A stretch of 61,522 bases of DNA from Synechococcales cyanobacterium bin59.metabat.ball.084 (GTDB lineage Bacteria > Cyanobacteriota > Cyanobacteriia > Cyanobacteriales > Chamaesiphonaceae). The stretch covers positions 1 to 61,522 of the forward strand of contig JAAFHZ010000009.1 of the NCBI GenBank assembly GCA_013297675.1, in the 5' to 3' direction. Of the stretch, positions 1-61,522 are shown one piece after another. Position numbers and translations under genes: made by a program. How positions within the stretch are numbered: the stretch's first letter is position 1; every line of letters starts with the position of its first letter. The notes under the pieces were generated by a model that worked only from the letters and a program-made list of their open reading frames with translations, was not told where the DNA came from and ran no database searches.

Positions 1-1
1 G

Positions 2-613
2 ACCAACGCTCATTGTTTAATTGATAATAATACAGGCAAACCAGTTGTGGCTAAAAACTCTGACCTCAGCTCAGCACAATTAGTCTTTAAACCTAGTCTA
101 ATCAAAAATACCTCGATCGATAGAGCACGAGTGATCGATTATCAATATGGCACTACCGATCCACGCAAATCTGGTTCGACCGAAGACTGGGCAATCTTAA
201 AACTCGATAAACCTTTAGGTGATATCTATGGTTACTTAGGCTGGCGAGAGCTAGATCTTTCCCAAAAATCGGTGCTGAGTAAAATTCGCCAACGCCTGAC
301 ACTAGTAGGATACGCCGGAGATTATCCCAAACTGCAAGATGCCGCCGAGCTGGGCAAACCCGGTGAAACTGCTGGAATGCATCGCAAATGCAGTGTCGAG
401 GGTGTCGATCGGGGCTTAGTAACTCATCTCTGTGATAGCAATCCAGGAGCCTCTGGGGGGCCTATTTTTGCTTATTTTAGAGATATTAAAAGCTACTCGA
501 TCGTAGCACTCCACTCTTCTAGTTTCACTAATAGCAGCGGCAAAGTGCGCAATCGAGCAGTGCAAGTATCGCGCTGGGCAGCTCAAGCCAGTGCTCTCCG
601 GGGCAGTAAATGA
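2..613 (+). CDS. Trypsin-like serine protease, 5' end outside the window
   Basis: The open frame runs into the left edge, so only the C-terminal 203 residues are present. The catalytic triad of a trypsin/S1-type fold is readable: TNAHC (His codon at 11-13), then DWAILKL (Asp) and GASGGPIF (nucleophile Ser). The His motif lies upstream of the first in-frame start codon at 47, so that codon is not the true start. The protein is probably secreted or periplasmic, but the signal peptide would be outside the window. TNAHC replaces the usual TAAHC, which is a tolerated variation. The substrate is unknown. A second trypsin-like protein lies at 27935-29125. Confidence 0.8.
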   Translation, partial: TNAHCLIDNNTGKPVVAKNSDLSSAQLVFKPSLIKNTSIDRARVIDYQYGTTDPRKSGSTEDWAILKLDKPLGDIYGYLGWRELDLSQKSVLSKIRQRLTLVGYAGDYPKLQDAAELGKPGETAGMHRKCSVEGVDRGLVTHLCDSNPGASGGPIFAYFRDIKSYSIVALHSSSFTNSSGKVRNRAVQVSRWAAQASALRGSK

Positions 614-643
614 TGGCGGCTGAAGATTTATTGGCCTAATAGA

Positions 644-2215
644 TTATTTGGCAACAGATTTGAGATAAATAGCCAAATCAAAGCGGTTGGCCTGCTCACT
701 AACGGCATTACTCACTAGCCCGATCGAGTTAATCGCCTGCAAAATCGTCTGGGTATCTGCTGGGAATTTTTGTAGGGGCAAATTGCCATTGGTAGACATT
801 TTATTCACATCTATATAAACCTGAGCATCGATAGCTTTGCTGCCGCCGAAGGCGATCGGCGAGATTCCACCAGAAATTACTTTCCGAAAATCTGAGTGGT
901 TTTCTAGGGATTTATCTGGGCTGGGCAAAAATTGCTCAGTAATTGGCACCCCCAAAGTCAAAAACGCCACCTGATTGGGCAGCCAGCCATGAGTAGCCTG
1001 AGTCCCGCCGAGAGCCGCAGACCAACGGACGATCGACAAATCTTTTAGATTGGTCTTGTCTACTTTGAATTTATAGCGGTTCGCCATGGTTTGATCTAAA
1101 CTGCTCATGGTTTGATCAGTAGCCGCTGGATCGGTCGATCGAGAAAGCAACAGCACCGCACCGCCCACCGAGCCACTCTCGATCTGAGTTTGAGCCGCCG
1201 GAGTTTGGGGGACAATCGCCACCGCAAACTCACCGCTGCCCCAAGATAGAACATCGCTATTCAAATCTAATCCTGTACTAGATTTCAGACTGTCTTGCAA
1301 TACCTGAGGCTGAATCGGAGCTGCTGGATTATTGGCTGCCAACGATAAATATTCTGCCCACAGTTGGCCTAAACTACTGCCAGATAACATTAACATCGTG
1401 CGATCGGGTAATTGGGCAGCGAATCCGGGGCTGTTTTTACTGGGAGTTAATTTTTTATTGCTCCACACTACCCCTTTCGCAGCCAGCACCTGATCTTTGA
1501 TGGAGATATTCATGAGCATGGCTTGAGAAGTGAGTTTAGCCTTGCTTTTGCTCCCCAGCACCTCCGGTAGATTGACGTAAATCTGGGCGATTGAGTCACT
1601 CCCAGTGATAGCCTGATTCATCTGAGCATAGGCAGTCACAAATGCTAAATTTTGTCTTTTTGGGGCACTAATAACTTGCTCGATTATCCTCTTGCTGCCG
1701 ATCGCTAAAAATTTCTCATCCTTGTAGGCAATCACCGCGCGGGATGCTGTGGCCGTTTCCCAAATGGTCACTCCCTGATATTGCCGTTGGCTACCTGGCT
1801 GGGCTGGCAGCTCATTCCGAATTGCCAATAAAGTCAAATGATCGCCCGTTGCTAGCTGTGCCCAGTAAATTTCTTTGCCCAACCATGGCGGAATGCTTTT
1901 GAGTAAATCGGTGCTGCCCAAAGTTTCTTGAGACCATTTGGCTAACTCGCGCTCTAGGATCGATCGACTGGCCGGAGTCCCCATCTCTCTTAGTCGCAAC
2001 CAGTCTGATCGATCGATCGATATTTGGGCTGCCAGAATGGTATTGGCTGGCAGTAGGTTCATGCCGTTTAGCTTGCTCACAGTTGGAGTCATAGCCACAT
2101 AACCACCTGCTACCGTGGCAACAACGGCGATCGGGGCAATAAATAGCCACCAAGGACGGCGGCGTTGAGGTTGGGGATGAAAGGGGGTCAAAGCCCCAGA
2201 AATTGGCTCTTGCAT
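644..2215 (-). CDS. DUF3352 domain-containing membrane-anchored protein
   Basis: This 523-residue protein has a short basic, proline-rich N-terminus, one membrane segment (about residues 24-43) and a long extracytoplasmic region. The start of that region (NLLPANTILAAQISID) and the overall layout match the cyanobacterial DUF3352 family. I know no biochemical function for the family. A single N-terminal anchor suggests a periplasmic or thylakoid-lumen domain. It is convergent with the upstream protease gene and lies 63 bp beyond the 5' end of the TVP38-type gene on the same strand. The ATG at 2215 is the natural start. Confidence 0.75.
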   Translation of the reverse strand: MQEPISGALTPFHPQPQRRRPWWLFIAPIAVVATVAGGYVAMTPTVSKLNGMNLLPANTILAAQISIDRSDWLRLREMGTPASRSILERELAKWSQETLGSTDLLKSIPPWLGKEIYWAQLATGDHLTLLAIRNELPAQPGSQRQYQGVTIWETATASRAVIAYKDEKFLAIGSKRIIEQVISAPKRQNLAFVTAYAQMNQAITGSDSIAQIYVNLPEVLGSKSKAKLTSQAMLMNISIKDQVLAAKGVVWSNKKLTPSKNSPGFAAQLPDRTMLMLSGSSLGQLWAEYLSLAANNPAAPIQPQVLQDSLKSSTGLDLNSDVLSWGSGEFAVAIVPQTPAAQTQIESGSVGGAVLLLSRSTDPAATDQTMSSLDQTMANRYKFKVDKTNLKDLSIVRWSAALGGTQATHGWLPNQVAFLTLGVPITEQFLPSPDKSLENHSDFRKVISGGISPIAFGGSKAIDAQVYIDVNKMSTNGNLPLQKFPADTQTILQAINSIGLVSNAVSEQANRFDLAIYLKSVAK

Positions 2216-2278
2216 AAGCCAATATCCTACTAGACTTCTTGGCCGTTTTAATCGCCCAATATTATCTAAGTCGATGTA

Positions 2279-2920
2279 CTATTTTGATCTCCTGCGTCGA
2301 TACCAGGTTGCCCCAGCCACCAAAAAAGCGATCAAAGTGGAAGCAATAGTCAAATGCCACAGGTCGCCCCGCCGCAGATCAGTCAGACCCTCACCCATCA
2401 AAATAAACGGCAGCAATCCCGGCGTAGTGCCAATCACTGTTCCTAAGAAATAATCCTTAAATTTTACTCCACTCACCCCTGCCCCAAAATTCACCAAGCC
2501 ATAGGGCAACAGCGGCAATAAGCGCAGGGCAATCATATAAAACAAGCCACCTTCAGCAATTTCTTGATCGAGCTGCTGCCAGCGACTACTAAACCGCTGC
2601 TGGATAAAATTGCGCCCCAAAGTGCGACTAAACCAAAAGCAGAGTATGGCGGCCAAGATTGCTCCGATCGTTGTCCAGAGCGTACCCCAATACACTCCAA
2701 ATACCGCCCCGCCCACTAAGTTTAAGGGAGTAGAAGGCAGCAAAAAGAACGTAGCGACCATGTAGATCAGCACATAGAGCAAAGGTGCCCACCAGCCATG
2801 TTGAGACAGCCACTGAGCCAGAGTATATCGATCGATGCCACCTAACCAATAGGCGGCTGCAATCGTTAATCCTAAACAGACCAACGTTAATCCCAAAACT
2901 AGCGTCCTGGCCTTCAACAC
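2279..2920 (-). CDS. TVP38/TMEM64 (VTT/DedA-like) family membrane protein
   Basis: A 213-residue integral membrane protein with several hydrophobic segments. It has the family's conserved core: a re-entrant-like stretch FLLPSTPLNLVGGAVFG and the later LRLLPLLPYGLVNFGAG. TVP38/TMEM64 proteins belong to the VTT (DedA-related) superfamily, some members of which scramble or transport lipids. The role here is not known. The start codon is GTG. Only 2 bp separate it from the stop of the upstream kinase gene, so the two are probably cotranscribed. Confidence 0.85.
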   Translation of the reverse strand: MLKARTLVLGLTLVCLGLTIAAAYWLGGIDRYTLAQWLSQHGWWAPLLYVLIYMVATFFLLPSTPLNLVGGAVFGVYWGTLWTTIGAILAAILCFWFSRTLGRNFIQQRFSSRWQQLDQEIAEGGLFYMIALRLLPLLPYGLVNFGAGVSGVKFKDYFLGTVIGTTPGLLPFILMGEGLTDLRRGDLWHLTIASTLIAFLVAGATWYRRRRSK

Positions 2921-2922
2921 GA

Positions 2923-4536
2923 TTACTTATTCGGACTGTTAGGAGGAATAGTGCTACTAGGTACAAGAGGGGTGGGCGCGGACACCGGACTAATGGTTGC
3001 TGCCGGATTAGGGATGGCACCAGAAAAGGGAACTTGAGGCGCTACATTCAAAGTTAAGGTGTAAGCACCAGCAGGCATACTATCTGGCAGCATTACTTTC
3101 ACTGTGTAGTCACCAGATATTAAAAGAGTGCCATTCCAATCCACAACTTCAGTGGCGCGAAAATCGACTGGTTGACCGTTGGGAGCCACAATGCTCATCT
3201 TCATCCCACCATTGACATTAGCGACCAAGGTTTGATTTTGCTGCAAACCAGTCAACTGATAGACCATCACCTGATTCGTTTGCAGCGTGCCCTGGCGAAC
3301 TAAGGGCTGTCCAGGAATAAGTGTGACCTGCTCAGCAGCAAGAACTTGAGGTACCCCAGGAGTCGCGGGTGGAGCGGCTTGTCCGGGAGCTGGTTTATCT
3401 GGGACAGGAGTTGCTCCACTAACGATCGGTGGGTTTGAAGGCTTCGGCGGAGTTGCAGGAACATCACTGAACATCATCTTGAGCAAAACAAAGGGAATCA
3501 AAGCCACTAAACCACCAGCCCCGGCCAAAATCCAAGGACTGTTTAAAATAGGACTGCGCTGGCGCTGCTTGGGAGCATAGGTCGTATAGCGATTAGGTGC
3601 TTGGCCACTGTTGCCAGTAATGCCGCTGCCTGGAGAATTTGGGGCATCTAACGCTGCAATCAGTTCAGGATTATCACCACCAGCTACCAACTCAGCTACC
3701 GATCGCAGTGCTTGAGCAACCTCTTTGGCCGATTGGTAGCGGGCAGCGGGACGATAACTCATCATCCGCATCAGCACCTTGGCAAACCACGGGCTGATTG
3801 TAGGTAGCCATTGCTGCCATTTCCAGCTCATGCTAGATTTGTCAATGAGGCTTTCGGGCTTGCGACCGGTCATCATTACTACGGTGGTTACGGCTAAGGC
3901 ATACAAGTCGCTGTTGGCATAAGCTTCACCAGTTTGCAACTGCTCATTAGGGGCATAGCCCGCCTTACCAACAGTAGTACCTTGTTCCCCTACTTCGCCT
4001 TCGGCCTCTAGGTTGGTAACTCCGGCTTTCACCACGCCAAAGTCAATGAGTACAGGTAATTGGTCGCTTTCGCGGCAAATAATATTGTCAGGAGAAATAT
4101 CCCGGTGAATGATGCCCTGAGCGTGGATATTTTCGAGTACAGGCAACATGTTTTGCAAGAAAGTAATGGCTTCTTGTTCAGTAAAGGTGCGTGATTCCCG
4201 AATTCTTTCGCCCAAAATTTTGGCATAGGTCTTGCCTGCCGCATATTCTTGAATCAAAAATAGCCGTTTCGCTTCTTCAAAGTTGGCGCGAAAACGGGGA
4301 ATTTGGGGATGATTAATTGCATATAAGGCTTGGGCTTCCCGCTTAAAAAGTTCGCGGGCTTTGCGCAGAGAATCGCGCCCTCGTTCGTTAGGAGTAAATT
4401 CTTTTAAGACACAAGGTTCATCGAAACAAGCTGTATCCTGTGCCAGGTAGGTACGACCAAATCCGCCTTGACCGAGGATCTTGGTCACTCGGTAACGCTT
4501 TTGGAGCATCGTTCCTAAAGGAATGGGTGGTTGCAT
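2923..4536 (-). CDS. Ser/Thr protein kinase with C-terminal extracytoplasmic PPC-like domain
   Basis: The N-terminal Hanks-type kinase domain has the glycine loop GQGGFG, the lysine in VLKEF, the catalytic HRDISPDN and the DFG motif. A membrane segment follows the kinase (about residues 330-357). Next comes a proline-rich linker, then a roughly 90-residue beta-type domain resembling a bacterial pre-peptidase C-terminal (PPC) sensor domain. The architecture implies a receptor kinase with its catalytic part in the cytoplasm. An in-frame TTG start exists at 4557, but the ATG at 4536 puts the kinase domain at the usual distance and is preferred. It forms an apparent two-gene unit with the TVP38-type gene. 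Confidence 0.85.
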   Translation of the reverse strand: MQPPIPLGTMLQKRYRVTKILGQGGFGRTYLAQDTACFDEPCVLKEFTPNERGRDSLRKARELFKREAQALYAINHPQIPRFRANFEEAKRLFLIQEYAAGKTYAKILGERIRESRTFTEQEAITFLQNMLPVLENIHAQGIIHRDISPDNIICRESDQLPVLIDFGVVKAGVTNLEAEGEVGEQGTTVGKAGYAPNEQLQTGEAYANSDLYALAVTTVVMMTGRKPESLIDKSSMSWKWQQWLPTISPWFAKVLMRMMSYRPAARYQSAKEVAQALRSVAELVAGGDNPELIAALDAPNSPGSGITGNSGQAPNRYTTYAPKQRQRSPILNSPWILAGAGGLVALIPFVLLKMMFSDVPATPPKPSNPPIVSGATPVPDKPAPGQAAPPATPGVPQVLAAEQVTLIPGQPLVRQGTLQTNQVMVYQLTGLQQNQTLVANVNGGMKMSIVAPNGQPVDFRATEVVDWNGTLLISGDYTVKVMLPDSMPAGAYTLTLNVAPQVPFSGAIPNPAATISPVSAPTPLVPSSTIPPNSPNK

Positions 4537-4825
4537 AGCTGAATCGATCGCCCTCAATAAGGGAAAAACATCACTGAAAGATACACCGATAATCTTAGAC
4601 TAACCGAGCTGCATAAATTGTTCTAGTGGTAAGATACCAAGAAAAGGTTGGGGTATCCAACATTGGCAAAAACACTCTAAGTTTCTATTCTAGCGGTTGC
4701 AGTCATTGATTTCTCTCCAGTATCATACCCATAGATTCCACCTTAATTAGTAACTGCCCAAATCATCAGCATTTTGAACTAGCCGCAAATTCTCCATTCC
4801 ACAGACTTTTATGCCTATTTTGCCC

Positions 4826-5500
4826 ATGCGCATTTTGTTAGTAGATGACGAGGAAGAATTAACTAATCCTCTCAGCCATCTGCTGCACCAAGAAGGCTAC
4901 CAAGTTGATGTAGCTGCTGATGGTCTTAGGGGCGTATCGCTGGCGATCGAGCATGTTTATGACCTGTATATTTTAGATTGGGTGCTGCCCGGTAAAAATG
5001 GCATCGAGATTTGCCGCAGTTTGCGATCGACCGGCAATAATAAGCCAGTATTGTTCCTAACGGCTCAAGATACCCTCGATGACCGAGTACAGGGTCTAGA
5101 TGCCGGTGCCGATGATTATTTAGTGAAGCCTTTTGAGCTGCGAGAGCTGTTGGCCAGAATTCGTGCTTTGCTGCGGCGGGGGAGCGAGCTAATTAGCCGC
5201 AAACTCACCGCCGCTGATATTTCCTTAGATCTCGATAGCCAATTGGTCTATCGAGCGGGCAAGACGATCGAGTTATCCGAAAAAGAAGCCCAGCTTTTGG
5301 CCTATTTAATGGTCAACGCCGGTCATTTGGTCACTCATCAGCAAATCCATGATCATCTTTGGGGTGACAGCAGCGAAACGCCCAGCAGTAACGTTTTGGC
5401 GGCATTAATGCGGCTATTACGGCGCAAGCTGTCGATCGACGGAATGCCCGAATTGATTTATACGGTCTATGGCAAAGGCTACCAAATTGGTAGCCCTTAA
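4826..5500 (+). CDS. rppA: OmpR-family response regulator, RppA-like
   Basis: The receiver domain starts MRILLVDDEEEL, with the phospho-acceptor Asp in LYILDWVLPGK and the conserved Lys in YLVKPF. It is followed by an OmpR/PhoB winged-helix DNA-binding domain (about residues 130-224, ending VYGKGYQIG). The receiver closely matches cyanobacterial RppA: the stretch from LDDRVQGLDAGADDYLVK through ELLARIRALLRR is characteristic. RppA works with the sensor kinase RppB in redox or metal signalling in Synechocystis. No kinase gene is adjacent here. An alternative ATG lies at 4811, but the family begins at MRILL. Confidence 0.75.
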   Translation: MRILLVDDEEELTNPLSHLLHQEGYQVDVAADGLRGVSLAIEHVYDLYILDWVLPGKNGIEICRSLRSTGNNKPVLFLTAQDTLDDRVQGLDAGADDYLVKPFELRELLARIRALLRRGSELISRKLTAADISLDLDSQLVYRAGKTIELSEKEAQLLAYLMVNAGHLVTHQQIHDHLWGDSSETPSSNVLAALMRLLRRKLSIDGMPELIYTVYGKGYQIGSP

Positions 5501-5526
5501 TTACTCGCTAAAACGACTGGTGAATT

Positions 5527-6870
5527 TTAGCCAATAGCTCGATCGATCACCCATTGCTGGATGCCATTAGCTAAAACCTTGGCTAATCGCTGCTGAGTTG
5601 CAGGCTGCGCCAGATCAAAGACTTCTTCGGGGGAGGTCATAAAACCCACTTCTAGTAATACCGCTGGTGCAAACGTAGGACGAGCCACCGCAAAGCTTCT
5701 TTCGATTACACCGTTGTTATTCAAAATTGGGCGTTGGCCTACGCGGGCAAAATAGTTTAAGACGCTAGCGGCTAGGTTTTGAGACTGGGGATGATACCAA
5801 TAAATCGAAGTACCTCTGGCTTCTCGATCGGAGGAGTTATGGTGAATGGAAATCGAGAGAGCTGGCGCTGTTTGGTTAATGATGACCTGCCGATCGTCTA
5901 AAGATGGGTTCAGATCTGTGCTGCGGGTCATGGTGACAATTGCACCGCGTTTTTGTAGTTCTTTTTGTAGTTCTATCGATAGCTGAAGGTTTAAGACCTT
6001 TTCCATGTAGGTAGTGCCTTTGGCAGTACCCAATGCCCCAGAATCTTCTTTGCCGTGGCCGGGGTCTACGACAATTTTGATGCCTTTGAGAGGTTGAGAA
6101 ATATTCGAGATAATTTTGGGCGGCTGACGCAGAGTGAGCACCAAGGTATTGCTGTCATAGCGTAATCTATAACCCCATTGCTGCTTAGGTTTGAGTTGGA
6201 AGTTGAAACGGATGGCATCATTGCCGACTTTTTGCCAAGTGGCGCGATCGACCACTGGGTTAGTAAATTTGACGGTATTAGCCCATTTTTGAACTCTGTT
6301 GTTTTCAGTAAGAGTTGGAATGGTGCTGCTGGTGTTATGCAGAGTGAGGCTAAATGATCGATCGGCTTGGGCTACTTGGATGGGTACAGCGCTGCTGAGA
6401 GGAAACAAGATTTCGGTGGCTTCGGCTACTGCTCTAGTGCTGACATTGGTAAGCTGGGCGTTGGCTAAGGCCGGATTGTTCGCCAAGATTAATTCGGAAG
6501 ACTCGATCCAGGCTCCGTAGTCTAGCTGTGACCAAGCCACTGACTGACGCGATTTATTTGGGCCTGCGGCGGTGGCAACGACCCGAGCCTTGGTGCCTTT
6601 GGGTAAAGGGGTCAGCCTTGCACAGTCATCATCGGGGCCAAGTCTGGTAACACCGGCATCTTTGATTACTTGGTATACAGGAAAGCTAGATTTGTTGCTG
6701 ATAGCTGGCTGCACCAATCCGGTAGCGCAGACATTAACGGGAGTATTGGTTTCGACTGGTGGGGCTTGAGCAGCAGCCCCAGACCATAAACCCACTGCCC
6801 AGTAGGTGGCAGCAAATAGCCCAATTAGTATTGTCCAAGGTTTCCGGCGGCCAAAGATCGATCGATGCAT
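5527..6870 (-). CDS. N-acetylmuramoyl-L-alanine amidase (Amidase_3, AmiC type)
   Basis: A 447-residue exported enzyme with an N-terminal hydrophobic signal/anchor (about residues 13-34). A central beta-rich region resembles SH3/AMIN-type cell-wall targeting modules. The C-terminal Amidase_3 domain (about residues 265-440) shows the zinc and catalytic residues in VVDPGHGKEDSG, YMEKVLN, SISIHHNSS and LLEVGFMT. It cleaves the amide bond between muramic acid and the stem peptide, probably during cell separation or peptidoglycan remodelling. It is convergent with rppA. A second, Amidase_2-type amidase lies at 37652-38443. Confidence 0.9.
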   Translation of the reverse strand: MHRSIFGRRKPWTILIGLFAATYWAVGLWSGAAAQAPPVETNTPVNVCATGLVQPAISNKSSFPVYQVIKDAGVTRLGPDDDCARLTPLPKGTKARVVATAAGPNKSRQSVAWSQLDYGAWIESSELILANNPALANAQLTNVSTRAVAEATEILFPLSSAVPIQVAQADRSFSLTLHNTSSTIPTLTENNRVQKWANTVKFTNPVVDRATWQKVGNDAIRFNFQLKPKQQWGYRLRYDSNTLVLTLRQPPKIISNISQPLKGIKIVVDPGHGKEDSGALGTAKGTTYMEKVLNLQLSIELQKELQKRGAIVTMTRSTDLNPSLDDRQVIINQTAPALSISIHHNSSDREARGTSIYWYHPQSQNLAASVLNYFARVGQRPILNNNGVIERSFAVARPTFAPAVLLEVGFMTSPEEVFDLAQPATQQRLAKVLANGIQQWVIDRAIG

Positions 6871-6960
6871 ATAAAAATTTTGTTTTAGATGAGTAGTGAA
6901 TATACTAGAACCAGCCGACTCTGTTAAGCAATGTCACTAATATGACTATGGGCATATCTC

Positions 6961-6990
6961 ACAAAAAAAATCAGAGTAATCACTCTGATT
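6961..6990 (-). terminator. Rho-independent terminator for thrC-moaD
   Basis: A perfect 9-bp stem (AATCAGAGT / ACTCTGATT, loop AATC) lies 39 bp beyond the stop of the MoaD-like gene. On the minus strand it is followed by a run of T (the A-run at 6963-6970). This fits an intrinsic terminator for the thrC-moaD transcript. Confidence 0.8.
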
Positions 6991-7028
6991 TGGTCGGTTA
7001 TACAATCTTTTTCTTTTCACTAGTAGCC

Positions 7029-7304
7029 TTAGCCACCGGCCACTGCGGGCACAATGCTAACCTTATCGCCATCAGCTAAAGCGGTTGCGGTACCTTCTAA
7101 GAAGCGAATATCTTCGTCGTTTACATATAGGTTCAAAAAGCGCCGGGGCTGGCCACTATCGTCACATAGTCTGGCTTTAATGCCGGGGCATTTTACTTCT
7201 AATTGTTCGAGTAATTCAGCGACGCTGTTGCCATCACAATCGATCGTGGGCTGATTGTTGGTAAAAGGTTGCAGAGTGGTAGGGACTAAAATTTTAACGG
7301 ACAT
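7029..7304 (-). CDS. MoaD/ThiS-family ubiquitin-like sulfur-carrier protein
   Basis: A 91-residue protein starting [14 protein letters not shown] and ending [13 protein letters not shown]. It has the beta-grasp size and the C-terminal Gly-Gly that members of this family adenylate and thiocarboxylate. The open frame extends upstream to 7469, but that extension overlaps thrC and has no homologous look, so the ATG at 7304 is chosen. It lies 79 bp downstream of thrC on the same strand and ends before a good terminator, so the two are probably cotranscribed. The acceptor pathway (molybdopterin, thiamin, or sulfur transfer to an amino acid) cannot be told from sequence alone. Confidence 0.85.
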
Positions 7305-7383
7305 GAATTGATTATTCCAAAAAACATTATTGAGGTTAGGGTTGATATTGCGGTGATGCCGTAGCCTGTGGCCATGACCAAGA

Positions 7384-8673
7384 TTACACCAGAACTTGCT
7401 GCCAATCCAAGCGATCGAGAGTTTGAGACCGCTCCCATGCCCGCTCGAAGCTTTCCAGGTTGGCTTCAATTGTCAGCGGTTCGCCCACATAGCCTTGGAT
7501 CGCTTCTTGGGTCTTCAGACCGTTGCCGGTAATGTACACCACAGTTTTTTCATCAGGGTTAATCTGACCAGATTCAGCCAGCTTTTTCAAGACGGCTACG
7601 GTAGTTCCACCAGCAGTTTCGGTAAAGATACCTTCGGTTTCGGCCAAAAGCTTCATGCCTTCAATAATTTCGGCATCGGTGACAGAAGTAATCGTGCCGT
7701 TGGTTTTTCTGGCTACTTCTAAAGCGTAGATGGCATCGGCGGGGTTGCCAATGGCCAAAGATTTGGCGATCGTGTTGGGCTTCACTGGCACGACAAAATC
7801 ACGACCGTCTTCAAATGCTTTGGCGATCGGTGAGCAGCCTTCAGCCTGAGCGCCGCTAAAGCGGACATCTTTGGCATCGACCAAACCGAGTTTGACGAAT
7901 TCTTGGAAACCTTTGTGAATCTTGGTAAATAAAGATCCAGAAGCCAAAGGAGCAACGATGTGATCAGGTAGTTCCCAGCCAAGCTGTTCGGCTACTTCGT
8001 AACCTAGAGTCTTGGAACCTTCGGAGTAGTAAGGGCGAAGGTTGATGTTTACGAAGCCCCAGCCGTGGGTGTTGGCTACTTCACAGCAGAGACGGTTAAC
8101 TTGGTCGTAGTTACCTTCTACAGCCATTACTTTGGGTCCGTAGATTACTGTTCCCAACACTTTACCGGCTTCTAAGTCCGAAGGAATGAATACGCAGCAG
8201 TCCAAACCGGCATAGGCAGCGATCGCGGCGGTAGAGTTGGCCAAGTTGCCGGTGCTGGCGCAAGAAACCGTAGAGAAACCAAATTCACGAGCCTTAGAAA
8301 GGGCGATCGAAACCACCCGGTCTTTAAAGCTCAAAGTGGGCATGTTCACTGCGTCGTTTTTGATGTAGAGGTTCTTCAAGCCGAGGCGACGCGCCAAGCG
8401 GTTAGATTTTAATAAGGGAGTCATGCCAGTGCCCACATCGATCGGGTCTTTGGCAACGGGCAATAAGTCTTTGTAGCGCCAGATGGAGTTCGGACCAGAC
8501 TGGATGCGCTCACGGGTCACAAAGGTCTTTAAATATTCGTAATCGTATTGGACTTCCAATGGCCCAAAGCAAAATTCACAGATATGCACGGGTTTGAGTT
8601 CGTACTCGGCACCACATTCTTTACAGGCTAGTCCTTTAGCGGCGGTGGTGGTAGAAAGAGTTGCTTGGGTCAT
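7384..8673 (-). CDS. thrC: Threonine synthase
   Basis: A 429-residue PLP enzyme converting O-phosphohomoserine to threonine. The PLP-binding lysine motif LSFKDR (in [12 protein letters not shown]) and the glycine-rich phosphate loop ([10 protein letters not shown], later TAGGTT) are present. The N-terminus has four cysteines in two CxxC pairs (CKEC, CEFC), typical of the long cyanobacterial threonine synthases. The length is as expected and the ATG at 8673 gives a family-like N-terminus. The downstream MoaD-like gene is a recurrent neighbour type, but whether the two proteins cooperate is inference. Confidence 0.92.
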
Positions 8674-8756
8674 GGATATTATGTCTCTGGGTGAAATTTG
8701 GAAGATTGTTTATTTGTTGAACACATAGTAATTGCGCGGGTTTGAAACTGTCAACC

Positions 8757-8781
8757 AATCCCGACTAAAAGAGTCGGGATT
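8757..8781. repeat. Perfect inverted repeat resembling an isolated IS200/IS605 end
   Basis: A perfect 10-bp stem AATCCCGACT / AGTCGGGATT with loop AAAAG. The IS200/IS605 element just downstream ends in a similar hairpin (CCGTCC, loop TAAAA, GGACGG, followed by GATT). The shared features are the A-rich loop, the sequence between it and the stem, and the trailing GGGATT. This suggests a solo end or excision scar of a related element. Alternatively it is a regulatory hairpin between the divergent thrC and cupin genes. Confidence 0.5.
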
Positions 8782-8853
8782 AAAGTGTTTACGATGGGCA
8801 GCAAGTTCTTTGCTATCCTTGATCCCGCACCTAATCGATGGGATAAAATAGCG

Positions 8854-8945
8854 ATGGCTCCAGATTTACCGATTCCGACTGTGGCAGCGCAAGAATTAAT
8901 CCAGGCGCTGGGTTTGCAGGCTCATCCTGAAGGAGGCTTTTTTGA
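8854..8945 (+). pseudogene. DUF985 cupin gene, 5' part, split by an IS200/IS605 insertion
   Basis: From the ATG at 8854 the frame encodes PDLPIPTVAAQELIQALGL and then HPEGGFF, the signature start of the DUF985 cupin family. Homology stops at about 8945, where the IS begins. The remaining part resumes at about 10620. The translated tail beyond GGFF comes from the IS end and stops at 8971. Confidence 0.8.
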
Positions 8946-8950
8946 AATAC

Positions 8951-10135
8951 TCACCGGGCTGAAGCCACGGTGATTCTTGACACTTCATCGGGTTCTGCTA
9001 TCGAAATAGTCTCACAATCCCTCAGCATCCATTTAGAGTCGTGGCGATTCCCCATCCCGACTTTTTCAATATTTTTTGCTGCATTCTCGTCTCGGTCGTG
9101 TTCAGAGCCACAATTTAGGCATTTAACTGACCGCACTTTTAGATCCAGCTTCCCCCATCGAAAACCACAGTCTGAGCAAATTTGGCTAGTTGGCTCCCAT
9201 CGATTGATTGCCACAAATTCACGCCCGTATTTCTCAGATTTACCTTCACAAAGCACCCGAAATTCACGCCACCCTTGTAGGCTGATAGCCCGACTAAGAC
9301 GACGATTTTTTACCATTCCTGACACATTCAAATCTTCCAAAACAATCACTGAATTTTCAGTGACCACTTTGGTTGAGAGTTTGTGTAGAAAGTCTTTCCG
9401 AGTGTCCGCAATTTTGTTATGTGCTTTGGCAATCTGTAACCGCGTTTTCTGATGACGGTTCGACCCTTTGATTTGACGGGCTAGACGCTTTTGCAATTTA
9501 CGAACTTTGCGGTCTTGTTTTGAGTAGTCGGGGCTAACAGCCTGCTCACCATTACTCATCATCGCAAAAGTTTTAATGCCCAGATCAATCCCAATGCTTT
9601 GGTTTTTGGCATTGATTTGAACCGGTTCTACTTCTACAACGAAACTGAGAAAATAGCGATTAGCACAGTCTTTAATCACTGTCACAGAGCTAGGCTCTGA
9701 TGGCAATGCTCTTGACCACACAGGCTTCAACTCACCAATCTTGGCCAGATAGACCTTATTCCCATTCGTAGAAAATGCCGCCTTGGTGAACTCCGCTGAT
9801 TGAGAATTGGTTTTCTTCTTGAATCGTGGGGAACCCATCTTGCCGCCCTTTCTTTTCCCGTTACGAGAAGTGAAAAAGTTGCGGTAGGCATTGTCTAATT
9901 GTCGCAAGGCTTGCTGCAAAGGCACAGAGGATACATCTTTTAGCCATTGACGCTCATCTGTCTTTTTAGACTGGGTGAGCATAGCTGATAGCGCATTTAA
10001 CCCCGGCAGTTTTTCAGAACTTTTACAGAATGCCAGGGCATCGTTCCAAGCCACCCGAACACATCCAAACAACTGAGCTAGACTCTTCTGCTGTTGGTCT
10101 GTTGGATAGAATCGAAATTGATACCTAGCTTTCAT
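8951..10135 (-). CDS. tnpB: RNA-guided endonuclease TnpB, IS200/IS605 family
   Basis: A 394-residue protein starting MKARYQFRFYPTDQQ. The RuvC-like active site looks complete: Asp in SIGIDLGIKTFAM, Glu in VLEDLNVSGMVKN, and the last Asp in HDRDENAAKNI. A four-cysteine zinc ribbon (CSDCG ... CLNCG) precedes the third motif. TnpB proteins are nucleases guided by an omega RNA made from the element end next to the tnpB stop. Here that RNA would cover the palindrome at about 8950-8972, with guide sequence from the cupin 5' part. The upstream extension to 10216 overlaps tnpA and is not needed. Confidence 0.92.
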   Translation of the reverse strand: MKARYQFRFYPTDQQQKSLAQLFGCVRVAWNDALAFCKSSEKLPGLNALSAMLTQSKKTDERQWLKDVSSVPLQQALRQLDNAYRNFFTSRNGKRKGGKMGSPRFKKKTNSQSAEFTKAAFSTNGNKVYLAKIGELKPVWSRALPSEPSSVTVIKDCANRYFLSFVVEVEPVQINAKNQSIGIDLGIKTFAMMSNGEQAVSPDYSKQDRKVRKLQKRLARQIKGSNRHQKTRLQIAKAHNKIADTRKDFLHKLSTKVVTENSVIVLEDLNVSGMVKNRRLSRAISLQGWREFRVLCEGKSEKYGREFVAINRWEPTSQICSDCGFRWGKLDLKVRSVKCLNCGSEHDRDENAAKNIEKVGMGNRHDSKWMLRDCETISIAEPDEVSRITVASAR

Positions 10136-10186
10136 TATTTGTGTTATGATTTGCCTGCTCCTAAATTTTACATTGGTCTGTAGAAA

Positions 10187-10588
10187 ATGACAACCCGTTT
10201 TAGGAAGGAAAGGCATAGTGTTTCTGACTTACAAATACATTTGGTCTGTGTTACCAAATACAGAAAAAAAGTGTTTACGGCAAACAGTCTTGCCGTTATT
10301 GAAGCTTCGTTCCGAGAAGTCGCTCTGAAAATGGATTTTGAAGTGAAGGAATTCAATGGTGAGGAAGATCATATTCACTGTTTGATTGAGTATCCGCCCA
10401 AATTGTCAATTTCTCAGATGGTGAATGCTGTCAAAGGCGTTTCTAGTAGGCTTTACGGGAAGGCAGGATACCCTAAGCCCTACGGCAAGAATGCGCTATG
10501 GAGTCCTAGCTATTTCGTATCGTCTGTTGGGGGCGCTCCCTTGGAGATTCTGAAGCGTTACATTCAAGAGCAAGAAAAGCCGTCCTAA
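10187..10588 (+). CDS. tnpA: IS200/IS605-family transposase TnpA (Y1 HUH)
   Basis: A 133-residue single-strand transposase. The HUH motif is in EEDHIHCLIEYPP and the catalytic tyrosine in EILKRYIQEQ, both where the family has them. It is divergent from tnpB, and the 51 bp between the two start codons hold the promoters. The stop codon sits in the loop of the terminal hairpin. Length and motifs are complete, so this is a candidate active transposase. Confidence 0.93.
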   Translation: MTTRFRKERHSVSDLQIHLVCVTKYRKKVFTANSLAVIEASFREVALKMDFEVKEFNGEEDHIHCLIEYPPKLSISQMVNAVKGVSSRLYGKAGYPKPYGKNALWSPSYFVSSVGGAPLEILKRYIQEQEKPS

Positions 10589-10619
10589 AAGGACGGGATT
10601 TTTACCCAAATTTCCTGAT

Positions 10620-10988
10620 AAGGAGACTTGGCGATCGAATATCACTTTGCCCCAAGGAATTTTACCGGAGGGCTATGGAGGCGATCGATCGGCGGGGACA
10701 TCCATATTATTTCTGCTGCCCACTGGTCACAGTTCCCGTTGGCATCGGGTGAAGTCGGCGGAGCTATGGTTTCATCAAGCTGGCGATCCGCTGGAGCTGG
10801 GGATGACTGAAAATTTGGATACTGAGACTGCACCGATCTTTTTGGGGCAAGATTTTTGTTTTCAGTCGATCGTGCCACCCAATTGGTGGCAAAGGGCGCA
10901 GCCAGTTCCTGGAAGCGCTGGTTATTCGTTGGTGGGCTGCGTGGTGGTGCCGGGATTTGACTTTGCTGATTTTGAACTGATCGATTAA
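10620..10988 (+). pseudogene. DUF985 cupin gene, 3' part, split by an IS200/IS605 insertion
   Basis: Immediately after the IS the frame reads KETWRSNITLPQG, then TSILFLLPTGHSSRWHRV, FQSIVPPNWWQRAQPV and VGCVVVPGFDFADFEL. This is the rest of a DUF985 cupin. Joined to the 5' part at 8854-8945 it gives a normal-length protein (about 150 residues) with no other lesion visible. The insertion is therefore probably recent and the gene is currently disrupted. Confidence 0.8.
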
Positions 10989-11020
10989 GATGATGATTGT
11001 AGATGAAGTGATATAAGGTC

Positions 11021-11245
11021 ATGACTAAGCTAGAACTATTGGCTGCTCTCAAAACAATGACTGTTGCTGAACAGTTAGAGGTTTTAGAGGTTACTTCCAA
11101 AATTATCCGAGAAGGACTAAATATCAAAACAGATTTGGAAATCGCAGCAGAGAAGATGCAAACATATTATTCAAAAGGTAGTGATTTAGCTGCATTTACT
11201 GATGAAAATATGGACGATTTCTATGAGTATTCTGAGTATGCTTAG
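11021..11245 (+). CDS. Antitoxin of a MazF/PemK-type toxin-antitoxin pair
   Basis: A 74-residue acidic protein (MTKLELLAALKTMTVAEQLEVL ...) directly upstream of a MazF-like gene, overlapping its likely start by 8 bp (ATGCTTAG). Order, size and overlap are those of a type II antitoxin. The fold is not one I can name. A decayed second copy of this gene with an internal stop lies at 18421-18660. The gene opens the AT-rich island that runs to about 17.9 kb. Confidence 0.7.
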   Translation: MTKLELLAALKTMTVAEQLEVLEVTSKIIREGLNIKTDLEIAAEKMQTYYSKGSDLAAFTDENMDDFYEYSEYA

Positions 11246-11579
11246 AGGCCAAATATGGTTGTATAATTCCAACCCTAGTGTTGGAGATGAAATCAGAAAA
11301 ATTAGACCTGGTATCATTGTAAGCAGCAATGAACTTGGTATATTGCGCCTCAAGGTTATAGTTCCAATTACAGGTTGGAAGAATGAATTCATTGATGTGC
11401 CGTGGATGGTTAAGCTTGAAGTAGATGAAGAGAATGGCTTGAGTAAAACATCTGCGGCTGATACTTTTCAGGTGAGGTCTGTCTCTCAAGAAAGACTAAT
11501 AGAACAGATAGGAATTGTATCAATTGCCAATATGACAAAGATCGAGAAATCTTTGTCAATAGTGTTAGACATCAACTGA
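11238..11579 (+). CDS. MazF/PemK-family endoribonuclease toxin
   Basis: The protein starts MLRGQIWLYN and has the family pattern: RGQIW at the N-terminus, then IRKIRPGIIVSSN and LKVIVPITGW, with the C-terminal half rich in beta strands. The ATG at 11238 overlaps the antitoxin stop, which is the usual translationally coupled arrangement. An upstream ATG at 11202 in the same frame is less likely because RGQIW should be close to the start. MazF toxins cut mRNA when the antitoxin is lost. Confidence 0.8.
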   Translation: MLRGQIWLYNSNPSVGDEIRKIRPGIIVSSNELGILRLKVIVPITGWKNEFIDVPWMVKLEVDEENGLSKTSAADTFQVRSVSQERLIEQIGIVSIANMTKIEKSLSIVLDIN

Positions 11580-11606
11580 TTCTGCGTAATCACTTACTAT
11601 CTCCAC

Positions 11607-12044
11607 TCATTGCTCATTAGTTGGTTTGATAGGTACTTGTACACTGATCATAAAAATTAGTTGATTTTTTTCAATATTTATATTCGTAATGTGTGCGGCA
11701 TTTTTATCTGTCATCAGGTCTTTAATTTCTAATTTACCAGACATTTTATATCCGGCTTCTTCTAGCCATTGAGCAATATTACGCCAATTGCTAATTTTGG
11801 ATTCATCAGACCTTTCTACCAATAACTTTACATACTTATAGATAGTTGCAGATAGGTCACTTTCCACACCATTAACTGCCTTGCCTAGTTTCTCTGCAAT
11901 TTCTACTGGACTGTAGCCACACAATAATCCAGCAAGATGAATCTTTTCAATAGGGGTTAAGTGTCTACCTTTAGCAGAGGATAGGTCAGAAAATAATGTT
12001 TCCAAATCCCATTCTGCCATTGCTTCAGAAAAGTGTTTTTCCAT
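11607..12044 (-). CDS. HTH-domain protein resembling the N-terminal module of cyanobacterial conflict/NTPase proteins
   Basis: About 145 residues. The region LTPIEKIHLAGLLCGYSPVEIAEKLG, followed by a stretch containing SDLSATIYKYVK and WLEEAGYK, is a helix-turn-helix module. I recognise it as common at the N-terminus of cyanobacterial NTPase and conflict-type proteins (those linked to vWA-MoxR/VMAP-type systems). Here it is nearly stand-alone, with a short C-terminal segment (NIEKNQLIFMISVQVPIK) of unknown role. A TTG lies upstream at 12071, but the ATG at 12044 is preferred. It is divergent from the PBP gene, 135 bp away, and so is a candidate regulator of it. Confidence 0.6.
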   Translation of the reverse strand: MEKHFSEAMAEWDLETLFSDLSSAKGRHLTPIEKIHLAGLLCGYSPVEIAEKLGKAVNGVESDLSATIYKYVKLLVERSDESKISNWRNIAQWLEEAGYKMSGKLEIKDLMTDKNAAHITNINIEKNQLIFMISVQVPIKPTNEQ

Positions 12045-12179
12045 TTTGAAGATAATTAGAAGTTTTTCCAAACTGATAAAATCCTAACATAATTACTGAC
12101 GAACATCAGTAGAAAATATTGACTGACAAATATTATCATCGACCAACAGAGCAGTAAGCTAGCAATAACTGGCATAAAT

Positions 12180-14339
12180 ATGCAAATTAGGCTTATATTA
12201 TTCTTTGCAGCATCGGTCCTTCTGACCAGCGAATCAATGTTCCATTGGATCTTACCAATTCCTGTTGTTACGGCGATAGGAGAGGATTCTGTCGTTGGAA
12301 AAATTATTGTCAAGGCAGATGGATTAAATGAGCCTCTTTGCCAGCGTGGTTTAAATCATAAGGACTTGTCCTTATCCGATTTTTCACCTTATCTCAAACA
12401 AGCAGTCATAGCATCTGAAGACAGTAGATTTGATTGGCACTTGGGGTCAGACCCGATTGGGATAGTTGGTGCAGCAACAAAATTATTACAAAAGGATACT
12501 AGAAGAGGTGGTGCTAGCACTATTACCCAGCAGGTTGCTAGAACCGTATTTGGAGTTCGAGTCGGTGGTGATGAAAATTTGAAGGATAAAATCATTGAAT
12601 TCTTATACGCTCATCTAATTGAACTTTTTTACAGCAAAGATGACATATTAAAGCTATATCTAAACAGAGTATACTTAGGACATTTAGAAAAAGTCAATAT
12701 AGGATTTGAAGCTGCTTCAAAGTCATACTTCGGCAAATCCGCAGTTTTTTTAGATGTGCAAGAAGCAGCTTCTTTGGTTTCTATTCTGCCATCACCGAAC
12801 AATTACAAGTATTATGGTGATAATACATCTGCAAAAAATGAAAAAGGTGAAGACGTTTTTAAAGCCGATAGAGTAGCAGCAAGACGAAATTCAATTATTG
12901 AGAAGATGGCATACTTGGGATTTATTGATAACGTCGCAAAATCTAAAGCTCAAGAATCCACTCTGAATATATTTAATAATGTTGTAACACCTGCTTACTC
13001 ACAAAACTCCAAAGTAGTTTCCCAGCATTTTTGCGAATATATAATTACTAATGAACTCCCTAAGTATCAAAATGACAAAATAATGACAAGTCGTAGATTG
13101 ATCATAGAGACAACTTTAAATATTAAAGCACAAAAAGAGGCAGAAGCTTCACTAGCTAATTTTGTTGATTATAAGGGAAAAAAATATGGATACCCTCAAG
13201 CTTCAATTTTGTCACTCAAGTTAAATTCTGGTGAAATCACTACAATGGTTGGTGGTATGGATGCAATAAATAGAACAACAATGTCTTATTTTCAACCCGG
13301 CTCAACTTTTAAGATTTTCACCTACATTACTGCTTTAAAGCAACGAATTCCTCTCAGTCAAAAGCTTTCATGTGATTCTTTGACGTGGGGGCTAACATAT
13401 AAACCTTGTCATTATTCAGTCAATACATCAGAAATTAATTTAAAAGATGGTTTGATTTTATCTGAAAATGTTATATCACTGCGCCTAGCACAAAAAGTTG
13501 GTTTAAAGAAAATTATCGAAACAGCAGATGATCTGGGTATAAAATTCAGAGATGTATTGCCTCCTGAAAATCAAATAAAGTTACAAAGAAAAATAGAAAC
13601 AATTAATACTGAATATGATGCGAAATACTTGGAATTAGAAAATAGGATTAGTAAAGCACAGTTAGAGATAGATGAAAACACAATAGAAACAAGAATTGAT
13701 AGGCTAAAAGCTAATAAAAACAAAATTGAAATTGAAAAGCATAGACTAGAAGAGAAGAAAAATAAAGATATAAAAATAGAACAGAAAAAGCTAGAAACAC
13801 CTTATACTAAACTTGATGAGGGTTTTTTAAGTCCTGGTTTAGTTTTAGGTCAGACAGAAGTCAGACTGTTTGATATAATTCCAGTATATGCAATGATTGG
13901 AAATAACGGCATCCGTAACGATCCACACGGTATTAAAAAAATACGTGATGCTCGAAAGTGTAACGTCCCTCAAAATACAGATACGTGTGAAGTCTTATAT
14001 AATAGTGTGAGTAAAGCTCAAAATCCTAACTCATCTAAACAGAAAATACCCTTGAATATTGCTAATGAACTAGACGATGTTTTACGTGATGTCGTTCTAA
14101 AAGGTACTGGCAAGCAAGCATATTTTGAGGGAAGTCAGGCAGCAGGAAAAACTGGTACAACTAATGAAGGAAAAGATTTATGGTTTATTGGATACAGTCA
14201 CAGTAAATGTATGGCAACAGGTATCTGGGTCGGTAATGACAAAAATGATAGTGAAGTTAAAACCAGAGGCACTAGTGAATTAGCTGCCCAGCTATGGAAG
14301 AATTACATGAAAGAATTACCAACTAAGAAAAAATGTTAA
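12180..14339 (+). CDS. Class A penicillin-binding protein with coiled-coil insertion in the transpeptidase domain
   Basis: 719 residues. After an N-terminal membrane segment (residues 4-30) comes a GT51 glycosyltransferase domain with the catalytic Glu80 in ASEDSRFDWHLG, then GASTITQQVAR, LKLYLNRVYLG and the later SILPSPNNY. The transpeptidase domain has SxxK (S375-TFK), SEN (428-430) and KTGT (657-660), so both activities look intact. Between SEN and KTGT there is an extra, highly charged segment of about 75 residues (463-540) predicted to be coiled coil, which ordinary PBP1-type enzymes lack. The gene is AT-rich with no CGATCG, unlike the core genes, suggesting transfer. Its neighbours are an HTH protein and several membrane proteins. 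Confidence 0.9.
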   Translation: MQIRLILFFAASVLLTSESMFHWILPIPVVTAIGEDSVVGKIIVKADGLNEPLCQRGLNHKDLSLSDFSPYLKQAVIASEDSRFDWHLGSDPIGIVGAATKLLQKDTRRGGASTITQQVARTVFGVRVGGDENLKDKIIEFLYAHLIELFYSKDDILKLYLNRVYLGHLEKVNIGFEAASKSYFGKSAVFLDVQEAASLVSILPSPNNYKYYGDNTSAKNEKGEDVFKADRVAARRNSIIEKMAYLGFIDNVAKSKAQESTLNIFNNVVTPAYSQNSKVVSQHFCEYIITNELPKYQNDKIMTSRRLIIETTLNIKAQKEAEASLANFVDYKGKKYGYPQASILSLKLNSGEITTMVGGMDAINRTTMSYFQPGSTFKIFTYITALKQRIPLSQKLSCDSLTWGLTYKPCHYSVNTSEINLKDGLILSENVISLRLAQKVGLKKIIETADDLGIKFRDVLPPENQIKLQRKIETINTEYDAKYLELENRISKAQLEIDENTIETRIDRLKANKNKIEIEKHRLEEKKNKDIKIEQKKLETPYTKLDEGFLSPGLVLGQTEVRLFDIIPVYAMIGNNGIRNDPHGIKKIRDARKCNVPQNTDTCEVLYNSVSKAQNPNSSKQKIPLNIANELDDVLRDVVLKGTGKQAYFEGSQAAGKTGTTNEGKDLWFIGYSHSKCMATGIWVGNDKNDSEVKTRGTSELAAQLWKNYMKELPTKKKC

Positions 14340-14365
14340 ACATCATAAATCTAACTTTGAAGCAG

Positions 14366-14527
14366 CTAATCAACTTTTTGTTTATTAACGACAAAGTTGC
14401 ATATACCTAGTATTACCAATAGTACAACTGGCCACGTAGGGATAAACCATAAGATGCCAACACCTTTCATAAAATACAATATTCCAGCAGCACCAAAACA
14501 ATTCCACTCATTAAGCAGTACATTCAT
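14366..14527 (-). CDS. Possible 53-residue small membrane protein
   Basis: A short minus-strand frame running from ATG at 14527 to TAG at 14366. It encodes MNVLLNEWNCFGAAGILYF..., containing GILWFIPTWPVVLLVILGI, which is a strong single membrane segment, with a basic tail (NKQKVD). It fills the 233-bp space between the PBP gene and the next plus-strand gene. I recognise no family. The hydrophobic pattern and absence of overlap with other genes support it, but it could be a chance frame. Confidence 0.4.
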   Translation of the reverse strand: MNVLLNEWNCFGAAGILYFMKGVGILWFIPTWPVVLLVILGICNFVVNKQKVD

Positions 14528-14572
14528 GATCAATCATCACTTATACAAAACACCTTAATTATACTAAACTTT

Positions 14573-15175
14573 ATGCAGCACCATCCTAAAAGTATTATGC
14601 CTCAAGCATATCATCCATCTGATAACAGATCTTCGGGTAAAAGTATCATATATTCGAGGATTTTTAGTGATAGCGAAATAGCAAGTAATTTCTATCAGGA
14701 TTTTGTCATAGGAGTGAATCATGCAGATCCTTCTATCAGTGTTTCTCTAATAAGCTGTAAAGATGTAGAATGTAAGCGCGGTCTTAAATCTGAGTTGTGT
14801 TTTGAGATCACCAGAAATGATATAAGAAATATTGATCATAGAGACTTTCAAAAGTTTAACTCTATAATGAATAATGCCGCCAAACGCGCTCCCTCAAGAA
14901 ATCGCACAAACAAAGATAAGGCTTTACCTCCATCTCCTAATGATTCTAGAAAATCTGAAGTTGATAATAATAAGACTCGCTGGAATTTAACAAAAGCAAT
15001 TGAAAAAGCTAAAGACAGTCCTTCTTTCGTTACACTATTTCCTTTTGTGACAACATTGATATTTTCGGGAGTTGTGATTATAGCTGTTTTAACTGGTTTA
15101 ACAAGAGTCAGCCCTGATTCTTCACCGAATTCACCACCACCCAAAGTTATACCAAGAGGTCAAGAAAGTTCGTGA
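14573..15175 (+). CDS. Unknown protein with single C-terminal membrane segment
   Basis: 200 residues with no family I recognise. The N-terminal 120 residues look globular (SIIYSRIFSDSEIASNFYQD ... KSELCFEITRNDIRNIDHRD). A polar, basic linker follows, then one membrane segment (about residues 153-177, LFPFVTTLIFSGVVIIAVL) and a short proline-rich tail. The layout suggests a cytosolic sensor or effector domain tethered to the membrane. An ATG at 14597 (MPQAYH) is an alternative start. It lies in the AT-rich island, on the same strand as the PBP and GUN4 genes. Confidence 0.6.
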   Translation: MQHHPKSIMPQAYHPSDNRSSGKSIIYSRIFSDSEIASNFYQDFVIGVNHADPSISVSLISCKDVECKRGLKSELCFEITRNDIRNIDHRDFQKFNSIMNNAAKRAPSRNRTNKDKALPPSPNDSRKSEVDNNKTRWNLTKAIEKAKDSPSFVTLFPFVTTLIFSGVVIIAVLTGLTRVSPDSSPNSPPPKVIPRGQESS

Positions 15176-15292
15176 TTTTTTGTGGTCTGAGATTGAGATG
15201 AGCACAAGTAAAATCGAGAAGCACAAAAAATGAATATTTCACAGCCAAGGCAACATTCTAAAATATTTTATTAAATTCACTGGTTTATCATA

Positions 15293-15805
15293 ATGGGAAT
15301 AGGGACTTTTCAGTTTGGGTTTTATATATTTTTATTTCTATCAGCTTGGGATATATTTACAGGTATTGTTGGCGTAGCTTCAGCAGTAAGTGGTCAAGGC
15401 GTGGCTGTTCAAAGCAACCTTCTTCAATTGTTTGTTGATTTACTATTTAAACAACCAGGAGCAACAATTCTTGGCTTCGTTTTTGCATTAGTTGTTGTGT
15501 TTGCTGATTTCTACATTATTGAAAAGCGCAAAAGTAATTATAAAAGATGGAAATTAATACTTAGTTTATCTGTATGGATTCTTCTGAAATGGTTTGATTT
15601 TTCTACGACTATTGTTGGAACTGCAAAAATACTAGGCTTGAATGTTCCTCCAGAAGCTGAATTTGGTGACGTGTGGCAAGTAGTTACCGCTAATAGCTGG
15701 AATCAGATGGCTTTATTAATTGTACTCTCTTTAGTAATAACCTGTAGTCATTTGGGGATTGTTCTGTGTTTAGATGAGATGAAAGAAATGAGAGGGAAGT
15801 CATGA
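15293..15805 (+). CDS. Unknown four-helix membrane protein
   Basis: 170 residues with four hydrophobic segments (about residues 5-30, 57-76, 87-108 and 139-161) and short loops. I recognise no family. The stop overlaps the start of the next gene (ATGA), so translation is probably coupled to the membrane-anchored GUN4-domain protein. A two-protein membrane unit is a reasonable inference. The base composition is that of the surrounding AT-rich island. Confidence 0.65.
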   Translation: MGIGTFQFGFYIFLFLSAWDIFTGIVGVASAVSGQGVAVQSNLLQLFVDLLFKQPGATILGFVFALVVVFADFYIIEKRKSNYKRWKLILSLSVWILLKWFDFSTTIVGTAKILGLNVPPEAEFGDVWQVVTANSWNQMALLIVLSLVITCSHLGIVLCLDEMKEMRGKS

Positions 15806-16341
15806 GATTAGTAAACAATCAAAGAAATATGTTTTTGGGGGTTGGGGCTTTAATTCTATTTATCTTGATAGGATTTTTCATTTTCCCTCTCATGGGAAAA
15901 TTTAGGCGTGGTTCGTCAAATCAGTATGTTTCATATTATGAACTAGAAAGTATTGAAGATAGTTTGAATCGAAAAGATTTTCAAAAAGCCGACCTAAAAA
16001 CCGCCAATATGATTTTCAAAATTGCTGGTAAAGAAAAAGTCAAAAGAGTCGGGAAGTTGGATGTACCAAACTTTTCATGTCAATATATTTTACAGTTAGA
16101 TGATATTTGGACAAGGAAAAGCAAAGGTAAATTTGGATTTAAAGTCCAATCAGAAATATTAAAAAAACTGGAAGCCAGCAAAAACTCTATGGCATTAGAA
16201 AAAGACTTCCGTGCAGTTGCAGGCTGGGGAAGTATTAATAGTAATTTTCCGGCTGGATACTTCCCATTTCAAATGTATCAAAATGATTTTGTTGTCTCCT
16301 CTTTTTCTCAAAAATTGCAGGAATGTGAAATAGACAAATAA
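15802..16341 (+). CDS. Membrane-anchored GUN4-domain protein
   Basis: 179 residues. One N-terminal membrane segment (about residues 9-30) is followed by a domain with GUN4-like hallmarks: LNRKDFQKADLKTANMIF, then LDDIWTRKSKGKFGFKVQ, AVAGWG and GYFPFQ. GUN4 itself binds porphyrins and stimulates Mg-chelatase. Diverged GUN4 domains are common in cyanobacterial signalling proteins, and this copy is short and anchored, so a chlorophyll role is doubtful. The start overlaps the stop of the four-helix membrane protein. The stop codon lies inside the 8-bp target duplication of the IS66 element that follows. Confidence 0.7.
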   Translation: MRLVNNQRNMFLGVGALILFILIGFFIFPLMGKFRRGSSNQYVSYYELESIEDSLNRKDFQKADLKTANMIFKIAGKEKVKRVGKLDVPNFSCQYILQLDDIWTRKSKGKFGFKVQSEILKKLEASKNSMALEKDFRAVAGWGSINSNFPAGYFPFQMYQNDFVVSSFSQKLQECEIDK

Positions 16342-16345
16342 AAAG
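16338..16345. repeat. Left 8-bp target duplication of the IS66 element
   Basis: ATAAAAAG directly abuts the left inverted repeat and is repeated exactly at 17893-17900 next to the right inverted repeat. Eight-base duplications are characteristic of IS66-family insertion. Confidence 0.9.
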
Positions 16346-17892
16346 GTAATTAGTCACCGCAATAATGCGGGCTAGTTGAGAATGGGAGACAGTGGTGGTA
16401 TTCTGGGCACATGGAACAGCAGCAGCCAACTTTAGAGGAAATGATAACATCTCCTGACTTCTCGCCAGAGGAGCTGGGAGCAAGGTTTTGGTACGAAGAA
16501 TATAAGAAACTGGCTCAAAAAGTATTAGAACTGGACGAAGAATTAAAAAAGCTGAAGAATAGGACGAGCAAAAATAGCTCACAACCTCCATCCCAAGACA
16601 ATTACAAGAAAAAGAAAGCAGTCAAGACAGGGAAAAAGAAAGGGCCAAAGTATGATCACAAAGGAACTACTCGGAATGGATTTGCAATGGTGGATCATGA
16701 GGTAGCATTGCCAGTATGTGAATGTCCTGAGTGTGGTGCCGGAGTCTCAGAAATGCCAGGTGCAGTAGTCAAAAGAGAACAGATTGCTGAGTTAGTGAGC
16801 AAGCCAGTAGAAGTAACAGAATACAAGCGGGCGTTGCATAAATGTTCAAGCTGTGGGTGGGAAGGTAGAAGCCAACTGCCATTGGGATGCAAAGAGGGAT
16901 TTAGCTATGGTGGGCTGTTAAGTAGTCTAGTGGGATGGCTAGGATATGGGGGGAATTTAACTTGGTCAAAACAAAGGTATTTGCTAGAAATGCTGTTGAA
17001 AGTACCGATATCTCAAGGCAGCCTATCAAAAATGCACAAATGGTTCTGTGAAAGCTTACAAGCACCGTATGAAAAACTATGGGAGTTAGTACAGGAGCCA
17101 GGAGTACGCTGTGTAGATGAAACAAGTTATCGACTCAATGGAGTTAACTACTGGATGTGGGTAGCAACAAGTACTGAAGCTTGTGTGTTGATGCTGGCAC
17201 CTACCCGCAGCTCAAGAGAAGTGGAAACGCTATTGGGTGAAGATTTCGCAGGAATTTTAAGTACAGATTGTTGGTCTGCCTACAGTAAGCAATCAGCAAG
17301 TGCTAAACAGAAATGCTGGGCGCATATTGAGCGAGAACTGAAAAGAATGGAGAAATCGAATATGAAGGCGAATAGAATTTTCGCTGCTGTAGTATTTCCG
17401 ATTATTCACAAGGCCAGAGCAGTGCATCAACAATATTTAGAGGGGAAAATCACACTGGAAGAGATGCAAGCTCAACGGCCAGAAATCGAGTCTCAGTTTG
17501 AGCAGGTACTGAACAATCCGCCCAAAAAAGGCTGGGCATATGATTCACAGAAATTAGCAAAAAGATTTAAAAAACATTGGTCGGAGTGGTTTACCTTCTT
17601 AAGTCATCCAGGAGTCAAACCAGATAATAACGATGCCGAACGTGCATTAAGGCCAGTAGTGATCCACCGAAAAGTGAGTGGTGGAGCTAGAAGTGATTGG
17701 GGTGGTCAACTAGTAGCAATGATGTTCAGTTTTTTAGAGACGATGCGTTTACAAGGAAAAAATGCAATGGAAGAATTGTTTGCCTTACTAACTTCGATGG
17801 GTCGTTCACCCCCGCAAACAGTCTAACTCACTGTCTTGGGCTTATGAGATATTCATTCTCATTAAGCCCTGCTTGTTGCGGTGACTAATTAC
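16346..17892 (+). mobile_element. Complete IS66-family insertion sequence
   Basis: A 1547-bp element bounded by a perfect 17-bp terminal inverted repeat, GTAATTAGTCACCGCAA (16346-16362 and 17876-17892). Similarity continues imperfectly for about 39 bp (GGGCT and TGAGAATG recur in both ends). It carries one transposase gene and no accessory tnpA/tnpB, as in the single-gene subgroup of IS66. It is flanked by exact 8-bp duplications, so the insertion is recent and the element is potentially active. Confidence 0.95.
16411..17826 (+). CDS. tnpC: IS66-family transposase
   Basis: 471 residues. The N-terminal coiled-coil/helical region (LELDEELKKLKNRTSKNSSQ) is followed by a zinc-finger segment (CECPECG, CSSCGW) and the DDE_Tnp_IS66 catalytic core. 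The core shows acidic residues in CVDETSYRL, STDCWSAYSKQ and DNNDAERALRPVVIHRK. Length and motif order match complete IS66 transposases. The frame is intact within the inverted repeats. Confidence 0.95.
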   Translation: MEQQQPTLEEMITSPDFSPEELGARFWYEEYKKLAQKVLELDEELKKLKNRTSKNSSQPPSQDNYKKKKAVKTGKKKGPKYDHKGTTRNGFAMVDHEVALPVCECPECGAGVSEMPGAVVKREQIAELVSKPVEVTEYKRALHKCSSCGWEGRSQLPLGCKEGFSYGGLLSSLVGWLGYGGNLTWSKQRYLLEMLLKVPISQGSLSKMHKWFCESLQAPYEKLWELVQEPGVRCVDETSYRLNGVNYWMWVATSTEACVLMLAPTRSSREVETLLGEDFAGILSTDCWSAYSKQSASAKQKCWAHIERELKRMEKSNMKANRIFAAVVFPIIHKARAVHQQYLEGKITLEEMQAQRPEIESQFEQVLNNPPKKGWAYDSQKLAKRFKKHWSEWFTFLSHPGVKPDNNDAERALRPVVIHRKVSGGARSDWGGQLVAMMFSFLETMRLQGKNAMEELFALLTSMGRSPPQTV

Positions 17893-17900
17893 ATAAAAAG
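17893..17900. repeat. Right 8-bp target duplication of the IS66 element
   Basis: ATAAAAAG, identical to 16338-16345. Removing the element and one copy restores the GUN4-domain gene with its stop codon unchanged, so the insertion did not break that gene. Confidence 0.9.
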
Positions 17901-17976
17901 TAACGATTTCGATCATTCTCTCTGACTTGGCTGCGTAGTTCAACCCCAATGTAAGACGATCCCATAATTATATTAA

Positions 17977-18369
17977 TTACACCTGATTCGATCGCCAGCG
18001 AATTAGCACTGCGGCCTGAGCCTTCAGCAACATAAATCTTTCAGATTCCTTCCTCAAAGATGCTAACTCCTGTTGTTCTGATGCAGACAAGCCTCCAGCA
18101 GCATTCAGTTCCAACAAATCATCATAACGATCTAATTCAGAATCTATTTTTGCAGCCGATGCTAGCTGATGCAAGGCTTCATCATTTAAGGAGTCAAGAT
18201 CTCGGAGATCGGCTTGAAATTCTGGGGGTACGTCGCCCAACTCTGGAGGACTACCGACTTTTAGGACAAGAGCCAGAATATCCTCGATCGATCGTTGGGT
18301 GGCTTGAGCATTTAACTCAAGTCGCTGATAAACTTCATCTGGAATGTTGAGAGTGACCGTTGCAACCAT
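17977..18369 (-). CDS. Antitoxin-like protein of the type usually paired with HNH endonucleases
   Basis: 130 residues. The N-terminus MVATVTLNIPDEVYQRLELN looks like a ribbon-helix-helix DNA-binding segment. The C-terminal half is helical and charged and ends in FMLLKAQAAVLIRWR. Cyanobacterial proteins of this kind commonly sit just upstream of a small HNH endonuclease gene. A distant relative with its HNH partner is present at 32961-33760. No partner is visible here; the space downstream is taken by the IS66 element. I treat the antitoxin role as inference. Confidence 0.6.
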   Translation of the reverse strand: MVATVTLNIPDEVYQRLELNAQATQRSIEDILALVLKVGSPPELGDVPPEFQADLRDLDSLNDEALHQLASAAKIDSELDRYDDLLELNAAGGLSASEQQELASLRKESERFMLLKAQAAVLIRWRSNQV

Positions 18370-18420
18370 GAAATATCACCTTTATTGACTTTGTAATCTT
18401 AACTCAAATCAATTAATGGT

Positions 18421-18660
18421 GATTGAACAGGGAACTGTTAGCCGCTCTCAAAATAATAACTATTTCTGAACAGTTGGAATTCCTAGAGGTTACTTTTAAA
18501 ATCATCCGAAAAAAACTAAAGGTAAAAACAGATTTGGAAATTGCGGCGGAGAGAATGCAAACATCTTAGGCAGAAGGTAGTGATTTAGCTGTATTAACTG
18601 ATGAAGACACTGAAGATTTCCATGAGTATACTTAGAGGCCAAGTATGGCTGTCTAATTTT
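18421..18660 (+). pseudogene. Decayed second copy of the MazEF-type antitoxin and toxin start
   Basis: The sequence is clearly homologous to 11021-11280. GGAACTGTTAGCCGCTCTCA matches the antitoxin start, AAACAGATTTGGAAAT and GGTAGTGATTTAGCTG are shared, and CTTAGAGGCCAA is the antitoxin stop/toxin start junction. It lacks the ATG start, and the TAT TAT region has become a TAG stop (ATGCAAACATCTTAGGC). The toxin frame ends after a few codons (TAATTTTAATAG). It is a dead relic of the pair 7 kb upstream. Confidence 0.8.
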
Positions 18661-18739
18661 AATAGACGCATCTTGCATAGTTGTAAATTCTCTAAGAATT
18701 CATGGTAAGCTCCGGCTAGAGCCAATAAAATTACTTAAT

Positions 18740-19786
18740 CTAATTAAAATGCTCATCATGTGAAATAATATCTACGACATAACCCAAATCTTTCGGGATA
18801 TATTGGATGAAGCTGTTCGTAGCATATTGAGACCATTGATTGCAGACAGATAGCTCCTGACTATCAGCAAGTACGATGATATCCTCTGGATTCAAAAAAT
18901 GTCTTCTGTGACATGATCTTTGTAGAATATTTTCTGCTTCTGCTTTGGTTGTTATGACTTCAAAAGAGCCAAGGATTTCCTTGGGAAATATCTTTCGCAG
19001 ATCTTCTAAATTATAATTAGGCTTATCAGCGCAAATTTTTTGGATAACTGCTAGAACTAATCTGCCTGCACCATAAATACTATTATCAAACTTGTATTTG
19101 GTTCTTGTTTTTGACTCCAATGCAGTTTTTGCAGTCTTTTGCACAAGAGCTTGCTGCCTGACTAGAATTTGATAATCGCTAGCTTCTGGTAAAGGAATAA
19201 TTTGTTCAATATCTAGTAAAACTGTTTGATCTAACTTATAGGGTTTCATCCTTACACATCGAATATCTAGATCCCTTTGGTTCAGCCACATAACAGCCGT
19301 AGTCAGCTCCTTAGAAAAATCGGCAGATGCCAAGACAATACGGACACCTCTAGGAAATTCTGCTTCTGTTCCTTCTTCTTGCCAGTTTAAAAAGTTGCAT
19401 AATTCACTTTTAGCATTTTTAGCTTCTCCAGAGCGATCTAGGTATTTTTGATAAATATCCACGGCCTGTCGAAAAGTCATTGTAGAAACCATCGCGGCAT
19501 AGCGAAGAGCTTGTAGCTCCATGTGCGCACCAGTTTCATCTCGCTTTAGCTCAATGACAACAATATTGCCATCTCGATCGATCCCCAATAAATCAATTCG
19601 GCGCTTGCTATCATCCCATTCACAAAATTCTTCAGAGATAACTAGTGTATCAGGTGAAATGGCTTGAATATGATTTTTTAAGGCAGCCTGTAAATGTGCC
19701 CGCTCTCCAATCCCTAGCCAACTAAAACTAACCGCATCTAACTTTGTGATCAGGGGAGTTTGATGCTCAAATGTATAGATAGGCAT
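18740..19786 (-). CDS. NucS-like PD-(D/E)XK nuclease-domain protein
   Basis: 348 residues. The N-terminal half has the restriction-like fold signature RRIDLLGIDRDGNIVVIELK, with Asp and the E-x-K of the PD-(D/E)XK active site, followed by a helix ending in LQALRYAAMVS. This matches the NucS/DUF91-like endonuclease group. The C-terminal half (about residues 225-348) is of unknown type and may bind DNA. The substrate and role are unknown; DNA repair and defence are both possible. It is a single gene between an intergenic relic and ftrV. Confidence 0.75.
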   Translation of the reverse strand: MPIYTFEHQTPLITKLDAVSFSWLGIGERAHLQAALKNHIQAISPDTLVISEEFCEWDDSKRRIDLLGIDRDGNIVVIELKRDETGAHMELQALRYAAMVSTMTFRQAVDIYQKYLDRSGEAKNAKSELCNFLNWQEEGTEAEFPRGVRIVLASADFSKELTTAVMWLNQRDLDIRCVRMKPYKLDQTVLLDIEQIIPLPEASDYQILVRQQALVQKTAKTALESKTRTKYKFDNSIYGAGRLVLAVIQKICADKPNYNLEDLRKIFPKEILGSFEVITTKAEAENILQRSCHRRHFLNPEDIIVLADSQELSVCNQWSQYATNSFIQYIPKDLGYVVDIISHDEHFN

Positions 19787-19853
19787 AAGTTATTGGTGAA
19801 TTGCGGTAATTACCAAATTACTACAATCAAGCCATCAGACGATCAGGATAGTT

Positions 19854-20081
19854 TTAGGCAATAACTTCAACCTCGTGCTCTTGCAGGTGAGCACGGAACT
19901 TAGGATTATCGAACTTGACCAATACGGGGAAATTGGCACTCACTGGTCTGCCCCGCCACTCCGTCACAATTTTGTCGATCGAGCCTTCATATCCTTTGAT
20001 TTCTACCGGTTGGCCTTTACCACCAGGAATGTGATAGACCACAACAGATTCAGTTATCCGCACTCGATCGCCAACGTTCAT
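19854..20081 (-). CDS. ftrV: Ferredoxin-thioredoxin reductase, variable (alpha) chain
   Basis: A 75-residue protein with the family pattern MNVGDRVRITESVVVYHIPG, then GYEGSIDKIVTEWRGRPVSA and PVLVKF. It pairs with the catalytic chain FtrC (4Fe-4S and redox-active disulfide) to pass electrons from ferredoxin to thioredoxin. This links Calvin-cycle enzyme activation to light. The catalytic chain gene is not in this window, which is normal for cyanobacteria. Confidence 0.93.
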   Translation of the reverse strand: MNVGDRVRITESVVVYHIPGGKGQPVEIKGYEGSIDKIVTEWRGRPVSANFPVLVKFDNPKFRAHLQEHEVEVIA

Positions 20082-20241
20082 AGCTTGTTTTCTCGGCCTG
20101 AATGCCGCCCAAAATGGTTTGTAAGGAATCTACATTTTTGCATGGATCGATACCTTTTGAGCAATGACCCAACATATCTTCTCCCCAAAAGCAATAAGAC
20201 TAAGAGTGACCACAGAATATGAGCACAGAGAGTGAGCTAAG

Positions 20242-20658
20242 ATGAGAGACATTCCTGAACTGGCGGATCTTACTATGACCGAGTCCTCTAGCGCCTCATC
20301 TCTCACCGGCAAAGAGCTAGCCCCCAGCTACAATATTCCGATCGTGCTCATCGCTGCTGTGATTCCCTTAGTCTGGTTTCAGACCTGGGTAGCTTTTGTC
20401 ATCGGTTTTTTTGGTTTGTTTCTGCTGGTGCAAACTGCCCTAATTCGCTTGCAGTTTACCGATACAGACTTAGTGGTGTTTCGTTCCGGTAAAGAAATTC
20501 GCCGTTTTCCCTATGCCGAATGGCAAGAATGGCAAATATTTTGGTCGCCAGTCCCAGTGCTGTTTTACTTTCGAGAAATCAACAGCATTCATTTTTTGCC
20601 TGTGCTGTTTCAGCCCCAAGAGCTACGCGCCTGCTTAGAAAAATATTGCCCGCGCTAA
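20242..20658 (+). CDS. DUF3119 family membrane protein
   Basis: 138 residues with two adjacent membrane segments (about residues 31-70). A PH-like soluble part follows (LVVFRSGKEIRRFPYAEWQEWQ and INSIHFLPVLFQP), as in the DUF3119 family of cyanobacteria and plastids. The function is unknown. It is the first gene of a plus-strand cluster with the DUF3086 gene and plsY that I recognise as conserved in cyanobacteria. An internal ATG at 20275 is an alternative start. Confidence 0.8.
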   Translation: MRDIPELADLTMTESSSASSLTGKELAPSYNIPIVLIAAVIPLVWFQTWVAFVIGFFGLFLLVQTALIRLQFTDTDLVVFRSGKEIRRFPYAEWQEWQIFWSPVPVLFYFREINSIHFLPVLFQPQELRACLEKYCPR

Positions 20659-20695
20659 AGCCTCTATAATCTTTTGCATCAATTGCTTTTTTCCA

Positions 20696-21682
20696 ATGAG
20701 TCCTTCCGATCAAGATCTACCCCTAGAATTGCCCCCCAAGTCACCTTCAGAGTTGCTCTCTACTGCTCCGACTGAGAATGCAGTGACCAACGCTGAGCTG
20801 CAACAGCAGATTGTGCTTGCCCGTCAAGCCTACGAGCAAATGACTCAGGCTGCTTTGGCTGATTTAGAACAGCGGCGGCAAAACTTAAAGGTGTCGATCG
20901 AGCAACTAGAGCGCAAACGCGATCGGATACAGGCCGAAATCGCCCAGAGTTTTGCTGGATCTTCTCAAGAAATTGCCATGCGAATTCAGGGCTTCAAAGA
21001 TTATTTGGTCGGCAGCTTACAAGATTTGGTGGTGATCGCCGAAGAAATAGAATTTTCGGAGCCAATGCCTTTGCCAGAACCCCCAAAACCAATAGTAATT
21101 GAACCAGTAGCCACGATTCCCTCTGCCCAGTTTCGGGAGCCAGCTTATCAATCTAATGCCCGCCGGATTCGGGACTTGCTCAATCAATATCAAACTGCCC
21201 CCGATTACTACGGACCACCCTGGCAAGTGCGCCGCACTTTAGAACAAGTTCATGTAGATAAAACTAGAGAGTGGTTTCTGGAGCAGGGCGGACGGGGCAC
21301 ACTCAAATCTACTGGCAATAGTAGATTGCAAAATGTGTTAATTGGCACCACGGCTATTTCGGTGCTGCGATCGCTCTATGGAGACTATTTGCGGGTGTTG
21401 ATTTTGGCCAATACTCCCGAGCGGTTAGGTGACTGGCGACGCGGGTTACAAGATTGCCTAGGGTTGGAGCGCAGCGATTTTGGCCCCAACGGCGGAGTGA
21501 TTTTGTTTGAAGAAGCCGAACCAATGGCCTTAAAAGCTGAAAGAATTATGGCCGATCGAGATATGCCATTTATTATTCTGGATGATTCGGAGGGCTTGGT
21601 GAGCTTGGCACTGCTCCAATATCCGATCTGGTTGGCTTTTGCCCCAGAAGTAGCTCAATACAACACAGATTACCGATACTAG
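20696..21682 (+). CDS. DUF3086 domain-containing protein
   Basis: 328 residues. The N-terminal part is disordered. A long coiled coil (about residues 40-90, LEQRRQNLKVSIEQLERKRD) comes next, then the conserved DUF3086 domain (YQSNARRIRDLLNQYQTAPD ... GNSRLQNVLIGTTAISVLRS ...). Its position between DUF3119 and plsY, 37 bp after the former, is the usual one. The function is unknown; its presence next to plsY hints at an envelope or lipid-linked role. Confidence 0.85.
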   Translation: MSPSDQDLPLELPPKSPSELLSTAPTENAVTNAELQQQIVLARQAYEQMTQAALADLEQRRQNLKVSIEQLERKRDRIQAEIAQSFAGSSQEIAMRIQGFKDYLVGSLQDLVVIAEEIEFSEPMPLPEPPKPIVIEPVATIPSAQFREPAYQSNARRIRDLLNQYQTAPDYYGPPWQVRRTLEQVHVDKTREWFLEQGGRGTLKSTGNSRLQNVLIGTTAISVLRSLYGDYLRVLILANTPERLGDWRRGLQDCLGLERSDFGPNGGVILFEEAEPMALKAERIMADRDMPFIILDDSEGLVSLALLQYPIWLAFAPEVAQYNTDYRY

Positions 21683-21754
21683 TATCACCGCAAACCTCCA
21701 TGGTGGGCAGTGGTTTAACTCCGCTCACCAACAGCCCACCACACAATTTATCTC

Positions 21755-22423
21755 ATGATATTTACCATTACTTTTGCCTTATTAATTGGAGCTTATTTAT
21801 TGGGTTCTTTTCCCACTGGCTACTTAGCTGGCCAGTTACTGAAGGGCATAGATATTCGGGAGCATGGTTCTGGCTCAACCGGGGCAACTAACGTGCTGCG
21901 GACTTTGGGAAAAGTGCCGGGTTCGGCGGTGTTACTTACCGATGTACTCAAGGGAGTAGCCGCCGTCAGTTTGGTACAGGTGGCCTGGAGGCTAAATCCT
22001 TTACCCGAAATGCAAGCCAACCTCTCGTTATTAGCTGTAGGTACAGCAGCGATGGCGATTTTGGGTCACAGTAAGTCGGTGTGGCTGGGTTGGAAGGGCG
22101 GTAAGTCGGTAGCTACGGGGCTGGGAGTGCTACTGGCGATGAATTGGCAGGTGGCGCTGTTAACTTTGGGAGTTTTTGGGGTATCGATCGGTATTACCCG
22201 GATTGTTTCCATCAGCTCAATTTTTGGGGCTTTGGCCGTGGCCGTGTTGATGTTTGTTTATCATCAGCCTATGGCCTATGTGATTTTTACAGCGGTGGGT
22301 GGAGCCTATGTAATTTGGCTGCATCGCGCTAATATTCAGCGGTTGCTAAATGGCACCGAACCACAGCTCGGCAAAGATGCTTCCACAACGACGGTATCAG
22401 ATTCTACGCAGCAGCCCTCCTAG
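21755..22423 (+). CDS. plsY: Glycerol-3-phosphate acyltransferase PlsY
   Basis: 222 residues, polytopic. The three PlsY motifs are visible: GSFPTGYLAGQLLKGIDIRE with GSGSTGATNVLRTLGK, the GHSKSVWLGWKGGKSVAT loop, and a later HRANIQRLLNGTE. PlsY transfers the acyl group of acyl-phosphate to glycerol-3-phosphate, the first step of phospholipid and thylakoid lipid synthesis. The ATG at 21755 gives a standard N-terminus. It closes the DUF3119-DUF3086-plsY cluster. Confidence 0.95.
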   Translation: MIFTITFALLIGAYLLGSFPTGYLAGQLLKGIDIREHGSGSTGATNVLRTLGKVPGSAVLLTDVLKGVAAVSLVQVAWRLNPLPEMQANLSLLAVGTAAMAILGHSKSVWLGWKGGKSVATGLGVLLAMNWQVALLTLGVFGVSIGITRIVSISSIFGALAVAVLMFVYHQPMAYVIFTAVGGAYVIWLHRANIQRLLNGTEPQLGKDASTTTVSDSTQQPS

Positions 22424-22438
22424 AAACTAGCAGGGCTG
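22412..22438 (+). terminator. Possible terminator stem after plsY
   Basis: CAGCCCT and AGGGCTG form a 7-bp stem around the plsY stop codon. There is no good T-run after it, so it may be a weak or Rho-assisted terminator only. Confidence 0.35.
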
Positions 22439-22466
22439 TGGGATGGATGGATTATTTGAGTTCAGG

Positions 22467-22784
22467 CTATTTTTGTTTGGGTTTAGCCTGTTGCGCCTGC
22501 AGGCGACGAAGTTGCTCAGCTTTAAAATTATTGGCCGCACCGCTAATTTGCTGGCTTTGTTCCCGTGAAAATTCACTGGGGTCACGTAATTTGCCATTTT
22601 GGACATTTTGAAGAAGCTGCAAAATTCCACCGGTGTCACCAGACGATGCACGAGTAAGCGGGTCACGAGAGTCGCCACTGTTACCAAAAACGCCTTGTGC
22701 GCTGGCTGGTTGTCCGGTCAACAACCCGGCGGTGAAAGATCCACCTACCATCAGACTGGCCAGGAGAAAACTGAGTTTAGACAT
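22467..22784 (-). CDS. Small secreted protein of unknown function
   Basis: 105 residues with a clear signal peptide (LSFLLASLMVGGSFTAGLL, cleavage likely after ASA-Q). The mature part is short and polar, ending in a Gln/Ala/Lys-rich helix (FKAEQLRRLQAQQAKPKQK). I recognise no named family. It is convergent with plsY. Confidence 0.65.
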   Translation of the reverse strand: MSKLSFLLASLMVGGSFTAGLLTGQPASAQGVFGNSGDSRDPLTRASSGDTGGILQLLQNVQNGKLRDPSEFSREQSQQISGAANNFKAEQLRRLQAQQAKPKQK

Positions 22785-22928
22785 GGTTATTAGTTTTTGA
22801 TGACTTGTACCTTGACTTCTATTTTACATGTTCTGTTCCGATGTGGTTATTGTCCATCAAATTCACCAATCATAGTTTGCGCTTTTCAGCAATCTGCTAG
22901 GATGTGATTAGAAGCAGTGGAGGTCAGC

Positions 22929-23288
22929 ATGGTTCAATCATTAAGTAGTAACTCAGCCACAGAATTGATGCATCTGGAGGAAATTACGAGTGCAACAGTT
23001 CCGGTAGCAATGCTAAAACAAGAGCCGATCGAGATTTCTTGCCTTAACCCTGAGTTAACATTTCGATTGTCTTACGATGGCTTAGATTATCTAGATTTTG
23101 TTTCTCTGACCCTACACTCGGGTGATCAGGTTACTTTGGTTCGTCATCATGGCTGTCCTGAGCCTGGAACAGAGATCTGTGTTGCTACTAAGCCAGAAAA
23201 TGCATCCCAAATAATCGATCGCACCTGCGAACAGCTCAATATTAACAAAGCAGACTTGGTTTGGGTTCATCCGGTAATTCAAAGCTGA
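22929..23288 (+). CDS. Conserved hypothetical protein
   Basis: 119 residues (MVQSLSSNSATELMHLEEIT ...) with a beta-rich centre (FRLSYDGLDYLDFVSLTLHS). A strong ribosome binding site GGAGG at about 22919-22923 sits at the right distance from the ATG at 22929, so that start is chosen over a GTG at 22917. I do not recognise the function. The 3' end overlaps the 3' end of the next, convergent gene by 10 bp. Confidence 0.6.
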   Translation: MVQSLSSNSATELMHLEEITSATVPVAMLKQEPIEISCLNPELTFRLSYDGLDYLDFVSLTLHSGDQVTLVRHHGCPEPGTEICVATKPENASQIIDRTCEQLNINKADLVWVHPVIQS

Positions 23289-23575
23289 GTGCAGCGAGTG
23301 ATTGTCACAGATATTTTGGCAAAATCATTTTCCACTCTTACCCCTTCTCGATCGCCGCTCCAGAAAGCTTGACCTCTGGGACAGCCTACATCAGGATCAA
23401 CTTCTGTGGTAAATTCGATCCCAATGGTATTTGTCGGTAAGGAGCCAATATAAGCCTGTACTTTGGGTTCATAGCCATTCCGAGGAATTCCACCCCACAT
23501 TTCTTGGCTCATCATTTGTTTTCTGGCATCCAGAGGAGTTTGGGTAGGTGAGGCAATCCGATAATAAGTTTTCAT
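23279..23575 (-). CDS. Conserved hypothetical protein
   Basis: 98 residues (MKTYYRIASPTQTPLDARKQ ...), with PKVQAYIGSLPTNTIGIEFT and CPRGQAFWS. There is no recognised domain, and no signal peptide or membrane segment. The ATG at 23575 is preferred over a GTG one codon upstream. It overlaps the convergent 22929 gene at the 3' end. Confidence 0.55.
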   Translation of the reverse strand: MKTYYRIASPTQTPLDARKQMMSQEMWGGIPRNGYEPKVQAYIGSLPTNTIGIEFTTEVDPDVGCPRGQAFWSGDREGVRVENDFAKISVTITRCTQL

Positions 23576-23664
23576 CACAATTACTATGGGATGTGATCGC
23601 CATAGTGGTTTTTGGTATTGATATAAGCATATCTTATACTAAGCCATAAAAATCATTGAGAAAC

Positions 23665-24540
23665 TTATGCTAATCGACGGCGTAATAATGGCTGAATGAT
23701 CAGCAGCGATATTACGGCAAACCCCACCAGCACTAGCAGTGCAGCTCCAAAGCTTACATCAGCCCAAGGTGCATGGAGAATAATGCTTGACCATTGCCAT
23801 TGGGGATTGGTGTAAATATAGCGAATTGGTTCGATCGCATAACTCAAAGGATTTAAACAGGCGATCGTCTGTAACCAAGGCGGCATGAAAGATAAAGGAG
23901 CTAAAGCGGTACTGGCAAATAACAAAGGTAAATTGGCCACAAAGATCACCGCGATCAGCTCAATGTGACCGGGCAAAGCAAAAGTCAGACCCAAACTCAA
24001 AGATGTCACCCCTACCACTAACAGAAAGACCACTAGTAAGATAATTGCCGCGCCGCTGAACCCTGGCAAGCCAGCACCCAACAGGGCACTAAGACCCACG
24101 ATCGCCACCACTTGTAACAGAGTCAGAGCAATGATGTAAATTGCCGAGGCTGCGACGATCGAATATCTACTGGCCAAAGGAGCCACTAATAAACGGTTGA
24201 GGAAGCCAAACTCCCGATCGAACATCACCGGCAATCCAGCATTCAATGCACCTACAAAGGCGGTGAATACGATGACCCCGGCACCCAAAAAGTGACCATA
24301 ATCAGTACCAAACAAATCTTTGGGAATATTTTGAAACAAGGCTCCAAACAGCACCAGCCACATCAACGGCTGCACAATGCCAGCTACCAAGGTACTGGGG
24401 CGACGTTTGAGTTGGATAAACAGGCGGGTGGTCAAGCCTAGGGTTTCTTGGATAAAGTCGCTAACAGCGCTGGTTGGGGGTAATCGATCGGCGCGGGGCT
24501 GCCAGTCGGCAATGGTTTTGGGAGAAGTGCTAATAGTCAT
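23665..24540 (-). CDS. ABC-2 type transporter permease (DrrB-like)
   Basis: 291 residues with about six membrane segments and the ABC-2 permease pattern (QPLMWLVLFGALFQN near the first segment, MFDREFGFLNRLLVAPL, LNPLSYAIEPIRYI). It follows the ATPase gene by 6 bp on the same strand, so the two form one exporter. The DrrA/DrrB type exports drugs, lipids or polysaccharide precursors. The substrate here is unknown. Confidence 0.88.
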   Translation of the reverse strand: MTISTSPKTIADWQPRADRLPPTSAVSDFIQETLGLTTRLFIQLKRRPSTLVAGIVQPLMWLVLFGALFQNIPKDLFGTDYGHFLGAGVIVFTAFVGALNAGLPVMFDREFGFLNRLLVAPLASRYSIVAASAIYIIALTLLQVVAIVGLSALLGAGLPGFSGAAIILLVVFLLVVGVTSLSLGLTFALPGHIELIAVIFVANLPLLFASTALAPLSFMPPWLQTIACLNPLSYAIEPIRYIYTNPQWQWSSIILHAPWADVSFGAALLVLVGFAVISLLIIQPLLRRRLA

Positions 24541-24546
24541 GGTTGG

Positions 24547-25569
24547 TTAGTTTTTCATGCTTTGTTTCTTTTCAGCCTTGAGGTTACGGCTGCCTGCGGT
24601 AGCCATTTCGGCATCCATCAAGGTTTTACCGGTGGCGGCCAAGTACACGTCGTCTAGGCTAGGGCGAGACTGGGCTATACCAAAAACTGGTAAACCAGCA
24701 GATTTGAGAGCGGCTTGGACTTTGCTGAGAGCATCATCAGAAGCTTGCACTACCAAATTTAACGAATTTCCTTGGTTGGCGTTGATAATGGCATCTTGCA
24801 CAAAGGGTAATTTCATTAATAAATCTTTGGTGCTGTCGGCTTCGGCGCTGGTGGTGAATTCACGAATTCGTAGCGTGATGCGTTCACCGCCCAGCCGGTC
24901 TTTGAGTTCGCTAGGAGTCCCCATGGCAATCACCTTCCCGGCATCAATAATTCCTACTCGATCGGCCAGAGCATCTACTTCCTCCAGATAGTGACTAGTG
25001 AGCAAAATGGTGGTGCCGGTGGATTTGAGCTGGCGTAAGAAATCCCAAACTACTACCCGGCTTTCGATATCTAAGCCTACGGTGGGTTCGTCCAGAATCA
25101 GGACTTCGGGTTGATGCAACAGTCCTGCCGCTAAATCCAGGCGACGCAGCAGGCCGCCAGAATAGCCACCAGTTTTTTTATTGATATGTTCGGTCAGTCC
25201 TAAAATGCTGGTAAGAAATTCAATTCGCTGGTTGGCAACGGCTTTGGGTAAGTGATAGATGGCAGCTTGCAGGTTCATCATCTCGCGGCCAGTGAGAACT
25301 TTATCTGGAGCAACTTCTTGAGCTATGTAACCCAGCTTGCTTCTGGCCGATCGAGGATCTTTCAAGACCGAAACCCCGGCCACTTCTAATTCACCTTCAT
25401 CGGGCTTGGTGAGGGTACAGAGGCAGCGAATGGTGGTGGTTTTACCGGCTCCGTTGGGGCCGAGCAGGCCAAAGATTTCGCCTGCTTGGACTTCAAAAGA
25501 CACATCTTGGACAGCGATCGAGCTGCCATAGCTTTTGCGGAGATTTTTGACGATGACGGCAGCAGCCAT
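24547..25569 (-). CDS. ABC transporter ATP-binding protein (DrrA-like)
   Basis: 340 residues. Walker A is GLLGPNGAGKTTTIR, the signature is YSGGLLRRLDLA, Walker B is VLILDEPTVGLD, and the switch His is in LLTSHYLEE. A roughly 90-residue C-terminal extension after the nucleotide-binding domain is typical of the daunorubicin-resistance (DrrA/DUF4162) type. It drives the permease encoded immediately downstream. Confidence 0.92.
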   Translation of the reverse strand: MAAAVIVKNLRKSYGSSIAVQDVSFEVQAGEIFGLLGPNGAGKTTTIRCLCTLTKPDEGELEVAGVSVLKDPRSARSKLGYIAQEVAPDKVLTGREMMNLQAAIYHLPKAVANQRIEFLTSILGLTEHINKKTGGYSGGLLRRLDLAAGLLHQPEVLILDEPTVGLDIESRVVVWDFLRQLKSTGTTILLTSHYLEEVDALADRVGIIDAGKVIAMGTPSELKDRLGGERITLRIREFTTSAEADSTKDLLMKLPFVQDAIINANQGNSLNLVVQASDDALSKVQAALKSAGLPVFGIAQSRPSLDDVYLAATGKTLMDAEMATAGSRNLKAEKKQSMKN

Positions 25570-25870
25570 GATGATACACTTTGCGAGAAACTGTGGTTTT
25601 GCTTATCTTAGCAAAGCATCAGGGGTGATTTCTACGGATAAAGTTTATCTGATGCCGAACAAGTTACCATTTGTTTCAGAAAGGCTGCGGCTGCTTGGAA
25701 CTGGCTAAATTTTCTTTCGCTGCGTTTGAATTCTGGGGTATTGTACCATTTGGGCGATGAGGTCGAGTTCTAGTAAGACATCGCTGCATTCGTTATTGGT
25801 TGATGTTGGTCTGTTGTTTAAGGATGTTTTTGAGTTTTAGGGGCAAGGTGGACATATACGTGATAACGCC
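25570..25870. other. 301-bp gap with a probable coding relic
   Basis: No complete gene is seen. On the minus strand a startless in-frame stretch at about 25723-25812 reads NECSDVLLELDLIAQMVQYP and continues to a stop. It looks like a gene relic rather than random sequence, but I cannot assign it. The promoter of the ABC exporter should lie near 25570-25640. Confidence 0.35.
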
Positions 25871-26200
25871 TTAGAACTGCAAGTTAATCGATTCTTGCCA
25901 AACTTTTTTTAACTCTACGGCATCTACTTCAGACAAATGACCGACTTTTTTCCGAAAAAGTGAATTTTCTAAACAATCTAATCTCGACAATCTCACTGTA
26001 GAAGCTACTTTTAGGCCACTTTCTAACCATTGATTCAATAGAACATCTGTAACCGTGCGAGGCTGAGCCGATGTTACCACCGCAACAACTGCATCTTGAC
26101 CATCAACCCACAAAACTAGCACTGGACGTTTTTTGGCATCAGCACCACTTGTGTATGGAATCTCAGCAATCCAAAACTCTCCTCCCCTAATAGTCGTCAT
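25871..26200 (-). CDS. MazF/PemK-like toxin
   Basis: 109 residues from MTTIRGGEFWIAEIPYTSGA, with KKRPVLVLWVDGQDAVVAVV and the C-terminal VGHLSEVDAVELKKVW. This is the pattern of PemK/MazF endoribonucleases. The ATG at 26200 overlaps the 3' end of the antitoxin gene by 14 bp. A longer frame (to 26230) is possible but puts extra residues before the family start. Confidence 0.75.
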   Translation of the reverse strand: MTTIRGGEFWIAEIPYTSGADAKKRPVLVLWVDGQDAVVAVVTSAQPRTVTDVLLNQWLESGLKVASTVRLSRLDCLENSLFRKKVGHLSEVDAVELKKVWQESINLQF

Positions 26201-26384
26201 AAAGTCCTTCATCTTCAGGTGCATAGCCATTCAAGAAAGCATTATGATTCCTAGTTTTATCAGTCTTTGATTCTGATGACTCTTCATTCTTGTGAGCAGA
26301 ATCAAGAATTCCTAGTACTTCTTGTAATACCGACTCGTTTGCTTGGGGCAGCTTTTGACTAATTTGTTCGATTAGAGTAAGCAT
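26187..26384 (-). CDS. Antitoxin partner of the MazF-like toxin
   Basis: 65 residues, acidic and helical (MLTLIEQISQKLPQANESVL ...), with the unstructured tail typical of antitoxins (EDEGLYDDY). It lies upstream of and overlaps the toxin gene. The N-terminal helix LPQANESVLQEVLGILD is reminiscent of DUF2281-type antitoxins. Confidence 0.65.
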   Translation of the reverse strand: MLTLIEQISQKLPQANESVLQEVLGILDSAHKNEESSESKTDKTRNHNAFLNGYAPEDEGLYDDY

Positions 26385-26478
26385 GATGTGAAGCCTCGAT
26401 CATTTGAAACTCTCTAATAGTCCATCATAACCAATTTTTTGTCGATTACTAAAAGCACAAGCAGATCTGTGAACTTGC

Positions 26479-26709
26479 TTAAAGACTAATCAAAGTCTCT
26501 GGAGTGAGTCCATTTGCTTCAGCTTCAGCACTGATATCATTCATTGTTTGCTTGAGGCGATCGACCGCATCTTGTTTGCTACCGGTGGCGACTTTTAGCA
26601 TCAAACCTATCCGAGTAGCAATTTGCAAACGTTCGGTTTCTGTGGCGCTGCGGTAAGCTGCCGCAACCGCTGAAGGTACCTGGATTGGAATCTCTTCTAC
26701 AGTGGCCAT
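26479..26709 (-). CDS. Small hypothetical protein, antitoxin-like
   Basis: 76 residues (MATVEEIPIQVPSAVAAAYR ...), helical, with DAVDRLKQTMNDISAEAEAN. Proteins of this look are common next to PIN or MazF toxins in cyanobacteria. No toxin gene abuts this one, and it ends 95 bp before the MazEF pair on the same strand. The role is inferred only from size and context. Confidence 0.5.
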   Translation of the reverse strand: MATVEEIPIQVPSAVAAAYRSATETERLQIATRIGLMLKVATGSKQDAVDRLKQTMNDISAEAEANGLTPETLISL

Positions 26710-26763
26710 AGTCTTCACCTATTCCTAAATTTGACTCTCTTCTTCTGCTAAGGTAACAGATTC

Positions 26764-26792
26764 GATCGCCTAAAGGCGCAAGCAAAGCTATC
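26764..26792 (+). repeat. Copy of a 29-bp dispersed repeat
   Basis: It starts GATCGCCTAAAGGCGC and ends AAGCAAAGCTATCA. It matches the repeat seen at 31279, 31706, 34033, 59215 and (minus strand) 44008. It is intergenic. Confidence 0.6.
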
Positions 26793-26901
26793 AAACAATT
26801 GATCGATGATGGGTAGCGCAAAAAAGAGTTGACAGATGTAGAGCTGTTGTTGATGAATAAATCACTTGCTAGACTAAGGGGGATTTTGGAGGAATTTACC
26901 A

Positions 26902-27336
26902 ATGACTGATCCGGTTACTGCTTTGACGGCTAGTGCGATCGCTACTCTGGCTTTTCAGGAGTTTGTGAAGTCTGGGGCTGGGGATTTGGCGAAGAGGTTT
27001 ACGGGGGAGGCGATCGCCAAAATGGGTCGGTTGCGGGAGTTGATTTGGGATCGGTTGGCTGGGAAGCATCCGGCGGCGGATGAGGCGATCGAGAAGGCTA
27101 AGGCTGGGCAGCAGGAGGGGATTGATAATGTTGCAGCGTTTTTAGGCTCAGAGTTACTTATTGATAAGGAGTTTGCTGGGCAGGTGCAGGCGATCGCGCA
27201 GGTAATTAATGCTGGGAAGTTGTTAGACCAGAATTCGATGGTTCAGCACATAAATGCAGAAAAAGCTAGAGCGTTGCAAGGTAAAGCGGAGGGTGGTGAT
27301 TTTTATCAGGCTGAAATTATGAATTTCAATCCTTGA
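26902..27336 (+). CDS. Helical N-terminal-module protein related to cyanobacterial NLR/TPR-type signalling proteins
   Basis: 144 residues. MTDPVTALTASAIATLAFQE and EFVKSGAGDLAKRFTGEAI resemble the N-terminal helical module found on many cyanobacterial NACHT or TPR proteins. That module is usually followed by an Asn/Gly/Gln-containing motif. Here the C-terminus QHINAEKARALQGKAEGGDF looks like such a motif, and the protein then stops. It may be a stand-alone adaptor or the remnant of a larger gene. A GGAGG ribosome binding site precedes the ATG. HIP1 sites are present here but vanish just downstream. Confidence 0.5.
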   Translation: MTDPVTALTASAIATLAFQEFVKSGAGDLAKRFTGEAIAKMGRLRELIWDRLAGKHPAADEAIEKAKAGQQEGIDNVAAFLGSELLIDKEFAGQVQAIAQVINAGKLLDQNSMVQHINAEKARALQGKAEGGDFYQAEIMNFNP

Positions 27337-27405
27337 CTAGAGTCGTCTGAAGGGGTACAGACAAAGACAAACTCCTCAACACTAGTAAGAAATGCCTTAT
27401 TTCCA

Positions 27406-27933
27406 GTGATCTTGATATCGATATCACTTGTACTCATAATAAAACAATCATTATATGTTTCCAATATAAGCTTGCTGAATTATGCTGATAAAGATAATAA
27501 CTTTATTCTCAAGTATCCTAATGACTGGGATCTAAAGAAGGAGGAAGACTCAATTCTTTTGTATGAAGTGGTTTCCTTTGTTCTACAATCAAGTTCTAAC
27601 CATACAAAAATTGTTGTTACCAAGGAAAAGTTGACTGAGCCAATGACATTATCAAGTTACATAGAAGAGAAGTACGTCAAGGGGTTAGAGAACTCCTCCA
27701 ATTTTAAGCAGTTAAAAATCCTTCAAAATGAAGATGCTATTTTTGCTAACCGTACAGCAAAAACACTTATTTACACGACTACTGTGGATAGCAAAAGCAT
27801 GAAATACATGGAAGTATTTGCTATGAAAGATCTCTATGTTTATTCAATAAGCTACAAATCCGAGATATCTACTTACGATAGATATAAGCCAGTAGCTGAG
27901 AAAATCATCCATTCATTTAAAATTATTCCGTAA
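27406..27933 (+). CDS. PsbP-like/DUF1795-like exported protein
   Basis: 175 residues. An N-terminal hydrophobic segment (ILISISLVLIIKQS) is followed by FILKYPNDWDLKKEEDSILL, then SSYIEEKYVKGL and a C-terminal YKPVAEKIIHSFKI. This is the layout of the PsbP/DUF1795 fold (yP.dW at the start, a final KI..SFk helix). A role in photosystem II is not implied, because the fold is widespread. The start codon is GTG with no in-frame ATG nearby. It is 1 bp from the trypsin-LytM gene, so the two are surely cotranscribed. Confidence 0.6.
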   Translation: MILISISLVLIIKQSLYVSNISLLNYADKDNNFILKYPNDWDLKKEEDSILLYEVVSFVLQSSSNHTKIVVTKEKLTEPMTLSSYIEEKYVKGLENSSNFKQLKILQNEDAIFANRTAKTLIYTTTVDSKSMKYMEVFAMKDLYVYSISYKSEISTYDRYKPVAEKIIHSFKIIP

Positions 27934-27934
27934 G

Positions 27935-29125
27935 ATGAAATCAATTAAAAAAACATTGATTATTATATTCACAACGTTTCTAATAGTTGTAATGTCTCAA
28001 ATTTCTGTTCTGTCACTGCAACAAAATGAAATCAGTGATATCGCAAAAAAAATAACCGTTGGTATTGAGGGTGATTTCTCTGGTTCTGGGGTAATAATCG
28101 GTAAATATCCTAATCAACATCAAGAGGCTAATGTTCAAGAAACATACCTAGTAATGACTGCATGGCATATAGTTGAGCAATCAGGCAAATATTCAATAAG
28201 GACTTTTGATGGTAAGCTTCATTCAGTTAATTCTCAAAATATTCAGCGCTTAGATAAAATAGATGTTGCAATTATTGAATTCACAAGTCAAGAGGATTAC
28301 TCAATTGCTAAAGTAGGCAATTCCAGTAAGTTAGAAGTAGGAACAACAATCTTTTATGCAGGATACCCAAATGAAGGCCCCCACAATACCAGAGGGTCAT
28401 ATTATTGTATACCAGCAACAGTCATTAGCTTGATTGAGGATAAAAACTCAGTAAACGGTTACAATATTAGCTATGATGGTCTTCCTCTTGATGGAATGAG
28501 TGGTGGAGCAGTTTTGGATAAAAATGGGGAGCTTATTGCAATTCATGGAGCATATGCCATACGTGCTGTAGTAGGGCGTGCTGAAAACTACGGTGTTTCA
28601 AGTGAAACATTTAAAAACTGGTCTCAGAAAACAGTATTAGCACAGCAAGAAAATATTTTCCCGGTAAAAACAAGGCACCTTGAATCAAGAGAGTTCTTGG
28701 ATGTTGCTTCCAATTTAAAACTTGTTTGGCCTACTTCTGGAATTTTAACTACTTCAAGAAGGTGGGGGAGACGAGAAGAAAATTGGACGAGTGCGAGGAG
28801 CAATAGAGGTGTTAATATCCCTGGCCCAATCGGTACTCCAATCGTAGCTGCTGCTGATGGTATAGTTGTTGAATCTAGCTATTTTAATTATTATGGCAAT
28901 GTGATCGAGATTCAGCATGTTAACGGTATTTCAACTTTTTATGCTCACAACAATCGCCTTGTGGTTTCTAAAGGCCAATCTGTAAAACAGGGTCAACAGA
29001 TTGCGGAAAGAGGTAACACTGGTCGGAGTAGTGGACCTCACTTATACTTTGAAATCAGAACCTCCGATTTTACCCCCCCTCGTCTTCACGCGAAATTTCA
29101 GCTTGATGAAGATCAAGGAATTTAA
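27935..29125 (+). CDS. Trypsin-like protease fused to a zinc-ligand-less LytM/M23 domain
   Basis: 396 residues: signal/anchor (8-28), trypsin-like domain (about 35-235), LytM/M23 domain (about 262-385). The triad is His78 (MTAWHIV), Asp110 (KIDVAII) and Ser189 (GMSGGAV), so the protease looks active. In the LytM domain the metal-binding HxxxD is replaced by Asn290 and Asn294 (SNRGVNIPG), and the second His of HxH by Tyr371 (GPHLYFEI). The two catalytic-type His (338 in YAH, 369) remain. All three zinc ligands are thus missing, as in degenerate LytM proteins such as EnvC that bind and activate amidases. It is cotranscribed with the PsbP-like gene. The AT-rich composition suggests transfer. Confidence 0.8.
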   Translation: MKSIKKTLIIIFTTFLIVVMSQISVLSLQQNEISDIAKKITVGIEGDFSGSGVIIGKYPNQHQEANVQETYLVMTAWHIVEQSGKYSIRTFDGKLHSVNSQNIQRLDKIDVAIIEFTSQEDYSIAKVGNSSKLEVGTTIFYAGYPNEGPHNTRGSYYCIPATVISLIEDKNSVNGYNISYDGLPLDGMSGGAVLDKNGELIAIHGAYAIRAVVGRAENYGVSSETFKNWSQKTVLAQQENIFPVKTRHLESREFLDVASNLKLVWPTSGILTTSRRWGRREENWTSARSNRGVNIPGPIGTPIVAAADGIVVESSYFNYYGNVIEIQHVNGISTFYAHNNRLVVSKGQSVKQGQQIAERGNTGRSSGPHLYFEIRTSDFTPPRLHAKFQLDEDQGI

Positions 29126-29138
29126 TTAGGTGCTGTAA

Positions 29139-29687
29139 TTAAAGCAAGTCATCTAATCGACTCAAAAACATGTTCATATTAACGTATGCTTCACCTTTTC
29201 TATAAGTAACTAGTTGATCGGTTAAATATAATGGGCGACCGTCTACTATTCGGCGCATGTCAAGCAAGTGGTTGAGTGCATCAATCCGATTGACTCCAGG
29301 GGGGAGAACGACAATTATATCTGTTTTGGCACATTCTCCATATTTAACACGAGCCACACAAATAACTCCTAGCCTATTGACTACATCTGTTTTAATATAC
29401 TTGAACCAGCCATTTTCAGAGTATGTTTGAAGTTTTCGAGAAGTATTTTCACATCGTTGCTTTGATGACCAACTAAAATATTCTGACTTCCATAAAATAA
29501 GTTTGATTTCATTTCCTTTACTAGTTCGTGCAATTGTTACCGGCGGTTCTCCATCTTTACAAAAATACCTGTCATTTGCAGCAACAGTAGGTACATATAG
29601 GCTCATAATCACTGAATTCATCGTTATTATTTTAACTAGAAAATGAAAAGTTTTTGAGCATCTTTCTATTTTATACTTCTTAGACAT
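29139..29687 (-). CDS. COP23-family exported protein
   Basis: About 182 residues with a signal peptide (ending near TVAAND). The mature part reads RYFCKDGEPPVTIARTSKGN, then CENTSRKLQTYSENG, VICVAR and VLPPGVNRIDALNHLLDMR. These match the COP23 (circadian oscillating protein 23) family, with its paired cysteines. The function of the family is not known. The ATG at 29687 is preferred over a TTG at 29702. It is convergent with the trypsin-LytM gene; COP23 domains often accompany trypsin domains in cyanobacteria, so the two may be linked. Confidence 0.7.
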   Translation of the reverse strand: MSKKYKIERCSKTFHFLVKIITMNSVIMSLYVPTVAANDRYFCKDGEPPVTIARTSKGNEIKLILWKSEYFSWSSKQRCENTSRKLQTYSENGWFKYIKTDVVNRLGVICVARVKYGECAKTDIIVVLPPGVNRIDALNHLLDMRRIVDGRPLYLTDQLVTYRKGEAYVNMNMFLSRLDDLL

Positions 29688-29795
29688 AAATTCAGGCTTC
29701 AATAAAGATGAGTTTGTGGTACAATAACTAAAAATATAAAGTTAATCATTATTTACTGATATAGAATATCGGTAGATTTTCAAAAGTCTTGATAA

Positions 29796-30095
29796 TCACT
29801 CAAAAGAATGAATGGATTCTTTACTTGGAACCCTCACAATGATTTGGATCGTGCCACCTAAAGCATTGATGATCGATTTCAACGTATTCAACTCCAAATT
29901 TTGGCGACGTTCTAGCTTAGATATAGCAAGCTGCTGCACCTCTAGCCGTTGTGCCAAATCTGCTTGCGACAAACTAAGATGTTTGAGCGTAACTTCTTCC
30001 TGCCGAATCTGCATAGACCTGGCTTCGATCGATTCTTGGCGATCTTTGGGTAAACTACTCAACTCTTCAGCAAGGGTTGTATATTTCCGCATCAT
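29796..30095 (-). CDS. XRE-type HTH orphan antitoxin, copy 1
   Basis: 99 residues (MMRKYTTLAEELSSLPKDRQ ...) with a Cro/C1-type helix-turn-helix (LSQADLAQRLEVQQLAISKL). It is a close paralogue of the copy at 31342-31662 but lacks about six residues just before the HTH (LKHL joins directly to SLSQ), which shortens the helix leading into it. Upstream there is only the tail of a HigB-like toxin frame (DEQYLETLKEKT, then a stop overlapping the ATG). The toxin itself is gone. Confidence 0.7.
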   Translation of the reverse strand: MMRKYTTLAEELSSLPKDRQESIEARSMQIRQEEVTLKHLSLSQADLAQRLEVQQLAISKLERRQNLELNTLKSIINALGGTIQIIVRVPSKESIHSFE

Positions 30096-30164
30096 GTTTT
30101 CTCCTTAAGTGTCTCTAAATATTGCTCGTCTCGTCGAAAGACCCCAGGAAATTAATTGGAGTCT

Positions 30165-31115
30165 CTATTTGCAACGCTCTAACCAAGACAACAAATCCCC
30201 TATCTGAGTAAAATCTAATAAATCATCACCCAGTATTTCCAACTGTTCCAGAGGCAGAGCTTTGATTTTTTCTTGGAGATCGATCGAGACATTACCAACC
30301 CGCCGACCCAACTGGCGAAAAACAAATTTGTACCCCTGCTCTTGACGGCCTTCTAGAATACCCTCTTGACGGCCTTTCCATTCGCCTTCCAATCGCACCC
30401 GACTCATCTCAGATTGGTAGATAGTATCTATTTCCTGCATGGTTCTCATAAAATCAGCTTCCTCTTCAGATAAAGACGGTTTCTCAGCTAAATACTTAAA
30501 ATGCTTGACACACACCTCCACGATAGCATTTCTCTCACGCTTTGTCCCAGGCAAGTCTCTAATATCAGCAAAAGCCTTAGTAAGAATTTGCTCCTTGCCC
30601 AAGCCCCTTAACCACAAAGTTTCAGCGATTTCAGGCAAGTCTTTAACGACCACAATCCCAATCTTAAATCCTGTGGGAAGTCGATATACTCCATTTCCCA
30701 GCTTACGATCACGCTTAGCCGCAAAAGATTTGAGCACCTCGGTACTGCATCCATTGACAACAATCCAAGTAAAAGGCTTTTGTGAATCGACAAATTCTCT
30801 CCCTTCTTTTTTAGCTGCTTTCGCCTCTTCATGAATATATAAGTCTTTGCGAGTCAAGCATCTATCGATGTGTCTTGGCTGTAGATAGTCACTATAGTGC
30901 TCAATGACGACTGTGGGATGAACTTTCATCAAGTTGTCAAACAATCCTAGATTTTCACTAGACCAGGCTTTACTTTGAGGATCGCTGACAAACAATAGAT
31001 CGATTTCCAAATTCTCATCGTTTTTGACAACTACATTAAGCTTGACAATCCCTTTGCTTTGATAAAGAGCCATAGTGTAAGCCTTGGAAAAATCGTCGTT
31101 TTGAAACTGACTCAT
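30165..31115 (-). CDS. Rpn-family recombination-promoting nuclease/putative transposase, DUF4351-type
   Basis: About 316 residues from MSQFQNDDFSKAYTMALYQ. The N-terminal PD-(D/E)XK-like region has LEIDLLFVSD and VVIEHYSDYLQPRHI. The C-terminal GRQEGILEGRQEQGYKFVFR and IKALPLEQLEILGDDLLDFT form the typical DUF4351 tail. Rpn proteins are nucleases linked to recombination and, more recently, phage defence. The family is highly repeated in cyanobacteria. The frame continues upstream to 31208 without a family-like start. It lies between two paralogous HTH genes. Confidence 0.7.
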   Translation of the reverse strand: MSQFQNDDFSKAYTMALYQSKGIVKLNVVVKNDENLEIDLLFVSDPQSKAWSSENLGLFDNLMKVHPTVVIEHYSDYLQPRHIDRCLTRKDLYIHEEAKAAKKEGREFVDSQKPFTWIVVNGCSTEVLKSFAAKRDRKLGNGVYRLPTGFKIGIVVVKDLPEIAETLWLRGLGKEQILTKAFADIRDLPGTKRERNAIVEVCVKHFKYLAEKPSLSEEEADFMRTMQEIDTIYQSEMSRVRLEGEWKGRQEGILEGRQEQGYKFVFRQLGRRVGNVSIDLQEKIKALPLEQLEILGDDLLDFTQIGDLLSWLERCK

Positions 31116-31199
31116 GGCATTGATAGAAAATGTTGAATCATGGCAGGTAAAATATTTTAAAACATTATAACTGGCTGGGCACCAGTATTTTTTTCTTCC

Positions 31200-31307
31200 A
31201 AGATGCACCCATCAGAGCCAAACAATGGCCATAAGTTATACTAAACCAATCCAGCCCCACTAGTCCCATGAGCGACCCGATCACCTTTGGTGCAAGCGGA
31301 GCTATCG
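31200..31307. repeat. Partial duplicate of the 32.67-32.74 kb sequence
   Basis: ACAATGGCC.TAAGTTATACTA and then CCACTAGTCCCATGAGCGACCCGATC recur at 32678-32738. Here the copied ATGAGCGACCCGATC start is followed immediately by the 29-bp dispersed repeat (31279-31307) instead of the gene. It is a truncated duplicate. Confidence 0.65.
31279..31307 (+). repeat. Copy of a 29-bp dispersed repeat
   Basis: It starts GATCACCTTTGGTGC and ends AAGCGGAGCTATCG. It interrupts a duplicated copy of the start of the gene at 32724. Confidence 0.65.
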
Positions 31308-31341
31308 AGACCATTAGTTCTACCAGATTCTCATTTGGGGG

Positions 31342-31662
31342 TCAAGATTCTTGATAATCACTCAAGAGAATTGGTTCTTTATTTGGCACCCTAACAATAA
31401 TTTCGATCGTGCCACCCAAAGCATTGACAACCGATCGCAACGTATTTAACTCCAGATTTTGACGGCGCTCCAGTTTAGAGATAGCTGGCTGCTGTACCTC
31501 TAGCCATTGTGCCAACTCCGCCTGCGACAAACCAAGTTTTTCGCGGAGATGTTTGAGCGTAATTTCTTCCTGCCGAATCTGCACAGCCTTGGCCTCGATC
31601 GATTCTTGGCGCTCCTTGGGTAAACCACCCAACTCTTCAGCAAGGGTTGTATATTTCCGCAT
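31342..31662 (-). CDS. XRE-type HTH orphan antitoxin, copy 2
   Basis: 106 residues with a full Cro/C1 HTH (LGLSQAELAQWLEVQQPAIS) and the C-terminal ALGGTIEIIVRVPNKEP typical of HigA-type antitoxins. It is the complete paralogue of copies 1 and 3. Directly upstream, a toxin-tail frame (RWYEQYLETIKEET) ends in TGA overlapping the ATG by one base. The cognate HigB-like toxin is therefore lost except for its last codons. Confidence 0.75.
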   Translation of the reverse strand: MRKYTTLAEELGGLPKERQESIEAKAVQIRQEEITLKHLREKLGLSQAELAQWLEVQQPAISKLERRQNLELNTLRSVVNALGGTIEIIVRVPNKEPILLSDYQES

Positions 31663-31733
31663 CAGGTTTCCTCCTTAATTGTCTCTAAATATTGCTCGTA
31701 CCATCGATCGGCTTTAGTGCAAGCGCAGCTATC
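31662..31733 (-). pseudogene. Remnant 3' end of a HigB-like toxin gene
   Basis: In-frame codons ADRWYEQYLETIKEET and a TGA overlap the antitoxin start (TGATG). The upstream part of the frame is replaced by the 29-bp dispersed repeat. The same toxin tail is found before HTH copy 1 (about 30095-30140) and copy 3 (about 33989-34040). Confidence 0.6.
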
Positions 31734-31734
31734 G
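31706..31734 (+). repeat. Copy of a 29-bp dispersed repeat
   Basis: It starts GATCGGCTTTAGTGC and ends AAGCGCAGCTATCG. It is identical to the copy at 34033-34061 and abuts the toxin remnant. Confidence 0.65.
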
Positions 31735-31798
31735 GCCACTGATATAGCTACCTTTACTCATGCACCAATTTCCAAGCCAGCAAGTCGATCGATCACTT

Positions 31799-31984
31799 TT
31801 AATAACATTGCGCCTCGACCTGATAAACTTTCTTCCCCAGACAAAAAAGCCAGAGCCAGATTATCCAAATTCTTTCGTTCCAACCTAACCCTCCTGTAAA
31901 TACGACTTGTTGTGGTAATTTCTCCAAAACCTTAGCAACTACTCCCAACATATCCACAGGATTATTACTACTCATCATTTTCAC
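31799..31984 (-). pseudogene. Truncated nucleotidyltransferase-like gene
   Basis: The first 30 codons (MMSSNNPVDMLGVVAKVLEK and PQQVVFTGG) look like the start of the nucleotidyltransferase proteins that normally follow the HTH gene at 31968, with a start overlapping its stop. After FTGG the homology ends and unrelated sequence takes over. A different frame there (about 31770-31890) reads LERKNLDNLALAFLSGEESL, so this is a junction of two gene fragments. Confidence 0.5.
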
Positions 31985-32483
31985 CCATGAGCCGCTGCCG
32001 CAAAAAATCTGCCGCTAACTGCTGCTCTCTTACCCTACCTACTCGCAAAGCATCTACCAAGCCCAATAGCTCATACAATTCCTGATCTTGCCTTGCAGCA
32101 TAGGGTACAGCCTTATATAGTGGCTCAATCTCAATCCCTCGCACAGTCCCTTGCGGATGTGCCCACACATAAATCTCACCCGCACTCACTATCTGCTCTT
32201 TTAACGGGTTAATACTATGTGCTGTGGGTATTCCTCTCACCATTTTTCCTGGCTCCACTGGATAAATATACTTCAAACCATGAATCAACAGCTCTAGCAA
32301 ATGATGGGCGATCGGTTGTTGTTTTAATGGATTGTATAACTTGCTGCCAGCACTCCTCTTCAATGATCCATGCACTTCTGAAGCACTCATATTAATGCTA
32401 TCTGCCAAGTCTCCATATCTCCATTCCCGAGACTGCCACAAATGTACTTTTAGTAAAATTAAAATATCTTGAGGTTTTAGCAT
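31968..32483 (-). CDS. Winged-helix DNA-binding protein, partner of a lost nucleotidyltransferase
   Basis: 171 residues (MLKPQDILILLKVHLWQSRE ...). The N-terminal segment WRYGDLADSINMSASEVHGS is a winged-helix type reader. The C-terminal half contains YVWAHPQGTVRGIEIEPLYK. I recall such proteins as the upstream gene of a two-gene unit with a nucleotidyltransferase-like protein, an AbiE-like layout. Here the second gene is truncated (31799-31984). The ATG at 32483 is preferred over a GTG at 32486. Confidence 0.6.
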   Translation of the reverse strand: MLKPQDILILLKVHLWQSREWRYGDLADSINMSASEVHGSLKRSAGSKLYNPLKQQPIAHHLLELLIHGLKYIYPVEPGKMVRGIPTAHSINPLKEQIVSAGEIYVWAHPQGTVRGIEIEPLYKAVPYAARQDQELYELLGLVDALRVGRVREQQLAADFLRQRLMGENDE

Positions 32484-32528
32484 CACATACCTGGTTTCTT
32501 TTCTCTATTCTACATTCATGAATTCCGA

Positions 32529-32690
32529 ATGGGTACATTTTTCTTAAACACACAATCAATACAAGACATTCCCAAACTAGCCCCAGCCATCATCCACTTA
32601 TCCGTTCACGAAGTGTCTCTGAAAGAGAATCGATCAACACTAAACCTAGTAGTCCAAGCCATACGTGAAGTCTGCCAACAATGGCCGTAA
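32529..32690 (+). CDS. Possible 53-residue protein preceding an effector-module gene
   Basis: ATG at 32529 to TAA at 32690 encodes MGTFFLNTQSIQDIPKLAPA ... KENRSTLNLVVQAIREVCQQ. Amphipathic helices and coding-like composition suggest a real or recently lost gene. It is 33 bp upstream of the 32724 gene on the same strand. The last codons and the spacer are duplicated at about 31216-31270. No family is recognised. Confidence 0.4.
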   Translation: MGTFFLNTQSIQDIPKLAPAIIHLSVHEVSLKENRSTLNLVVQAIREVCQQWP

Positions 32691-32723
32691 GTTATACTAG
32701 ATAAATCCAGCCGCACTAGTCCC

Positions 32724-32960
32724 ATGAGCGACCCGATCGAAGCCCTCTGTACCCTCTTACTAGATATTGCCAAAATCTCCCCCGGTGCCAACATCAACGA
32801 TGTCATGGCGCAAATCAAAAGCGCACTCGATCGAAATGCCAAATTAACCAACGCTCTCCAAACCGATACCCGGATGTTCCAGATTAACCTTGGTCAATCC
32901 AAAAGCTACCAGATGCTAGCGAGATCGACTCACCCAAGCAGCGGTCTTGCTGTGCGATGA
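32724..32960 (+). CDS. Effector-module-like protein, probably truncated
   Basis: 78 residues (MSDPIEALCTLLLDIAKISP ... ALDRNAKLTNALQTDTRMFQ, then INLGQSKSYQ). This resembles the helical module plus QIN.G...YQ motif that precedes larger domains in cyanobacterial signalling proteins. Normally a GG-containing motif and more protein follow. Here the last 12 residues look unrelated, so the 3' part has been lost. It is convergent with the HNH gene, whose stop is the next base. Confidence 0.45.
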   Translation: MSDPIEALCTLLLDIAKISPGANINDVMAQIKSALDRNAKLTNALQTDTRMFQINLGQSKSYQMLARSTHPSSGLAVR

Positions 32961-33380
32961 TTATAGTAGATTTGGATAAAGCCCTCGATCGATCAACGAT
33001 TGCCGGAGTTGAAGACGAGCAAATTCATTCATCTGTAACAAGAAAACCGTAGTGCGTCCGATCGCTGTCAACCCCACAATATAGGCATTTTCCACCTCAA
33101 AATGATCTGACCAAACCTGAATGCGAGGATTAAAAAGAGGTGTAATAACTCCAGCCATTGGATCGATACTTGTGAGATCGGAACCTTTATGACGATTGCA
33201 TGGCAAACAAGCAACGACTAAATTATCTTCAACGCTTTGACCACCATGCTTAGTTGCCACGACATGATCGATTTCATGACTATACATCGAAAAATTTTGG
33301 TGTATCAAACAGTATTCACAGACCCCTGCTGCTCGCTGGCTAACCAATTGTCTGATCAAAGCTGGAATATAAGCACTCAT
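32961..33380 (-). CDS. HNH endonuclease
   Basis: 139 residues. The HNH core is complete: CEYC, then SHEIDHVVATKHGG, DNLVVAC and CNRHKG, with both zinc CxxC pairs. Small HNH proteins of this type in cyanobacteria are usually encoded just downstream of an antitoxin-like gene, as here (4-bp overlap). They may act as nicking or double-strand nucleases, in TA-like or defence units. The target is not known. Confidence 0.85.
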   Translation of the reverse strand: MSAYIPALIRQLVSQRAAGVCEYCLIHQNFSMYSHEIDHVVATKHGGQSVEDNLVVACLPCNRHKGSDLTSIDPMAGVITPLFNPRIQVWSDHFEVENAYIVGLTAIGRTTVFLLQMNEFARLQLRQSLIDRGLYPNLL

Positions 33381-33760
33381 TGTTCAGTCGTTGGTTGGCG
33401 AAGCGTCGCAAACGCACGGACTTTTAGCAGGCCAATGAGGTTGTTGAGTTGTTCATAAAGATCTAGTTCAGCAATTTCTGTGTCAGTCAATGCTGCCTCT
33501 CTGTTTTTTTGGAGTAGCTGTTGTAAACGATTGTGTGAATTCTCTGAAACCTTAAAATCAACAATCTGCTCCGAAGTAGGACGACTGACCAAAAAATCTA
33601 GAATTTCTTGGTAAGTGGAATTGGCATGAGGCAAAACTGGTAGATTTTGTCTGAGTAAAGGAGTCGCAATTAGGCGAGTAAAAAGCTCAGAAAATTGACC
33701 TTGGAAAGGCGATAACTGATGAGCAAGTTCATCGGGAATATCAATAAGGATCTGAGCCAT
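33377..33760 (-). CDS. Antitoxin-like partner of the HNH endonuclease
   Basis: 127 residues starting MAQILIDIPDELAHQLSPFQ (a ribbon-like N-terminus). A helical C-terminal half follows (AALTDTEIAELDLYEQLNNL, LLKVRAFATL). The layout is the same as the protein at 17977-18369. The stop overlaps the HNH start by 4 bp. The frame extends upstream to 33829, but the ATG at 33760 fits the family. The antitoxin role is inferred from context. Confidence 0.65.
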   Translation of the reverse strand: MAQILIDIPDELAHQLSPFQGQFSELFTRLIATPLLRQNLPVLPHANSTYQEILDFLVSRPTSEQIVDFKVSENSHNRLQQLLQKNREAALTDTEIAELDLYEQLNNLIGLLKVRAFATLRQPTTEQ

Positions 33761-33846
33761 AGCTGAATGACGTTGAAAAAAACTTGGAGCTTTTAACCAT
33801 TCTACCTTCACAGAACACCCTGTGCCCAAAATCCACGGATCTAAGA

Positions 33847-33989
33847 GTCACACCAGATTCTTATTTGGAGTCAAGATTCTTGAGAGTTATTTCTTCCTGC
33901 CGAATCTGCACAGCCTTGGCCTCGATCGATTCTTGGCGCTCCTTGGGTAAACCACCCAACTCTTCAGCAAGGGTTGTATATTTCCGCAT
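33847..33989 (-). pseudogene. HTH antitoxin copy 3, internally deleted
   Basis: From the start at 33989 to about 33880 the sequence is nearly identical to the first 35 codons of the gene at 31342-31662. It then jumps to that gene's 3' end (CAGATTCT.ATTTGG, CAAGATTCTTGA). The HTH-coding middle (about 200 bp) is missing. The junction lies at a shared TTGA, suggesting a microhomology deletion. Confidence 0.75.
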
Positions 33990-34032
33990 CAGGTTTCTTC
34001 CTTAAGTGTCTCTGCATATTGCTCGTACCGTC

Positions 34033-34061
34033 GATCGGCTTTAGTGCAAGCGCAGCTATCG
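34033..34061 (+). repeat. Copy of a 29-bp dispersed repeat
   Basis: Identical to 31706-31734. It lies between the toxin-tail remnant of HTH copy 3 and the IS5-type element that starts at 34069. Confidence 0.65.
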
Positions 34062-34068
34062 GCCACTG

Positions 34069-34493
34069 AGAGGATGTCTGAGAACTCAAAAGCTACGCTA
34101 GTCGCCTGAGCATGATACGAATCATAGCTACATAGATGAATGTTTCTGAAGTTTCTGGCAACACCTCATAATCCTTCGATAAACGGCGTGACCAATTTAA
34201 CCAACCCCAAGTCCGCTCAACTACCCATCGCTTTGGTAACAGCTTAAATCCCTTCACATCGTCTGATCTCTTGATAGTTTCGAGAATCCAGTAATAAGTT
34301 TTCTTTGTCCATTCTCTAAACTCTGCCCCATGATAGGTTCCGTCAACCCAAACGATTACAAGCCGTCTGAGTCTCTCTGGAAAAGCCCCTAAACGCTCAA
34401 TGTACTCCTGTCTATTGGTTATTATTTATGACAGATTAGAGTATTTGGGCTTTCCTGTCACTACGCTATATCTGGAGTTTTCAGACATCCTCT
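34069..34493 (-). mobile_element. IS5-family element, internally deleted remnant
   Basis: About 425 bp bounded by 19-bp inverted repeats with one mismatch (AGAGGATGTCTGAGAACTC at 34069-34087 and its complement at 34475-34493). The inside is the C-terminal third of an IS5-type transposase on the minus strand. The rest of the gene is missing although both ends are present. It could still be moved by a full-length relative, MITE-like. Confidence 0.8.
34093..34430 (-). pseudogene. C-terminal fragment of an IS5-family (DDE) transposase
   Basis: The frame reads QEYIERLGAFPERLRRLVIV, VWVDGTYHGAEFREW, KGFKLLPKRWVVERTWGWLN and SRRLSKDYEVLPETSE before stopping at 34093. The RWVVERTxGWLN.SRRLSKDYE block is a hallmark of IS5-type transposases. 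The catalytic N-terminal part is absent. Confidence 0.8.
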
Positions 34494-34683
34494 TAGGATC
34501 TAATCCTGTTAATACTTTCTTTTAGTCTTGGGTTAATTATTGTTTGATATTTTTCCTCCTCGCCTGATCGGAGAAGATTTTTGATGTTGGTTAATATTTT
34601 GCCAGCCAAAACTTGAGCATCGAGTGATATGCTAGTGGCGGTTTGAATCAGTTCCTATCGACGATTTATTGGGTGCCTCTGCC

Positions 34684-35790
34684 ATGCTTCAAAATTCTCT
34701 TCCTCCTGAACAATTACAGTCGATCGCCAGTCAATTTAGCGGCACCGGCACCGTTACTAGCGTTAGCCCCTTTGGCAGCGGTAACATCAACGATACCTTC
34801 TTAGTAAACGTCGCAGGTGGCAAATTTCAGCGGTTTGTTTTGCAGCGGATTAATACCCAGGTATTTCGCCAGCCCCATTTAGTGATGCAAAACATGCGGG
34901 CTTTTAGCGAACATGTGCAATCCAATAATGGGCTGCATCCCACCCGACGCTGGGAAGTGCCCGAGGTGCTGAGCGCCCAAGATGGTAGCGATAGCTATAT
35001 CGAAAATGAATTATTTTGGCGATCGATTAGCTTCATTGAAGGCTCCCAAACTTTCGATACAGTACAAAGCCTAGAACACGCTAGAGAAGCTGGTTTCGGG
35101 TTGGGACTATTCCATCGATCGGTGGCGGATCTGAGTACCGATAAAATGGCGGATACTTTGCCGGGATTCCATATTACTCCTAACTATTTACAGGAGTTTT
35201 TGACTGCTCAAGAAACTAAAATTATTCCAAAATCTCCTGAAGTCACCCACTGCCTAAAGTTTATTGCCGATCGCCAAGAGTGGGCAACGGTCTTAGAAGA
35301 TGCTAAAGCTGCCGGAAAGTTGCCACTACGCACGATTCATGGCGATCCCAAAATCAATAATTTTTTAATCGATAATACTACCAATCATTGCATTAGCTTG
35401 ATTGATTTAGATACCGTTAAGCCGGGACTGGTGCACTATGATATCGGCGACTGCCTGCGATCGGGCTGTAACCCTTTGGGTGAAGAAACTGCTGATTGGC
35501 AGGCAGTGCATTTTGAGCCGGAGCTGGGGCAAGCGATGCTTCAAGGGTATTTAGAGTCCGCCAGTGCTTTTTTAATCGATCGAGATTATGACTATATTTA
35601 TGATTGTATGAGGTTAATTGCCTTTGAATTGGGGATTCGCTTCTTTACCGATTATTTAAATGGTAGCGTTTATTTTAAGACCCAGTACCCTGAACATAAC
35701 TTATCACGGGCATTAGTACAGTTTCGACTAGCTGAGAGCATTGAATCTCAAGAAAACACTATTAATAAAATTATTCAGGACGTGCGATGA
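34684..35790 (+). CDS. APH-fold phosphotransferase (NahK-like small-molecule kinase)
   Basis: 368 residues. The kinase-like APH fold is shown by GSGNINDTFLV near the N-terminus, the catalytic TIHGDPKINNFLID and SLIDLDTVKPGLVHYDIGD (metal-binding Asp). The overall look is that of the phosphotransferases annotated as N-acetylhexosamine 1-kinase-like, which phosphorylate free sugars. The true substrate is unknown. An upstream TTG at 34669 is possible, but the ATG at 34684 is preferred. It overlaps the next gene by 4 bp. Confidence 0.75.
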   Translation: MLQNSLPPEQLQSIASQFSGTGTVTSVSPFGSGNINDTFLVNVAGGKFQRFVLQRINTQVFRQPHLVMQNMRAFSEHVQSNNGLHPTRRWEVPEVLSAQDGSDSYIENELFWRSISFIEGSQTFDTVQSLEHAREAGFGLGLFHRSVADLSTDKMADTLPGFHITPNYLQEFLTAQETKIIPKSPEVTHCLKFIADRQEWATVLEDAKAAGKLPLRTIHGDPKINNFLIDNTTNHCISLIDLDTVKPGLVHYDIGDCLRSGCNPLGEETADWQAVHFEPELGQAMLQGYLESASAFLIDRDYDYIYDCMRLIAFELGIRFFTDYLNGSVYFKTQYPEHNLSRALVQFRLAESIESQENTINKIIQDVR

Positions 35791-36320
35791 AACAATTATT
35801 TACCCTCCAACCCTTTGAACCCGATGATTTATTGTTGTCAATCGATGGCTTTGTAGAATATCAGCAGGGCTTACTGGAGGTACATTATGATTTGCAAGGA
35901 GATTTATCTCAGATTTTATTTTCTCCAGCCGTAGATATTCCGGGGCGAAAATTTGCCTTGTGGGAGGCCACTTGTTTAGAGTTCTTTGTGGCGATCGAGG
36001 GTCAGGCTGATTACTGGGAGTTTAATTTAGCTCCCAATGGTAATTGGCAGGTTTTTCATTTAAATGATTATCGTGAAGGTCTAAAAGACGAAGCCGCCAT
36101 TAATTATTTGCCGTTTACGGTACAGCAAAATGATCAGGGAATGCAGTTAGATTTATCGATCGATCTCACTTGCTTATTTTCTCCTGATGCAAAGTTAGAA
36201 ATGGCAGTTACTGCGGTAATTCAATCTGCTACTGGTGAGTATAGTTATTGGTCTTTACAGCACAATGGAGAAGAAGCAGATTTTCATCGTAGAGCGGATT
36301 TTGTTGTCAAGCTAGGTTAA
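35787..36320 (+). CDS. DOMON-like domain-containing protein
   Basis: 177 residues with a beta-sandwich pattern (LLEVHYDLQGDLSQILFSP, ALWEATCLEFFVAIEGQADY, YWEFNLAPNGNWQVFHLNDY). This matches the DOMON-like cyanobacterial family, related to sugar- or haem-binding DOMON domains. There is no signal peptide, so it is cytosolic. ATGA coupling with the upstream sugar-kinase-like gene suggests a joint role with a small molecule, which is inference. Confidence 0.75.
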   Translation: MKQLFTLQPFEPDDLLLSIDGFVEYQQGLLEVHYDLQGDLSQILFSPAVDIPGRKFALWEATCLEFFVAIEGQADYWEFNLAPNGNWQVFHLNDYREGLKDEAAINYLPFTVQQNDQGMQLDLSIDLTCLFSPDAKLEMAVTAVIQSATGEYSYWSLQHNGEEADFHRRADFVVKLG

Positions 36321-36355
36321 TAAATTGCTACCCGAGAAAGATTATAATAGGGGGT

Positions 36356-37555
36356 ATGAGCATTAGAGATCGTGAAACTAATGTTTTTGCTACGCGCCAG
36401 CGAATTATGACTAAATTACTTGAAACCATTGCTCTCCATAATATTGAAATTGCCGCCAGTCAAGTCTGGGGTGCCGTGCGGTTGGTGCCGCTGTTGCGCA
36501 AAGATTTTAGAAAAGATCTAAGATTGGCTCAGCGTAGTTATAATAGCCAAGTTGTAGTTCCGATCGATCGCAGTACTATTTATCATAGCTATGTACCCCA
36601 TGGTTTGGTGCTAAACTGGAGCGATGATGGCCATCCGGTGGCATCGTTAGGTGGTCAATTGAGCGATAAATCTGATCAGTTTAGTGGCGTTACCGTAATG
36701 CGCCGGATGGCACAGCGAGAAAATAGGGGAGAAGGCAAAAATTTGCTGCGGTTTTTGCCGTTAGAAATGGCCATGGAAGGTTTTATGGGCATGTTTTTTA
36801 AAGGGCCAGCTATTGCTTGGCAAGAATATTCCCGCCGCTCTCGGTCTACCGGATTATCGCCGCGTACAGAGTATTCAATTACTGGTAAGTCTATCTCTGA
36901 TCTGAGCGAAGCTTTGCGGGTGTTTGAAATTCACCAGAATCAGGTAGGTGTCTTGTTATTTGTGGGTGAGATGCTGGCTACCGCTTTTATTTTGCCCCAC
37001 CCCCAAGACTATCGAAATTTGCATGAAACGCTGTTGACCGATGCCTATGGTGAAACTTTTTATTACTATGGGCTTTATGGTCAGGCTCAAGAATTAAAGT
37101 GTGCGATCGAAGACAAAAATATTCATAATTTAGCTGATTTGCGATCGGCATTAAGCAAAATGCGCCAAGCGTGGAGTGATGTGCAGGGGATGATGGCTGA
37201 GGATTTGCTGCAAAGACCAATTCAATCACAGCAAATTTATCAAGCTGGAGCATTTAGCCTTCAGCGATTTATTACCGATTTAGATAGAACTCGAACTAAC
37301 TATATTGGGGAGTCGATCGTCGATGATCATGGGGACTTGCAATATCTAAAAATCTATGGCCTGTCGGCAGCACAGACTCGCAGAGCTTATTTGCTCCAAA
37401 CGCTCGATCGGCACGATTGGCAACTAGAAAAGGCCGCAATTTCACTCCATGAAACTTTGCCCAGCTTAGTGAAACGCATCGAAAAAGCTGATTTAGGATA
37501 CCTCATCAATAACCAGGTGCGGGAGCAAGCTGCAAAAATGCTGCGTAATTATTAG
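36356..37555 (+). CDS. Unknown protein with C-terminal Fis-type HTH
   Basis: 399 residues. The first 300 form a domain I do not firmly recognise (VWGAVRLVPLLRKDFRKDLR, FLPLEMAMEGFMGMFFKGPA, QVGVLLFVGEMLATAFILPH). It is reminiscent of the ARPP domains described in bacterial conflict-associated proteins. The C-terminus RRAYLLQTLDRHDWQLEKAA, followed by ETLPSLVKRIEKADLGYLIN, is a Fis-type DNA-binding helix-turn-helix, here without an AAA+ or receiver domain. It follows the DOMON gene by 35 bp. Confidence 0.55.
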   Translation: MSIRDRETNVFATRQRIMTKLLETIALHNIEIAASQVWGAVRLVPLLRKDFRKDLRLAQRSYNSQVVVPIDRSTIYHSYVPHGLVLNWSDDGHPVASLGGQLSDKSDQFSGVTVMRRMAQRENRGEGKNLLRFLPLEMAMEGFMGMFFKGPAIAWQEYSRRSRSTGLSPRTEYSITGKSISDLSEALRVFEIHQNQVGVLLFVGEMLATAFILPHPQDYRNLHETLLTDAYGETFYYYGLYGQAQELKCAIEDKNIHNLADLRSALSKMRQAWSDVQGMMAEDLLQRPIQSQQIYQAGAFSLQRFITDLDRTRTNYIGESIVDDHGDLQYLKIYGLSAAQTRRAYLLQTLDRHDWQLEKAAISLHETLPSLVKRIEKADLGYLINNQVREQAAKMLRNY

Positions 37556-37651
37556 CTGGAATGCTTAGTGAATAAATATTAACTAATGCAATCAAAATAT
37601 TGATGCTTCATTTATAATCTATTGTATTACAAACTTCACCAAGTTTATTTT

Positions 37652-38443
37652 ATGCCGTTTACCGCCAAAGTATTTACGACTGCCCAATGGGGAGCCAGGG
37701 ATGCCGATGTAGACGAGTTTGAACTCACTAAACCCATGTATGTTGTCATTCATAATACGGGTGACTCCAACCCCCCTAATGATCGATCGAAAGGTACTTT
37801 GCCAGGAGCAAAGCAGCTAGCCAAAGAAACTCAAGCTTTTCACATGGATGGTAATGGCTGGGCAGATTCTGGCCATAATTTTTTGAATACTACCGGGGGC
37901 TTTATTTTAGAAGGCCGTCACGGAACTTTGGGAGCGGTGCAGAAGGGTTTATGTGTGAGGTCTGCTCATGCGGCGCAAGATGCCGGAAAATTAGCCAGAG
38001 GTAATGAATCTCCGGGTATTGAAGTAGAAGGAAATTTCATGACTTTTACGATGGGCCAAAAACAATGGGATGCTTTGGTAGAGCTATGTGTATCGCTCTG
38101 TAGTTCTTGCAATATTGCCCCCGAAAATATTCGAGGCCATCGTGATTTTAGCGATACCGATTGTCCGGGAGATTTGCTGTATAGTCAGCTTCCTAAGCTA
38201 CGGCAAGATGTGGCGGCCAAGTTGGGGCTGGCTCCTATCAGTGATGTTTTGAAGCTGGGATCTAAAGGCTCTGCTGTGCAGAAATTACAAGTAGCTCTGA
38301 ATGCTAAGGGCTTTAATGTTGGTGTTGCCGATGGCATTTTTGGCGATGTGACCAGAAAGGCTGTGATAGATTTTCAGAAAAAGCAGGGGCTTACCCCAGA
38401 TGGCGTTGTGGGGCCAAAAACCAGAAAGTTACTGGGTTTGTAA
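37652..38443 (+). CDS. N-acetylmuramoyl-L-alanine amidase (Amidase_2/PGRP) with peptidoglycan-binding domain
   Basis: 263 residues. The Amidase_2 domain (about 1-185) has the first zinc His in YVVIHNTGD, further conserved residues in GIEVEGNF, and the second His and Cys region in IRGHRDFSDTDCPGD. A PG_binding_1 repeat (about 195-262, KGSAVQKLQVALNAKGFNVG) follows. No signal peptide is evident from the chosen ATG at 37652 or from the start at 37622. Export may be by another route, or the enzyme may recycle wall fragments. Confidence 0.88.
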   Translation: MPFTAKVFTTAQWGARDADVDEFELTKPMYVVIHNTGDSNPPNDRSKGTLPGAKQLAKETQAFHMDGNGWADSGHNFLNTTGGFILEGRHGTLGAVQKGLCVRSAHAAQDAGKLARGNESPGIEVEGNFMTFTMGQKQWDALVELCVSLCSSCNIAPENIRGHRDFSDTDCPGDLLYSQLPKLRQDVAAKLGLAPISDVLKLGSKGSAVQKLQVALNAKGFNVGVADGIFGDVTRKAVIDFQKKQGLTPDGVVGPKTRKLLGL

Positions 38444-38493
38444 ATTAAAGCTCATCACTATTACGGGTCTGCCGTAGGCGATCCAAAAACCTT

Positions 38494-38515
38494 AAACCAG
38501 CGATCGGCTGGTTTT
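38494..38515. terminator. Bidirectional terminator between convergent genes
   Basis: Perfect 8-bp stem AAACCAGC / GCTGGTTT with loop GATCG, followed by T residues. It sits between the converging amidase and GDT1-type genes and could serve both. Confidence 0.6.
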
Positions 38516-38525
38516 ATGGTGAATA

Positions 38526-39188
38526 TTATTTTCCAAGCCAAATAGTGAGAACTGCAAACAAAATAAACAGCAGTCCACCAACGATCGTAATAGTTTTTTC
38601 GGAGATGCGACCAGCAATCATTTTGCCGCCCCATACCGCAATCAAAGAACAAATGGCATGTCCGAGAATGCCTCCGATCGTTACTCCGATCGGGTTTTTG
38701 GCAGCAGCTAGAGTGATAGTGGCTATTTGGGTGCGATCGCCCCATTCAGCGACAAAAGTCAGCACAAAGCTTTTGATGACAATCTTCCAGAAAGTATTGC
38801 GCTGCCGAAACTTCCGATCGCCCACTTCAACCGCTGCTGCGGCTTCATTTCTCACATCTTCATCGGTTTGCGCCGACATTTGCCGAGACTCATACAAGAG
38901 CTTGAGGCCAAATAAGAAAAATAGTAGAGCAGCCACTTGCTGAATGGTAATTTTGCCCAGAAAAGCCAGACTAGCTGGTAACTGCTGCAATAAAAACTGG
39001 GGCAATAACATCAAAAAATGCCCGATGCCTACCGATAAGATGGTCATGGTGGCCAGTGCGCTGACCACGCCGATGAGCACGGGTTGGCGAGGATAGCGGG
39101 TAGCTAACACCACGGCCATGAAGAAGGTTTTGTCTCCTAGTTCTGAGGCGGTAATTAGTAGTAATCCAGCAGTCAAGGCTTTTAGCAT
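38526..39188 (-). CDS. TMEM165/GDT1-family cation exporter (Mnx type)
   Basis: 220 residues with six membrane segments and the family's two signature motifs, ELGDKTFF in the first half and EWGDRTQIAT in the second (E-x-G-D-[KR]-[TS]). A charged loop lies between the halves. The Synechocystis homologue Mnx exports manganese from the cytoplasm into the thylakoid lumen, so a manganese or calcium role is likely. The ATG at 39188 (MLKALTAGLLL) is chosen over an upstream start at 39221. Confidence 0.88.
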   Translation of the reverse strand: MLKALTAGLLLITASELGDKTFFMAVVLATRYPRQPVLIGVVSALATMTILSVGIGHFLMLLPQFLLQQLPASLAFLGKITIQQVAALLFFLFGLKLLYESRQMSAQTDEDVRNEAAAAVEVGDRKFRQRNTFWKIVIKSFVLTFVAEWGDRTQIATITLAAAKNPIGVTIGGILGHAICSLIAVWGGKMIAGRISEKTITIVGGLLFILFAVLTIWLGK

Positions 39189-39273
39189 TCTTCTCCAGCA
39201 ATTTTTATCTGATGCTATCAATATTACTGGAAACTTTGCACCAAGCCATTTTTACTCATTTTCTTGTCATTTT

Positions 39274-39807
39274 TTATTGCAGATTCTTTGCACCTCGAAA
39301 TTTAGTGCCAGTTAAATTTGCCCCACTTAAGTTGGCCTGAAATAAATTAGTACTCCGCAAATCGGCTCCGCTTAAATTAGCCCCGCTCAGATTTGCCCGC
39401 ACCAAATAACAGCCATATAAATGTGCTTTGCTCAAATCAGCGCCGCTGAAATTCGATCGATAAAAATAAGCCCCTTGCACCTCGGCTTCATACAGCTTCG
39501 CCCCGCTTAAATCTGCTCCACAAAGATTAGCCCCCCGCAGATTGGCAAAGCAAAGATTCGATCGATGTAAGCAAGCCTCTCCCAAATCGGCATTTTGAAG
39601 ATTTGCCCCGGCAAAATTCACCCCCACTAAATTCGCCCCAGTCAAAATGGCTCCAGCTAAGCTGGCCCCTGCCAAGTTTGCCCCCACCAAATTACAGTTA
39701 CTCAAATCAGCCCGATCGAGCACCGCCCCCGGCCATTCCACCAAACCTAACTCTGCTCCCGGCAAATATAAAGGAGAAGGTATCGATCTCCAATCCACGC
39801 GATCCAT
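39274..39807 (-). CDS. Pentapeptide repeat protein
   Basis: 177 residues, nearly all made of A(D/N)LXX repeats (for example NCNLVGANLAGASLAGAILT and DLRSTNLFQANLSGANLTGT), forming a right-handed beta-helix. The first 25 residues are non-repetitive. No membrane segment or signal is seen. The function of such cyanobacterial proteins is generally unknown. It follows the BMC-domain gene by 4 bp and is surely cotranscribed with it. Confidence 0.9.
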   Translation of the reverse strand: MDRVDWRSIPSPLYLPGAELGLVEWPGAVLDRADLSNCNLVGANLAGASLAGAILTGANLVGVNFAGANLQNADLGEACLHRSNLCFANLRGANLCGADLSGAKLYEAEVQGAYFYRSNFSGADLSKAHLYGCYLVRANLSGANLSGADLRSTNLFQANLSGANLTGTKFRGAKNLQ

Positions 39808-39811
39808 CTAA

Positions 39812-40498
39812 CTACTCCATTTGATTTTTAATCGGTGGCTGTACCCGACCAGTCACATTCTCGATCGAGCTAATTGCCGCCGCTGCTCCTGCCAAAATAT
39901 TTTGCTCGCTGCCACCCAAATACAGGCGACCAAAGCTGCCGACGGCTTGGACTTCTAAGATATTAATTGCCGCTGCTTTTTCGGCTTCGTTGGCGGCCAA
40001 GGAGGCGTAGGCGGCAGGCTCTACTTCTAGCACAAACAGAGTTTGACCAGCTAACAGCATTTGTCCTCTGGCCATGCGGTTAATAATTTGGGTTTGGTGG
40101 GCGTTGATGTTGCGAATAATTTGACTAGAAACTACTCGGGGCTTGATGCCTTCGCTGCTTTTTACGCCGATGTGAGCTAAGATTGCTCTCCCGGCAGCGC
40201 GGGTTTCGCCTTGGGAGGCGGAGTGAATTTCGAGTAAGCCATAGAGTCGCTCGACGATTTGTACCCCAGGAGTGACGGAGGCGGCTTTGAGGGCAATGTC
40301 AGTAATTTTGTTGATTTCGATACCGGGCGAGATCTCTACCCATAGGGAGCTGTCACCTGGCACCGGCAAAAATCCTTGGACTATTTTGCCTAAGTAGGCG
40401 GCGTGTTGCGGTTGCAGGCTGTCTAAGTAAACATAGCTGCGTAGTTCAATCCCCAAGGCTTCTCTCGATATTTTTCGGCTGTTTTTCACACCCATCAT
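39812..40498 (-). CDS. BMC-domain (microcompartment shell-like) protein
   Basis: 228 residues. Two stretches look like BMC folds. The N-terminal one is [20 protein letters not shown], continuing through [20 protein letters not shown]. The C-terminal one is [20 protein letters not shown], continuing through [20 protein letters not shown]. Tandem BMC arrangement is also found in CcmO-type shell proteins. The gene is not in a carboxysome operon but sits with a pentapeptide repeat gene. Whether it joins the carboxysome shell is unknown. A second ATG lies one codon downstream. Confidence 0.65.
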
Positions 40499-40633
40499 AT
40501 GATCGAACTTGACCTAAATCAAATTAGGCTAGCCTATCACGGCAATTATCAATGCGGATTTTGATAAATTGCTCTACTGCTGAGAATATAATAAACCAAT
40601 GAATTGGCAACTGTTTGCTTAAGGTGGTGAAAG

Positions 40634-41689
40634 ATGGTGTTACAGGCTGGAGATAAGCTGTTTAAGGGCAAATATACCATTGAGCGGCAGTTGGGCAGGG
40701 GGCGTTTTGCCATTACTTATCTGGCTAGTAAATCAAATGGGGAACGCCGAGTTATTAAGATTTTAGATCCTGTGGTGTTGGGGCATTTGGCTGGTCTGGT
40801 GCCACCAGAAGATGGTCGATTACAAGAGCAGTTTCGGCAGGAGGCGGTGAATTTGGCACGGTGCAATGGTTCGCCCCATATTGTGCAGGTGGATACGCCT
40901 TTTGAGGAAAATGGGGTTTGTTGTTTGCCGATGGAGTATATCGATGGTAATAGTTTGGCCGATCGAAACCCCAGGGTAATGTCTGAGGCACTGGCCTTAA
41001 GGTATATTCGGCAAATCGGTGAGGCTTTGGCTTTAGTCCATGCTAATAACTTAACCCATTGTGATATTCGGCCAGCTAATATCTTTTTAAGATCACGGGA
41101 TGGGGTGCAAGAAGCGGTGTTGGCAGATTTTGGTTTGGCGTTAGATTTTGATACGAAGTTGACGCGAACTCGGGAGCGAGAGCGGGTGGATGGTTTTTCT
41201 GCGCCGGAGTTGTATACCAAAGATCAGCCGATGGGTGCTCATACAGATGTGTATTCTTTGGCGGCGACTTTGTATGATTTGGTAACTGGGGTGCCGCCGA
41301 TCGGTGCCAAGGAAAGAGCAAGTGTAAAGTTAGGTTCTCCCAGATCTAAGAATCCTGATGTTTCATCGGCTACCAGCAGGGCTATTATGTCGGGGATGGA
41401 GCTTAAGCCAGAAGACCGACCTGATTCGGTAGCAGATTGGTTGGAGCTGTTGCCTGTAGTTCAGTCTGCGGTAGATATATCGGAGCCGAAAAAATCAAAG
41501 ATAAATTGGCAAACAGTTTGGATGGCGGCAGGGGTAATTGTGGCGTTCTTTGCCTTAATAGTGACTGCGTTGGGTATCGTGCCGGGATGGTTATCTTTGA
41601 TATACCCTCCGACATCAGCGCCTAAGTCATCTGAGACACCGAAGACCCTCACCCCCAGCCCCAAGGCGGAAGAGGGGAGCCGGAAGTAG
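40634..41689 (+). CDS. Ser/Thr protein kinase with C-terminal membrane segment
   Basis: 351 residues. Kinase motifs: GRGRFAITYLAS loop, Lys in RRVIKIL, catalytic THCDIRPANIF (HCD in place of HRD, common in cyanobacterial kinases), DFG in LADFGLAL. One membrane segment (about 298-318) is followed by a short tail. The last 15 codons (TLTPSPKAEEGSRK) are encoded by a widespread-type dispersed repeat (41640-41688), so the natural C-terminus may have been replaced. It lies 92 bp upstream of a second kinase gene. Confidence 0.88.
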   Translation: MVLQAGDKLFKGKYTIERQLGRGRFAITYLASKSNGERRVIKILDPVVLGHLAGLVPPEDGRLQEQFRQEAVNLARCNGSPHIVQVDTPFEENGVCCLPMEYIDGNSLADRNPRVMSEALALRYIRQIGEALALVHANNLTHCDIRPANIFLRSRDGVQEAVLADFGLALDFDTKLTRTRERERVDGFSAPELYTKDQPMGAHTDVYSLAATLYDLVTGVPPIGAKERASVKLGSPRSKNPDVSSATSRAIMSGMELKPEDRPDSVADWLELLPVVQSAVDISEPKKSKINWQTVWMAAGVIVAFFALIVTALGIVPGWLSLIYPPTSAPKSSETPKTLTPSPKAEEGSRK

Positions 41690-41781
41690 AGCATTTAGTA
41701 GAATGTTTTGTACTAAGTTAGCGATCGCAAATGCAACAAAGTAGTTATTGAAATCCACCAAATCTATATCGGTTTAAATCC

Positions 41782-43284
41782 ATGAGTTGGAATCAAGGGC
41801 ATTTATTAAAGTCGGGGCAGTATGAAGTAATTCGTCTGCTGGGTAGTGGTGGGTTTGGGATGACCTATTTGGCCAAGGATCTTCATCTGGAGCGACAAGT
41901 GGTGATCAAAAGACCTAATTTATCTTTTGAGGCCGATCGAGATTACGATAAGTTTCTCCGCCGTTTTAAAAGAGAAGCGCAAGTCTTGGCTCAGGTGCAA
42001 ATCCCTAATATCGTTAGGGTGATTGAATTCATTGAGATCGAAGGGATGCCTTGCTTAGTAATGGATTTTGTGGCTGGTGAAACTCTTAATGAATGTATCC
42101 GTCGCCGACAATTTATTCCTGAAGATGAGGCTTTGCAACTATTTCAAAAGCTGGCAATTGCAGTAGAGAATTTGCATCAACAGGGGATTATTCACTGCGA
42201 TATCCATCCTGGAAATATCATTGTGCAACCAAATAGTGAGCCAATGTTGATTGATTTCGGCTCTACTAAATTACTGCATCCAACAACTTGGACGGTAACA
42301 ACTACAGTCAACAAAGATTTTGGCCCCTATGAACAGATGGCTGAATCCGATGATAATATTCTTGGTTCACAGCCAACTTGGGATATTTATAGCCTTGCGG
42401 CAAATATGTATTTTGCTGTCACTGGTCAAAAGCCAATGCCAGCAATTAGTCGCAAACTTTATGGTGATGGACTCAAATCACCAAAAGAATTAAAGCCTGA
42501 ATTGAGCGATGAGCTAAATCGCGTAATCTTACAAGGTATGGCGCTGGAAATGAAAAATCGACCTAATATTCTCGATTTCGGTGTAAATCAGGTCTATGAC
42601 TTCGAGCCTATGTTGACTGGCTTATTTATCGCTAACAAAAACCAGCAAAGACGCGCCAAGATTGCAAAGAGGCTGCGTGAGATAAGGAAAAAGTCCCAGC
42701 AACAGATTGCCGAAAAAAACGATCTCCCCGCGTTAGATATTACTCCCATTAACCCAACTCCTGAATATGATTTTCAGAAAAGTGCATCCAGTAGAGTTCA
42801 ATCATTTGTTACCATATTACACGAAGAATCCAAATCTTCAGTACCCACGAAAAAACTAAAGATGTATTTCCCTTACATAGATATATCTTTTTTAGTTTTA
42901 GGCTATTTTTGGAATGGTGCAATATTAGGAGTCCATTTTGAAAATACTGTGTTTATTTTTGCTCTTTCTGCGATTTTCGGCCTTGCTTTTGCTAAGTCCG
43001 CAGCCTGGGATAATCTTTTACTCGCAACTTTTGCTTTGAATTCATTGTTTCGTTTAGCTTGGGGATGGAATAGTGGCCGGTATTGGCTTTGGTTTTGGTG
43101 TTGGGATTGGGTTGCCAACGCAGCTTTGCTTGTAGGTTACGTAGATTTCAAAAAAGAATGGAGAAAGAACTACAGCAATGTCCAAATTCTGTGGATTCAT
43201 TTTACCTTTTCATCGATCGGCTTAATATTTGGCGGTATTTTAGGCTCATGGCTAAAGGCCGCTGGCATCCTCAAATTACCATAA
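41782..43284 (+). CDS. Ser/Thr protein kinase with four-helix C-terminal membrane domain
   Basis: 500 residues. The kinase domain (about 10-275) shows GSGGFGMTYLAKD, Lys in QVVIKRPN, catalytic IIHCDIHPGNII and DFG in LIDFGSTK. A basic helical linker follows, then a C-terminal domain with four membrane segments (about 355-495, starting DISFLVLGYFWNGAILG). The membrane part may be a sensor or may localise the kinase. It is in tandem with the preceding kinase gene, and the two may form one regulatory unit. Confidence 0.9.
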   Translation: MSWNQGHLLKSGQYEVIRLLGSGGFGMTYLAKDLHLERQVVIKRPNLSFEADRDYDKFLRRFKREAQVLAQVQIPNIVRVIEFIEIEGMPCLVMDFVAGETLNECIRRRQFIPEDEALQLFQKLAIAVENLHQQGIIHCDIHPGNIIVQPNSEPMLIDFGSTKLLHPTTWTVTTTVNKDFGPYEQMAESDDNILGSQPTWDIYSLAANMYFAVTGQKPMPAISRKLYGDGLKSPKELKPELSDELNRVILQGMALEMKNRPNILDFGVNQVYDFEPMLTGLFIANKNQQRRAKIAKRLREIRKKSQQQIAEKNDLPALDITPINPTPEYDFQKSASSRVQSFVTILHEESKSSVPTKKLKMYFPYIDISFLVLGYFWNGAILGVHFENTVFIFALSAIFGLAFAKSAAWDNLLLATFALNSLFRLAWGWNSGRYWLWFWCWDWVANAALLVGYVDFKKEWRKNYSNVQILWIHFTFSSIGLIFGGILGSWLKAAGILKLP

Positions 43285-43379
43285 CTTAACCTAGAACAGA
43301 TTTCGCTCTCTCTCACCTGCATCGAGCCATCTAAAAACCAATGAAAATAGTACAGTCAATCTTTTCGTCAAATCAGGTC

Positions 43380-43616
43380 ATGAACATTAATCTTTTAAGC
43401 CGAATTACCCATAATCCCGATATTTGTCATGGAAAACCGTGTATTCGTGGACTCTGCTATCCGATCGACACCATCCTAGAACTGCTCAGCTCTGGCATGA
43501 CCCACACAGAAATCTTAGAAGATTACGAAGACCTAGAACCTGAAGATATTTATGCCATTCTGCTCTTTGCTGCTCGTCTAACTCAAATCAAAAGCATCCA
43601 TAAATTAGCATCATGA
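43380..43616 (+). CDS. DUF433 antitoxin-like protein
   Basis: 78 residues (MNINLLSRITHNPDICHGKP, CIRGLCYPIDTILELLSSGM). The DUF433 pattern is complete: H.P...GkP.IrG, then a winged-helix part. DUF433 proteins are normally antitoxins of a PIN-like (DUF5615) toxin encoded immediately downstream with ATGA overlap. Here the overlapping frame stops after 15 codons, so the toxin is lost. The ATG at 43380 is chosen over 43341. Confidence 0.8.
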   Translation: MNINLLSRITHNPDICHGKPCIRGLCYPIDTILELLSSGMTHTEILEDYEDLEPEDIYAILLFAARLTQIKSIHKLAS

Positions 43617-43660
43617 AATTTGATCTCTCCTTTCCGGCCAGCTTCGATCGAGCTATATAA
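43613..43660 (+). pseudogene. Possible remnant of the DUF433-associated toxin gene
   Basis: ATGA overlap with the antitoxin stop starts MKFDLSFPASFDRAI and then a stop. The MKF...LP start is what a DUF5615 toxin would have. Nothing further is recognisable. Confidence 0.35.
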
Positions 43661-43721
43661 AATCAACTAAATCAAAATATTTTCCACTTCAACTACTAGT
43701 GACTTTTGCCTCGCTCAGTTT

Positions 43722-44084
43722 CTATAAATTCACCCGATCGACCAAATCGCCGATGTTGTGTAACTTCACAGTAGGGCGATCGGGTAGTTCGATCGCAATT
43801 TCTAGCTTGCCTCCCACAGCTTCTACATAGCCACGGAGAGTAGATATCAACATATCTGAGCTTTTTTCTAATCGTGAAATATTGGATTGGGGCATTCCTA
43901 GCTTCTGAGCGACTTCTGCTTGAGTAAGACCTATGAGCTGGCGTAGTTCCTGTAAAGCAAGGTACTCAGCTTCTAATTCTTGAGTTCTTATTTCAATCTG
44001 TTGGCGGCGATAGCTTCGCTTGCACCCCTGGTGATCGGATGGTAAGCTATCCCAGATTTGCTGTAAATGTTTGCCTTTAGTCAT
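43722..44084 (-). CDS. XRE-type HTH protein, antitoxin-like
   Basis: 120 residues from MTKGKHLQQIWDSLPSDHQG, with a Cro/C1 HTH (IGLTQAEVAQKLGMPQSNIS) and the C-terminal AVGGKLEIAIELPDRPTVKL of HigA-type antitoxins. No toxin gene is adjacent. Residues around DHQGCKRSYRRQQ are encoded by a copy of the 29-bp dispersed repeat (44008-44036, minus strand), so the coding sequence has absorbed a repeat. Confidence 0.7.
   Translation of the reverse strand: MTKGKHLQQIWDSLPSDHQGCKRSYRRQQIEIRTQELEAEYLALQELRQLIGLTQAEVAQKLGMPQSNISRLEKSSDMLISTLRGYVEAVGGKLEIAIELPDRPTVKLHNIGDLVDRVNL
44008..44036 (-). repeat. Copy of a 29-bp dispersed repeat inside an HTH gene
   Basis: On the minus strand it starts GATCACCAGGGGTGC and ends AAGCGAAGCTATCG. 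It lies in frame within the HTH gene, upstream of the DNA-binding region. Confidence 0.6.
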
Positions 44085-44214
44085 TGCCTTCTTCCTATAA
44101 CTGGAAAATATGCTCGGTGATTGGGTTTCAGTCATCTTTTACCCGTCAATTTTCGGGATATGCTGTGGGTTGAAAGGTGATAGTAAACTCCATTGTCAAA
44201 GCCGACCTAAAACC

Positions 44215-44562
44215 TCAAGATTCTTTTCGGTTACTCAGAAAGGATGCTTCTATTTGCGAGAACTGCACAGGAGATTTTTCTGGGAAATTGACCGTTAGAT
44301 CGATCGAGCCTCCCATAGCTACAATCGTGTTGATCAGTGTCCCCAAGGTAATATTTTCTTTAGATTCAACCTGGGATATATAGGATTGGCGAACATCTAA
44401 TAAATCTGCTAACTCTGCCTGAGTGAGTCCGGCTGCTTGTCTAACTGTGCTGATAATTTTCAATTCAGCTCGGATCTGATTTGCACCAACACTAATTCTC
44501 TCTCTCATTTCTGGAGAGAACTCTTGCTTAATTTCTTTGTAAGTTCTATGTGGACGATTCAT
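44215..44562 (-). CDS. HigA-type XRE antitoxin
   Basis: 115 residues (MNRPHRTYKEIKQEFSPEMR ...) with HTH (AAGLTQAELADLLDVRQSYI) and the C-terminal AMGGSIDLTVNFPEKSPVQF. The start overlaps the toxin stop by 4 bp. This is the only apparently complete HigB-HigA-like pair in the window; its paralogues have lost their toxins. Confidence 0.82.
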   Translation of the reverse strand: MNRPHRTYKEIKQEFSPEMRERISVGANQIRAELKIISTVRQAAGLTQAELADLLDVRQSYISQVESKENITLGTLINTIVAMGGSIDLTVNFPEKSPVQFSQIEASFLSNRKES

Positions 44563-44918
44563 ACTAATTCACCACCATTTGTTTCTTCTAAATATTCTGC
44601 AAACCGTTTGTCAGCAATCATGATATTTTTCTCATACCAGCGCTTATCACCTCCTTTATTTCCACCGAGCAGTAAAACTGCTTGGCGTTGTGGGTCGAAA
44701 GCAAATAGTATACGGTAGGGATTTCCATCATGCTGCACTCGCAGTTCCTTCATGTTGGTAAATGCTGAACCTTTAATGGTGTCAACGTAAGGACGACCCA
44801 GTGATGCTCCTTGCTCTTCCAAGATATCAAGTACCGCCGCGATCGACGCTTGTACTCTAACATCCTTGGCAAAGAACCACTCTTCAAATTCCCTGTGAAA
44901 AATAATCTCCCATATCAT
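44559..44918 (-). CDS. HigB-like (phage Gp49-like) toxin of the RelE superfamily
   Basis: 119 residues. MKELRVQHDGNPYRILFAFD, followed by VLLLGGNKGGDKRWYEKNI, is the diagnostic block of the Gp49-like HigB group, with the Arg and Lys/Tyr of the RNase site. It is cotranscribed with the downstream HTH antitoxin, the reversed toxin-first order of hig loci. It is likely ribosome-dependent, as in RelE-type mRNA cleavage. Confidence 0.88.
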   Translation of the reverse strand: MIWEIIFHREFEEWFFAKDVRVQASIAAVLDILEEQGASLGRPYVDTIKGSAFTNMKELRVQHDGNPYRILFAFDPQRQAVLLLGGNKGGDKRWYEKNIMIADKRFAEYLEETNGGELV

Positions 44919-45025
44919 ACATAAAACATATCACATATATACGATACTCTTCCAAAGTAATTCAGTACTTTCCCTTGCCCCCCAAGTCTCTCCATCAACT
45001 CCAATGAATAAATGCCGTGCTGTTA

Positions 45026-46444
45026 TTACCTCCGTAACTCCGCCACCAAATCATAAAAAGGCTGCCAATTGTCTTCTTGAGCGATCGATTCCCACACCTC
45101 TTCAATCAATGGTCGCAAAGGCACCGTGGCCGGATTTGTTTTTGTTAAAGTTTCACCAACTAACGACAACTGCTCAGGAGTCAAAGAACCGATCGATTGC
45201 TGATACAACTGCTGCCAGAGATTTTTAATCGATTCTTTGCCCTCTACCGGCAACCAATCGGCATCACTAATAATCAGATTAAAGTCTTGGTGCCATTTGT
45301 CAGCCCAGCGCTCAGTAATCAACCTAAAAAACTGATGGTAGCCGATCTGAGTAGAATCGAGCAGCTCCAGGGTGGCATTTAGTAACTTCAGCCCCTGATC
45401 ATTAATTTCTCCGGTCAGACCCAGCTTTTGCCACATCAAATTTTGATAAGTTTGGGCATATCGATCATCAAAAGCCTCTAAAGCCTCATCCATATCTCCC
45501 TGATTCAAAACCGCCACCAAGGGCTTTTGCAAAATTTCTAAGTTCAGCTTGCAAATTCCTGGCTGATTTTCGTAACTGTAGCGACCAGCATAGTCAAAAT
45601 AAGCCGCTGTAAAGTCGGGTTGATAGGTGGGTAAAAAAGCAAATGGCCCGTAATCAAAGCTTTCGCCAGTGATCGACATATTATCGGTGTTTAACACCGC
45701 ATGACAAAAGCCCGCCGCCATCCATTGGGCTGCCAGGTCAGCCACTCGATCGATCAGCTCCTGATAAAAGCTCAGATATTTGTTTTCTTGGCCAACCAAA
45801 TGGGGATAGTAAACCGTAATCACATGATCCAACAGTCGCCGGGTTAAGTCAGGGCGCTTGAGATAGTGCAGTCGATCGAAAGTGCCAAACCGGATGTGCG
45901 ATCGGCTAAATCTCACCATTACCGATGATCTGGTGGGCGAAGGCTCATCGCCTCGCCATAAATCTAGCCCAGTTTCCACCACGCTCAAACAGCGTGAAGT
46001 CTTCACCCCCATTCGATGCAGCGACTCCGCTGCTAACACCTCCCGTACCCCTCCTTTTAAGGTCAGCATCCCATCGCCGCCTCGGGAGTAAGGAGTGCGG
46101 CCAGAACCCTTGGTGCCGAAGTCATATAGTTCGCCATCTAGGCCGCGCACTTGGCCATAGAGAAAACCACGCCCATCGCCTAAGCCGGGATTGTAATTGC
46201 CAAATTGATAGCCATGATAGCGCAGCGCTAAGAGTGGTTGGGGATGACCGCTAAACTGACCAAAGGCTTCTACAAAATTGGCATCACTTACATTAGCTGG
46301 GTCTAAACCCAACTGAGCTAAGATGTCATCATTGCGCCAGCGTAAGGTATGCCGAGGAAAATCTTCCGCTACCACGTCGTCATAATAATCGTTGCCCAGG
46401 TCAGCGAGGGCGGGTTCGTAATTTAGGCTCAAAAGAGGATTCAT
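45026..46444 (-). CDS. selO: SelO/YdiU family protein AMPylator
   Basis: 472 residues with the pseudokinase-fold signature: [57 protein letters not shown] and [20 protein letters not shown]. SelO proteins bind ATP upside down and transfer AMP to Ser/Thr/Tyr of redox proteins. Length and motifs are complete; this one lacks the C-terminal selenocysteine of eukaryotic SelO. Its start is only 4 bp from the divergent crr7 start. Confidence 0.92.
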
Positions 46445-46448
46445 CTAG

Positions 46449-46712
46449 ATGACAGATTCATTAATGTTTCAAGAAGATGAGTACGTGGTGCTCACCAGTG
46501 GCCAACCGGAAGAAATTTTGACTGCGGCTGAGATGTTAGTAAAACTCTCCGAGACTCTATTGAATCACGGAGAGATCGATTTTCCCGCAGATGTTTTAGC
46601 CAAAGCTTCCACGGCAGCGCGGGCGGCCTACTTGCTAGATAATTACTGCGAGTTAGATTTGGGCGCAGGTCAATATATACAGTGGTATGCAGTGCGACTA
46701 GAAAAAAACTAG
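46449..46712 (+). CDS. crr7: CRR7-like protein (chlororespiratory reduction 7 family)
   Basis: 87 residues: YVVLTSGQPEEILTAAEMLV, then CELDLGAGQYIQWYAVRLEK at the C-terminus. These match the CRR7 family, whose plant member is needed for chloroplast NDH complex assembly. The cyanobacterial role is less clear. An internal ATG at 46464 (MFQEDEYVVL) is a possible true start, because the 46449 start leaves only 4 bp to selO. It overlaps the convergent DUF2854 gene by 4 bp. Confidence 0.8.
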   Translation: MTDSLMFQEDEYVVLTSGQPEEILTAAEMLVKLSETLLNHGEIDFPADVLAKASTAARAAYLLDNYCELDLGAGQYIQWYAVRLEKN

Positions 46713-47284
46713 GCAGCCTCTACGGCAACTGAAGCTGGTTCACCAACAATTAATGCCACATCGATGTCTTCATCGCTGGTGCGTTTAAGGGTGACATGAA
46801 TGCCGGGACCAAAGAACTTGGTGATTTTTTCGTGTTTTTCTTCCCAGGTGGTGAAAGGAATCAAAGGCGTATAGAACTCCATGATTAGGGCATAATTGCC
46901 ATCGATCAGCTCTTCCCGCATTCCTCTGATCACTGGACGCTCATCATCAGTGGGTGACAGACCGAGTTTTTCTAAGGCCACGTCTAAGTGGGCTTCTTGG
47001 CCATAACGGAACCGAGTAACATCTTGACGAATTTGTTTTTGGATCGCAGTCTGCTGCGCCTCGCGGATCGCTTTCATTTCTGGCTCAGGGTCTTCTAGAG
47101 GCACCGGACGCAGTTCTGCCGATTTCAAGGCCAAACCACCCAGCAGCAGAGGAACTCCATAGAAAAAGCCGATCAGGTTGAGAGTGGGGTTATCAACGGC
47201 GTAGGCACCGAAGCCGATCAGGGTGAGTAAGCCACCAATACTGATCAAGGTGGGTCCAAGAGGAATGCGGCGCAGCAGGGACAT
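46709..47284 (-). CDS. DUF2854 domain-containing membrane protein
   Basis: 191 residues from MSLLRRIPLGPTLISIGGLL. Two membrane segments near the N-terminus are followed by a conserved soluble domain (FRYGQEAHLDVALEKLGLSP, FTTWEEKHEKITKFFGPGIH). This is the cyanobacterial and plastid DUF2854 family, of unknown function. The ATG at 47284 is preferred to an upstream start at 47326. Confidence 0.85.
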   Translation of the reverse strand: MSLLRRIPLGPTLISIGGLLTLIGFGAYAVDNPTLNLIGFFYGVPLLLGGLALKSAELRPVPLEDPEPEMKAIREAQQTAIQKQIRQDVTRFRYGQEAHLDVALEKLGLSPTDDERPVIRGMREELIDGNYALIMEFYTPLIPFTTWEEKHEKITKFFGPGIHVTLKRTSDEDIDVALIVGEPASVAVEAA

Positions 47285-47692
47285 GAGATAAATGGATATT
47301 GTTACAAAACTTCTCATATTATCCACTAATTTTCAGCAGATGAGCCATTCCGGCATAAATACTCACTCAAAGTATTTATACTCAAGGCGTTTTAAAGGTG
47401 GATTTTGGAGCTGGATCACTTCATAGACAATAAGTTGAGCTTTTGAGAAATAAATACTTTAATCACGAAATAACTTGATTTATTTCAATAAAAAATAATT
47501 CAACATCAAATCTCATAGGTAATTAAACTTAGTGAGTTTTTTGTGAATGTAACAAATAATTGCGAGCGTCTCATACTTATTAGGGATGATCCTTTATATT
47601 GAAGACACCAAGCAATCGATCCCCGCCGGAAGCAAGACAATAATTCGTCGAATCTTAACCGGTATTCATATAAACCACTGGAGATTAACATC
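47285..47692. other. 408-bp AT-rich intergenic region
   Basis: No coding region or RNA gene recognised. It must contain the divergent promoters of the DUF2854 gene and the 47693 gene. A purine-rich GGAG about 47681-47685 is a plausible ribosome binding site for the latter. Confidence 0.5.
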
Positions 47693-48064
47693 ATGCAAGT
47701 AACTGAAAATTCCCTGAACAGAAAGAATTCCCTCGCTGTCACTAAGAGCTTTTTAGTATGGTGTTTTGCTCTAGCAGTTTGTCTGTTAGTAGTCGGTTTT
47801 CCTTTAGTAGCAGTGATGGCTACCGTCGCCGCTCTGTTATCCATGGCTCTGCACCCCATTCTGCCAATGAGCGCAGTATTGTTGGTAGCTGGCAGCATTT
47901 TGGCCATAAATATTTTTGCAGTAGTAGCAACCGCCGCAACTTTGACCGCCAAGGGTGTACATCCTGATCAAGTGAGCTGGTTGGGTTGGTTAAATGGCAA
48001 CAGTGAAGTTTTGCAAACCACCACCTATGCGGCTTGTCCTTTGACTTGTGAAATAAAGCAGTAA
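47693..48064 (+). CDS. Small hydrophobic membrane protein of unknown function
   Basis: 123 residues with two or three membrane segments (FLVWCFALAVCLLVVGFPLV, AVMATVAALLSMALHPILP, VLLVAGSILAINIFAVVATA) and a short polar tail ending CPLTCEIKQ. No family is recognised. It is an isolated gene with a long AT-rich leader and a strong terminator, so it is probably expressed as a single-gene transcript. Confidence 0.6.
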   Translation: MQVTENSLNRKNSLAVTKSFLVWCFALAVCLLVVGFPLVAVMATVAALLSMALHPILPMSAVLLVAGSILAINIFAVVATAATLTAKGVHPDQVSWLGWLNGNSEVLQTTTYAACPLTCEIKQ

Positions 48065-48095
48065 AGTCAACAGCTTTGGAATTCATGCTCTTGGG

Positions 48096-48123
48096 GCGCT
48101 TGATCGCAGATCGAGCGCTTTTT
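48096..48123 (+). terminator. Rho-independent terminator of the 47693 gene
   Basis: Stem GCGCTTGATC / GATCGAGCGC (one G-U pair) with loop GCA, followed by five T. It is 31 bp downstream of the stop codon and overlaps the region just before the convergent MFS gene end. Confidence 0.75.
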
Positions 48124-48126
48124 CAT

Positions 48127-49359
48127 TTATTCCAGCCGATAGCAATCTTGATTGCGTCCTATACAAAAGCCGATCGATTGCCCCATTGTTTTATTCCCCC
48201 ACCCCAAAAACAGCAAGATGGCCGCAAAGGCCAAGCCAGCCCCGATCGAAAACACTCCGTGATATCCTATCTGAGCAATGACTGCTCCAAACAGCGGCGA
48301 AGCAATGGCAATTCCTAAATCTAAACCCGCTGTGCAGGTCGATAATACCTGACCGCGATGCTCTGGCTGCGATCGATCAGCAACCAATGCAATCACCATC
48401 GGAATCAAAATACCAGTGCCTAAACCATCTAAGATGGCTCCAGCAATAAAGTTGGTTACGCTTCCACCGGTTGCTAAGAAACACAGGCCAAAAGTATAGC
48501 AACACAGGCTCATTGCAATAAAAACTCCCCGGCCATAGCGGTCAGAGCGACTGCCAATTACTGTCCTGGCGCTAAAGCTAGCCATGGCTGCCACGGTATA
48601 AAACAAGCCAGGGTTTAGATTGATGTGACTACTTTGAATATACAGAGGCATAAAAGTATGCCCTGCCCCAAACGGAAAACCAATCAGCAGCAGCACTGCT
48701 GCCGGAACGCTTAAAGCTGGATTGGTGAGAATTTTTTTGATCGAAGTAGGTGGGTTGATTTCTTCACCTGGCGCAGGAATCATCCTTGGCTTCGCGGCTA
48801 GTTGATTGGCTCCCAGGTAAGAAAGCAAACCAAAAATTATCGAAATCCAAAAGATTGTGCTATACCAGCCAGCTACTTGCAAATAGCCTCCCAGAGCTGG
48901 ACCAAGAGCAACCCCGATCGGGTTAGTAAGGCTCATGTAGCCAATAATTTCGCCGCGTTTTTGGATTGGTGCGACATCTACTACTAGGGCACTATAGGCT
49001 GTGGTAAAAGCCGCGATACTAATGCCATGAAATGCTCTAATTGCCATCAATAAAGGTATGGAAGTGACGCTCAAGTAGCCCAAGGGGGCGATCGCTGCCA
49101 CAATTGTCCCGATGATCAAAACAAATTTGCGTCCTCGGGTATCGGCCAGTTTGCCGACGATCGGACGGCTGACTAATAATCCGACGGCAAAAGACCCCAT
49201 GATCCAGCCTAGATGATTTTTCCCAATGCCAATTTTATCAATGTAGGCCGGTAAAGTCGGCAACAAAATGGCTATGCTCATCCAAAACAATAGACCAGTG
49301 CTAAATAGAACTATTAAGCTATGGCGCTGCTGTGACTCTAGTCGATCGGTTGTTTCCAT
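48127..49359 (-). CDS. MFS transporter
   Basis: 410 residues with twelve membrane segments. The MFS loop 2-3 motif is present (GLLVSRPIVGKLADTRGRK), with its repeat in the second half (SARTVIGSRSDRYGRG). The DHA1-type drug/metabolite exporter look (PTLPAYIDKIGIG in helix 1) suggests an efflux pump. The substrate is unknown. It is a single gene with no regulator adjacent. Confidence 0.88.
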   Translation of the reverse strand: METTDRLESQQRHSLIVLFSTGLLFWMSIAILLPTLPAYIDKIGIGKNHLGWIMGSFAVGLLVSRPIVGKLADTRGRKFVLIIGTIVAAIAPLGYLSVTSIPLLMAIRAFHGISIAAFTTAYSALVVDVAPIQKRGEIIGYMSLTNPIGVALGPALGGYLQVAGWYSTIFWISIIFGLLSYLGANQLAAKPRMIPAPGEEINPPTSIKKILTNPALSVPAAVLLLIGFPFGAGHTFMPLYIQSSHINLNPGLFYTVAAMASFSARTVIGSRSDRYGRGVFIAMSLCCYTFGLCFLATGGSVTNFIAGAILDGLGTGILIPMVIALVADRSQPEHRGQVLSTCTAGLDLGIAIASPLFGAVIAQIGYHGVFSIGAGLAFAAILLFLGWGNKTMGQSIGFCIGRNQDCYRLE

Positions 49360-49487
49360 AGCCCACTCTAATTTTGGTATCTAGACAAGTATGCAAAATT
49401 TGCATGAGCCTGCTATTCTAACGCTATCATTGGCTCTCTTCAAAAATTATGGGCAAATCAAAAGAGCCAGTGCCGCTAGAAAACTTG

Positions 49488-51068
49488 TCATTTTAGTTTG
49501 AATTCCATTGTGACAATAAAGTCTCGTTGAGGACTGGTCGGTAACTGAAATAACATCTCTTTGAATTTAGCTTCAGCGTAGTTATCAAATCTAGGGTTAT
49601 CACAAGATTCGGCGATGCTGGTTTGGATCACTCGACCCTCACTATTGAGTTTAATGTTTACTTTTACTTGCTTAGACTCAGTTACTTCTTTGGGATAAAC
49701 CGGCTTACAGTTTTTTAGACAAGCTAGTTCGCCAAAATATTTCTGGATCTCTCGCTTACTAGTCCCGCCAGAGCCATTGCCAGAAAGATTACCGATCGAA
49801 GATGGCAAGACAGTAGCGGGCTTTATACCAATTATTGCCCCAGAATTACCGGGTTCACTGCTATTTTTCTTCGTTGGAGTTGGTTGAAGATCTAGTTTGC
49901 CAGGAGAATTATTAACAGGAGCGCCTCCAGGCGGAACCCCGATTTTATCAGTTAAACCCCAGCCCTGCTGACCGGGGGTGGTAACAGTTAGGCTATTTGA
50001 ATTATTGCCACCGCCAGATGTTAGCAAATCATCACTACCACGAATGATCACGACAGAACTTGAAGAGTCACTAGCTGTACCTGAGTTGCCTGCTTCAACA
50101 GGAGATCCTGCTAGATTTGTGGGCTGATTTGGTTGGTCAGGATTTGTCGATCGTGGACTACCTGGGTTTTTATCGCTATTGGAAGCGATGATGTTTGAGC
50201 CTTGATCGATCGTGGAAGATGCAGAGGGGTTGATCGGCTTTGTAGCAGGTCTAGTTTCTGTTGTTGCACTCGGTGTTTGATTACTCGCCGTAGTCTGAGT
50301 ATCGGGAATATTGCTATTGGGCTGAATTTTTGAAGGCGAATTGGCAGCTATAGTGCCGGGAGATGCAGCGCTAGATGGTTTATCAGTAGATGATTCTGTT
50401 GTTGGTTGAATTGGTGCGAACTGCGATTTACTGGGTTGAGTAACAATTTTGATTGGGATGGGCGTAACTTTTACCGCAGGCGTAGGAGTCGGTGTCGGCT
50501 TAATCTTTACCGAAGGCGTGGGGGTCGGTGTCGGCGCAACCTTTACCGAAGGCGTGGGGGTTGGTGTGGGCGTAACTTTTATCGAAGGCGTGGGGGTTGG
50601 TGTGGGCGTAACTTTTACCGCAGGTGTGGGAGTTGGTGTCGGCTTAATCTTCACCGAAGGCGTGGGGGTTGGTGTTGGCTTAATCTTCACCGAAGGCGTG
50701 GGGGTCGGTGTGGGCGCAACCTTTACCGAAGGCGTGGGGGTCGGTGTCGGCGTAATTTTCACCGCAGGCGTGGGGGTTGGTGTCGGCGTAATCTTCACCG
50801 CAGGCGTAGGCGCGGTCTTTGGAGAGGATGATAGTGAAACTTTGACTGAGGGCTTAGGGTTAGGACTCGCCGGGAAATCTGGCGGTAGTTCGCTACTGTC
50901 TACTAAAGTTACTTCTACCGCATGATCTGGAGCTGGCTGTGGTAGCGCATTAAAAAGCACCGCAGCGATCGAGTGTAACAACAACGAGCCACCCACCGCG
51001 CCAGCCAAAATTTTCCAGAACTTTTGTTGTTCTTGCTGACGAGCCAAGACAAGGTAATTGTAAGCCAT
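49488..51068 (-). CDS. tonB: TonB-family energy transducer with long Pro/Lys repeat linker
   Basis: 526 residues. The cytoplasmic N-terminus is followed by one membrane segment (about 19-41, ILAGAVGGSLLLHSIAAVLF). The very long periplasmic linker begins with 12-residue repeats PTPTPTP[AS][VI]K[VI][TAK] (about 85-204) and continues Ser/Pro/Asn-rich. The C-terminal TonB domain (about 435-526) contains CKPVYPKEVTESKQVKVNIK and LNSEGRVIQTSIAESCDNPR. It spans the periplasm to energise the outer-membrane receptor. It is the last gene of the BlaI-M56-ExbB-ExbD-TonB operon. Confidence 0.88.
   Translation of the reverse strand: MAYNYLVLARQQEQQKFWKILAGAVGGSLLLHSIAAVLFNALPQPAPDHAVEVTLVDSSELPPDFPASPNPKPSVKVSLSSSPKTAPTPAVKITPTPTPTPAVKITPTPTPTPSVKVAPTPTPTPSVKIKPTPTPTPSVKIKPTPTPTPAVKVTPTPTPTPSIKVTPTPTPTPSVKVAPTPTPTPSVKIKPTPTPTPAVKVTPIPIKIVTQPSKSQFAPIQPTTESSTDKPSSAASPGTIAANSPSKIQPNSNIPDTQTTASNQTPSATTETRPATKPINPSASSTIDQGSNIIASNSDKNPGSPRSTNPDQPNQPTNLAGSPVEAGNSGTASDSSSSVVIIRGSDDLLTSGGGNNSNSLTVTTPGQQGWGLTDKIGVPPGGAPVNNSPGKLDLQPTPTKKNSSEPGNSGAIIGIKPATVLPSSIGNLSGNGSGGTSKREIQKYFGELACLKNCKPVYPKEVTESKQVKVNIKLNSEGRVIQTSIAESCDNPRFDNYAEAKFKEMLFQLPTSPQRDFIVTMEFKLK
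50459..50815 (-). repeat. 36-bp tandem repeat (minisatellite) encoding the TonB linker
   Basis: About nine full units of 36 bp plus a partial one encode PTPTPTPxxKxx. Unit variants (AVKIT, SVKVA, SVKIK, AVKVT, SIKVT) occur in an order that repeats the block SVKVA-SVKIK-AVKVT, which points to past block duplication. The number of units should vary between strains. Confidence 0.85.
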
Positions 51069-51074
51069 AGACTA

Positions 51075-51506
51075 TTAACGATTTTTGGTGGCGATCGCAA
51101 TCTTGATATTTGGCACCTGGCGCAACCGATCCATAATATGAATAATATAGCCGTGACCAATTTTTTCATCGGCATTGATAATAATTGTTGTCGGGTTGGC
51201 TTTACTGGGCGGCTGTTTGCCCTTTGTTTCTTGAAGGATTGTCTGCTGTATCTGTACTGCCAAATTATCTAAAGAAGTCGTCTGACGATTGACCGCCAAA
51301 TCACCTCGATCGCTCAAGCTCAACACAATTTTGGTTTGTGCCTGCACCTTTCCGCTACCTGCGGTGGGCAAATTTACGGGTAAGCCTTTGGTTTGACTAA
51401 GAGATAAAGAAGATACAATAAAAAAAGTGAGTACAGCAAACAGCACATCAACCATCGAAACTACATTGATTTGAGGCGTTGGTCGTTGAGTAACAGGAAG
51501 ACGCAT
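51075..51506 (-). CDS. exbD: ExbD/TolR-family biopolymer transport protein
   Basis: 143 residues. The N-terminal transmembrane helix carries the essential Asp (NVVSMVDVLFAVLTFFIVSS). The periplasmic part follows (KIVLSLSDRGDLAVN, IIINADEKIGHGYIIHIMDR). Together with ExbB it forms the proton-driven motor for TonB. Its stop is 6 bp from the tonB start. Confidence 0.92.
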   Translation of the reverse strand: MRLPVTQRPTPQINVVSMVDVLFAVLTFFIVSSLSLSQTKGLPVNLPTAGSGKVQAQTKIVLSLSDRGDLAVNRQTTSLDNLAVQIQQTILQETKGKQPPSKANPTTIIINADEKIGHGYIIHIMDRLRQVPNIKIAIATKNR

Positions 51507-51556
51507 ATTTTTTACAAGATAGTTTATTGAGTGAATTAAGTCTTTAAAAGGCTAGA

Positions 51557-52186
51557 TTATTTTTGTCCGTAGTGCATTCGATAAATCAGCTCTATTTGGC
51601 CACAGTACTCTTGAAAAAAGATTAACTGCCGCTGATAGAAACTACGAAAAAAACTAGCCATAATTGAAGCAAATATCGCCACAATCAACCCAGTTGCTGT
51701 TGTGATCAAGGCTTCTCCAATTCCGGCAGAGATATTAGTAGCATTCGCACCAGCATTTCCAATATTCAAGCTAGCAAAAGAGTTCATTAAACCAGTAACG
51801 GTACCTAGTAAACCTAGTAATGGAGATAGCGTAATCACACTATCAAAAATTTCAGCAAAGCGATTTAAACCCGGTAGCTCGGCTTGAGATTCAGTTTCTA
51901 GGGCAAGCCGAAACTCTTCGGTAGTGGGTTGCGGCAAGCCCAGTGCCGCCATAAAGATCCGTGCCAAGGGCAAATCTTGCTCTTGTTCCAAATCATGGGG
52001 CTGAAGCTGCGGATATTGGCGGTAGCGTAAAAAAAAGCGCTGAACAAAGTTTTTTTGGCGACTAATTGTTTTCCACCAAAAGAAACTTCGCTCGATCGAT
52101 AGAGCAACGATCACAATTGAAAACAGCAGCAGAGGCCACATCACCAAGCCACCTGCTTGAAATGTTTTAATAATATTGGTTTCCAT
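51557..52186 (-). CDS. exbB: ExbB/TolQ/MotA-family proton channel protein
   Basis: 209 residues with three membrane segments. The conserved helix pair is visible in TLSPLLGLLGTVTGLMNSFA and GIGEALITTATGLIVAIFAS. It is the channel subunit of the TonB motor. It follows the M56 gene by 6 bp, tying the regulator and the transport genes into one transcript. Confidence 0.92.
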   Translation of the reverse strand: METNIIKTFQAGGLVMWPLLLFSIVIVALSIERSFFWWKTISRQKNFVQRFFLRYRQYPQLQPHDLEQEQDLPLARIFMAALGLPQPTTEEFRLALETESQAELPGLNRFAEIFDSVITLSPLLGLLGTVTGLMNSFASLNIGNAGANATNISAGIGEALITTATGLIVAIFASIMASFFRSFYQRQLIFFQEYCGQIELIYRMHYGQK

Positions 52187-52192
52187 AATTAG

Positions 52193-53038
52193 TCACTTAT
52201 GCAAAGGTACTATTAGTAGAGGTAATAATGGCAATAACAGCCAGCTCCACTGCCACCAGCTCGGCGGTTTCAACAATTCGGCTGGCTTAATTAGAGCTTC
52301 AATGCGCTGCGTTAGGCGATCGGGCGAATCCACATGGTTAAAGGCAGCAGCATAGCTGTCGGCAAATGCTGTGGTATATTGCACCACCAGTAATAACGAT
52401 TCTGCTAAAAGTAGGCTATCAGTGGTTTGAGCTGCCCAGCGATCAGCGCGTAGCTCCCGCAGTGCCAGCAAATCGTCCCAAATCACCTGACTATTTGGCA
52501 GCCAGATCGTAATTTGGCGCAGCCAAGCCAACCAAAAAAACCAAAAAGTATCTCGATAATAATAGTGTGCCTGTTCGTGAGCTAAGACTGCCTGCAAATG
52601 CTCAGAATCTAAGGTATCAATCAAGCCTTGGCTGATCAGTAAATCTGGTTGCCAAAAGCCTATTTGGGCAATGTAGGGAATATTAACATCTAATAATTTG
52701 ACCGATCGACCATATAGCTCTATTTGACGATAGCTACGCAACTGCTGTGAGGTTTGATAACCAGAAATCGCCATTTTCACTAAGCAAAACGCCATGAATC
52801 CTAAAAAAGCTATGGCCAACCAGTAGCTCAGCCAGCCTTCCCAGCCCCATACCATCCAGCCATGAGGACCCATTTTTAAAATAGCGATCGAACTACCCAT
52901 TAATAGCAGTGGTGGCAGCAATAAAACTGCCAGGGCATGTTGCCAGCGCTCTTGCCAATTACCAGTAGGAGCACTAACGCCCATATATCGCCATAGCCCA
53001 GCCATAGCCAAAATACTCAAAAGCATTGTTAGGTGCAT
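52193..53038 (-). CDS. M56-family (BlaR1-like) membrane metalloprotease
   Basis: 281 residues with N-terminal membrane segments and a zinc-protease HEXXH motif (LAHEQAHYYYRD), then LRELRADRWAAQ with the third zinc-ligand Glu. Two helices close the C-terminus. There is no penicillin-binding sensor domain, so the signal is not beta-lactam. M56 proteases cleave the cognate BlaI repressor on receipt of a signal. It overlaps the blaI-like gene by 10 bp. In Synechocystis a BlaI/M56 pair (PetR/PetP) responds to copper. Confidence 0.88.
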   Translation of the reverse strand: MHLTMLLSILAMAGLWRYMGVSAPTGNWQERWQHALAVLLLPPLLLMGSSIAILKMGPHGWMVWGWEGWLSYWLAIAFLGFMAFCLVKMAISGYQTSQQLRSYRQIELYGRSVKLLDVNIPYIAQIGFWQPDLLISQGLIDTLDSEHLQAVLAHEQAHYYYRDTFWFFWLAWLRQITIWLPNSQVIWDDLLALRELRADRWAAQTTDSLLLAESLLLVVQYTTAFADSYAAAFNHVDSPDRLTQRIEALIKPAELLKPPSWWQWSWLLLPLLPLLIVPLHK

Positions 53039-53451
53039 GTCTCTCTGGCCTCCCGAATGGCTTGTAGCTTTTGGCCGATCGCTTCTAATTGGGCAATGCT
53101 GGCATGATCTAGGCTATCGGCAAAAGCCGCGACTACTTCTGGTTTGCCTACGGCCAAAAATTGGTTGAGCTGCTCATAAGCTTGCAGCGCCTGTGCTTCT
53201 GCTTCAGAAACTAATGGCTGCCACACAAAACTGCGCTCTTGTTTATCACAAATTAACCAGCCCTTTTTACTGAGGCGATTTAAAACTGTAGTAACCGAAG
53301 CATAGGCTAGCTCTCGATCGGGGTCATTTAAAATCTGGTCATGAATATCTTTGACGGTGGCGGTACCGAGCTGCCAAATAATTTGCAGAATTTCGGTTTC
53401 TAACGGACCGAGTGAAATCTGTTGAGGTCGATGCTTGGGAAGTGGAACCAT
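53029..53451 (-). CDS. BlaI/MecI/CopY-family repressor
   Basis: 140 residues from MVPLPKHRPQQISLGPLETE. The winged helix (EILQIIWQLGTATVKDIHDQ, YASVTTVLNRLSKKGWL) and the C-terminal dimerisation helices are complete. It is first in the operon and so probably represses itself, the M56 protease, the ExbB-ExbD-TonB genes and perhaps the divergent receptor. The ATG at 53451 is preferred over a TTG at 53466. Confidence 0.9.
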   Translation of the reverse strand: MVPLPKHRPQQISLGPLETEILQIIWQLGTATVKDIHDQILNDPDRELAYASVTTVLNRLSKKGWLICDKQERSFVWQPLVSEAEAQALQAYEQLNQFLAVGKPEVVAAFADSLDHASIAQLEAIGQKLQAIREARETCT

Positions 53452-53481
53452 GATGTCTGAAGGCAAATTTCATCCATAGAC

Positions 53482-53503
53482 TACCGCAGTAAATTACCGC
53501 TGT
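53482..53503. promoter_or_regulatory. Possible operator in the blaI / receptor intergenic region
   Basis: The direct repeat TACCGCAGT ... TACCGCTGT (start-to-start 13 bp) lies 31 bp upstream of the blaI-like start, between the divergent promoters. It is a candidate BlaI binding site by position only. It does not match the TACA/TGTA core of known BlaI operators. Confidence 0.3.
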
Positions 53504-53686
53504 GTTTTACAGGCTGTCTTTTGACAACTGCAAATATCCCTCGCAAAATAGCCAAGTAATTTGTCTCAAAACATTGATATTTAAGGCTTTTAGCCATAGA
53601 TGCTCTGTGCCAAAGCTCCTGGGATCAATTGATCTCTTTCCCTGAACTCGTCATAAATCTTTGTAATTTTTTAAGGAATGTGCATT

Positions 53687-55684
53687 TTGAATCAGCAGTT
53701 ATTTGCTTATGTTGTCCTAAGTAGCATGGTATGTAGTTTCATCTGTGCTAATCAAGCTCATGCTCAAGAATTACCCAAAAATATTGCAGATCAGCTCCAA
53801 ACTCCCAGCAAAAAAGAATCAGACTTAACGATCGAAGTAGTCGGCCAACGTAGTTTAGAGCTACCTAAATCTGCCCCGATTTATCGAATAGAGCAAAAAG
53901 AAATTCAGCGCCAAGGCTCCAAAAATGTTGCAGATATACTGCGCAACTTGCCCGGATTTGCCGTGAATGACGCTGGCTTTGGAGCTGATATTCATACTGG
54001 TACCTATTACCGAGGCACCTCTAGTAACCAATTTATCATTTTAATCAACGGTCGCCCGATCGGCACCAATATTAGTACTTACCATGGCAACACCGATCTC
54101 AATAGCATTCCAGTAGACAGCATCGATCGAGTGGAGCTTTCTAGTGGTGCTAGCAGTATTTTGTATGGCTCGGAGGCTTTTGGTGGAGTGGTCAATATTA
54201 TCACCAAAACCTATCAAGAAAAACCCGAAACTAATTTGACCGCTGAGTTTGGCTCCTATGGTCGATCAAACTATCGTGCCAGTCATGCCGGAGGCAATGA
54301 GCAGCTCAACTATCGCTTTGGGATTGAGAGATATCGTATTGATAATGACTATAAAGTACCCGTAGGAGCAGCTAACCGCGATCCGGCTACCGGTAATTTG
54401 TTTAATGCTGATACCGATACCACCAGCTATTCTGGCAGTGTCTCGGCTCAGCTAAATCCGCGCACTCAGCTAGATATTGATGCTACTGTGATTAACAGTC
54501 GGCGGGGCTTAGTTTATTTTGGCTTTCCGTTACAAAGAGATCGTCTAAATCATGATGCTGTCAGCGTGGGGCTAAAAACTCGCACCCAGCTTGCCGCTGA
54601 TCAAAGCTCAATTTTAAATACATCTCTTGGCTATGCCCAAGATTATTTTGAAACTACCGGTCCGAGCGGTGCTAATAGTCGCACCGGCATTTTAGATACC
54701 AAGGCGGTCACGGCTAGAATAGATCACAACTGGCGCACTTCTCCCAGTAATACTCTGCGATCGGGTATTGAAGTTCAGGCTCGTCAACTGAACAGCACCG
54801 CCAATAGCACTGTTCCTAGCCGCATTGCCTTTAATGGAGTAGAAAATCGGGATACCGTTAATACAGCTATTTTTGCGGTGGATACTCTCAAGCTTACCGA
54901 TAAATGGGAGCTAGACCTGGGTTTGCGCCAAAATTTTAACAGTCAATTTGGCAGCTATCTCAATCCTAGTATTGGTTCTCGTTGGCAAATAACTCCTCAA
55001 ATTGCTGTGTTAGCTTCGGCCACTGGAGCACAGCGTAACCCCGGACTCGATCAGCTCTATGTGTATGATACAGTTCACGGCTGGCTGCCAAATCCTAATT
55101 TACAGCCAGAGACCGGCTCAACTTGGACAGCAGGGATAGATCTGGCTTTGAGTAATAATTCTACGGCGCAAATTAATTATTTTGGTAACTCGATCAATAA
55201 CCGCATTGCCACTCAAGCCACTAGCCCTACTACCACTCAATGGGCGAATGTAGGTAAAGTAGATACTAACGGCTTAGAAATTGCCTTTAAACAAAAACTA
55301 TCGCCTCAATGGTCGGCTTTTGCTAACTATACTTACACAGATGCCCAAATTCAGAGCGGTCCCGATCGCGGTTTGCAGCTTGCTTTAATTCCTTATTCGG
55401 TGGCTCAAGCTGGCATTGGCTATGCTAATAATGGCTGGGAATTAAAGTTATTAGCTAACTATAATGGGGGGACGCGGCGGGCTTTGTTTACTAGTCCTGG
55501 GCAAACTAGAACTGATTTTGTGCCAGCATTTTTAAATTTAGATATCAGCACGCGCATCCCGCTTTCTGCCCATACTGCGCTCAATTTATATGTTGAAAAT
55601 TTAGCTGATGTACAGTATGAGCGAGTCAATCGGATCTATAGCCCCGGACTTACTTTTCGGGCTGGGATCTCGGCCTTTTTCTAA
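53687..55684 (+). CDS. TonB-dependent outer-membrane receptor
   Basis: 665 residues. A signal peptide (cleavage near AHA-Q) is followed by a TonB-box-like segment (SDLTIEVVGQRS). The plug (VADILRNLPGFAVNDAGFGA, YGSEAFGGVVNIITK) and a 22-strand-type barrel end in the terminal Phe (FRAGISAFF). No siderophore-type AMIN or secretin N-terminal domain is present. The overall look is BtuB/FepA-like, but the ligand is unknown. AAGGA at 53673-53677 is 9 bp from a TTG at 53687 and directly abuts an ATG at 53678, so the TTG start is preferred. It is divergent from the blaI-M56-tonB operon. Confidence 0.9.
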   Translation: MNQQLFAYVVLSSMVCSFICANQAHAQELPKNIADQLQTPSKKESDLTIEVVGQRSLELPKSAPIYRIEQKEIQRQGSKNVADILRNLPGFAVNDAGFGADIHTGTYYRGTSSNQFIILINGRPIGTNISTYHGNTDLNSIPVDSIDRVELSSGASSILYGSEAFGGVVNIITKTYQEKPETNLTAEFGSYGRSNYRASHAGGNEQLNYRFGIERYRIDNDYKVPVGAANRDPATGNLFNADTDTTSYSGSVSAQLNPRTQLDIDATVINSRRGLVYFGFPLQRDRLNHDAVSVGLKTRTQLAADQSSILNTSLGYAQDYFETTGPSGANSRTGILDTKAVTARIDHNWRTSPSNTLRSGIEVQARQLNSTANSTVPSRIAFNGVENRDTVNTAIFAVDTLKLTDKWELDLGLRQNFNSQFGSYLNPSIGSRWQITPQIAVLASATGAQRNPGLDQLYVYDTVHGWLPNPNLQPETGSTWTAGIDLALSNNSTAQINYFGNSINNRIATQATSPTTTQWANVGKVDTNGLEIAFKQKLSPQWSAFANYTYTDAQIQSGPDRGLQLALIPYSVAQAGIGYANNGWELKLLANYNGGTRRALFTSPGQTRTDFVPAFLNLDISTRIPLSAHTALNLYVENLADVQYERVNRIYSPGLTFRAGISAFF

Positions 55685-55695
55685 CTGTGATGATG

Positions 55696-56343
55696 TTAAC
55701 CACCACTAACCCGACATTGAGACAAAATGTAGCGCAGCCGATCGTAGTCTTCTCTTAAAATCAAGCTCAAATTTCGTCCTGCTGCAATTAGCCAATCGCG
55801 ATCGAACTGGCGCATTTTATAGACTGTCCGCATCGCTGCTGCGGTCAAGGCATCAGAAGGTGCCCCGGCTACTTCTAACAATGGTCGCAAAAAATCGAAC
55901 TGCTCACTGAAATCTACGATTTCTTCCGGAGGGCATTCATAGACTGACTGGTGAATCTGTGGAGGGCGTGGCGGTAAATACTGCATATATCGTCCTAGCG
56001 GATCGGCATAGCCCACAATAATTGATTTGAACTCGGTTTTGAGCATTGCAAAAATCTGGGGCTGTTCTTCGCGGAGTTCTTCGATCGATAACCCCAAAGC
56101 TCTCGCTCGATGCACAGAATCGATCGGGGCGGTGGTGGCCGCATAGACTACCCCTAAAATTTGGTTGCCAGTTTCTTCGTCTTTGGCTTTCACAAAACTA
56201 CCAAAATCGGGCATGGTAGCCAGTTTCAATTCTTCTGAAGACAAGCACTGAGACAAAAACTCGGTGGTGCTGGTTTCGATTACTTCCGCGATGTGTGTCG
56301 GGTGGCGCGGGTTGCCAGAGAATTGGGGTAAGGGTAAGCGCAT
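55696..56343 (-). CDS. HAS-barrel-like conserved cyanobacterial protein
   Basis: 215 residues. The N-terminal part (RLPLPQFSGNPRHPTHIAEV, PDFGSFVKAKDEETGNQILG, VVYAATTAPIDSVHRA) resembles the HAS-barrel found at the N-terminus of HerA-type ATPases. The rest is helical. I know it as a conserved cyanobacterial hypothetical; the function is unknown. It is convergent with the receptor gene, 11 bp apart. Confidence 0.65.
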   Translation of the reverse strand: MRLPLPQFSGNPRHPTHIAEVIETSTTEFLSQCLSSEELKLATMPDFGSFVKAKDEETGNQILGVVYAATTAPIDSVHRARALGLSIEELREEQPQIFAMLKTEFKSIIVGYADPLGRYMQYLPPRPPQIHQSVYECPPEEIVDFSEQFDFLRPLLEVAGAPSDALTAAAMRTVYKMRQFDRDWLIAAGRNLSLILREDYDRLRYILSQCRVSGG

Positions 56344-56402
56344 AATAACAGCAGAAATCAGTAGCTTTATTCTATCTGGTTAAGGCGATCTCCACCCCTA
56401 AA

Positions 56403-56783
56403 CTACTTATATCTGGAAATTAGTGTGATGAAAAAATAGTTCAAGAATGGTATCGAACAAAGATAGAGTAGAATCAACCAGCACCTTTTGATCGTCGCAG
56501 ATAGTCTTTTCCCTAGGACAAGATGATTGAACTTTGTCCAATGGAACACCAGCACATACAAACAGAATGGTATCGATATTATTGTTATTGATGACAATAT
56601 CTCTATTGCAAAAACAACTATTTTCCATGACGCTACAAATTCTAATATCGCCATTGACATTCTTATAACTGTCAATATGACTGAGATCAACGTAACTAAC
56701 GATATCAATAAATTAAGATGATTATTTTCAGATTTAGCTGATTTCATACGCAGTTTCCTGTGTGGTAACGACGGTGATGGCAT
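56403..56783 (-). CDS. Unknown three-helix membrane protein
   Basis: 126 residues from MPSPSLPHRKLRMKSAKSEN. Three hydrophobic segments (about 30-55, 60-83 and 102-123) and a basic N-terminus. No family is recognised. The ATG at 56783 is preferred over a TTG at 56792. The region is poor in HIP1 sites compared with its neighbours. Confidence 0.5.
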   Translation of the reverse strand: MPSPSLPHRKLRMKSAKSENNHLNLLISLVTLISVILTVIRMSMAILEFVASWKIVVFAIEILSSITIISIPFCLYVLVFHWTKFNHLVLGKRLSATIKRCWLILLYLCSIPFLNYFFITLISRYK

Positions 56784-57044
56784 TTTGTTCAAAATTGTGC
56801 AGCGATCATCAATTTTTAAGTAGTTTCAGTGTGTAATATGGTATCTGAAATTATCCGCGCTATCATACATCAAAACTTGTACATGATCAATAACTGCAAC
56901 ATTGGCATTAATCACCAATAGGTAAAAATAGCCATTTGTGCTTACTAAGAATCAGCGTATTATTGATGTCTTCTCCAACTTTTAACGTTAATGTGATTCA
57001 CCATATCCGCCTGCTGATAAAATGGAGCGTTGTTGATTTTATGA

Positions 57045-57803
<759 letters not shown>

Positions 57804-58066
57804 GTTTCAGGGAAATATGAGAATCTGAGCAGGGCGATTTTACTAGTCTCTCCCTAGCTCAGATCAAAAAAATTAGGGCAAAGTATTGAAAAAGTTGACA
57901 TCTTTGTTAAGATTAATTAATCTTATTAAAATTTTAATTTAGCCTAAGCTGGCGATATATCAATCTTTCTGACTCTCTTGTGAGGTCAAATGGCTGCTGT
58001 ATCTCAACTAGCGACTAGATTACAATAGATTGCCATACATCCATATATTCATATCCTTCCAAATCG

Positions 58067-58420
58067 ATGCAGCTTACTATGACACCGCCGATTGAGATGA
58101 CGACCGAGACAATGTGGTCCGCCGCCGAACATACCATTGCCCAAAATGCCTTCCAGACTGCTTACACTCGCGAAATAGATGCGCTAATGCTGGATGTGCG
58201 CAAGCAATGCACTTCGATCGATGGCCTAGATCAAGTCTGGAAGCTCAATGACTTCTTAAACTCCAAGCGCCACGAGATTGAAGGGAAGTACGACTATCGG
58301 GAACCGGCCTTGGTGTTTGTCTTTGCGACTCTGTTGCACGACGGTTGGCTGAGTATGGATGACCTCTCTGGGTTGGATCGGCTTAAGTTAGATAAGATTT
58401 CGGCACTTGCTAATATGTAG
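58067..58420 (+). CDS. frp: Fluorescence recovery protein (FRP)-like
   Basis: 117 residues, all helical. AYTREIDALMLDVRKQC, then QVWKLNDFLNSKRHEIEGKY and FVFATLLHDGWLSMDDLSGL resemble FRP, which detaches orange carotenoid protein from phycobilisomes and resets photoprotection. The key Trp58, Asp62 and Arg68 fall at the spacing of W50, D54 and R60 of Synechocystis FRP. The fourth key residue, His53, is Asn61 here. No OCP gene is in the window. FRP identity is from memory of the family pattern. Confidence 0.65.
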   Translation: MQLTMTPPIEMTTETMWSAAEHTIAQNAFQTAYTREIDALMLDVRKQCTSIDGLDQVWKLNDFLNSKRHEIEGKYDYREPALVFVFATLLHDGWLSMDDLSGLDRLKLDKISALANM

Positions 58421-58447
58421 ATTGGCAAACCTGCCGCTCATAAAAGT

Positions 58448-59437
58448 ATGAAAATATCTGAAATTGGTGAAGCTGGGCTGTTGAAGCTAATCTTCCCGTA
58501 TTGTTTACCAGGCACCGTTGGCGATGACGCAGCGGTGCTTGCGTTTGCGGGTGAAAATTTAGTGGTGACTACCGATGTGCTGGTCGATCGAGTGCATTTT
58601 AGTGATCAGACCACTGCGGCTCAAGATGTGGGTTGGCGATCGGCGGCGGCTAACCTCTCAGATTTGGCGGCCATGGGAGCGCTGCCTTTGGGTATTACGG
58701 TAGGTTTGGGTCTACCCCCAGATACTCCGGTGCAATGGGTGGAAGATTTGTACCGGGGCTTGAATGCTTGTTTGGAGCGTTACGATACTGGCATTGTAGG
58801 TGGTGATATTTATCGATCGACTGTGCGGACTGTGGCCATTACGGCTTTTGGCAAAGTAGAGAGTGGGGCGGTGATCCGACGAAATGCAGCGGTGCCCGGA
58901 GCGGCGATCGTGGTGACGGGTGAGCATGGCAAGTCTAAGGCCGGTTTGGAATTATTGTTGGATGTGAATCTTGGGCAAGAGTTGGATTTGATCGATCGGC
59001 AAGAGTTAATTCGCGCTCATCAACGTCCGCTGCCTCGGTTAGATGTGGTGCCAATGATCACTATGCTACAGCCGGAGTTTGTGGCGGGGATGGATAGCAG
59101 TGATGGTTTGTTGGATGCAATTTCTCAGATTTGTCGGGCTAGTGGGGTGGGGGCGAGGATCAATCGATCAGCGATCGCGATTCCGGCGGGGTTAACCAAG
59201 TTGACTGAAAATCCGATCGCCTTTGGCGCAAGCGGAGCTATCGATTGGGTGTTAGGAGGCGGCGAAGATTTTGAGTTGGTGCTCTGTTTACCCGTTTCCA
59301 CTGCCTATGCGCTGGTGGAATTAATTGGTGGGACAGCGGCAATTATTGGCACGACCACGGCAAATCCAGAAATTTTGCTGGTGGATGATCAGACCGAAAT
59401 TTTATTGACCTCCCATAGTCAGTTTCAGCATTATTAG
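58448..59437 (+). CDS. thiL: Thiamine-monophosphate kinase
   Basis: 329 residues. Family motifs: GDDAAVLAF, TTDVLVDRVHF, AAANLSDLAAMGALP, GGDIYRS, AGMDSSDGLLDAI, GGGEDFELVLCLP. It phosphorylates thiamine monophosphate to the pyrophosphate cofactor. At residues 256-264 the chain reads PIAFGASGA, encoded by a 29-bp dispersed repeat (59215-59243) just before the conserved GGGEDFEL. The gene has absorbed a mobile repeat without losing its frame. Confidence 0.92.
   Translation: MKISEIGEAGLLKLIFPYCLPGTVGDDAAVLAFAGENLVVTTDVLVDRVHFSDQTTAAQDVGWRSAAANLSDLAAMGALPLGITVGLGLPPDTPVQWVEDLYRGLNACLERYDTGIVGGDIYRSTVRTVAITAFGKVESGAVIRRNAAVPGAAIVVTGEHGKSKAGLELLLDVNLGQELDLIDRQELIRAHQRPLPRLDVVPMITMLQPEFVAGMDSSDGLLDAISQICRASGVGARINRSAIAIPAGLTKLTENPIAFGASGAIDWVLGGGEDFELVLCLPVSTAYALVELIGGTAAIIGTTTANPEILLVDDQTEILLTSHSQFQHY
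59215..59243 (+). repeat. Copy of a 29-bp dispersed repeat inside thiL
   Basis: It starts GATCGCCTTTGGCGC and ends AAGCGGAGCTATCG. It is read through in the thiL frame as part of IAFGASGAI. Confidence 0.65.
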
Positions 59438-59592
59438 AGAATTTTAGCCGGTGACTCTAACTCTTCCTATGATAGAGATAGTCTGAATATCGGGACTTAT
59501 GGGTATTATGGCTATGAGCCAAGTATTACCGCCACAATACCTTGACCAAAGTTGGTTAATATCAATTAGTGCCATTCAAATTGTGATTGTCT

Positions 59593-61398
59593 ATGCTATC
59601 AAAACCAGCGATTTCCGTCACGAACTTTGGTCATTTGCACGAACACAGCGAACAGTTGTTGCGGCTGGGACTGCTGGCAGAAAAATATTTTGCCGAAGAT
59701 CCGAATACTTGTTTGTTGAAACTGCGGCAGTTGGCGGAACTTCTGGCACAGATGGTGGCTGCACAGGTGGGGGTGTTTGTTTCAGCCGATGAATCTCAGC
59801 GTGATTTGTTGCGGCGGTTGCAAGATCAAGGGATTTTGCCGCGCGAAATTGCTCAGTTGTTTGATGTGATTCGTCGATCGGGTAATTCGGCAAACCACGC
59901 ATTTACTGATGATCATCGCATGGCGCTAGATAATCTCAAGATTGCTTGGCAACTTAGTTTATGGTTTCATCGCACGTTCAAAAATCCAGGGTTTAAGTCG
60001 GGGGCATTTATTCCACCGATGGCACCAGCAGCAGAAAGTGCTGAATTGCGATCGGAGTTAGCTCGTTTAACCGAAGCTTTACAAGCTTATGAAGCAACAC
60101 AGCAAGAGACCGTGCAGCAGCTAGAAGCTGTATCAGCTACTTTGAAAACTGCTCAAGAAGAACAGTTGTTTTGGGAGCAGATGGCGATCGAGGCCGATCA
60201 AGCCAAGGTGGAATTGGCTAAGCGTTTAGCAGAGCAGCAGGCTAATGCTCTAATTCAACCCAAGAATTTGCTTAAAACTTATATCAAAGCTGCTAACCAA
60301 GCAGCAGAATCGGTGCAGCTTGATGAGGCTAGTACTCGTAAGCTAATTGATGAGCAGTTGCGGCAGGCTGGTTGGGAAGTTGATTCTGTTGAGCTGATTT
60401 ATCAGAAAGGGGCAAGGCCAGCCAAAGGCAAAAATCGGGCGATCGCCGAATGGCCGGTTAATAGTGGTCGTGCCGACTATGTATTATTTGTAGGGTTAAT
60501 GCCAGTAGCGACGGTGGAAGCTAAGCGGAAAAATGCCAATGTTTCGGGGGCTTTACAGCAAGCTAAACGCTACAGTCGAGATTTTCGGTTGGAGGCTGAG
60601 CAGCAGAGTCCGGGAGGGGCTTGGGGAGAATATGTGATTCCTTTTGTATTTTCGGCTAATGGTCGCCCGTATCTCAGGCAGCTCGAAACCCTTAGTGGCA
60701 TTTGGTTTAATGATGTCCGGCGATCTGAAAATTTGGCTCATGCTTTGGATGGTTGGTATACCCCAGCAGGTTTAGGGGCTTTGTTGAAGCGGGATGTGGT
60801 AGCAGCTCATCAATCTTTGGCGGCACAGGGATTTACCTATAATTTACAACTGCGACCTTATCAGCAGGATGCCATTCGGGCGATCGAAGCCCAAATTGCC
60901 GCAGAGCAGCGGGATCTGTTGGTGGCTATGGCTACTGGGACTGGTAAAACCAAGACTTGTATTGCTTTAATTTATCGGTTGCTGAAAGCGCAGCGTTTTA
61001 GACGAGTGTTGTTTTTGGTTGATCGATCGGCTCTGGGTGAACAGGCTGCTAACACCTTTAAAGATACGCGCATGGAGAATTTGCAGACTTTTGCCGATAT
61101 TTTTGGGATTAAGGAATTAGCCGATCAACAGGCGGATACTGATACATCTGTGCATATTGCCACGATTCAAGGAATGGTGCAGCGGATTTTGTATCCGGGG
61201 GAAAATGTGGTACCACCCCAGATCGATGAATATGACTGCATTATTGTAGATGAATGCCATCGGGGGTATTTGCTCGATCGAGAAATGGCTGATACTGAGC
61301 TGACTTTTCGCAGTTTTGATGACTATATTTCTAAGTATCGGCGGGTTCTGGATTATTTTGATGCGGTGAAAATTGGTTTGACGGCCACTCCGGCTTTC
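59593..61398 (+). pseudogene. hsdR: Type I restriction enzyme R subunit (HsdR), interrupted by an insertion
   Basis: About 600 codons are present. The N-terminal DUF4145-like helical region (LLRLGLLAEKYFAEDPNTCL) and a coiled coil (about 155-220) come first. An HSDR_N nuclease domain follows (RADYVLFVGLMPVATVEAKR, the D...E-x-K site), then the SF2 helicase with Walker A (ATGTGKTKTC) and DECH (IIVDECHRG). At motif III (GLTATPA) the reading switches into foreign sequence at about 61395 and stops at 61416. The C-terminal translocase half is cut off by an ISAs1-type insertion. The start is ATG at 59593. Confidence 0.8.
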
Positions 61399-61522
61399 AG
61401 GGTTATTTCATTCTAAAAAGAGACTTAAGAAAATTAAGGCCGGAACCAGCTTTACGTTGTGCTTGAGCCATATTTGAAAGGCCATTTTCTCGGTAAAGAT
61501 TTAGGGTGAAATTACGTGCCAA
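61396..61522 (-). mobile_element. ISAs1-family insertion sequence, partial (right edge)
   Basis: The hsdR frame is broken at about 61395, and the following bases (CAGGGTTATTTCATTC) look like an ISAs1-type terminal inverted repeat. The inverted repeat is followed almost at once by the end of a transposase frame on the minus strand. The other end is outside the window. Confidence 0.7.
61403..61522 (-). CDS. ISAs1-family transposase, C-terminal fragment
   Basis: The last 39 residues are readable: LARNFTLNLYRENGLSNMAQ, then AQRKAGSGLNFLKSLFRMK and TAA at 61403. This is the usual C-terminus of cyanobacterial ISAs1/H-repeat-type transposases. The N-terminal part is beyond the right edge. Confidence 0.75.
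   Translation of the reverse strand: MARNFTLNLYRENGLSNMAQAQRKAGSGLNFLKSLFRMK

Follow-up and report, generated by a model that had tools for sequence, protein, structure and literature searches.

A cyanobacterial HtrA-like protease with a degenerate LytM tail and its COP23-associated gene cassette

What can be the role of a serine protease whose C-terminal domain is a cell-wall peptidase fold deprived of its metal site? This question is raised by one gene of the window (the whole stretch of DNA analysed here, 61,522 nucleotides). Its product, named P0001, is a protein of 396 amino acids encoded by an ORF without internal stop (Table 1). Pfam detects two domains in it and no other, Trypsin_2 (residues 50-203, 67.4 bits for a cut-off of 27.6) and Peptidase_M23 (PF01551, residues 289-376, 109.1 bits for a cut-off of 28.7), which bears out the fusion of a trypsin protease to a LytM domain described in the original prediction. 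The protease domain, with the residues His78, Asp110 and Ser189 of the triad all present, appears active from its sequence, as had been proposed. The M23/LytM domain is the C-terminal one; no PDZ domain was found in P0001 and LysM gave no Pfam match. At the N-terminus, the helix predicted by the structure model (residues 3-20) resembles a signal or an anchor, and the protease is probably exported.

Table 1. Positions in the window of the fusion gene, of its motifs and of the surrounding features.
Feature	Position	Strand	Basis
HtrA/trypsin-like protease with degenerate LytM (M23) domain, P0001	27935..29125	+	ORF, Pfam, structure models, fold matches
Protease domain, residues 30-229, triad H78/D110/S189 intact	28022..28621	+	Pfam, alignments, fold match
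LytM domain, residues about 259-377	28709..29065	+	Pfam, alignments, structure models
Nine-residue insertion (about residues 279-287) ahead of the first zinc motif	28769..28795	+	Alignments
NRGVN replacing HxGxD (Asn290, 28802-28804; Asn294, 28814-28816)	28802..28816	+	Alignment, codons
His338, retained catalytic His ('YAH')	28946..28948	+	Alignment, codons
HLY replacing HxH (His369 kept, Tyr371 instead of the zinc-ligand His)	29039..29047	+	Alignment, codons
COP23 family gene, convergent with the protease gene	29139..29702	-	Pfam COP23, 91.9 bits
Frame with hydrophobic (probable transmembrane, by eye) segment and PsbP-like domain; ORF 27406-27933	27337..27933	+	Pfam PsbP_2/PsbP
Single in-frame TGA between the 144-aa ORF and the PsbP frame	27334..27336	+	Reading frames
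144-aa ORF, same frame as PsbP	26902..27336	+	ORF call; no Pfam, PADLOC or NCBIfam match
Segment mostly absent from the sister species G001, containing the cassette	25649..34624		Genome comparison

In the M23/LytM peptidases, we take the positions 290, 294 and 371 (numbering of P0001) to be the zinc ligands, that is to say the His and Asp of HxxxD and the second His of HxH, and the positions 338 and 369 to be the catalytic histidines. In P0001 the first three residues are Asn, Asn and Tyr (codons AAT, AAT and TAC) and the last two are still His. The multi-alignment with 46 LytM relatives reveals His at the positions 338, 369 and 371 in all 46 sequences, and His and Asp at the positions 290 and 294 in 43 of them; the three others (L005, L006 and L038) are cut or misaligned at this place, where the motifs HNGID and HNGTD can be read by eye in L005 and L006. 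Among the close LytM relatives, His290, Asp294 and His371 are each conserved in 34 sequences of 34. The loss of all three zinc ligands and the retention of both catalytic His, on which the original prediction was founded, are therefore confirmed. P0001 departs from 12 of the 49 invariant columns, the three ligands being among these 12, and the divergence of its LytM domain is thus wider than the zinc site. Under random column change, the chance that all three ligands are included is 0.012; it is 0.10 when both catalytic His, which are kept, enter the count as well (three of five active-site columns changed, 13 of 50 overall), and the loss of the active site is without significance when all five columns are considered. 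The nine-residue insertion is absent from the close relatives aligned and its loop is modelled at low confidence, and the alignments show that the 'YG/FG' pair is missing from the P0001 LytM domain. A sequencing error would have to affect three separate ligand codons, and no alternative alignment restores a ligand because the residues 268-290 contain no His. P0001 exceeds the Pfam threshold of the M23 family without possessing the HxxxD and HxH ligands of its active zinc peptidases.

In the model of P0001, built from an alignment of 44 rows, most of the protease and most of the LytM core reach pLDDT values close to 90 or higher; the values drop below 50 at the residues 241-263, 266-290 and 379-396. 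The residues 28-237 adopt a fold of the HtrA type in this model, with Rv0983, AlgW and DegP at the head of the 50 matches listed (Z 22.4-24.3 over 169-195 residues); DegS is also among the fold likenesses of the protease (Z 22-24). Modelled alone from 15 rows, the LytM part has a mean pLDDT of 71 and matches ShyA, DipM and EnvC with Z values of 17-19. The core strands (residues 293-375) are modelled with high confidence, and the core is still modelled as LytM. Of the two computational checks suggested at the outset, structure prediction gives a LytM fold and alignment with M23 proteins shows that the zinc ligands are lost. With the HtrA/Deg proteins, P0001 shares the predicted fold and the H/D/S triad but not the C-terminal PDZ domain; its NCBIfam score for DegP/HtrA is 38.1 bits for a cut-off of 416.2, and the scores for the HhoA type are likewise far below.

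The protease domain of P0001 belongs to a distinct clade of 24 rows (FastTree support 0.949). A clade of 38 rows is supported at 0.97 and 24 of its rows are located in a COP23 locus. We have coined for this group the name of COP23-cassette protease clade, in which P0001 is placed both by its protease domain and by the convergent COP23 gene that follows it. The COP23 family is named for circadian oscillation. To describe the surroundings, we retained 80 protease loci from named genomes, the best 80 of at least 387 confirmed relatives; the flanks reach 4 kb at most, and several of the contigs stop before that. A COP23 ORF is present in 50 of these best 80 loci, the 30 others having none in the DNA at hand, and a PsbP ORF is present in 29 of the same 80. 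Starting from COP23, 20 of 30 loci, drawn from among the COP23 genes with the best scores in 60 genomes, have a trypsin ORF within 1.5 kb. For the 12 other trypsin-like loci of the source genome, COP23 is found within 1.5 kb in none. The genes that recur beside the related proteases are thus those of COP23 and PsbP. In many relatives the COP23 gene and a shorter protease gene precede the long protease gene on one strand. Eight PsbP-bearing proteins (from 8 of the 29 loci) were scanned: a protein kinase domain is present in seven of them, and a CHAT domain in the eighth, that of locus L156; their transmembrane segment was called by eye. The loci L156-L235 and L089-L135 show repeatedly COP23, a short HtrA-type protease and a long protease with a varying tail, sometimes with a kinase-PsbP gene. 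One of these kinase-PsbP partners (L168:6536-8035, minus strand) reaches 437 bits over its residues 8-308 with the kinase model of PD-T4-6 in PADLOC. The PADLOC scan of nine proteins gave single-domain matches alone, those of the trypsin domains being weak (LmuA, up to 56 bits).

The tails of these proteases are highly variable. Among the 24 clade members, 15 carry GUN4, five Pilin_GH, one DUF2808 and one M23. In a wider set of 62 proteins (one from each of 59 of the 79 other named loci, 20 loci being omitted, in addition to P0001 and the two L156 copies), GUN4 is found in 18 proteins and WD40 in 16, according to the 25 of 144 families listed. The WD40 proteases do not belong to the nearest clade (38 rows) but appear in the next one (75 rows), which contains 19 of them; 17 of the 29 WD40-bearing proteases sit in a COP23 locus. 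In the genome G034, the loci L098 and L110 encode closely related proteases with unrelated tails, which is a tail swap.

The fusion to LytM looks rare. Among the best 80 of the at least 387 relatives, only one other species possesses it, an uncultured cyanobacterium (locus L156, CAIVAU010000205.1), where the gene order is CHAT-PsbP (plus strand), protease-LytM copy a (plus), COP23 (minus) and protease-LytM copy b (plus). Beyond these best 80, other fusions may exist. P0001 and both L156 copies form one protease clade (SH-aLRT 99; FastTree 0.997). Copy a (L156a) is degenerate in a different manner, with His290 kept, Asp294 replaced by Lys, His369 by Ala and His371 by Gln. Copy b (L156b) has an intact active site. 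Two of the three fused LytM domains are therefore degenerate, by different residues. A close homologue with an intact HxxxD, which the original prediction had named among its grounds for refutation, does exist: it is L156b, a tandem paralogue in another species, located beside the differently degenerate L156a. Short peptide patterns of P0001 found no relatives, and no close orthologue was found by the searches in the sister species, the family, the order or the phylum. No full-length fusion was seen in 11 genomes of the family, nor in 388 genomes of the order and 386 of the phylum (overlapping sets; E <= 1e-37; only the best four candidates being scored in nearly every genome listed). None of 3701 matching plasmid records covers 80% of the query. 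A phage origin was also considered and is unsupported: 0 of 473 phage matches are full-length, and the viral contigs gave three loci, all partial.

In the window, the order is PsbP (plus), protease-LytM (plus) and COP23 (minus). The COP23 gene has the same place and strand as that of L156, with 52% identity, and the PsbP domain, whose frame is separated from the protease gene by one base, is nearest, among the loci compared, to the PsbP part of the CHAT-PsbP protein of L156. Of the kinase- or CHAT-linked partner only the PsbP frame is there: the kinase or CHAT part is missing, a TGA stands ahead, and the 144-aa ORF occupies the position of the kinase or CHAT domain in the relatives scanned. 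Neither a second protease gene nor a kinase nor a CHAT domain was found alongside in the window cassette. Within 26902-27933, the GC content is 0.51 before the TGA junction and drops to 0.34 after it; for the cassette, which is rich in AT, it is 0.34-0.41, versus 0.44 for the window. In the segment mostly without counterpart in G001, the exceptions are a match of 366 bp at 31347-31712, a LytM match at 69% and others of at most 58 bp; the flanks are on different contigs of G001, so that no clean insertion site can be drawn. Genes for a MazF/PemK-like toxin, two HTH proteins (XRE-type) and an HNH endonuclease were noted in this segment (25871-26230, 29796-30095, 31342-31662 and 32961-33380, all on the minus strand). 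On the L156 contig (L283/L284, contig 205 of the genome G669), five phage-type integrase ORFs were detected among ten scanned, together with matches to transposases of the IS605 and Mu types. ParA/ParB-like genes were also seen by eye on this contig. The cassette may well move between genomes.

In the comparisons made, the nearest relatives of the LytM tail differ from those of its surroundings. For the protease (48-51%), the COP23 (52%) and the PsbP (38%) of the window, L156 is in each case the nearest of the loci compared. For the LytM domain of P0001, the nearest relatives are the M23 peptidase C90 encoded by the same genome (60%, 71 residues of 118) and that of the sister species (support 96/88, 41 rows); these two peptidases are the top two matches after P0001 itself in the 291 genomes searched. 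Similarly, the L156 tails are nearest to a resident M23 ORF of 747 amino acids (78-80% for copy b, support 96/100), their comparison with other genomes being made by tree rows alone. Independent capture of the LytM tails in the two species is favoured and not proven. The rival scenario, one ancestral fusion later homogenised by the resident gene, is disfavoured, although the AU test does not reject a single clade of the P0001, L156a and L156b tails (p = 0.406 without and 0.076 with the resident peptidase of G669). Between L156a and L156b, the LytM parts have a dS of 0.44 and the protease parts a dS of 1.57; the former thus look younger than the latter, which suggests that tails move or convert between copies. 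The DUF2808 tail of L110 was submitted to the same capture test against 28 genomes and shows no special closeness to its own genome (42-44%, for 44-45% to two others).

The LytM domain of P0001 has the longest branch of the tree of 37 rows (1.8; 1.65 after addition of the G669 residents). Relative to the consensus, P0001 has 32 changes of its own against 13 for L156b (chi-square 8.0), 27 against 16 for L156a (chi-square 2.8), and L156a has 12 against five for L156b (chi-square 2.9). The dN/dS between the LytM parts of the two L156 copies is 0.34, hence below 1, a rough count over 124 codons that averages both copies; for their protease parts it is 0.12, at the high dS of 1.57.

HtrA proteases are gated by PDZ domains, and the reading that we favour, with about as much confidence as doubt, is that P0001 is a variable-tailed protease of the COP23 cassette whose dead LytM domain, in the PDZ position, binds something and places or gates a periplasmic protease. 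A LytM domain that has lost its zinc ligands and yet forms one chain with a protease that looks active is most likely put to regulatory or binding use, and the very different tails borne by the cassette protease in other species suggest that the dead enzyme serves as a binding or sensing part. P0001 would be exported to the periplasm, with the LytM tail occupying the place of the PDZ domain of HtrA/DegS-like proteases; the groove of the dead domain may bind peptidoglycan peptides or a fitting protein, and the bound tail would then place or gate the protease. The signal would probably be passed to the neighbouring PsbP-like partner, tied to a kinase or to CHAT in the relatives scanned and putatively placed in the membrane. 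Dead LytM domains are known as regulators of wall hydrolases, and the tail of P0001 may act in one of two described manners: by binding of a peptide or a partner in its groove, as for DipM (PMC10336132), or by an effect on its own chain, as for PrgK, whose LytM domain is reported to lower the activity of another domain of the same protein (PMC11323569).

The main rival is decay, in which the zinc site was lost by drift in the LytM tail, perhaps in a whole copy of the cassette, the protease remaining active. We consider it unlikely, and it is nonetheless serious because the window cassette is incomplete: the PsbP partner gene is cut by the TGA and deprived of its kinase or CHAT part, no second protease was seen beside the fusion and the sister species has no full-length match. 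Relaxed selection would give, likewise, the long LytM branch and the 12 changed invariant columns; the insertion, the loss of the conserved C-terminal end and the excess of own changes relative to L156b are other traits expected from decay. On the other side, the ORF is intact and the changed columns include those of all three ligands, with the reservation stated above for the count on five columns. The beta core is kept in the model, at high confidence, and L156 offers an uninterrupted ORF whose tail is degenerate in another manner, the LytM dN/dS between its copies being the rough value given above.

Somewhat less probable again is an activator of the EnvC/NlpD type: by docking, the dead LytM domain would free a wall amidase from its inhibition, with the protease in attendance. 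The original prediction had proposed such docking; the part that stands is a zinc-dead domain with a likely regulatory or binding use, and docking on an amidase is possible, with nothing that supports it specifically. The two amidase genes attributed to the window both exist, but the second begins at 37622 and not at 37652. The Amidase_3 gene (5527-6870) is 21 kb from the fusion gene, and its product can be aligned to LytH, CwlV and AmiC2 along some 175 residues with no long insertion; its alignments with AmiC and AmiA stop at 361-374. In the E. coli-type amidases, the regulatory arm targeted by the LytM activators lies in this region. The other gene (37622-38443, 8.5 kb away) encodes an Amidase_2 with a peptidoglycan-binding domain (Pfam), hence an amidase of another class. 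Like the fusion, this gene has no full-length match in G001, which speaks in favour of a link between them; its flanks are adjacent there, and it is therefore regarded as accessory. The stretch missing between these flanks corresponds to 37557-38526. Around the L156 cassette, no amidase was seen by eye among the ORFs of a 9-kb region.

Comparison with the LytM regulators themselves gives a mixed picture of P0001, which has a degenerate metal site in a LytM fold but remains far below the NCBIfam cut-offs of the four families: 55.6 bits for 270 with EnvC, 63.9 for 311 with NlpD, 67.5 for 375 with ActS and 63.1 for 740 with DipM. Its best NCBIfam scores are obtained with peptidase models. The resemblance to the activators includes two single residues, Asn290 as in NlpD and Tyr371 as in EnvC; over the LytM domain as a whole, the identity is of 47/117 with NlpD and 39/114 with EnvC, versus the 71/118 of the M23 peptidase of its own genome. 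The nearest relatives being active resident peptidases, and no LysM being detected by Pfam, these data argue against an activator. L156a scores higher with NlpD (101 bits) and DipM (94 bits) than with the peptidase models (up to 87 bits), the NlpD match including residues located before the LytM domain. In a cyanobacterium, the LytM factor Alr3353 is reported to activate the amidase AmiC1 (PMC11351039 and PMC6463045), and for this reason amidase docking stays among the possible functions.

A more doubtful explanation considers the tail as an integrated decoy, a bait copying a host envelope protein, contact with an invader triggering the protease and its membrane partner. The dead LytM domain would lure an agent directed against the M23 wall peptidases of the cell itself; once the copy is touched by an invader, or by a damage signal, the protease would be unleashed and would signal through the kinase- or CHAT-linked PsbP partner. 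More generally, and with the same small probability, the cassette could be a periplasmic counterpart of the integrated-decoy immune receptors, its tail being repeatedly swapped for a copy of a host protein and disarmed after capture. It is consistent with this idea that an M23 peptidase of the same genome is the nearest relative of each LytM tail, the other parts of the cassette being nearest to those of the other species, that other tails are pilin-like or GUN4, and that a partner kinase matches a PADLOC kinase model. However, independent capture is unproven (AU p = 0.076), the DUF2808 tail of L110 has no particular proximity to the genome that carries it, and the PADLOC matches are limited to single domains, with weak trypsin scores.

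It is very improbable that the LytM domain still works as a peptidase, with a metal held by other ligands, for although His338 and His369 are both kept, all three zinc ligands are replaced and the insertion provides no His. Least probable of all is an artefact of assembly or sequencing: the genome is a draft of 220 contigs, but the three substitutions fall exactly in the ligand codons, the insertion is in frame in an uninterrupted ORF of 396 codons' product length, and the same fusion and gene order are present in another assembly, that of L156.

Compared with known systems, P0001 resembles HtrA, DegS and DegP by its predicted protease fold, its triad, its exported-looking N-terminus and the presence of an extra C-terminal domain. 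This domain is PDZ in the HtrA, DegS and DegP proteins, LytM in P0001 and GUN4, Pilin_GH, DUF2808 or, more distantly, WD40 in its relatives. With EnvC, NlpD, ActS and DipM it has in common a LytM fold with a degenerate metal site; it differs from them by its fusion to a serine protease, the lack of a Pfam match to LysM, its proximity to active resident peptidases and the retention of both catalytic His. PrgK of pCF10 likewise combines a dead LytM domain and a second enzyme domain in one chain (PMC11323569), but the partner is a muramidase and the protein belongs to plasmid conjugation, whereas the partner in P0001 is a protease. Another parallel is the GUN4-trypsin polypeptide of cyanobacteria, mentioned in PMC7159879, which is a related protease with a sensor-like tail; P0001 differs by its LytM tail and its COP23/PsbP context, and neither COP23 nor M23 occurs in the text of PMC7159879. 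Dead LytM regulators and GUN4-trypsin associations are thus already known (PMC10336132, PMC11323569 and PMC7159879), as are HtrA proteases. The term COP23 is also absent from PMC10907252 and PMC8195603, and M23, EnvC, SpoIIQ and DipM are absent from the review PMC11266112. No description of a LytM-HtrA fusion or of a COP23-protease-PsbP cassette was found among the matches listed (titles and openings of abstracts), which does not prove its absence.

If the favoured reading is true, a dead wall peptidase that gates a protease would couple the state of the cell wall to regulated proteolysis. The existence of a tail and of its resident peptidase as a pair makes the question of capture followed by disarming directly testable. 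In addition, the recurrence in many cyanobacteria of a cassette with COP23, one or two HtrA-type proteases whose tails differ and a PsbP partner linked to a kinase or to CHAT gives COP23 a testable context. Two loci show COP23 near the start of longer ORFs, of 639 amino acids (L117:121-2037) and 621 amino acids (L119:148-2010), the rest of the former being CHAT-like by eye.
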